Source of the DNA: Bacteroidales bacterium
GTDB taxonomy: Bacteria; Bacteroidota; Bacteroidia; Bacteroidales; UBA7960
NCBI GenBank assembly: GCA_007132585.1
Contig: SLOJ01000221.1
Span: forward strand, 1 to 32,576
Direction of reading: 5' to 3'
DNA: 32,576 nt
Shown here: piece by piece, positions 1 through 32,576 of the stretch
How the letters are laid out: every line of letters begins with the position of its first letter
Position numbering within the stretch: position 1 is the first letter of the stretch
The notes under the pieces: generated by a model
The model's database searches: none
The model's input: the letters and a program-made list of their open reading frames with translations, nothing else
Told to the model about the DNA's origin: nothing
Translations under genes and position numbers: made by a program

Positions 1-2042
1 AGTAATTCTGAAACCAGTTTTCGGGTAGTAACAGGCTTTGCAATATATCCATCAAAACCCTCTTTCATGTATTTTTCTTTGTCACCTGCCATTGCATTTG
101 CTGTAATAGCTATGATAGGGGGAGTTTTGTCATACTTCTTTTTTAACTCTTTCATGGCAGTAACCCCATCCATCACCGGCATCATAATATCCATAAGGAT
201 TACATCATACTTATCGGGGGTGAAAACTTCAATTGCCTCAATGCCATTTTTTGCTATATCAACGGAGCAATCTGCTGCCTCAAGCATAAGCGAGATAACC
301 TGGATGTTTACATTTTTATCATCAACCAATAATATTTTCAGTCCCAGTGAAACTTCTATATCATCATCTTCTTCTTCATCATCTTCGTTGATTATATCCA
401 GATCTTGTTTTTCCGGTTTAGAATCAAATGTAAACCAAAAAGTACTGCCCTTATCAGGTTTACTTTCCACACCTATTTCGCCGCCCATGTATGATATAAG
501 GTGCTTACAAATATAAAGCCCCAGTCCTGATCCACCCTCAGACCGGGTATTTTCTATTTGCTGGAATATATTAAAAAGTTTGTTTTGATCTTCTTTGCTT
601 ATTCCGGGTCCTGTATCTGATACGGATATCTTAATAGTATCAGGTTTGGATTTGTCAGCAATAATAACGTCAATGGTTATTTGCCCGTTTTCAGTAAACT
701 TCATTGCATTGTTGAGAAGGTTCATTATAACCTGCTCTATGCGAAGCTTATCAGATATTACTGTTTCAGGTATTTCAGAATCAATAATGACTTTGAGTTT
801 ATTATTCTTGTTTATAAGTTCCGGGTGATTCAGTTTTTTAATATTCTGTATTATGTTTTGCAAACTAAAAGGCTCGTAGCTCAAATGAATCTTGCCTGCC
901 TCAATTTTTGCGATATCCAGAATGTCGTTAATCAATCGTAACAATATTCGGGATGATTCATTAATAATTTGCAAATAATCAGCTTGCTGAGTGTCAAGTT
1001 TTGTATTGGCAAGTATTTCACTCATTCCTATTATACCGGTAACGGGTGTGCGTATCTCATGGCTCATATTAGCCAAAAATAAATTTTTTGATTCTGAAGC
1101 TTTCTGGGCAAGCTCAGCATCTTTCATAATAGCAAGTGCCTTTTTTTGCTCGCTGATATCTTCGCAGATAAATAAAACGTGTTTCTTATTCAGAAAAGTT
1201 ACCTCTTTGGCTGAAATATCAAAATACTTTATCTCCTTATTGCTGCAAATAAAAGGTGTATCATTGAATTTCTTATTCTCTTCTCCAATTCCCCTGTTAA
1301 TTAAATCTGTTATGGTATCTGTATCTGATAATAAAATATCTTTTAACCATAATGAAAGTAGTTGTGGTTTTTTGTATTTAAGAAGCTCACAAATGGATTC
1401 ATTTACATACGTAAAGCTTTTCTTTTCCGGGTCTGCGAGTATTATTCCATCACTTATTTTTTCACAAATTGACTGGAACAGTTGTTGCGATTCATTATTT
1501 TCTTTTTCCAGCTCAGATAGTTCTATTCTTGTTTTCCAGAGTTCGCGGGTAAGTTTTTTTTCGGTTTTTATGTCTTGTCCCTCAGGTATTCTTTCTTCTC
1601 TGATCTTCCTTGAAAACCCCGATGAAATCTCCGATGAGTGCATGTATTCGATAAACCATTTTTCGCGGAGTTTTTTCCAGAGCAGGGTAAGTTTAATATT
1701 TTGAGGTTGATGCAGGGGTGATTCTGATCTTTCATCATTGGTGATTAAATCTATGCTACCTGATAGTAAAGCACTGTCTGATGAAGTGACTTTTATTTTA
1801 CGGAATTTTTCATCAAACATCACCGGCCAGGGCAACAGACTTATATTATATTTTAACAGTGCCAGAATCTGTTCAGGTCCCGGAAAGCCGACTTTATTTA
1901 AACTGCCAATACCAACTGCATTTTCCGGGAAGAATTGTTTGAGTTGATCCAGATCTTTCTTTTCAATAAAATGTTTTAAAAATAAAACATACTGTTCTCC
2001 AACTTCACTTGCAATTGCATCCTGATCATAATATTCCTGCAT
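1..2042 (-). CDS. Hybrid sensor histidine kinase/response regulator: N-terminal SnoaL/NTF2-like region, PAS, HisKA, HATPase, REC; C-terminus cut by window edge
   Basis: Read from the reverse complement: starts MQEYYDQDAIASEVGEQYVLFLKHFIEKKDLDQLKQFFPENAVG; H-box NLFLANMSHEIRTPVTGIIGMSEIL; N box EQVIMNLLNNAMKFT; G boxes SVSDTGPGISKED and SEGGSGLGLYICKHL; REC KILLVDDKNVN...YDVILMDIMMPVMDG...IIAITANAM...GYIAKPV. Not in the ORF track because no stop lies inside the window. Confidence 0.93.
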   Translation of the reverse strand, partial: MQEYYDQDAIASEVGEQYVLFLKHFIEKKDLDQLKQFFPENAVGIGSLNKVGFPGPEQILALLKYNISLLPWPVMFDEKFRKIKVTSSDSALLSGSIDLITNDERSESPLHQPQNIKLTLLWKKLREKWFIEYMHSSEISSGFSRKIREERIPEGQDIKTEKKLTRELWKTRIELSELEKENNESQQLFQSICEKISDGIILADPEKKSFTYVNESICELLKYKKPQLLSLWLKDILLSDTDTITDLINRGIGEENKKFNDTPFICSNKEIKYFDISAKEVTFLNKKHVLFICEDISEQKKALAIMKDAELAQKASESKNLFLANMSHEIRTPVTGIIGMSEILANTKLDTQQADYLQIINESSRILLRLINDILDIAKIEAGKIHLSYEPFSLQNIIQNIKKLNHPELINKNNKLKVIIDSEIPETVISDKLRIEQVIMNLLNNAMKFTENGQITIDVIIADKSKPDTIKISVSDTGPGISKEDQNKLFNIFQQIENTRSEGGSGLGLYICKHLISYMGGEIGVESKPDKGSTFWFTFDSKPEKQDLDIINEDDEEEDDDIEVSLGLKILLVDDKNVNIQVISLMLEAADCSVDIAKNGIEAIEVFTPDKYDVILMDIMMPVMDGVTAMKELKKKYDKTPPIIAITANAMAGDKEKYMKEGFDGYIAKPVTTRKLVSEL

Positions 2043-2267
2043 ATTAAATGGTTTTATAAATCCTGCTTACTGATTAGCCTGATTAGGGTTTAAAACCTAC
2101 CTTGAGACTTTTATAATCTTTTTGATATTTCAAATGTATGAATTATTCTTTTAATCGTCTATATTAAGCTAGTGAAAACAGTATTTTTATCGTTGATTGA
2201 AATATCATGCATTTTGTAACAGCGAAGTCTGAATTGTTTCATTTCTAAAAATGCTGCCCGCTGATGA

Positions 2268-4193
2268 TCAGGTGCGGTCATTCCATCGCAGTTTATCTGT
2301 ATTGCTTTCAGTTTGAATTTTATTATTATCAAGTAACCACTGTATCACCTTTATGATTTTATTTTCATGAATATTGGTATGTGTATTATTTATTATTTCC
2401 TGCATGGACATGGGTTGTTTTTTTATAAGTGGTTTGATAAGATCAATAACATTGTCAAACTCGAGCTTGCTCAGGTTAAGTTTGTTTCTTTCGAGGCAAA
2501 TATCACAAACTCCGCATCTTCTTGCATTGGGCTCTCCGAAATAATCCAGAAGGATTGTGCTTCTGCATCTGCTTCCTGAAAGCACATAATCTTTAATAGC
2601 TTTTATGCGTACTTCAGCGAATTTTTTTCTGTCAGTGTAATTTTCAGGTGAGATATTGAGATCGCCTGAATCCATTCGTTGCATAACAAAAGTAAGCTGG
2701 GGTGATCTGTTCCGGGGTATATAATGAACAACATTTAACCGGTGAAGCTTTTTAAGTATAGCAGATACCTTGGTTGTGTCAAGCTTTGACCTGGCAGCTA
2801 ACTCATCTTCATCGATTTTTGTAAATTCTGTAAATAAACCTGTGTATGATCGAAGGATGATTTTGAGAAAAGAATCATAACCCGTATTTGCAACTATAAA
2901 CCGGTAAAGATCTTCCTTGTTTAGTAAAATCATTGCCCGCGACGGATTAATCAAAGCTTCTGATAAAAATATATATCCATCTTTTTCAAGAATCTTCAGA
3001 GCACTGAAAACAGAAAAGCGATCCAGGGCATATTGGTTACAAAAATCAGCCAGGTGAAAATCAAAACTTTTGTCTTTACCGCTTCCCAGTGCCAGTTGAA
3101 AATAATTTCCCAGCGCATTGTAAACTTTTCTTATAAAACCTAATGACGGATATGATAATTCGAAAAAATGCTCCAGGTCAATTATGTCAGAATTATTAAA
3201 AAGCAATACTGCATATGACTTTTTTTCATCGCGACCGGCCCTTCCTGCTTCCTGGAAATATGCTTCAGGGCTGTCAGGCAGATCCATGTGTACAACAAAC
3301 CTTACGTTGGGCTTATCAATACCCATACCGAAAGCATTTGTAGATACTATGACCCGGCGTGTTTCCCTGATCCAGTCTTCCTGTTTTTTATCACGCAATT
3401 TGGGATCGAGCCCTGCATGATAATAGTCGGCTGAAATTTTATTTTTTACCAGGAATTCAGCAATGTCTTTGGTTTTTTTGCGGTTACGAACATACACAAT
3501 ACCTGTTCCGGGAACTTTCCTGCAAATATTTAATAAGCGATCAAGTTTACTTTCTTCCTTAATAACTGCATAAACAAGATTTTTACGTTCAAAGCTTTTG
3601 CGAAAAGTTTTTCCATCTATGAAATTGAGTTTCCGGCAAATATCATCAATCACATCTGCGGTGGCCGTGGCAGTTAGGGCAAGAAAGGGTGTTCCGGGCA
3701 GAAATTCCCGTATATCAGCTATTTTTAGGTAGGGTGGCCTGAAATCATAACCCCATTGCGAAATACAATGGGCTTCATCAACAGCAACCAGATTTACCTT
3801 CATTTTTGACAACCTGTTTCTTATCAAATCAGTGGTTAATCTCTCGGGAGAAAGATACATGAATTTCACATCTCCGTATATACAGTTATCTATGGCCACA
3901 TCCATTTCTGATTTGGTTTGGCCGGAGTATATTGCAACTGCCTTAATGCCTCTCTTATTCAGATTACTGACCTGATCTTTCATAAGTGCAATAAGTGGCG
4001 AAACTACAATGCAAATACCTTCTTTTGCCAGTGCCGGCACCTGGAAACAAACGGATTTTCCACCTCCTGTTGGCAAAAGAGCCAGGGTATCATTACCATC
4101 AAGCACTGACTGTATGATCTCCTCCTGCAAAGGTCTGAAGGAAGAATATCCCCAGTATTTTAGTAATATCTGGCGGGGTTCTGATAATGACAT
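2268..4193 (-). CDS. recQ: ATP-dependent DNA helicase RecQ
   Basis: 641 aa; Walker A LLPTGGGKSVCFQVPAL, DEAH box VAVDEAHCISQWGYDFRPPYLKI, ALTATAT, RecQ zinc-binding Cys cluster (CRSTILLDYFGEPNARRCGVCDIC). Confidence 0.96.
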   Translation of the reverse strand: MSLSEPRQILLKYWGYSSFRPLQEEIIQSVLDGNDTLALLPTGGGKSVCFQVPALAKEGICIVVSPLIALMKDQVSNLNKRGIKAVAIYSGQTKSEMDVAIDNCIYGDVKFMYLSPERLTTDLIRNRLSKMKVNLVAVDEAHCISQWGYDFRPPYLKIADIREFLPGTPFLALTATATADVIDDICRKLNFIDGKTFRKSFERKNLVYAVIKEESKLDRLLNICRKVPGTGIVYVRNRKKTKDIAEFLVKNKISADYYHAGLDPKLRDKKQEDWIRETRRVIVSTNAFGMGIDKPNVRFVVHMDLPDSPEAYFQEAGRAGRDEKKSYAVLLFNNSDIIDLEHFFELSYPSLGFIRKVYNALGNYFQLALGSGKDKSFDFHLADFCNQYALDRFSVFSALKILEKDGYIFLSEALINPSRAMILLNKEDLYRFIVANTGYDSFLKIILRSYTGLFTEFTKIDEDELAARSKLDTTKVSAILKKLHRLNVVHYIPRNRSPQLTFVMQRMDSGDLNISPENYTDRKKFAEVRIKAIKDYVLSGSRCRSTILLDYFGEPNARRCGVCDICLERNKLNLSKLEFDNVIDLIKPLIKKQPMSMQEIINNTHTNIHENKIIKVIQWLLDNNKIQTESNTDKLRWNDRT

Positions 4194-4301
4194 AATTAGT
4201 CTTTTGTCCGGATAATCTTGTTAATCTAACTTATTTGAAATTGAAAAATAAGGATTTTTTCCCGTATTTTTACACAAAAACATGCGGTTCAAAATTAATT
4301 T

Positions 4302-5813
4302 ATGAAAGTTAACAACCATAAAACTTTCTTCTTTTCTTTCATTTGGCTTATGGTAGCCATGTCTTTGTTTATACCTTCGGCCTTTTCAATTTCAAGACCT
4401 CCCTACTTTACAAATCAAAACTATAACCTTCTGGAGGCTGTTTATAATGAGAATGTCAATGATACAGAAAGGTATTTAAAACAGGGCGCTGATCCGAATA
4501 CATCTGATTTTACAGGTACTACAGCCCTGATGTTTGCTGCCATATCCGGAAATGAAGAAATTACAGATCTTTTATTGGAATATGATGCTGATGTAAATCT
4601 TTCTGATAATGATGGTATGACGGCATTATTATATGCTTTGCTGTATTCCAATGATGAAATTAGTTTCATGCTATTGCCGCTGGTTGATGAAATAAATCAG
4701 CAAAATGCTGATGGTTTTACTGCCCTTATGTTTATTTCCCAAACTGATAATTTATCTTTTGCGCAATATGCAATTGAAAGGGGAGCAAATGTTAATCATA
4801 CGAATCGTTTCAGCGTGACGCCTCTTATGTATGCAGCTGCTTTTGGAAATTTTTATATGACAGACCTTTTGCTTTTTTATGGAGCCGAAGTTTCATCTCA
4901 GGCAAACGATGGTTCTACAGCTTTACATATGGCAGCATATTATGGTCATGAAGCGGTTATGGGTTTATTACTGGAAATTGGGGCAGATATTGATTGGCAG
5001 GACAGCAACGGAAACACTCCCTTACTTTATGCAACAATGGCAGGAAATCCTGTTTCAGTATGGTACCTGATGGAGAGTGGTGCCAATCCTGAAATTCTTA
5101 ATAACAATGATCTTACAGCTCTCTCGGTAGCAGTTTCAAATAATGATACTGATATTGCAGAATTATTAACTTCATATTCTTTTGTTGAACCACACGCAAA
5201 AAGAAAAGCAAATTCTGTTATTGCAAGATCATTATATTCGGGAAATAATGAAATGGTTAGTATCTTAAATGAATTTTTAGGTGTCAGGCCTTCAGGGCTC
5301 TATTTCTCTGAAATAAATGCAGGTTCAAGGTTAGAGTTTAACAGCAATGACCTGATGTATGTTTTTGAAGCTTCCATATCAGAGGCCAGGTATAAAATGC
5401 TTATCAGATTATCTTTTGCTGGCAGGGTCTTTCCCCGTCCGGTTCAGGTTTATGAAAACCCTGATATTACATACCAATTTCAGGAAAAAAGATTTATCTG
5501 GGCTGTTGATCTCCAGAGAGAAATCTTATCATTTTCTTTAGGAAATGCTGCTACGGACCTGTATGTGGGTTTAAGATCAATATTTTCAAATGCATCATAT
5601 AGCGGAACAGCTATAATGCCACCACGGGGATTCTCAGTTGCTCCGGTATTTGACATGGTATATCGACGCAAAAACTTTTCTGTAACAGGGGGTTATTATT
5701 TTCACCGTACCGGTCAAAGTGATATACCTTCAAACCGTTTCAGAATTGGTTTTCAGTATCATATACCGTTATATAATACAAAAGGAACCAGATTCTCACC
5801 GATAATAAACTGA
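4302..5813 (+). CDS. Secreted ankyrin-repeat protein with C-terminal beta-barrel-like region
   Basis: 503 aa; N-terminal signal-like hydrophobic stretch; repeated ankyrin motifs (GTTALMFAAISGNEEITDLLLEYDADVN, GSTALHMAAYYGHEAVMGLLLEIGADID, GNTPLLYATMAGNPVSVWYLMESGANPE); C-terminal ~190 aa with alternating aromatic/hydrophobic strands. Confidence 0.88.
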   Translation: MKVNNHKTFFFSFIWLMVAMSLFIPSAFSISRPPYFTNQNYNLLEAVYNENVNDTERYLKQGADPNTSDFTGTTALMFAAISGNEEITDLLLEYDADVNLSDNDGMTALLYALLYSNDEISFMLLPLVDEINQQNADGFTALMFISQTDNLSFAQYAIERGANVNHTNRFSVTPLMYAAAFGNFYMTDLLLFYGAEVSSQANDGSTALHMAAYYGHEAVMGLLLEIGADIDWQDSNGNTPLLYATMAGNPVSVWYLMESGANPEILNNNDLTALSVAVSNNDTDIAELLTSYSFVEPHAKRKANSVIARSLYSGNNEMVSILNEFLGVRPSGLYFSEINAGSRLEFNSNDLMYVFEASISEARYKMLIRLSFAGRVFPRPVQVYENPDITYQFQEKRFIWAVDLQREILSFSLGNAATDLYVGLRSIFSNASYSGTAIMPPRGFSVAPVFDMVYRRKNFSVTGGYYFHRTGQSDIPSNRFRIGFQYHIPLYNTKGTRFSPIIN

Positions 5814-5869
5814 TTTATTGGAAACAGAATTTAAATTTGGTTTAAGAACAATAAAATTAATTGTCTGCA

Positions 5870-6292
5870 ATGATGAAAATACCTGATACAATCATATTAT
5901 TCGTGTGTATACTGATTTTTGCTTTTTCCTGCAGAAGTAAATATGAGGACTGTACTGACCAGGATTATGCTGAATGTAATACCGAGATTCCTCAAACAGG
6001 AATTATTTCCGTTCGACTGACAATCAATGAGGAAAACCCTGCTATACCCATTAGTGTTTATGATGGGAATTTTGAAAATGGCCGGCTTATCAGGCAGGAT
6101 ACTTTGAGAGTCGGTAGTTATAATTTCGCCCTGTTAACAGAAAAAGAATATTCATTCACAGCAACCTATAAAAAAGCGGGCAAAACTATCGTGGCAGTAA
6201 ACGGAGGCAGAATAAACCTGATTCGTTACCGTATGTGCGAATTACAATGTTATGATGTTGATGAACCTGAACTGGATTTACGGCTTCGTTGA
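5870..6292 (+). CDS. Small putative lipoprotein
   Basis: Hydrophobic N-terminus ending in lipobox-like FAFSC|RS; the ORF track starts at a TTG (5861), but ATG at 5870/5873 is a more likely start. Confidence 0.7.
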   Translation: MMKIPDTIILFVCILIFAFSCRSKYEDCTDQDYAECNTEIPQTGIISVRLTINEENPAIPISVYDGNFENGRLIRQDTLRVGSYNFALLTEKEYSFTATYKKAGKTIVAVNGGRINLIRYRMCELQCYDVDEPELDLRLR

Positions 6293-6471
6293 TCATTGAG
6301 ATTAACCGGCCTTTTTAGCTCAGTGTATAATGGGCACTGGCTGCAATCGCTGCTGCAGCCGTCACAATCTTCTGGCTTTTTCTGTTGTTTTCGGAAGTAG
6401 TGAAGTATCCACTTTATTGCAAAATATAGTGCCAGTAAAACGATGAGTATGGTAATGATCCATTGTATCAT
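6250..6471 (-). CDS. FeoB-associated Cys-rich membrane protein
   Basis: MIQWIITILIVLLALYFAIKWILHYFRKQQKKPEDCDGCSSDCSQCPLY: one TM helix followed by a CxxC...CxxC cluster, lying 14 nt after the FeoB stop on the same strand. The start at 6471 is preferred over the track start at 6540. Confidence 0.85.
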   Translation of the reverse strand: MIQWIITILIVLLALYFAIKWILHYFRKQQKKPEDCDGCSSDCSQCPLYTELKRPVNLNDQRSRKSSSGSSTS

Positions 6472-6484
6472 ATCAAAAAAATCT

Positions 6485-9010
6485 TCAGAATCCCAATAAA
6501 GAACCACCCTGGTAAACGATAAAAGATAATAACCAGGCAACCCCTGTTGTATAAAAAACAGTAAATATTCCCCATTTCCAGCTTCCCGATTCTTTTATAA
6601 TTGCTGCAAGTACCCCAATACATGGAAAATATAATAATACAAATACCATAAAAGAAAGCGCTACCAGTGGTGTAAAAACTTTTTGTCCTGCCTTAGGCCC
6701 TTCTGAATAGGTTTGCGACTGAAGTTTCTCTGTCAGTGATGGGCTATGGATTTGAACGTTCTCGTCGGCCTGATATAAAACACCCATTGTACTTACAACA
6801 ATCTCTTTTGCTGCCAGTCCGGAAAGCAAACTGATACTCATTTTCCAGTCAAATCCTAGTGGCGCCATTACAGGTTCTATAAACCTTCCCAGGTTACCAA
6901 TCAGGCTGTTTTCCTGTCTTTGCTGCAAAATGGATGTCTCCAACGCTTCCAGTTCATTTTGCTTCATCTGCAACAGGCTGTCTCTTTCTGCCTGATGCGT
7001 TTCAGGTATTTGAATGAGCAAAGTTGCATAATCTTCAGCGATAAGTTCAGACTCCCTTTGAAGCTTTTTACTGTACTCAAAACCACCCGGGAAATAACCC
7101 AATACCCAGATGATAATAGAAGCGACCAGAATGATACCACTGATCTTCTTCAAATAATGCACTGCTTTGCTCCACATATGTATTACTGCTGCCTTAAATG
7201 TAGGAACACGATAAGGTGGAAGCTCCATAACAAAAGGAATTTCTTCGCCCCGGAATATTGTTTTTTTGAAAATAATTGCCGAAACAACAGCCGTAGCTAT
7301 TCCCAGGGCATAAATCAGAAAAAGTATAGTTCCCTGATAACTTGTAAAAAAGGCTGTGATAAAAAGAACATATACCGGCAATCTTGCACTGCACGACATA
7401 AAGGGGTTGATTATCATTGTGAGCAAGCGGTCATTGCGGTTTGCCAGGGTTCGTGTGGCCATGATTGCCGGCACATTACATCCAAAACCCATAAGCAATG
7501 GGATAAAGGATTTACCATGCAGACCTATTTTGTGCATGAGCTTATCCATGATAAATACTGCACGAGACATATATCCCGTATCTTCCATTATACTTATGAA
7601 AAAGAAAAGCAGCACAATATTGGGTAAAAATACTATTACACCACCTACACCACTGATTACTCCGTTGATAAGCAGGTCTTTGAGTGGACCTGCTCTCATA
7701 GTTTCTCCCAAAAATACACTCAACCATTCAACACCGCTCTCAATCCATTCCATAGGATAGGAGCCCAGGAAAAAAGTTGTTGAAAACATTACCCACATAA
7801 AAAACAGAAATATGGGAAAGCCGAATAATTTATGGGTAATCAATGTATCTATAACTTCACTGCTTTTACGTCTTTCACTTTCAGCCGGCTCAAGGGTTTC
7901 TTTTAAAGCACCGGTAATGAAACCGTATTTTAAATCGGTTATAAGAGTTTCAGTAGTGTCCTTATACTCGTCCTCCAGTTTTTGAAATTCTTTTTGCGAA
8001 GTTTCTAGAATCTCTTTGTGGTTATGACAGTTTTCGATAATTTTCGTTGATATTTCAGGGTCTTTTTCCAGTAGTTTGAGAGCCATAAATCGTGTGGAGA
8101 CCCTGTCGGTCAGATGCTGGTTACCCGGAGCGTTGATTTTATTCTGAATCAGCTTCAGTGATTTTTCAAAAGATTCACCATAATTGATGTGAATATGTCG
8201 TTGTGTTTGATCTTTGTCTTCAAAAACTTCAATAACTTTCTCAAATACATCCTTAATACCCTTACCCTTTGAGCTTACCGCAGGAATTATGGGTATACCA
8301 ATCATTTTTCCCAGCGATTCATAATCCAGTTTATCACCTTTTCTCTCAAGTTCATCAAACATGTTCAAAACCATCACAACCTTGATGTCCATATCAATAA
8401 GTTGTGTTGTAAGATAAAGATTACGTTCAAGGTTTGACCCATCGACAATATTGATAACCACATCGGGCAGGTCTTCAGTAATAAAATCTCTTACAAAAAG
8501 TTCTTCGGGAGTGTAGGCTGATATTGAATAGGTTCCGGGAAGATCGGTGATATTAAAACGATAACCGTTTTGTTTAAACCAGGCTTGTTTGGCATCTACT
8601 GTTACTCCACTATAATTTCCAACCCTCTCACGGGAACCGGATGCATGATTGAAAAAACTTGTTTTACCGCTGTTGGGATTTCCTACAAGAGCTACATTAA
8701 TATTTCTACCATTCTGACGGGTAACTTTGAAACCTTCGCTTACAATTACACCTTCAAAATCAGGGTTTTTGTACTCCCTTTGCTTGTCAAGCGGAATAAC
8801 ATCAATCAACTGGGCTTCGCTGCTACGCAACGAAACATTATAACCCATTATACTGTACTCAATAGGATCTTTTAGCGGTGCTTTCTTGATTACTTCGATG
8901 GTTTTACCTGCAACAAAACCCATTTCAATGATTCTTCTGCGAAAAGCTCCGCGACCCCTGACTTTTACAATTATTCCTTTTTCACCATTTCTTAACTCTA
9001 ATAGTGTCAT
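6485..9010 (-). CDS. feoB: FeoA-FeoB fusion ferrous iron transporter
   Basis: N-terminal FeoA/SH3-like domain (MTLLELRNGEKGIIVKVRGRGAFRRRIIEMGFVAGKTIEVI...) continuous with FeoB G domain (VALVGNPNSGKTSFFNHASGSRERVGNYSGVTVDAK; ITDLPGTYS) and transporter core (LLMGFGCNVPAIMATRTL...). Start at ATG 9010 preferred over 9049. Confidence 0.95.
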   Translation of the reverse strand: MTLLELRNGEKGIIVKVRGRGAFRRRIIEMGFVAGKTIEVIKKAPLKDPIEYSIMGYNVSLRSSEAQLIDVIPLDKQREYKNPDFEGVIVSEGFKVTRQNGRNINVALVGNPNSGKTSFFNHASGSRERVGNYSGVTVDAKQAWFKQNGYRFNITDLPGTYSISAYTPEELFVRDFITEDLPDVVINIVDGSNLERNLYLTTQLIDMDIKVVMVLNMFDELERKGDKLDYESLGKMIGIPIIPAVSSKGKGIKDVFEKVIEVFEDKDQTQRHIHINYGESFEKSLKLIQNKINAPGNQHLTDRVSTRFMALKLLEKDPEISTKIIENCHNHKEILETSQKEFQKLEDEYKDTTETLITDLKYGFITGALKETLEPAESERRKSSEVIDTLITHKLFGFPIFLFFMWVMFSTTFFLGSYPMEWIESGVEWLSVFLGETMRAGPLKDLLINGVISGVGGVIVFLPNIVLLFFFISIMEDTGYMSRAVFIMDKLMHKIGLHGKSFIPLLMGFGCNVPAIMATRTLANRNDRLLTMIINPFMSCSARLPVYVLFITAFFTSYQGTILFLIYALGIATAVVSAIIFKKTIFRGEEIPFVMELPPYRVPTFKAAVIHMWSKAVHYLKKISGIILVASIIIWVLGYFPGGFEYSKKLQRESELIAEDYATLLIQIPETHQAERDSLLQMKQNELEALETSILQQRQENSLIGNLGRFIEPVMAPLGFDWKMSISLLSGLAAKEIVVSTMGVLYQADENVQIHSPSLTEKLQSQTYSEGPKAGQKVFTPLVALSFMVFVLLYFPCIGVLAAIIKESGSWKWGIFTVFYTTGVAWLLSFIVYQGGSLLGF

Positions 9011-9147
9011 ATGATTGATACAGGCCGGTTTAAGATAAGTAAGAACCAACTTGCAGCATTACTTAGCTTTATTTAGATTGAATAAATATTGGCAAATTTA
9101 AAAAAAAAAAGTGTGTGAAGAAGTTGTCTGCTGCAAAATCCCTAAAA

Positions 9148-9169
9148 ATGGGGATATTGTATTTCCCAT
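9148..9169. promoter_or_regulatory. Imperfect dyad ATGGGgATAttgTATttCCCAT upstream of feoAB, possible operator
   Basis: ATGGG/CCCAT arms with inner ATA/TAT in the feoAB-dxs divergent intergenic region. Confidence 0.3.
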
Positions 9170-9248
9170 ATTTGAAATCAGAATGTAAAGCTTAAAAATA
9201 TACTTACATAATTGGTAAATATGTTTTTTTAAAGATTCTTTAATTTTA

Positions 9249-9256
9249 TACTTTTG
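9249..9256 (+). promoter_or_regulatory. Bacteroidota-type -7 element (TAnnTTTG) upstream of dxs
   Basis: TACTTTTG located 37 nt before the dxs ATG; no good -33 TTG at ideal spacing. Confidence 0.4.
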
Positions 9257-9292
9257 TAGATTAATTATTATTTTCGCATAACAGGCTATAAA

Positions 9293-11221
9293 ATGGCGCT
9301 ACAGGCTGGTGAAATCCTGAAAAATATTCAATCACCTTCCGATCTGAAAGGTCTTGATCTTGATCAACTCAATCAGTTGTGTGATGAGGTGCGCCAGTTT
9401 ATCATTGATGCGGCATGTATAAACCCCGGGCATTTCGGTGCAAGTCTGGGAGTAGTTGAGTTAACAGTTGCTTTGCATCATGTTTTTAATACTCCTTATG
9501 ATAAGTTGATCTGGGATGTGGGCCACCAGGCTTATGCACATAAAATTATCACCGGCCGAAGAGATATCTTTCATACCAATAGGAAATACAAGGGTGTAAG
9601 CGGTTTTCCAAAAATGAGCGAAAGCACCTATGATGCTTTTGGCACTGGTCATTCTTCAACAAGCATTTCTGCAGCTTTGGGTATGGCCATTGCAAGCGAT
9701 TTACAAAAAAATAAAGACCGGCATCATATTGCAGTTATCGGTGATGGGAGTATGACCGCAGGAATGGCATTTGAGGCCCTTAACCATGCCGGCGTAGCGA
9801 ACGCAAACCTGCTGGTTGTTCTCAACGATAATGGTATTGCCATTGATAAGAACGTAGGTGCTCTCAAAGAGTATCTTACGGATATTACCACATCACGAAC
9901 CTATAATAAGTTAAAGGATGATATATGGAACGCGCTGGGGTCTATCAGTCGTTATGGTCCAAATACCCGTGGGTTGATACAAAAACTGGAAACTGCCATA
10001 AAAACCACGTTGCTTAGGCAAAGTAACTTATTTGAGTCACTGAATTTCAGATATTTTGGACCTGTTGACGGTCATGATGTACAACATCTCACCAAAGTAC
10101 TTAATGATTTGCGGAATATACAGGGCCCCAAGTTGCTACACGTAATTACGGTGAAAGGCAAAGGGTATCCTCATGCAGAAAAGGAACAGACAAAATTTCA
10201 TGCACCCGGTTTTTTTAATAAACAAACGGGCGAACTTAAGGTGGCACCTTGCGAAAAGAATAAGCCTCCACGTTACCAGGTTGTTTTTGGGAAAACACTT
10301 CTTGAACTTGCAGAGAAAAACCCGAAAATAATAGGAATAACTCCTGCAATGCCCACAGGCAGCTCATTGAATATTATGATGAATGCACTACCTGAAAAAG
10401 CATTTGATGTTGGAATTGCCGAGCAACATGCTGTAACTTTTTCTGCCGGGCTGGCTGCTCAGGGAATGATACCTTTCTGTAATATCTATTCATCATTTTT
10501 TCAAAGAGCATTTGACCAGACAGTGCATGATGTGGCTTTACAAAATTTGCCGGTTATTTTTTGCCTGGACAGAGCAGGCTTGGTAGGGGAAGATGGCCCC
10601 ACACATCATGGTGCCTTCGATTTGTCGTTCCTGCGCTGTATACCAAATCTTACCATTGCATCTCCCATGAATGAGCAGGAGTTGCGAAACCTTATGTATA
10701 CTGCACAGGATAACCCTACGGGTCCCATGATAATAAGATATCCAAGGGGGAATGGTGTGATGAAGGATTGGAAAACTCCTTTTGAAAAGCTACCAGTGGG
10801 AAAAGGACGAAGGCTAAGGGATGGTAAAGACCTGGCAATCATTTCAATTGGTCCGCTAGGGAATGAAGCCCTGAAAGCATGCGAAATCATTGAAAGTGAG
10901 AGAAAAATATTTGCAGCTCTGTACGACCTGAGATTTGTAAAACCCATTGATGAAGAATTACTGCATGAAATATTTTCATCTTACAATAAAATAATAACAA
11001 TTGAAGATAATGCTATAGCAGGTGGTATGGGAAGTGCTGTTATTGAGTTTATGGCTGACAATAATTATCAGGCCAGAGTTAAGCGACTGGGCATACCAGA
11101 TTATTTTATACAGCACGGTACTCTTGAACAATTGCACAAAGAATGCGGTTACGATTTTGAATCACTGGTAGAAGAGATTATACATGTATGCAAGAAGAGC
11201 TTTGCTTTGCCTGCAGGGTGA
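9293..11221 (+). CDS. dxs: 1-deoxy-D-xylulose-5-phosphate synthase
   Basis: 642 aa; LIWDVGHQAYAHKIITGR, TPD-binding GDGSMTAGMAFEALNHAG...VVLNDNGIAI, FDVGIAEQHAVTFSAGLAAQGMIPFCNIYSSFFQRAFDQ, DRAGLVGEDGPTHHGAFDLSFLR. Confidence 0.98.
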   Translation: MALQAGEILKNIQSPSDLKGLDLDQLNQLCDEVRQFIIDAACINPGHFGASLGVVELTVALHHVFNTPYDKLIWDVGHQAYAHKIITGRRDIFHTNRKYKGVSGFPKMSESTYDAFGTGHSSTSISAALGMAIASDLQKNKDRHHIAVIGDGSMTAGMAFEALNHAGVANANLLVVLNDNGIAIDKNVGALKEYLTDITTSRTYNKLKDDIWNALGSISRYGPNTRGLIQKLETAIKTTLLRQSNLFESLNFRYFGPVDGHDVQHLTKVLNDLRNIQGPKLLHVITVKGKGYPHAEKEQTKFHAPGFFNKQTGELKVAPCEKNKPPRYQVVFGKTLLELAEKNPKIIGITPAMPTGSSLNIMMNALPEKAFDVGIAEQHAVTFSAGLAAQGMIPFCNIYSSFFQRAFDQTVHDVALQNLPVIFCLDRAGLVGEDGPTHHGAFDLSFLRCIPNLTIASPMNEQELRNLMYTAQDNPTGPMIIRYPRGNGVMKDWKTPFEKLPVGKGRRLRDGKDLAIISIGPLGNEALKACEIIESERKIFAALYDLRFVKPIDEELLHEIFSSYNKIITIEDNAIAGGMGSAVIEFMADNNYQARVKRLGIPDYFIQHGTLEQLHKECGYDFESLVEEIIHVCKKSFALPAG

Positions 11222-11267
11222 TTCTGAGTTTGTAGTTTAAAAAGAAAATAACCTTAAATAATAGATT

Positions 11268-12101
11268 TTGTCAGAATTTTTTGCTCAACTTGAATCTTAC
11301 CAAAATGTATTACTGGCCTTTGGTCTGACTCTTTTTGCAGGATTATCTACTGGTATTGGTAGTGCAATAGCGTTTTTCACAAAAAATACAAATACTCGCT
11401 TTCTTTCCTTATCATTAGGCTTTTCTGCCGGGGTAATGATCTATATCTCATTTATGGAGATCATGCCCAAAAGCGTAGAGGTAATGAATGATATGGCAGC
11501 CCGCAGCGCCCATATGCTATCTATTGCAGGTTTTTTTGGCGGAATGCTCCTTATTGCAATTATAGATAAACTCGTACCGACTTTCGAGAACCCACACGAA
11601 ATACGTAAAGTAGAAGATTTATCAGATAACTCTGAAGAACTGAAAAAGCGAAAACTTTACAGGATGGGTATTATGTCGGCCTTTGCCATTGCTATTCATA
11701 ACTTTCCTGAAGGACTGGCAACTTTTATTGTTGCATTGCAGGATATTAAGCTTGGTTTGCCCATCGCTATTGCCATTGCTATACACAATATACCGGAAGG
11801 TATTGCTATTTCTGTGCCGATCTATTATGCCACAGGAAATCGTAAAAAAGCTTTTAAATATAGTTTTATGTCGGGCCTTGCCGAACCTGTTGGTGCTGCT
11901 TTCGGGTTTCTTATTCTTATGCCTTTCTTAAATGATATGGTATTTGGGGTTATTTTTGCTTCAGTAGCAGGTATAATGGTTTTTATTTCTATTGATGAAT
12001 TGTTGCCTGCTGCGCGGGAATACGATGAGCCACACCTTTCGCTTTATGGATTAATTGGCGGCATGGCCGTGATGGCTCTCAGTCTGATAATGTTTATGTA
12101 A
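11268..12101 (+). CDS. zupT: ZIP family metal transporter (ZupT-like)
   Basis: 277 aa from a TTG start; HNFPEGLATFIVAL and HNIPEGIAISVPI metal-binding TM motifs; multiple TM segments. Confidence 0.93.
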   Translation: MSEFFAQLESYQNVLLAFGLTLFAGLSTGIGSAIAFFTKNTNTRFLSLSLGFSAGVMIYISFMEIMPKSVEVMNDMAARSAHMLSIAGFFGGMLLIAIIDKLVPTFENPHEIRKVEDLSDNSEELKKRKLYRMGIMSAFAIAIHNFPEGLATFIVALQDIKLGLPIAIAIAIHNIPEGIAISVPIYYATGNRKKAFKYSFMSGLAEPVGAAFGFLILMPFLNDMVFGVIFASVAGIMVFISIDELLPAAREYDEPHLSLYGLIGGMAVMALSLIMFM

Positions 12102-12136
12102 GACAGTTGTATAATTAAAAATAACGCCATTATTCT

Positions 12137-12556
12137 ATGTATATAAGCGAGACGCATATAAGAGTCAGATACAGTGAAACAGATCAAATGGGATATGTAT
12201 ATTATGGTAATTATCCTGCGTATTACGAAGTGGGTAGGGCAGAAGCCATGAGAGAACTGGGCATGACTTACCGCCAAATGGAAGAGAAGGGTGTTATGAT
12301 GCCAATCGCATCGATGCAATTAAAATATATCAGGCCAGCACATTATGATGATTTTCTCACTATAAGAACCATTGTAAAGGATTTTCCGGGATCGAGAATG
12401 CATTTTTTCTACGAAGTGTATAATGAGAAAAAGAAACTGATCAATCAGGGTGAAACAGTGCTTGCTTTTGTGGATATCAAATCAGGTCGGCCCTGCCCTG
12501 CGCCCGATTGGTTTCAAAAGGCTCTGATGGAAAAATGGCATGCACGTGAAAAGTAG
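12137..12556 (+). CDS. Acyl-CoA thioesterase, 4HBT/hot-dog family (YbgC/FadM-like)
   Basis: 139 aa; RVRYSETDQMGYVYYGNYPAYYEVGRAEAMRELG is the typical 4HBT active-site region. Confidence 0.92.
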   Translation: MYISETHIRVRYSETDQMGYVYYGNYPAYYEVGRAEAMRELGMTYRQMEEKGVMMPIASMQLKYIRPAHYDDFLTIRTIVKDFPGSRMHFFYEVYNEKKKLINQGETVLAFVDIKSGRPCPAPDWFQKALMEKWHAREK

Positions 12557-12598
12557 TTTTATTGAATAATTTTTATAAACAGTTTTATAGTAATAAAT

Positions 12599-12985
12599 AT
12601 GGAAATAATACTTGCCAAGAAACAACAGGTAATTGTAAATTACAAAGGGTTTGAAATTTTAACCGACCAACCTGAAAAAGCCGGAGGTGACAATGCTGCT
12701 CCTTCACCCTTCGACTTTTTTCTCATAAGCATTGGAGCATGTGCAGGTTGGTATGTCAAATCATTTTGTCAGCAACGCAATTTGTCAGAAGAAGGCATAA
12801 AAGTAATGATGAAGACCCACCGCAATCATGAAAAAAGAATGATAGACAATATTGAGATAGATATTAAATTGCCACAAGATTTCCCGGATAAATACCGCGA
12901 TGCAGTTATAAAAGCAGCAGGCGCCTGCACCGTTAAGAAACATATTGCAGATGCACCTGAGTTTTCCATTGTTACCAGCAAATAA
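12599..12985 (+). CDS. OsmC family protein
   Basis: 128 aa; GGDNAAPSPFDFFLISIGACAGWYVKSFCQQRNL and C-terminal AAGACTVKKHI match the OsmC fold pattern with two Cys. Confidence 0.88.
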   Translation: MEIILAKKQQVIVNYKGFEILTDQPEKAGGDNAAPSPFDFFLISIGACAGWYVKSFCQQRNLSEEGIKVMMKTHRNHEKRMIDNIEIDIKLPQDFPDKYRDAVIKAAGACTVKKHIADAPEFSIVTSK

Positions 12986-12998
12986 AACCCTAATTTTG
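12969..12998 (+). promoter_or_regulatory. Bacteroidota-type promoter TTG-N19-TAATTTTG
   Basis: TTG at 12969-12971, 19 nt spacer, TAATTTTG at 12991-12998, only 7 nt before the ATG at 13006. Confidence 0.5.
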
Positions 12999-13005
12999 CA
13001 AGATT

Positions 13006-13368
13006 ATGAGCAAAAAAACACTGGTTATGGGGGCAAGTCCAACCCCTACAAGATATGCTTACAAAGCAGTTAAAAGATTACTTTCATATGGCCACGAAGT
13101 TGTTGCTATAGGTAAGATTGAATCGGAAATTGATGGTGTGAAAATCACAAAGGAAATGATTGATATTCCCGACCTGCATACTGTTACCATGTATCTCAAT
13201 CCCGAAAAGCAGGAGCCTTATCTGGATTATATACTGGGCCTTAAGCCTAAAAGAATCATTTTCAACCCGGGGAGTTATAATCCAAAACTTGATAAGATGG
13301 CCAAAGATGCAGGTATTAAAGTACTTGAAGATTGTACTTTGGTAATGCTTGATATGGATGACTTTTAA
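13006..13368 (+). CDS. CoA-binding (YccU-like) domain protein
   Basis: 120 aa; KKTLVMGASPTPTRYAYKAVKRLLSYGHEVVAIG...GVKI...VTMYLNPEKQ...RIIFNPG...LEDCTLVML. Confidence 0.88.
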   Translation: MSKKTLVMGASPTPTRYAYKAVKRLLSYGHEVVAIGKIESEIDGVKITKEMIDIPDLHTVTMYLNPEKQEPYLDYILGLKPKRIIFNPGSYNPKLDKMAKDAGIKVLEDCTLVMLDMDDF

Positions 13369-13467
13369 TCAGGTTCATGAATATTTTTTTATCCCTTACT
13401 CAAAATCCACAGGCTCTCGTTTGATCTGATGGGTTATATCATTTTATAAATCCAACAAAAAACAGAT

Positions 13468-14649
13468 ATGAAAACAAAAAATCTGGGCTTCGACTCCAAG
13501 CTTATTCATGCCGGGGCGTTTGAAGATCAATTTGGTAGTGCCACAGTACCTATTTATCAGACATCTACCTTTAAATTTAAAAGTGCCGATCACGGTGCCG
13601 CTTGTTTTGCAGGCGATGATGACGGATATATTTATACACGTATAAATAATCCTACAATTGATGCTCTTGAGAATCTGATGGCTGAACTGGAAAATGGATA
13701 CAGGGGCATTGCATGTAGTTCGGGTATGGGTGCCGTAAATTCTATTTACATGTCTTTACTGAGCAATGGTGATCATATGGTCAGTACTGCTGCTGTATAT
13801 GGCCCGTCAAGGGTGGTTATGGAAAAGCATTACTCGCGATTTGGTGTGGAATCTACTTATGTTGATACCTGCAATCCTGAAAACGTTCGTAAAGCAATAC
13901 GTGCAAATACTAAAATGCTTTATATCGAAACCCCTGCCAACCCAACCATTGACGTTACCGATCTTGAAGAAATGGTGAAAATTGCAAGAGAGCATAACTT
14001 GATTACTGTGGCTGATAATACTTTTTGCAGCCCGTTTCTTCAAAAACCGCTCGATTTTGGGTTTGACCTGGTTTTTCATTCCATTACCAAGTTCCTGAAT
14101 GGACACGCCGATATTGTAGGCGGTGCAATTGTTGCGAAAGACAAGAAAATCTATGATCCTGTCAGAGCTATGATGATTACCCTGGGTTGTAATATGGACC
14201 CCCATCAGGCCTATATGGTTATACGTGGAATAAAAACGCTGTCTTTGCGCATGGAACGTTCGCAGGCAAATGCAATGAAAGTTGCAGAATATCTGGAAAA
14301 ACACCCCAAAGTAAAATGGGTGAAGTATCCAGGTTTAAAATCGCATCCACAATATGAGCTGGCACAAAAGCAAATGACTGGCACTGGCGGTATGATCAGT
14401 TTTGAACTTAAAGGAGGGCTGAATGCCGGAAAAACTTTAATGAACTCTGTAAAACTTGCTATTCTGGCAGTATCGCTCGGTGGTGTTGAATCGTTGATTC
14501 AACATCCGGCATCTATGACACACTCCAAGATGGATCAGCAATCGCGCGAGAAATCTGGTATTACCGATGGATTGGTAAGATTTTCGGTAGGAATAGAAAA
14601 TATAGATGATATTTTAGCAGACCTTGAACAGGGTCTTGATAAAATATGA
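13468..14649 (+). CDS. Cys/Met metabolism PLP-dependent enzyme (cystathionine gamma-synthase/methionine gamma-lyase family)
   Basis: 393 aa; YTRINNPTIDALENLMAELE, SSGMGAV, ETPANPTIDVTDLEEM, PLP-lysine motif HSITKFLNGHADIVGGAIV, C-terminal LVRFSVGIENIDDILADLEQGL. Exact substrate not assignable by eye. Confidence 0.92.
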   Translation: MKTKNLGFDSKLIHAGAFEDQFGSATVPIYQTSTFKFKSADHGAACFAGDDDGYIYTRINNPTIDALENLMAELENGYRGIACSSGMGAVNSIYMSLLSNGDHMVSTAAVYGPSRVVMEKHYSRFGVESTYVDTCNPENVRKAIRANTKMLYIETPANPTIDVTDLEEMVKIAREHNLITVADNTFCSPFLQKPLDFGFDLVFHSITKFLNGHADIVGGAIVAKDKKIYDPVRAMMITLGCNMDPHQAYMVIRGIKTLSLRMERSQANAMKVAEYLEKHPKVKWVKYPGLKSHPQYELAQKQMTGTGGMISFELKGGLNAGKTLMNSVKLAILAVSLGGVESLIQHPASMTHSKMDQQSREKSGITDGLVRFSVGIENIDDILADLEQGLDKI

Positions 14650-14708
14650 TAGTCTGGTAATATCATTTAATCAGCCATTTTAAGGCTTCCTGCCCATCCC
14701 TTTGAAAT

Positions 14709-14724
14709 TATATTTGTATTTTTG
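14709..14724 (+). promoter_or_regulatory. Overlapping -7-like elements (TATATTTG, TATTTTTG) upstream of the DUF349 gene
   Basis: Two adjacent TAnnTTTG matches; -33 element not clear. Confidence 0.35.
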
Positions 14725-14840
14725 TGGGCATTTTTAAAATCAGTAATGTAATAAAACTGTTTACGATAGATTGAGCAAACTAAGAATTTGCCAATAGTAT
14801 TCCTCCTTAACTTTAGTTAGTAATTTTAATTTTTATTTTG

Positions 14841-16946
14841 ATGGAAAACAAAGAGCTGCTTAACCCCGATTCTGAAAATAATAATAAAGAAAAAGGGCAA
14901 GAGAACCTGAACCCGGAAAAGGAAACTGTAAATTCTGATATGGAAAAAGAAGATAAACTTCAGGATGAAAACCAGAAAACAGACCCCGGTAATACTGAAA
15001 ATGGAACGAAACACGAATCATTATCTGATAAGCCCGCTGATGAAAATTCCGATAAACAAGCGAATGAACAAGCTGAAGATAAAGATGTAACACAAGAAAA
15101 AGCAGGCAAATCACCTGATGTTTCTGAAAGTGAAAAGGAAGTAAAAGAAAAATCATCAGAAAAGGAGCAGAAGGCCGATAAAGAGGAGTCAGATGATGAT
15201 GTAGAAGAAGATCTTAACGAGAAATATAATTCATTATCAAAAGAAGAACTGGTTGAAGCACTTGAAGCTCTCGTGCTTCATGATGATATCAAATATATAA
15301 GAAAGCATATTGGATTTATAAAAGTAGCTTTTCGCAATTTCCTCAAGGAAGAAAGTATAACCAATTACGAAAAAAGTATGGATAAGCAGCAACCTGAAGG
15401 CGATACGGGTGTTGAAGGTGATGCTGTAGATGAACTGCTTGTGAGATTTGATAAAGCTTTTGATATATATAAACAAAAGAAAACTGTTTACGATCAGGCT
15501 TTGGAAAAGCAAAAGCAGGAAAACCTGCGAACCAAAGAAGCCATTCTTGAAGAATTACGCAATCTTATTGATTCGGAAGAGGAGCTGAAAAAAACCTACG
15601 ATCATTTTAAAGAACTCCAGGAAAAATGGCGTGAAATAGGCCCCGTGCCGCAATCAGCAAACAATACTCTTTGGAATAACTATCATTTTCTTGTGGAGAA
15701 GTTCTTTGACAAGGTAAAGATCAATAAAGAACTTCGGGATCTTGATCTGAAAAAAAATCTTGAAGCAAAAACCGAATTATGTGAGAAGGCTGAAGAGCTA
15801 CTTCTGGAAACTTCTGTAAACAAATCTTTCCAGAAACTACAAAAACTACATGAGGCATGGAAGGAAATCGGGCCGGTTCCAAAAGAGAAAAAAGATGAGA
15901 TGTGGGACCGGTTTAAAGCTGCAAGTGATTCAATAAATCAACACAGGCAAAAGTTTTATGAAGAGTTAAGGGAAGAACAAAATAAAAACTATGCGGCCAA
16001 AATCTTGTTGTGCGAAAAAGCAGAGCAAATAGCGGCTGATAGTCCTAAGTCTCCCAAAGAATGGCAGCGCAATACTGAAAATATAAATGAACTGTTTAAA
16101 GTCTGGAAAACCATTGGATTTGCTCCTAAAAAGGTAAATGATGAAGTTTGGGTACGCTTCAGAACGGCACTCGATACTTTCTTTAAGAGCAAGAAAGGAT
16201 TTTTTCAGAAATATAAGGACGAGCAGTCTGAAAACTATAATCAGAAACTCAATCTTTGCATGCAGGCAGAAGCTCTTAAAGACAGTGAAGATTGGAAAAG
16301 AACGACTGATGAACTCATTGCACTGCAGCAGCAATGGAAAAAGATAGGTCCTGTGCCCCGCAAGTTTTCCGATAAAGTTTGGAAAAGATTCAGAGCAGCC
16401 TGTGATGAGTTTTTTAACCGTAAGGCCGAATATTTTGCCAATATTGGTGAAAAACAGGAAGAAAATTATAAGAAAAAGAAGGAGCTCATTGAAAAGATTA
16501 AAAATCATGGGTATTCAAAGGATAACACCGAAAATCTCAATATTCTCAAGGAGTTTCAACGCGAATGGATGGAGATTGGGCATGTGCCTATAAAACAAAA
16601 AGATGCCATTCAGAATGAGTTCAGGAAAACCATAAATGACCAGTTCGATAAGTTGAATATCAGTCGCAAAGCCAAATCTACCATTGGCTTTAAGAACAAA
16701 ATTGAAAATCTGAAGAATTCACCTAATGCCGATAATATCATAAACAAAGAGCGCGCATTTCTGATGAATAAAATTAATGCACTTCAGAATGATATAAAAC
16801 TCTGGGAGAATAACATCGGCTTTTTTGCCTCCTCAAAAAAGGCGGATGTGCTCAAGTCAGAATTTGAAAGTAAGATAGAAAAGGCCCGCACCGATATTGC
16901 TATCCTGGAAGAGAAACTTAAAATCCTGTATGAATCACAATCTTAA
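14841..16946 (+). CDS. DUF349 repeat protein with acidic, disordered N-terminus
   Basis: ~701 aa from ATG 14841 (the track start 14838 is TTG). Five copies of the DUF349 core: WREIGPVPQSANNTLWNNYHF, WKEIGPVPKEKKDEMWDRFKA, WKTIGFAPKKVNDEVWVRFRT, WKKIGPVPRKFSDKVWKRFRA, WMEIGHVPIKQKDAIQNEFRK. Confidence 0.93.
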   Translation: MENKELLNPDSENNNKEKGQENLNPEKETVNSDMEKEDKLQDENQKTDPGNTENGTKHESLSDKPADENSDKQANEQAEDKDVTQEKAGKSPDVSESEKEVKEKSSEKEQKADKEESDDDVEEDLNEKYNSLSKEELVEALEALVLHDDIKYIRKHIGFIKVAFRNFLKEESITNYEKSMDKQQPEGDTGVEGDAVDELLVRFDKAFDIYKQKKTVYDQALEKQKQENLRTKEAILEELRNLIDSEEELKKTYDHFKELQEKWREIGPVPQSANNTLWNNYHFLVEKFFDKVKINKELRDLDLKKNLEAKTELCEKAEELLLETSVNKSFQKLQKLHEAWKEIGPVPKEKKDEMWDRFKAASDSINQHRQKFYEELREEQNKNYAAKILLCEKAEQIAADSPKSPKEWQRNTENINELFKVWKTIGFAPKKVNDEVWVRFRTALDTFFKSKKGFFQKYKDEQSENYNQKLNLCMQAEALKDSEDWKRTTDELIALQQQWKKIGPVPRKFSDKVWKRFRAACDEFFNRKAEYFANIGEKQEENYKKKKELIEKIKNHGYSKDNTENLNILKEFQREWMEIGHVPIKQKDAIQNEFRKTINDQFDKLNISRKAKSTIGFKNKIENLKNSPNADNIINKERAFLMNKINALQNDIKLWENNIGFFASSKKADVLKSEFESKIEKARTDIAILEEKLKILYESQS

Positions 16947-17072
16947 ATGCAATATTTCTGAGATGCCTGAGTTTATCTGTTAAAGTTCATCTATTTTTAA
17001 AAAATAGCATGAAACATCCATACATAAGCTTTTTATAGTTAATTGAACGATTCTGATTTATGGTTGTTTTAA

Positions 17073-17088
17073 TGAATAATATTATTCA
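17073..17088. promoter_or_regulatory. 16-bp perfect palindrome TGAATAATATTATTCA, possible operator
   Basis: Perfect inverted repeat ending 12 nt before the ATG at 17101. Confidence 0.35.
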
Positions 17089-17100
17089 AATTACAAACCG

Positions 17101-17736
17101 ATGAAAAGGCTTTTTCTTATAATATTTCTCTTTAGCTGGGTAAATATTTCGCACGCCCAGTTCTCAGCAGGATTGCGCGGTGGGCTGCATTTTTCATCTC
17201 TCCCGGAAAGAACTTATGTTATCAATAATGCTTTAATTGACGCACTTCCTGATTCTTATACGGGTTTTCACTTAGGATTCATTTCTCAAATAAAAATAAG
17301 CGGATTCTTTCTTCAACCCGAATTTCTTTATGTTTCGTCAGGTAATCACTTTCGCTATCAACACCCTGATCAGGAGCGTGATGTCTTTTTTATACAACGT
17401 TTTTCCAAGGTCGATATTCCGGTTTTAATAGGATTGAGGGCCGGCCCTTTAAGAATAGGTGCAGGACCCGTAGCTACAAGGTTTCTTGAGAACTCATCAA
17501 ACCTAAAGGATTCGGAATACTATACGGGCGATAAGAATATTTCCGAAAAATTTAATGAAACTACTTATGGTTTTCAACTTGGCTTCGGGCTCGATATCGG
17601 GAATATCGCTCTCGATCTCAAGTATGAAGGTAGTTTAAATAATTATAGCGAAGAAATAAACATTGGTGGAGTTCCTTTTGCCTTTGATACCCGTCCGCGG
17701 CAAATAATATTCAGTATCGGTCTTATGATTTTCTGA
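17101..17736 (+). CDS. Outer-membrane beta-barrel protein (PorT/OmpA-barrel-like)
   Basis: 211 aa; signal peptide MKRLFLIIFLFSWVNISHAQFSAGLRGG; GFHLGFISQIKISGFFLQPEFLYVSSG; ends ...IIFSIGLMIF with terminal Phe. Confidence 0.86.
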   Translation: MKRLFLIIFLFSWVNISHAQFSAGLRGGLHFSSLPERTYVINNALIDALPDSYTGFHLGFISQIKISGFFLQPEFLYVSSGNHFRYQHPDQERDVFFIQRFSKVDIPVLIGLRAGPLRIGAGPVATRFLENSSNLKDSEYYTGDKNISEKFNETTYGFQLGFGLDIGNIALDLKYEGSLNNYSEEINIGGVPFAFDTRPRQIIFSIGLMIF

Positions 17737-17815
17737 AAAATATTATGTAATGGATGTTTCAGAATTGTATCTTGCTCGTTGAGCAGTTCGTTAAACTCAT
17801 TACGGTCTTCATCAT

Positions 17816-17848
17816 AAAAATCGCCGAACACCTGTCATAGTGGCGATT
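17816..17848 (-). terminator. Intrinsic terminator for the FtsX/LolE-like gene
   Basis: Minus strand AATCGCC...GGCGATT stem followed by a T-run, downstream of the stop at 17899. Confidence 0.5.
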
Positions 17849-17898
17849 ACACGGGCTCAGCGTCCGGTTTTCATCATATATCTGTCATACAGCCTTTT

Positions 17899-19113
17899 TT
17901 ATCGGAATGTAATTGCCTTTACAGGAGAAACTCTGGCAATAATATGGCTTGGAATAATCAGCATAGCTATGCAGATGGCAAATGTGCCAAGGTTTAGGAT
18001 AGCAATATAAAAAATATCGAAATTTATGGGAACAACATCAACAAAATAAGATTCCTGTGATAGTTTTATCAGCCCGGTCTTTTGCTGAAGCAAAGCCAGA
18101 CCAATTCCCAAAAGATTTCCCAGTAACAAGCCCCTTAGTATTAAAAAACCTGCATGGTAAAGAAATATCTTTCTTACCTGATTATTTGCAGCCCCCATGG
18201 CTTTAAGAATTCCGATAAGATTTGTTTTCTCCAATACCGATATTAGTAGGGTTGTGATCATATTGATGCTTGCCACAAGCACCATGATAATTATTATCAC
18301 ATAAACATTCATATCAAGCAATGCCAGCCAGTCAAATATTTGCGGGTATACTTGTCTTATGGTTTTTGAGTCCAGAGAATAATGTATATTGTCGCGGACA
18401 ACTTCATTCATCCTTTCTATATGTCTGTAATTGTCAACAAGTACTTCAAAACCTCCCACCTGATCGTGTTGCCAGTTATTAAGTCTTTGAATATGACCTA
18501 TATCACCGAGAATGAATAATTTATCCAGCTCTTCCAGGCCGGTTTCGTAAATACCTGCTACGTTAAGTCTGCGCACACGGGGTGGATCCTGGATAAAATA
18601 CACGAATACATCATCCTGAATATTCAACTGTAACAATTTTGAAATGTATTCCGATATGATTATCTGGTCGGTTCTGGAGGTATCAGAAATGTCTAATATT
18701 TGTCCTTGTTTGAGTCTGTTCCGGAAAAAGTCCCAATGAAAATCACTGCCAATTCCTTTAAAAATTACCCCGTGGATTTCATCATCGGTTTTAATAATAC
18801 CGGGTTTGGTTGCAAAAACCTGTATGTGCTTAATGCCTTCTTCGTTTTTAAGATCAGTGTAGAAGTCCTGATATTTACTAATGGGTCGCGCTTCGTAAGA
18901 AACATTATAATCAAAACTGGTTATCTGGATATGGGAGCCAAAACCAATCACTTTGCTGCGTATTTCATTTTGAAATCCTGTTACAACAGCAACAGCAATG
19001 ATCATTACAGCAAGACCAAGCGAAATGGAAAGGATTGCTATGGCCTTTACAAGTCCGGTAAGCCTGGGTTTTTCTGCCCCAATATTGCGGGCAATAAAGA
19101 AAGGAAAATTCAA
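17899..19113 (-). CDS. ABC transporter permease, FtsX/LolC-LolE type
   Basis: 404 aa; N-terminal TM (ILSISLGLAVMIIAVAVVTGFQNEIRSKVIGFGSHIQI), large periplasmic region, three C-terminal TMs with LEKTNLIGILKAMGAANNQVRKIFLYHAGFLILRGLLLGNLLGI and HIIARVSPVKAITFR. Confidence 0.93.
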   Translation of the reverse strand: MNFPFFIARNIGAEKPRLTGLVKAIAILSISLGLAVMIIAVAVVTGFQNEIRSKVIGFGSHIQITSFDYNVSYEARPISKYQDFYTDLKNEEGIKHIQVFATKPGIIKTDDEIHGVIFKGIGSDFHWDFFRNRLKQGQILDISDTSRTDQIIISEYISKLLQLNIQDDVFVYFIQDPPRVRRLNVAGIYETGLEELDKLFILGDIGHIQRLNNWQHDQVGGFEVLVDNYRHIERMNEVVRDNIHYSLDSKTIRQVYPQIFDWLALLDMNVYVIIIIMVLVASINMITTLLISVLEKTNLIGILKAMGAANNQVRKIFLYHAGFLILRGLLLGNLLGIGLALLQQKTGLIKLSQESYFVDVVPINFDIFYIAILNLGTFAICIAMLIIPSHIIARVSPVKAITFR

Positions 19114-19317
19114 GTTATTGATATTTTAAAAACATTCCTGCCTGCAAAAATATAATTTTATTTCCATCTGTATCCGATACAAAAAAGCATAAGTCACATT
19201 AATATGTAAATTGTTTAAATTTTGCATGATTACTGCACAATTAGTATTAAATGATTTGATTTTGGTGCCGGTTTTCGCTATATTCGATCATTAATTTTAA
19301 TTTAAAAATATAAACAT

Positions 19318-20388
19318 ATGGACAAGAGCTTATTGAAAAAATTGATGGAAGTTAAACAATACCCATGTGTATCCATTTTGTTGCCCACTCACCGAACCGC
19401 ACCTGATAATCAAAAAAATGCAATAAGATTGAAAAGACTTGTGAAACAGGCAAGCGATATGGTTGAGAAGGAGCTGAGTAAAAAAGATTCCAAACTTCTG
19501 GCAGGGAAAATTAAAAATCTGGCTTCCAGGGTAGATATCAGCCATACCCTTGATGGACTAGCTCTTTTTGTCAGCAGCGATATTGAAGAAATGGTTGATA
19601 TACCCTTCAGAGTAAAAGAAAGAGTTATTATTGATAAAACTTTTGCTACCCGCGATCTCATAAAAACTTCTAATCGTGGAACCAATTATTTTATACTTGA
19701 CCTGAGCCTTAACAGAGCCAGGCTGCTTTCCTGTTTTCGTGATCAGGCAACCGAAATAAAAGATAATGGCTTTCCTATGGAGAGTGAATTTGATATGCTT
19801 GAGCTGAATTCTACCGATTTCTCAAGGGAAAAAAGAAAGCAGATCAGGGAGTTTTTCAACCGTGTTGACAAAGCATTTCTGAGTAAATATAATTTTGATA
19901 ATATTAAGCTTGTAATTGCCGGAGTAAAGAAAAATTTATCCTTATATCGTGATGCTGCAGATTCAAAGGAAATAATTTATGAACAACTGGAGGGTAATTT
20001 TGAGTCAACATCAGTGCATGACCTTGGCAAGAAAGTCTGGGAGATTGTTCGCGGGAAAAATAAAAAGGAAAGGCATAAAGCACTAAATGAAATACAAAAC
20101 GCAATCAGTGCAAATAAACTTGCATCAGGAATTTCAGAAGTATGGAGAACTGCAATGGAAGGCAGGGTGAGTTTATTGGTTGTTGAAGAAGATTATCAGG
20201 TTAGTGCAGCTTTGGGTGATAATAATTCACTTATTCTTGATATAAGCGATATACCCGGAAAAGAAATAATACCCGATGCAGTTGATGAAGTGGCAGAGTT
20301 TGTTGTAGATAAAGGTGGTAAGGTTGTTTTTGTAGATAACGGAACGCTTGGCAAGTATCATAAAGTTGCTGCAATTCTTCGCTACTAA
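19318..20388 (+). CDS. Bacterial archaeo-eukaryotic release factor (baeRF)-like protein; Balon-type ribosome hibernation factor candidate
   Basis: 356 aa; N-terminal YPCVSILLPTHRTAPDNQKNAIRLKRLVKQA; eRF1-like middle domain; C-terminal L7Ae-like VDEVAEFVVDKGGKVVFVDNGTLGKYHKVAAILRY resembling the eRF1 domain 3 ending. No GGQ motif. Confidence 0.75.
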   Translation: MDKSLLKKLMEVKQYPCVSILLPTHRTAPDNQKNAIRLKRLVKQASDMVEKELSKKDSKLLAGKIKNLASRVDISHTLDGLALFVSSDIEEMVDIPFRVKERVIIDKTFATRDLIKTSNRGTNYFILDLSLNRARLLSCFRDQATEIKDNGFPMESEFDMLELNSTDFSREKRKQIREFFNRVDKAFLSKYNFDNIKLVIAGVKKNLSLYRDAADSKEIIYEQLEGNFESTSVHDLGKKVWEIVRGKNKKERHKALNEIQNAISANKLASGISEVWRTAMEGRVSLLVVEEDYQVSAALGDNNSLILDISDIPGKEIIPDAVDEVAEFVVDKGGKVVFVDNGTLGKYHKVAAILRY

Positions 20389-20394
20389 AAAAGC

Positions 20395-20439
20395 AAAAAG
20401 GGTGAGGTCATTTTTTATCAATGAACCTGCACCCTTTTT
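20395..20439. terminator. Bidirectional intrinsic terminator between convergent baeRF-like gene and clpB
   Basis: AAAAAGGGTG...CACCCTTTTT perfect outer stem, inner AGGTCATT/AATGAACCT extends it with bulges; A-tract and T-tract on the two sides. Confidence 0.8.
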
Positions 20440-20442
20440 AAT

Positions 20443-23037
20443 TTATTTATTCTCAAATACAAGTTCATCATTTTTTATATCAATATGAATGTGTGAATCT
20501 CTTGTAATTTTTCCGGCAAGAATTTCTTTTGAAAGGCGGTTAAGTATGTACCTTTGAATAGCTCTTTTTAATGGACGGGCACCATATTGGGGATCAAACC
20601 CTATTCTTGCTACCCAGTCGATAGCTTTATCTGTAAGGCTCAACATTATTCCGTTTTCCGATAGCATATCCTGAGCAAACCTTATCTGAATTTTTACAAC
20701 GTCGCGTATTTCATCGAGATTTAAGGGCTTAAACATAATTATTTCATCAACACGGTTCAGAAACTCAGGCCGGATGGCTTTTTTCAGCAAAACAGTCACT
20801 TCATTTTGTGTTTTTTCAAGAATCTCATTATGATTGCTCTCATTCATTTTCCCGAAGTTTTCCTGAATGAGTGATGACCCCATATTGGATGTCATAATAA
20901 TAATGGTATTCTTAAAATCGGCTGTACGTCCCTTATTATCAGTAAGCCTGCCTTCGTCGAGTACCTGCAGAAGAATATTAAACACATCAGGATGTGCTTT
21001 TTCTATTTCATCAAGCAGAATTACAGAATAGGGCTTTCTTCTTACAGATTCTGTAAGCTGGCCACTTTCTTCATACCCAACATATCCGGGAGGAGCTCCA
21101 ATCAAACGGCTTACCGTATGTCGTTCCTGGTATTCCGACATATCAACGCGAACCATGGCATTTTCATCGTTAAAAAGAAACTCTGCCAGAGCTCTTGCCA
21201 ACTCGGTTTTTCCCACACCGGTTGTTCCCATAAAAATAAAGGACCCTATGGGTTTTTTATGATCCTGCAATCCTGCCCGGCTTCGTCTTATCGCATCTGA
21301 AACAGCTTCAATGGCTTCCTGCTGACCCACCACGCGTTTATGAAGCTCATCTTCGAGCCTTAACAGCTTATCTCTTTCACTTTGCAACATTCGGCTAACC
21401 GGAATACCTGTCCAGCGCGATACCACATCGGCAATATCTTCAGCAGCAACCTCTTCTTTTATTAGTGCTTGAGATGATTGCATCTCATGAAGTTTTTCAT
21501 TGAGTTTCTCCAGTTCGGTTTCTGTTGCTTTCATATGCCCGTAGCGGATCTCTGCCACTTTACCAAAATCACCGTTTCGTTCAGCCTGGTCAGCTTCAAA
21601 CTTTAGATCCTCCAGTTTCTTTTTTTGTTTCTGAATTCCGTCAACTACTTCTTTTTCACTTTCCCAGCGTGCTTTTAATTGGTTCTTTTCTTCATAAAGA
21701 TTGGCTAAATCTTCATTAAGTTCTTTTAATTTTTGTTCGTCTTTTTCTCGCTTAATAGCTTCTTTCTCAATTTCCAGTTGCCTGATCTTTCTTTCTGCTT
21801 CATCTAATTCCTCGGGAACCGAATTCATTTCCAGCCTGAGTTTTGATGCCGCTTCGTCAATAAGGTCAATAGCCTTATCGGGTAAAAAGCGATCAGATAT
21901 GTATCGTTGCGAAAGATCAACAGCGGCTACAATAGCTTCGTCTTTTATACGCACCTGGTGATGGGTTTCGTAACGCTCTTTAAGTCCGCGCAGAATTGAA
22001 ATGGCATCGGTGCGGTCAGGTTCATCAACCATTACAGTCTGGAATCTTCGCTCTAAAGCCTTATCTTTTTCAAAATAACGCTGATATTCTTTAAGGGTTG
22101 TGGCACCAATAGCCCTGAGTTCACCGCGTGCAAGGGCAGGTTTTAAAATATTGGCGGCATCCATGGCGCCCTCACCTCCGCCACCTGCACCCACCAGAGT
22201 GTGAATTTCATCAATAAACAAAACAACTTCGCCATCTGAAGTAACCACCTCCTTAATTACTGCTTTCAATCGTTCTTCAAACTCACCTTTGTATTTGGCT
22301 CCAGCTATAAGTGCACCCATATCCAGACTGAATATTTTTTTTGATTTAAGATTTTCCGGAACATCGCCGTTAATTATACGGTGAGCCAACCCTTCGGCGA
22401 TAGCAGTTTTACCTACGCCGGGTTCACCAATAAGGATAGGGTTGTTTTTGGTCCTTCTTGAAAGAATCTGAAGGATGCGCCTGATCTCTTCATCGCGCCC
22501 GATTACAGGATCCAGTTTACCTGTTAATGCAAGCTTATTTAGATCATTGGCGTATTTGCCCAAAGCATTATAGGTTTCTTCGGCCGACTGACTGGTAACC
22601 TTTGAACCTTTTCGCAGTTCTGTAATGGCTGCCTTAAGATTTTTTTCAGTTAAACCACTGTCTTTCATCAGCCGGCTTATATTATCGTTGTTATTCAATA
22701 ATGCAAGCAGAAGATGTTCAATTGAAATAAACTCATCATCAAATTCCTTGAGAAAGCTTGTTGCATTTTGAAGTACTTTACTGGTATCGTTGCCGAGATA
22801 AGTATTGCCTCCACTTACTTTGGGGTATGATTCTACCATACGGTCAAGCACCTGCCTGAAATTCTGAAGATTTACATTATTTTTCTTCAGTAAATGGGGT
22901 GTAACACTCTCATCAACCGCTAAGATACCCTTTAACAGGTGACCTGTTTCTATTGCCTGGTGTTGGTAACCCATAGCAATTTCCTGCGCTTTCTGCAGTG
23001 CTTCCTGCGATTTTAAAGTGAAATTATCTAAGTTCAT
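20443..23037 (-). CDS. clpB: ATP-dependent chaperone ClpB
   Basis: 864 aa; Clp N domain MNLDNFTLKSQEALQKAQEIAMGYQHQAIETGHLL; two Walker A motifs (GEPGVGKTAIAEGLAHRI; GTTGVGKTELARALAEFLF), FIDEIHTLVGAGG, coiled-coil middle domain. Confidence 0.98.
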   Translation of the reverse strand: MNLDNFTLKSQEALQKAQEIAMGYQHQAIETGHLLKGILAVDESVTPHLLKKNNVNLQNFRQVLDRMVESYPKVSGGNTYLGNDTSKVLQNATSFLKEFDDEFISIEHLLLALLNNNDNISRLMKDSGLTEKNLKAAITELRKGSKVTSQSAEETYNALGKYANDLNKLALTGKLDPVIGRDEEIRRILQILSRRTKNNPILIGEPGVGKTAIAEGLAHRIINGDVPENLKSKKIFSLDMGALIAGAKYKGEFEERLKAVIKEVVTSDGEVVLFIDEIHTLVGAGGGGEGAMDAANILKPALARGELRAIGATTLKEYQRYFEKDKALERRFQTVMVDEPDRTDAISILRGLKERYETHHQVRIKDEAIVAAVDLSQRYISDRFLPDKAIDLIDEAASKLRLEMNSVPEELDEAERKIRQLEIEKEAIKREKDEQKLKELNEDLANLYEEKNQLKARWESEKEVVDGIQKQKKKLEDLKFEADQAERNGDFGKVAEIRYGHMKATETELEKLNEKLHEMQSSQALIKEEVAAEDIADVVSRWTGIPVSRMLQSERDKLLRLEDELHKRVVGQQEAIEAVSDAIRRSRAGLQDHKKPIGSFIFMGTTGVGKTELARALAEFLFNDENAMVRVDMSEYQERHTVSRLIGAPPGYVGYEESGQLTESVRRKPYSVILLDEIEKAHPDVFNILLQVLDEGRLTDNKGRTADFKNTIIIMTSNMGSSLIQENFGKMNESNHNEILEKTQNEVTVLLKKAIRPEFLNRVDEIIMFKPLNLDEIRDVVKIQIRFAQDMLSENGIMLSLTDKAIDWVARIGFDPQYGARPLKRAIQRYILNRLSKEILAGKITRDSHIHIDIKNDELVFENK

Positions 23038-23307
23038 GGCTATTATCTGAATATTATGTTTTTATGTATTCTTGTAAAATAACTTGCTAAATTCATTCAA
23101 GCGCATTCAAAGAGTGCACCAAGTTGTGATGTATTGTTTTTGAAGACATTATGGCATTTCAGAGATACTGTGGGCTGACAAAATTTCTGAACAATAAATA
23201 AAATTTTAATTTCGGGCTCCAAATGAAGCGATCTTTTTGTATTATTGCCCACTGAAAATTTCATAAGGTTACAAAAGAATAAGTTTTCCCGTGAATATGA
23301 TATTATC

Positions 23308-23334
23308 TATGCCAATATAATATTATTGCATAGT
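23308..23334. promoter_or_regulatory. Dyad CTATGC...GCATAG upstream of the symporter gene
   Basis: CTATGCCAATATAATATTATTGCATAG: 6-bp perfect arms with AT-rich centre. Confidence 0.3.
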
Positions 23335-23391
23335 GATTTTACTTCACTGGCAAAGAATAGAATTGTTTGTTCATGTTAAAATAATAAAGTC

Positions 23392-24609
23392 ATGTTAAAA
23401 CGTATACAGTTGCACTGGCAAATATTAATTGCCCTAGTTTTAAGTATCATTTTTGGAATTACACTTCCAGCCTATGTAGAATATGTAAGCTGGATGGGGG
23501 ATGTTTTTTTACGCGCACTCCAGATGATTATAGTGCCACTGATTTTTTCTTCTATTGTTTCAGGTGTAACCGGAATCGGATCGGGGCAAAACCTGGGGCG
23601 AATGACATTAAAAACCATTGGTTACTACATGACCACCAGTTTGTTTGCTATTGTAACAGGTTTGTTACTTGTAAACATTATACGACCCGGGGTAGATGCA
23701 GATCTTGGGCTAAGTGCCAATGTGGAGGGATTAGCCGCCAGTGGTGATTCTTTCGGGCAAACACTTATAAAAATTATTCCCACCAATATTGTTGAATCCA
23801 TGGTAAGGGGTGATCTGCCCTCCATAATTTTCTTTGCTATATTTTTTGGCTTTTTCGCCACCCGCGTAATGCCACAGTATAGCGACTCTGTGGTAAACTT
23901 TTTTAATGGCATTTTTGAGATCATGATGAAGATCACTTTGTTCGTAATCAAATTCACTCCTTTGGGTGTATTTGGAATAGTCTCAGCAATTGTTGCTGAA
24001 AATGGAGATAATTTAATTGCCCTTTTCAGTAGTATGGGAATATATATGATAACTGTACTGGGCGCATTGTTTATACATGCATTTGTAACACTTCCATTGC
24101 TGATGAAGTTTATTGGTAAAGCCAACCCGGTAAAGCATGCCCGTAATATGTCGGTACCATTGTTAACAGCATTTTCAACATCCAGCAGTAGTGCTACACT
24201 GCCGCTTACCATCGAGTCGGTTGAGTTTAAAAGTGGGGTTTCCAATAAAACAACCAGTTTTGTTTTACCCCTTGGGGCTACCATTAATATGGATGGTACT
24301 GCGCTTTATCAATGCATTGCTGTGTTGTTTATTTCTCAGGCCTATGGTGTAGATCTGAGTATAGTACAGCAATTCATAGTAATATTAACCGCGTTGCTAG
24401 CTTCAATTGGTGCGGCTGGTATACCTATGGCCGGTCTGGTTATTATTTCAATAATTTTGTCGGCAGTAGGGCTGCCACTTGAAGGTGTGGGTCTTATTTT
24501 GGCGGTTGACCGGATCCTGGATATGGTAAGAACATCAGTTAATGTGTGGAGTGATAGCTGCGGTGCGGTAATTATAGCTAAAAGTGAAGGTGAATCAACG
24601 TATGTATGA
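23392..24609 (+). CDS. Dicarboxylate/amino acid:cation symporter (DAACS, GltP/DctA-type)
   Basis: 405 aa; VFLRALQMIIVPLIFSSIVSGV, AFSTSSSSATLPLTIESVE, VLPLGATINMDGTALYQ, DRILDMVRTSVNVWSDSCGAVIIAKSEGE. Confidence 0.96.
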   Translation: MLKRIQLHWQILIALVLSIIFGITLPAYVEYVSWMGDVFLRALQMIIVPLIFSSIVSGVTGIGSGQNLGRMTLKTIGYYMTTSLFAIVTGLLLVNIIRPGVDADLGLSANVEGLAASGDSFGQTLIKIIPTNIVESMVRGDLPSIIFFAIFFGFFATRVMPQYSDSVVNFFNGIFEIMMKITLFVIKFTPLGVFGIVSAIVAENGDNLIALFSSMGIYMITVLGALFIHAFVTLPLLMKFIGKANPVKHARNMSVPLLTAFSTSSSSATLPLTIESVEFKSGVSNKTTSFVLPLGATINMDGTALYQCIAVLFISQAYGVDLSIVQQFIVILTALLASIGAAGIPMAGLVIISIILSAVGLPLEGVGLILAVDRILDMVRTSVNVWSDSCGAVIIAKSEGESTYV

Positions 24610-24637
24610 TGGCTTTTAAAAAAGTTATCAACAGTAA

Positions 24638-24670
24638 AAAAAAAGCTGCCTGAAAAGGCAGCTTTTTTTA
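24638..24670. terminator. Bidirectional intrinsic terminator
   Basis: AAAAAAGCTGCCT-GAAA-AGGCAGCTTTTTTT between convergent genes. Confidence 0.88.
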
Positions 24671-24683
24671 AAGAGGAATATTT

Positions 24684-25259
24684 TTAATCAAATGTAGAAG
24701 TTCCTGGTACTCCATCGATTATATAATCAATGGTAAGGATTTTCTGAGCTTCACCATCATAAGTTCCTGTTCCTTCTATGCTAACACCCTGGTGTGTTTG
24801 CTGAGGAATAGTAAGAACTGGGCCGTTGATAACACCAAGAACAATGATATTTTCAAAATATAGTTCATTGAATCTTAATTCGTTAAATTCAGGGCCCCTT
24901 GTTACGGAAACAGGATAAGGAGTGTACTGAGTTCCATCATTGTCAACATCAGTTACCTGATAAGTTTTAACTAATTTATCAGCCTGTACATAAACATTTC
25001 TCTGGCCAGTTTGGCCTTCTACGCTGTATGATGCAACATAGTGATCAACAAGTACATTGCTCCAGGCAGGGTTCCAGAGTACCTGTACATCTTCGATGTC
25101 TGCTCCGTCAACTGTTACGCCATTCAGCGGATCAAATTCATCTCCAAGATCAATCGTAACATCTGTTGTAGGAACCGTAAGGGTTACTTCAGTTTCACAA
25201 GCAGTAAAAATAAAGGCACCAATTACAAGTGTCATAGTAAATTTTAACCAATTTTTCAT
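24684..25259 (-). CDS. Putative surface lipoprotein, Ig-like/DUF5011-DUF5012-type N-terminal region
   Basis: 191 aa; lipobox IFTAC|ETEV; TVPTTDVTIDLGDEFDPLNGVTVDGADIEDVQV resembles the N-terminal pattern of Bacteroidota DUF5011/5012-type lipoproteins. Confidence 0.75.
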   Translation of the reverse strand: MKNWLKFTMTLVIGAFIFTACETEVTLTVPTTDVTIDLGDEFDPLNGVTVDGADIEDVQVLWNPAWSNVLVDHYVASYSVEGQTGQRNVYVQADKLVKTYQVTDVDNDGTQYTPYPVSVTRGPEFNELRFNELYFENIIVLGVINGPVLTIPQQTHQGVSIEGTGTYDGEAQKILTIDYIIDGVPGTSTFD

Positions 25260-25373
25260 AATTTCAGGTTTTGTTAATAAATAAAAGATAATTAAAAGAG
25301 TTGTTTTTATTGTCGTTGCAAAATTAATGGTTTTTTCTTTAAAATGAGTTTTTATATCTTTTTGAAAAAAGAG

Positions 25374-25381
25374 TAACTTTG
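25374..25381 (+). promoter_or_regulatory. Bacteroidota-type -7 element TAACTTTG
   Basis: Exact TAnnTTTG match 40 nt upstream of ATG 25422. Confidence 0.45.
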
Positions 25382-25421
25382 TAATAACGATTACATAAAC
25401 TAACCAAAAGACAAACCAACT

Positions 25422-25769
25422 ATGAGAAATTTTTTCGGCATTTTATTTTTAGTAGGCATAGTTGCCTTAACAGCTTGCGGGCCAAGCAAAAAAGAACAAG
25501 CTGCAGAGCAAGCCAGGCAGGATTCAATCGCTGCTGTTGAAGAAGAGGCACGTCAGGATTCAATTGCTGCTGCTGCTGCTAAAGCTGCTGCTGCTGCTGA
25601 AGCTGCTGCCGATGCTGCCGCTGCTGCTGCAAAACAAGAAGAAGAAGAAATCAGACCAAGCAGGAGGGGTGATACTGATGTTAAATCTGAAGAAGACAGA
25701 CCTGCCCGCCGCGGTGAACAAAAAGAAGATGAAGAAGAAGAAAGCAGGCCTGCCCGTCGTGGTAGCTGA
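25422..25769 (+). CDS. Small Ala-rich lipoprotein with repeated RPxRRG motifs
   Basis: 115 aa; lipobox VALTAC|GPSK; two ARQDSIAA repeats, long Ala-rich helix, then RPSRRGD, RPARRGE and RPARRGS separated by acidic linkers. Confidence 0.8.
   Translation: MRNFFGILFLVGIVALTACGPSKKEQAAEQARQDSIAAVEEEARQDSIAAAAAKAAAAAEAAADAAAAAAKQEEEEIRPSRRGDTDVKSEEDRPARRGEQKEDEEEESRPARRGS
25565..25630 (+). repeat. Imperfect (GCT)n trinucleotide tract coding for poly-Ala
   Basis: gctgctgctgctgctaaagctgctgctgctgctgaagctgctgcc... visible in the sequence. Confidence 0.85.
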
Positions 25770-25785
25770 TAGCTTTATTTATAAT

Positions 25786-25820
25786 AAAAAAAAAGGATGG
25801 TTTGATTACCATCCTTTTTT
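25786..25820. terminator. Bidirectional intrinsic terminator between lipoprotein and response regulator
   Basis: AAAAAAAAGGATGGT-TTGATT-ACCATCCTTTTTTT. Confidence 0.88.
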
Positions 25821-26188
25821 TATAAACTTATTTTCTTTAGTGTTTCTTTCAGCTTATCCGGTGTTACAGGTTTACTTATAAATCCATTGAAACCATATGT
25901 ATCAAGATTCACTGCATAATCTGCAGGATCATGCGCTGTAATTGCTATTACCGGAGTGTTTCTCTTTTGTATATCAGTTAGTTTTTTCCGAATATACACA
26001 GTGGTTTCAAGTCCGTTTTTTACCGGCATTTCTATATCCATCAAAATAAACTTGTAGTCATTCTTTTCAAGCTTATCTATGGCGATGTCTCCATTAGATG
26101 CTTCATCATAGGTATAACCAAGCGACTTTAAAACCAGTCCGATCTGTACTCTGCTTGTGAATAAATCATCTGCCACTAATACTTTCAT
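25820..26188 (-). CDS. Stand-alone CheY-like response regulator (REC domain only)
   Basis: 122 aa; VLVADDLFTSR, FILMDIEMPVKNG, VIAITAHD, GFISKPVTPDKL: conserved DD/D/T/K residues, no output domain. Confidence 0.93.
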   Translation of the reverse strand: MKVLVADDLFTSRVQIGLVLKSLGYTYDEASNGDIAIDKLEKNDYKFILMDIEMPVKNGLETTVYIRKKLTDIQKRNTPVIAITAHDPADYAVNLDTYGFNGFISKPVTPDKLKETLKKISL

Positions 26189-26396
26189 CTTATTCCATTT
26201 CCGTTTAACATGGTTGCATCTAGACTGATAATCTGAAATGCTTTTTCATTTCTGCAAAGTTAAATATTTAGCAGAGTAAATTACATATGAACTCAATATG
26301 ATATACGATGTAAAGGTATTTAAAAAAAAGGAAACCTGTTATTTTTTAGCTTGAATATTTTTAAGAGAAACCCTGAAGTTTTACGAAATAAATTCA

Positions 26397-26408
26397 CGTA
26401 GTTCTACG
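26397..26408. promoter_or_regulatory. Inverted repeat CGTAG-TT-CTACG in divergent intergenic region
   Basis: Perfect 5+5 inverted repeat with 2-nt spacer. Confidence 0.35.
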
Positions 26409-26466
26409 GTTTTTAATGGATTCACGCCTTTTTATTTTTATCATGAATTTCAGGATGATTTAAAAA

Positions 26467-26483
26467 CGTAAATCATTTTTACG
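26467..26483. promoter_or_regulatory. Inverted repeat CGTAAA-TCATT-TTTACG in divergent intergenic region
   Basis: Perfect 6+6 inverted repeat with 5-nt spacer, ~43 nt before ATG 26526. Confidence 0.35.
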
Positions 26484-26525
26484 ATGTTTTAATCTGTTTT
26501 TATTTAAAAAACCAAAATAACAGGG

Positions 26526-28238
26526 ATGAGTTTTACCAACAACCAGCACAAAACAACTAAAACTTACGGCGATAAAAGATTGCAGGAAACCTTTTCAGGC
26601 ATTGATTTTGACTTAAAACACCTTAAGCAATTTTCATTTGATTGTTTTTTTAAAATTAATCATACCCTTAAAACAAACAGAAAGAAAGCCGAAGAATTGA
26701 TTTTAGATGTTTTGAATATTTATCAGCTCATAAGGGAAACAGGTAACTCTGGCTCGCTTAAAAAAATTCAGGAAAATATAGCAATGGTCAGGGATGGTTT
26801 TTCAGGACTGGAAACAGAAATTGAAGATACAATTCAAACGCTTGATAATGTTCAAAAGGATGTGGCCATTATGTATTCACCTTTCCGGTTTATAACACAA
26901 AACATGTCTAAACTGGATGAACTTTTATCAGAAATAAAGCTTACAAATATTTTCAAAGACCGCAGCTCTAAAAGTTTTACTGAAGATGAGGCATTAAAGA
27001 TTCATTCTGTAATTCAAAAGGTTAAGCATAGCAGTCCGGTATTTGAAGAAAACATTTATAACATTGAGCAACATTTAGGAAATATAAATGCGGAATTGAC
27101 TCAACTTAAAAACTTTTTTGCCGAAGAGTTGCCTGAAACCTTGAATCAGCTTGATGAATTTATCAATTCTGTTTCAATAAGAAACAAACAAATCTCAAGA
27201 AAACAGGAAGATACAGAGGCCCAGGTGATGGCACTCAGGAGCCTGGTGGTTCGTATTGTTGAAAATCTTGAATACAGAAACCTTATCAATACACGCCTGA
27301 ATCACATTCAGGAAACACAAAAGATGGTGGTGTACGATCTTTATCACTCAAGTGTAAAAGGTGCTCAGAACCTCGGGAATACATTGTACCATGAAATTGC
27401 TAAAATTAATAATACCCAAACAGAGCGTCTTCTTTTTACCAACAAAGAGTTTAAGGATTCTGTAAATCATATCTCACGGATTATTTTCCAGGCAGGGGAG
27501 AAAATGGAAATGATAATAAAACCCTTGAATGAAAACGATGATCAGCAACCCATGAATTCAGTTTTTGGAAAATATGGTATTGAATTTGATAAGTTTCTTG
27601 AAAAAAATTCCTGCATGGTCGATAAATACCATCGCATTACAAAGGATATGGCGCTCATATACAATATATTCAATGAGCTGTTTATTAAATTCAAAGAACT
27701 TGAACGGATGGAAAATTCAGTTGAGCAGAAAGTAATAGACCGAATTAGCTACGGTAATCTGCTTATTAGTGAAGATGAAAAAACAGCAACCCTTGCACAG
27801 CAGATACTTAAATGTTATGCCGATAATCATATTGAAAAACATAAACTCTACACTTTATTTAATGAATCTATCCAGGTTCTTAAAGAATTTATTGAAAAAA
27901 GATCCATAGGGTTATTTGGTAAAAAAGGGCTTGATTTTACAAGAATAAAACTGGAAGAATTAATTAAAGATTACAACGGATTACAACTTAAACTCAGGGA
28001 AGAAGAAAGCCTGAAAAGTGATGTGTTTTCAAAAAATGCAGAATTTGTTGCTACTTGTAAAACCGAAGCCGGGAAACTTAGCAGGTATAATTTTCCGGAA
28101 AATATTCTTACTAATGTAATTGAAAGGTTTGATAACCTCAATATGATTGTAAAAAAAGCCAAACCAAAAATGTTGCAGAGTAATTTACAGGAGTCGATGG
28201 AGAATGAAGCTGCGAATATTTCATTTACAGCAAGATAA
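26526..28238 (+). CDS. Uncharacterised 570-aa helical/coiled-coil protein, probable signalling scaffold or receptor-like protein
   Basis: Long open frame, no signal peptide or TM seen, almost entirely heptad-like helical; central LRSLVVRIVENLEYRNLINTRLNHIQ resembles the [LQ-x-x-D-x-x-R-Q-R-x-x-H] pattern seen in chemotaxis-associated proteins; followed by STAS and Hpt genes. Confidence 0.8.
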   Translation: MSFTNNQHKTTKTYGDKRLQETFSGIDFDLKHLKQFSFDCFFKINHTLKTNRKKAEELILDVLNIYQLIRETGNSGSLKKIQENIAMVRDGFSGLETEIEDTIQTLDNVQKDVAIMYSPFRFITQNMSKLDELLSEIKLTNIFKDRSSKSFTEDEALKIHSVIQKVKHSSPVFEENIYNIEQHLGNINAELTQLKNFFAEELPETLNQLDEFINSVSIRNKQISRKQEDTEAQVMALRSLVVRIVENLEYRNLINTRLNHIQETQKMVVYDLYHSSVKGAQNLGNTLYHEIAKINNTQTERLLFTNKEFKDSVNHISRIIFQAGEKMEMIIKPLNENDDQQPMNSVFGKYGIEFDKFLEKNSCMVDKYHRITKDMALIYNIFNELFIKFKELERMENSVEQKVIDRISYGNLLISEDEKTATLAQQILKCYADNHIEKHKLYTLFNESIQVLKEFIEKRSIGLFGKKGLDFTRIKLEELIKDYNGLQLKLREEESLKSDVFSKNAEFVATCKTEAGKLSRYNFPENILTNVIERFDNLNMIVKKAKPKMLQSNLQESMENEAANISFTAR

Positions 28239-28266
28239 TGAGAATTTGTTTACGAAAATTTTTGAT

Positions 28267-28581
28267 ATGCAAAGTTTAAAGATAAGTTTAATCGAAAAAA
28301 AAAGCCCCGATGGCATGTGTCTTCAAATAATTTTTGAAGGTATGCTTACTTTGCAGAATGCTGAACAAATTAAAGAAAAAATAACAAAGGCATCCGGTGA
28401 ATTCGACTCATTTGATTTTATAACGCAGCAGGTAACTGCTATTGATGTGTCATTTTTGAAAATCATTAAATCTTTTAAAGATTTCCTTGAGAAACAGGGG
28501 AAAAAAGTAAATGTAAAACTGGATTTACCTTTCGATTCAGAAAGGTTTTTATGCAATGCCGGAATCATTTTCCCGTTATAA
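28267..28581 (+). CDS. STAS-domain protein
   Basis: ~104 aa from ATG 28267 (MQSLKISLIEKKSPDGMCLQIIFEGMLTLQNAEQIKEKI...VTAIDVSFLKIIKSFKDFLEKQGKKVNVKLDLPFDSERFLCNAGI); STAS-like beta-alpha pattern with IDxSxLxII core. The upstream start at 28204 would overlap the previous gene. Confidence 0.75.
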   Translation: MQSLKISLIEKKSPDGMCLQIIFEGMLTLQNAEQIKEKITKASGEFDSFDFITQQVTAIDVSFLKIIKSFKDFLEKQGKKVNVKLDLPFDSERFLCNAGIIFPL

Positions 28582-28625
28582 TTATTAATTTTATGGTTTA
28601 TAATTTATTCCATTCAAAAGTTGGT

Positions 28626-28994
28626 ATGAAATCATATTCAGATATAGAGATGCTTGATCATAACATGTTAGAGATGCTGAACTCCTGCGCTGATGGGAAT
28701 GAAGAACTGATCGATGAAATATTAGATTCTTTTTCACCTGAAGCGGATGAATTGCTGGAATCCATCAAAGAATCGGTTAAAAAAGATGATATGGAGTTGC
28801 TGAGAAAATCATCACATGCACTTGCAGGTATTTGTGGATCTGTTGGTGCAAGTCGCCTGCAGCAAATAGCCACTGATATTGAAAATGCTGTTAAAACCGG
28901 AAACAATCAAACTGCCCTGGAAACTACTGCAGAGCTATATCCCAACTATACCCTTCTTATAAAAGAAATTGCAAAATACCAGGAATCTAAATAA
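28626..28994 (+). CDS. Hpt-domain phosphotransfer protein
   Basis: MKSYSDIEMLDHNMLEMLNSCADGNEELIDEILDSFSPEADELLESIKESVKKDDMELLRKSSHALAGICGSVGASRLQQIATDIE: the SSHALAGICGSVGA segment fits the Hpt HAxKGxxxxxGA motif. The ATG at 28626 is preferred over the track start. Confidence 0.9.
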   Translation: MKSYSDIEMLDHNMLEMLNSCADGNEELIDEILDSFSPEADELLESIKESVKKDDMELLRKSSHALAGICGSVGASRLQQIATDIENAVKTGNNQTALETTAELYPNYTLLIKEIAKYQESK

Positions 28995-29016
28995 TTCTTC
29001 TCTTTCCTAAATAAAT

Positions 29017-29775
29017 TCATAAAAACGGATGAAAATCACGGGTCAGATTTATATATTCTGGAGTAAATTTGTGTCTTTTTTCTGTTTCTATACATACAGT
29101 CTTTCCCTTTACTTTCTGCTGATACTTTTTTGAGTAGATTGTAATAATTCTCCCGGGCGGGTGAGCGGTCGAAGGTTTTATAATTAGCCTTTCATTGGGA
29201 AAGAGATTATTCTCTGAAGCTTTTTTATCGTTTACTTCCATCATAACATATGGGAAAATAACAATCAGTTTTCCTTTCGTATCCAAAAGTCTTTCTGAAT
29301 GAAAAAAAAGCTCATTAAAACTGAGTGTTTCGGTATGTCGGGCACGGGTCCGATCATGATTTGAACTTTTCATGCCGTTTTCAAAGAATGGAGGATTACA
29401 CACAATTAAATCATATGTAATGTTTTCAGTTGGATAGAATTCCTGAACGGGTCTGTTATAAACACTAAACAGTTGTGGCCACGGGCTTTCTGTAAAGTTT
29501 TGCGCTGCCTGCTCTGCTGCACCTTTATCAATTTCAATGGCGTGAATTGAAGCCATGGTTTTTTGGGCTATCATAAGAGAGATGAGTCCGCAACCGGTTC
29601 CTATATCCAATACCCGTTTTGCCTTGAGGCCAGATGCAAAAGCTCCCAGCAATACACCATCTGTGCCTATTTTCATAGCACTTCGGCTGTCAGTCAAGGA
29701 GAACTTTTTAAACTTAAATTGTCCTTTCTTTGCGGAGGGTTTATTCTTCAGGGTTTTCACTGAGGTAAATATCAA
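29017..29775 (-). CDS. tRNA1(Val) (adenine(37)-N6)-methyltransferase-like (TrmN6/YfiC family)
   Basis: 252 aa; VLDIGTGCGLISLMIAQK SAM-binding motif, YDLIVCNPPFFENGMKSSNHDRTRARHTETLSFNELF typical of this family. Confidence 0.92.
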   Translation of the reverse strand: MIFTSVKTLKNKPSAKKGQFKFKKFSLTDSRSAMKIGTDGVLLGAFASGLKAKRVLDIGTGCGLISLMIAQKTMASIHAIEIDKGAAEQAAQNFTESPWPQLFSVYNRPVQEFYPTENITYDLIVCNPPFFENGMKSSNHDRTRARHTETLSFNELFFHSERLLDTKGKLIVIFPYVMMEVNDKKASENNLFPNERLIIKPSTAHPPGRIITIYSKKYQQKVKGKTVCIETEKRHKFTPEYINLTRDFHPFL

Positions 29776-30286
29776 TTAATCCTTCCGGTGCATCAATAAA
29801 GATAATCCTGTTTTTTTTGTCAACTTTCTCTATAAAATCATCCTTCACAGGAATAAGGATATCTTTATCCATAAACCGGATCTCGAAAAGTGGATTCCCC
29901 GGATAGTCAAGGACTCTGGTTACTTTACCAATATTGCCTTTTTCCTTGTCGTTGACTTCAAACCCTTCTATTTCGTGAAAGTAGAAAGCATTACCATCGA
30001 GTTGAGGCAGGAGATCCAGGGGCAGAAAAAGTTCGCAACCCGATATTGACAACGCATCTTCTTCATTGTCAATATCGTGAAATTTAATTGTCAGCTGATT
30101 GGTTTTATTGCGCAATTCTGTACGTTCAGCAAAAAAAGGTACCAGCTTTCCCCGTATGTCAATAAAAACAGATTCCAGGGTTTTATAGTATTCAGGATCG
30201 TCAGCGTCAATATAAATAACAACTTCACCTTTGTATCCAAGGGGCTTGATGATTTTCCCTAGGTAAAAACATTTTTCTTTTTGCAT
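29741..30286 (-). CDS. rimM: Ribosome maturation factor RimM
   Basis: CFYLGKIIKPLGYKGEVVIYIDADDPEYY...; PRC-barrel region FYFHEIEGFEVNDKEKGNIGKVTRVLDYPGNPLFEI...ILIPVKDDFIEKVD; directly downstream of rpsP. Start 30286 (MQKEKC) or 30298 both possible. Confidence 0.94.
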   Translation of the reverse strand: MQKEKCFYLGKIIKPLGYKGEVVIYIDADDPEYYKTLESVFIDIRGKLVPFFAERTELRNKTNQLTIKFHDIDNEEDALSISGCELFLPLDLLPQLDGNAFYFHEIEGFEVNDKEKGNIGKVTRVLDYPGNPLFEIRFMDKDILIPVKDDFIEKVDKKNRIIFIDAPEGLIDIYLSENPEE

Positions 30287-30314
30287 GCTAAAAGACAATT
30301 GGTCTATATGTAAA

Positions 30315-30346
30315 GAAACCTGCCAGGTTTATATCCTGACAGGTTT
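30315..30346 (-). other. Intercistronic hairpin between rpsP and rimM
   Basis: Minus-strand RNA AAACCUGUCAGG-AUAUAAA-CCUGGCAGGUUU forms a 12-bp stem with one G-U pair; not followed by a U-run. Confidence 0.55.
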
Positions 30347-30372
30347 GCACTGTGTAAATCAGAAGTTTTTTA

Positions 30373-31245
30373 CTATTCTTCTTTCTTATCTTCAGATTCC
30401 TTATCAGCCTTGGCATCTTCAGTGCTTTCCGGCTTCTTTGCGGAAGTATCCTTTTCAGTTTTTTCGGTCTTCTTTTCAGGAGAATCCTTTTCAGTTTTTT
30501 CTTCCTTTGCCTTAGGTGCATCCTTTTCAGCTTTTTTATCTTCAGGTGCATCCTTTTCAGCTTTTTCTTCCTTCTGCTCAGGTGCATCTTCTTCCGCTTT
30601 TTCAGCTTTCGCTGCAGTTACATCCTGTTTGGTGCTCTCCTTCTTTTCAGCAGCAGGTTTCTCTGTTGCGGCTTCTTTTGGAGTTGATTCTTCTTTAGGA
30701 GCTTCTTCTTTAGGAGCTGCTTCTTTAGGAGCTTCTTCTTCTATAACTTCTTCAGTGCTTTCCTCAGCTTTTTCTTCCTGTACTTCGGCAGCTTTCTTTT
30801 TAGCCAGAGCTTCAGCACGAGCTTCATTAACTTTCCGTTCATCTTCCAGGCGCTTTTTCTTCAACTCTTTTTCTGAGAGCTCAGCGTCTTTGGTAATCTG
30901 CTCAACCTTAGCGGTTTTATCTTTCAGCCAGGTCTGGAATTTTTCCTTTGCCTCTTCTTCTGAATGAGCTCCTTTTTTAACACCTCTTAAAAGGTGGTCC
31001 ATCATCAAAACTCCTTCTCTGGATAGAATAAAGCGGGCTGTTTCAGTGGGTTGCGCACCTACCTGTACCCAGTAAAGTGCACGATCAAAATCGATGTTAA
31101 TGGTAGCTGGATCTGTTGTTGGATCATAAGTGCCAAGTCTTTCAATAAACTTTCCGTCACGTGGTGCACGACCATCCGCAATTACCAAATGATAAAAAGG
31201 TTGTCCCTTTTTACCTTTTCTCTGTAGTCTGATTCTTGCTGGCAT
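30373..31245 (-). CDS. rpsP: 30S ribosomal protein S16 with long Lys/Glu/Ala-rich C-terminal extension
   Basis: 290 aa; [42 protein letters not shown] is canonical S16; residues after ~85 form a long charged extension with repeats ([19 protein letters not shown]). Confidence 0.96.
30475..30740 (-). repeat. Imperfect coding repeats in the rpsP 3' region
   Basis: Repeated gcatccttttcagctttttcttcc-like units and ttctttaggagcttcttctttaggagctgcttctttaggagc units visible on the plus strand. Confidence 0.7.
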
Positions 31246-31489
31246 TTTTTAAAAAATTGATTTTTATGAATATTAATTGAATTTAGGGGTGCAAATTTCC
31301 GACTTTTTTTTCAAATAAAAAAGTTTATTTAAAGTATTATTTCTATTTCCCGATTGCCAGTCAGGCACGATCAAAAAAAAAACAATCTTATGAGCCAATT
31401 TCATTAAAAATCTTGTATTGGTAGATTAACACGGTTTTTCATTTGCCGAAAAATTATTTCAAAGTGATTATTCACCTCATCTGAATGTT

Positions 31490-32576
31490 ATGGATAATGT
31501 AATGTTAAGTGTAAAGGTATTAGGTATTTTTCTGATTTTAAAAATTTTACCATTACCGTTATTTTCTCAGGTTATAGATATACAGGTTGTACCGCCTCAA
31601 AAGCTGGATTTTCAATTATACGAATTATGGTATGTAACTGCAATTAATAATTCATCAGAACCGGTAAACGGGTTTTTTGAGGCTACCGTTTATCAGTCAG
31701 GAAATGTTGTTGCTCATGCCAGAAGTGCACCGGTAAATTTACCTTCAGGGGTAACGGTATTCAACTACAGAAATTACCAGCTTCTTGAGCCAATAAGGAA
31801 TATAAGGATAGATAGAAAGTTCGAGGAATACATTATCCGCAATAATTCTTTACCTCCAGGTGAATACGAAATTTGCATCAAATTCTTTCTTTTACCTGAA
31901 GAAGAGCAAGCTGCTGAAAGATGCTATTTTATTAATTCTGATAAAATTATACCGCCGGCATTAATCAATCCACCCAATAAAACCATTGTTAAAGAGTTGC
32001 GGCAAATGTTTGTATGGTCACCGGCAAGCGGTACGGCTATTCAGCATAATCTGAATTATGAACTAACTGTTGTAGAAATTCTGGGGGGGCAATCCGGAAT
32101 TGCGGCAATTCAATCAAATCGTCCGTATTTTTTTGCAGAAAATCTTACTTCCCCCATGATTGTATATCCGGCAGCTGCCCGTCCTTTTCGCGAAGGATCA
32201 TATTATGCCTGGCAGGTAAAAGCTCTTTCAGGCTCTTTGATAGTTGCCGAAAGTGAAGTCTGGATTTTCAGGTTTCAGCAATTTTCAGAAGAAGATGATG
32301 AAGATGAAGAGGAGCAAACTGATACCACAGCCGTTGCAGATTTTTGGGAAAAACAATTTTATACACTGGAAACTTCCATTCAGCCTGGTTTTTATTCTCC
32401 GAACACAGATATACTTTATTTCACCTGGTTTAATCCTTACAGGGAAGAACAACCCGATATCAGCATTTTAGATAATCATGGAAATGAAATTTTTACCGCT
32501 CCTTTAGAGGCAATTCAAAACCATGGACTGAATTTCAACAGTTTGAATTTACTCGAGATTCCACAGTTAAATGCCG
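31490..32576 (+). CDS. Secreted protein with Ig/fibronectin-like beta-sandwich segments, truncated by window end
   Basis: Open frame from ATG 31490 to the end with no stop: MDNVMLSVKVLGIFLILKILPLPLFSQVIDIQVVPPQKLDFQLYELWYVTAINNSSEPVNGFFEATVYQSG...; signal peptide ending FSQ; acidic linker EEDDEDEEEQTDT. Not in the ORF track because it runs off the edge. Confidence 0.85.
   Translation, partial: MDNVMLSVKVLGIFLILKILPLPLFSQVIDIQVVPPQKLDFQLYELWYVTAINNSSEPVNGFFEATVYQSGNVVAHARSAPVNLPSGVTVFNYRNYQLLEPIRNIRIDRKFEEYIIRNNSLPPGEYEICIKFFLLPEEEQAAERCYFINSDKIIPPALINPPNKTIVKELRQMFVWSPASGTAIQHNLNYELTVVEILGGQSGIAAIQSNRPYFFAENLTSPMIVYPAAARPFREGSYYAWQVKALSGSLIVAESEVWIFRFQQFSEEDDEDEEEQTDTTAVADFWEKQFYTLETSIQPGFYSPNTDILYFTWFNPYREEQPDISILDNHGNEIFTAPLEAIQNHGLNFNSLNLLEIPQLNA

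Follow-up and report, generated by a model that had tools for sequence, protein, structure and literature searches.

A chemoreceptor-related helical protein retained with STAS, Hpt, and receiver genes at a reduced chemosensory locus in Bacteroidales

Chemosensory operons with a lone STAS gene have been described before: a lone STAS and hypothetical genes appear in the published gene-order key for the F classes of Che operons (PMC9239204). In Sinorhizobium and Agrobacterium, CheS, a STAS protein, and CheT, a CheZ-like protein with a DxxxQ motif, act on two CheYs (PMC12654446), and DxxxQ is the active-site pattern of CheZ (PMC7750401). The locus described here lies in a stretch of 32,576 nucleotides (the window) from a Bacteroidales bacterium, contig SLOJ01000221.1. 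Like the Che operons with a lone STAS, relatives of this bacterium carry STAS-CheY-CheA-CheW-MCP together with CheR, CheD, and CheB in one operon; they differ by a long helical protein, here termed HEL, and by an extra Hpt-hybrid kinase pair, while the window differs in having no CheA, CheW, MCP, or CheY. The nearest functional parallel to HEL-STAS-CheY-CheY, likened by description, is CheS/CheT, which also combines a lone STAS with a helical DxxxQ protein, although HEL is about 600 aa long with MCP-like hairpins and its window copy has no DxxxQ. Two features of CheA-linked HELs recall CheZ, the motif F/Y-x-D-hydrophobic-x-x-Q and a conserved C-terminal tail with Phe as its last residue, but HEL is almost three times longer, has MCP-like hairpins, and shows no profile similarity to CheZ, and the window copy possesses neither motif nor tail.

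The four open reading frames named in a preliminary description of this DNA (REC, HEL, STAS, and Hpt) are present where that description placed them. REC (25820-26188, minus strand) is a stand-alone receiver gene (PF00072, 4.1e-23) whose phospho-acceptor Asp is conserved by alignment in MDIEMP, and it is divergent from HEL-STAS-Hpt here, as it is from HEL in CheA-bearing relatives. HEL (26526-28238, plus strand) encodes the 570-aa cytoplasmic helical protein. It is followed on the same strand by the STAS gene (28267-28581), which encodes a conserved D-V-S-F, and by a free Hpt gene (28626-28994; PF01627, 1.6e-12) with its conserved phospho-acceptor His in SSHALAG, so that the alignments place both phospho-acceptors, His and Asp, at the locus. 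The REC and Hpt identities given earlier thus stand on good family matches. Alignment with homologues suggests the STAS and Hpt starts given here, while the longest open reading frames begin farther upstream, at 28204 and 28551, respectively. No histidine kinase lies beside the cluster, in agreement with the first reading of the sequence; a hybrid kinase of PAS-HisKA-HATPase-REC composition, truncated by the contig edge, lies at 3-2042 (minus strand).

STAS by itself is sub-threshold in Pfam (0.013), but when 13 homologues are combined into a profile, a search of the PDB picks out an anti-sigma-B factor antagonist (6m36, 2.7e-4), and for this reason the assignment holds. The gene is directly 3' of HEL, a position conserved in CheA operons, and the D-x-[ST] position keeps a Ser or Thr in nearly all homologues. 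Both the profile match and this conserved residue would suit a partner-switching module in which STAS is phosphorylated on the Ser/Thr and HEL is the regulated partner, independent of the phosphorelay. We regard such a module as unlikely, as no RsbW-type serine kinase or PP2C phosphatase gene was recognized beside STAS, and STAS was not seen in some of the HEL-Hpt-kinase loci (L034, L037, L043, and L044).

Comparison with sister species in the genus points to the origin of this gene set. Between the same flanking genes, the full operon reads HEL-STAS-CheY-CheY-CheA-CheW-MCP-Hpt-hybrid kinase-CheR-kinase-CheD-CheB. In three genomes (G003, G006, and G008), HEL is followed by STAS, two CheYs, CheA, and then CheW and an MCP, with CheA consisting of Hpt, dimerization, ATPase, and CheW domains as read on the G006 copies. 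G006 and G008 continue through Hpt, the hybrid kinase, CheR, a second kinase, CheD, and CheB into methyltransferase-rimM-rpsP, and G003 has the same operon start. On the left, intact and reduced loci share a dicarboxylate-type symporter gene whose function was read from sequence (23392-24609, plus strand in the window), the gene at 24684-25259, a small lipoprotein-like gene, and the divergent REC. On the right, the anchor of both forms is a small-domain methyltransferase gene (29017-29775, minus strand), followed by rimM (29741-30298) and rpsP (30373-31245, minus strand), both named from sequence. The S16 ribosomal protein encoded by the rpsP-like gene is extended at its C-terminus by a long stretch rich in Lys and Glu, and relatives also have long forms. 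The two small lipoprotein-like genes near REC (24684-25259, minus; 25422-25769, plus) are conserved in synteny and have no Pfam matches; one of them contains repeated PARRG-like stretches.

At this site the window and four sister species (G002, G004, G009, and G010) possess only HEL-STAS-Hpt, while G007 possesses HEL-Hpt-hybrid kinase. Conservation in four sister species, which the preliminary description had proposed as a check, indicates that the arrangement is more than chance. As flanks and gene order are shared with the full operon, and HEL, STAS, and Hpt have homologues in the intact loci (for the window Hpt, the homologue is the one located after the MCP), the window locus represents a deletion form and G007 a different one. 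Read from gene order, the cluster is the remnant of a chemosensory operon from which two blocks have evidently been deleted, CheY-CheY-CheA-CheW-MCP and hybrid kinase-CheR-kinase-CheD-CheB. The earlier suggestion of a link to chemotaxis was therefore borne out, by CheA-linked orthologues and by a full operon at the same locus, but the accompanying proposal of an undescribed, kinase-less phosphorelay was not, as related genomes show a reduced chemosensory operon. It could still be argued that REC, Hpt, STAS, and HEL co-evolved as the parts of a dedicated stand-alone phosphorelay, since the four genes occur together in the sisters without CheA, are all under purifying selection, and conserve their phospho-sites; with gene order, flanks, and profiles all forming a subset of the chemosensory operon, this account of their origin is contradicted and we consider it very improbable. 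The locus is not a categorically new signaling system.

Searches across whole genomes give the same picture. Among the 12 genomes of the genus that were searched, CheW-domain and MCP genes are present in G001, G003, G005, G006, G008, and G011 and absent from G000 (the window's own genome), G002, G004, G007, G009, and G010, and the operon CheB (frames of 360-395 aa) shows the same split. A CheA kinase with a CheW coupling domain was not found in G000 or in the five other reduced-locus genomes, and G000 yielded no PF00015 match to indicate an MCP receptor. With the G007 copy of the operon hybrid kinase as query, relatives of 48-60% identity were found in the intact genomes, but in G000, G002, G004, G009, and G010 this kinase is missing and generic hybrid kinases come up as top matches. 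The assemblies behind these results are MAG-like and fragmented; completeness is 84% for G000, whose locus is contiguous, and 90-100% for four of the five other reduced-locus genomes. The window kinase at 3-2042 was rejected as the lost operon kinase, as it lacks an N-terminal REC and is 37% identical over part of the query. This kinase could still serve as a phosphodonor for Hpt; G000 also keeps 44 other kinase matches. No flagellar FlhA was found in the 12 genomes, and all 12 contain a gldL gene, which makes gliding or type 9 secretion a more likely output than flagella.

Every one of the 12 genomes of the genus has HEL; outside the genus it occurs in two more genera of the same family and, as a weak match, in one additional family of the order. 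Beyond the order, in a search of the phylum, it again occurs beside CheY and CheA, mostly with STAS between. On its own it has no relative in Pfam, NCBIfam, or the PDB. The family is nevertheless connected to chemoreceptors through its distant members: three distant HELs match the MCP signaling domain PF00015 (2e-11 to 2e-15), and a profile of distant HELs (A5) matches the signaling hairpin of solved MCPs such as T. maritima 2CH7 (best 6e-15). The Bacteroidales HEL profile (A1) matches A5 over its full length (hhalign 99.7%, 1.8e-25), so that homology to MCPsignal extends to the Bacteroidales members by way of these orthologues. The window protein itself has no MCPsignal match: the families listed for the 21 A1 members do not include PF00015, which Bacteroidales-type HELs in general no longer match. 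HEL differs from MCPs in that two hairpin-like regions surround a CheZ-like segment and no sensor domain is seen. By profile comparison, HEL is, for the family, established as a cytoplasmic, chemoreceptor-derived accessory protein, which in the window would be an accessory of the lost CheA array; this agrees with the earlier guess of a receptor or scaffold. Its description as almost all-helical is likewise borne out by an AlphaFold2 model, of moderate confidence (pLDDT 75.7, pTM 0.52). Several other candidate relationships were rejected. PDB sequence searches with the window HEL and with the Bacteroidales profile gave chance coiled coils only, and Foldseek with two AlphaFold2 models gave generic long helices or coiled coils and no usable match. 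Pfam DUF3907 (0.0022, below its cut-off) was matched by one of 21 members. A plasmid search with a distant HEL gave weak matches, mostly to the MCP hairpin. No description of HEL was found in the open-access literature, which is weak evidence of novelty, and this chemoreceptor-derived accessory protein is apparently undescribed.

Between the two MCP hairpin-tip-like regions, distant HELs carry a segment such as IQFHDITRQQMEHV, and their C-terminus reads YTMxSERxIH...DNxELF. In those encoded in HEL-(STAS)-CheY-CheA operons, the HDxxRQ segment, which fits the CheZ pattern, and the C-terminal tail are both conserved. CheA-linked HELs of the Bacteroidales keep LQYHDIIRQKMxHIQ and mostly end in YTMKSERIIH...GNDVEFF. 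The window copy, in contrast, has a degenerate YRNLINTRL (HEL residues 241-270, 27246-27335, plus strand) with N and T in place of D and Q, and its C-terminal tail is also gone. The preliminary description had likened VVRIVENLEYRNLINTRLNHIQ to an L-Q-x-x-D-x-x-R-Q-type chemotaxis motif; the comparison was apt for the CheA-linked orthologues, which read IITNLQYHDIIRQKMxHIQ at this position, but the window copy itself lacks the D and Q. D and Q are both kept in 13 of 13 CheA-linked HELs, most of them linked to CheA on the contig (the contigs of L028 and L033 end early, and their genomes have CheA), versus none of 11 others, in which CheA is absent from the locus (paralogues) or from the genome. 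The raw count test for this association (4e-7) ignores relatedness and is not to stand alone. When the columns of motif and tail are left out of the alignment and L035 is excluded, the resulting tree requires four changes, at least three of them on starred branches (three to four separate losses), always in the same direction; with only three independent pairs on starred branches, a sign test cannot reach significance. On these alignments, the phosphatase-like motif has been lost from HEL together with the CheA array. The excluded L035 (G029:C289, 1-3738) matches a G004 contig along its entire length at 99.97% identity and is thus probably a contaminating contig in one assembly. In G026 (L036/L044) and G023 (L039/L043), HEL occurs twice: the copy that belongs to a CheA operon has the motif, and the copy that sits in a HEL-Hpt-hybrid kinase set, next to rimM in G026, lacks it.

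The role of the motif in CheA-linked HELs can be read in two ways. F/Y-H-D-x-x-x-Q agrees with the CheZ active site (E. coli FQDLTGQ) at F/Y, D, the hydrophobic residue, and Q. CheT, the DxxxQ protein of rhizobia, accompanies the STAS protein CheS (PMC12654446), and Pfam CheZ (PF04344) had no match in 21 genomes, namely the window's own and 20 relatives. These points favor a phosphatase site. Against them, HEL was rejected as a CheZ homologue, since hhalign of CheA-linked HELs gave a probability of 0.1; the resemblance is at the motif level, and a phosphatase activity rests on a short motif. In addition, HEL conserves a His three residues after RQK (RQKMxH) that E. coli CheZ lacks. HEL could accordingly be a scaffold in every lineage, with D-x-x-x-Q serving CheA or CheY as a docking or structural site, a reading we consider quite possible but the less probable one.

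What remains of the locus is under constraint. With identity computed in windows of 30 residues, HEL residues 391-450 (27696-27875, plus strand), the second hairpin-tip region, are the best-conserved part of the protein (0.73-0.79 within and 0.66-0.72 across clades) and align with the MCP tip of L050/L051. The first hairpin-tip region, residues 121-180 (26886-27065, plus strand), is kept in copies with and without CheA, with identities of 0.64-0.74 within the no-CheA clade, 0.76-0.83 within the CheA-linked clade, and 0.50-0.64 between them. The motif window (residues 241-270), in contrast, has an identity of 0.89 among CheA-linked copies but of 0.58 among no-CheA copies, and of 0.34 across clades. 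HEL dN/dS is 0.10-0.15 among the no-CheA sisters and 0.20 against the window where computable; for REC, three no-CheA sisters show 79-89% identity and dN/dS of 0.04-0.10, and STAS and Hpt are also constrained, all these values being rough with synonymous sites near saturation. HEL has lost its former motif and tail and diverges fast (39% identity, against about 80-88% for the symporter and REC), as might be expected if the remaining genes were non-functional debris on the way to loss. We find this highly unlikely, because dN/dS between sisters is 0.10-0.20, the reading frames run full length in five species, and the hairpin regions keep 0.64-0.79 identity. Retention of the hairpins together with low dN/dS argues that HEL is kept for a function in which the hairpins are required and CheY and CheA are not.

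Overall, we think it likely that the window cluster is a deletion remnant of a chemosensory operon in which HEL, a former array accessory, is now maintained as a scaffold with STAS and the phosphorelay. The evolutionary part of this explanation is well supported, and the biochemical part we infer. In the intact form, HEL would most likely dock near the CheA array through its two hairpins and dephosphorylate CheY through the CheZ-like D-x-x-x-Q segment, with the C-terminal tail and STAS assisting as CheT and CheS do on two CheYs in rhizobia. The CheA and CheY blocks would then have been lost, and HEL, STAS, and Hpt kept. With D, Q, and the tail gone in the window lineage, HEL is probably not a phosphatase there, and most likely persists as a scaffold joining STAS to an Hpt/REC phosphorelay whose phosphate may come from a subset of the numerous hybrid kinases encoded at other loci. 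Linkage and constraint are the basis for supposing that REC, Hpt, and STAS would act together after the loss. A more general view, which we offer tentatively and judge rather doubtful, is that HEL is a scaffold with a former CheZ-like segment between its hairpins that has repeatedly outlived the CheA array by shedding this segment, leaving a CheA-independent HEL-STAS-Hpt-REC pathway that might act on gliding or type 9 secretion.

Within this one genus, the same chromosomal site carries either a full chemosensory operon or a reduced version of it, and the family tree records three to four separate losses. In HEL, DxxxQ and the tail are seen to depend on CheA/CheY, whereas the two hairpins are independent of them. 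HEL may be regarded as a candidate CheY phosphatase for Bacteroidota without a recognized CheZ, and the window cluster as an orphan module whose present function lends itself to direct testing. In distant relatives, a metallo-beta-lactamase-fold protein adjoins CheR in the che operon (L049, 5286-5897, minus strand; L091, 8088-8741, plus strand).
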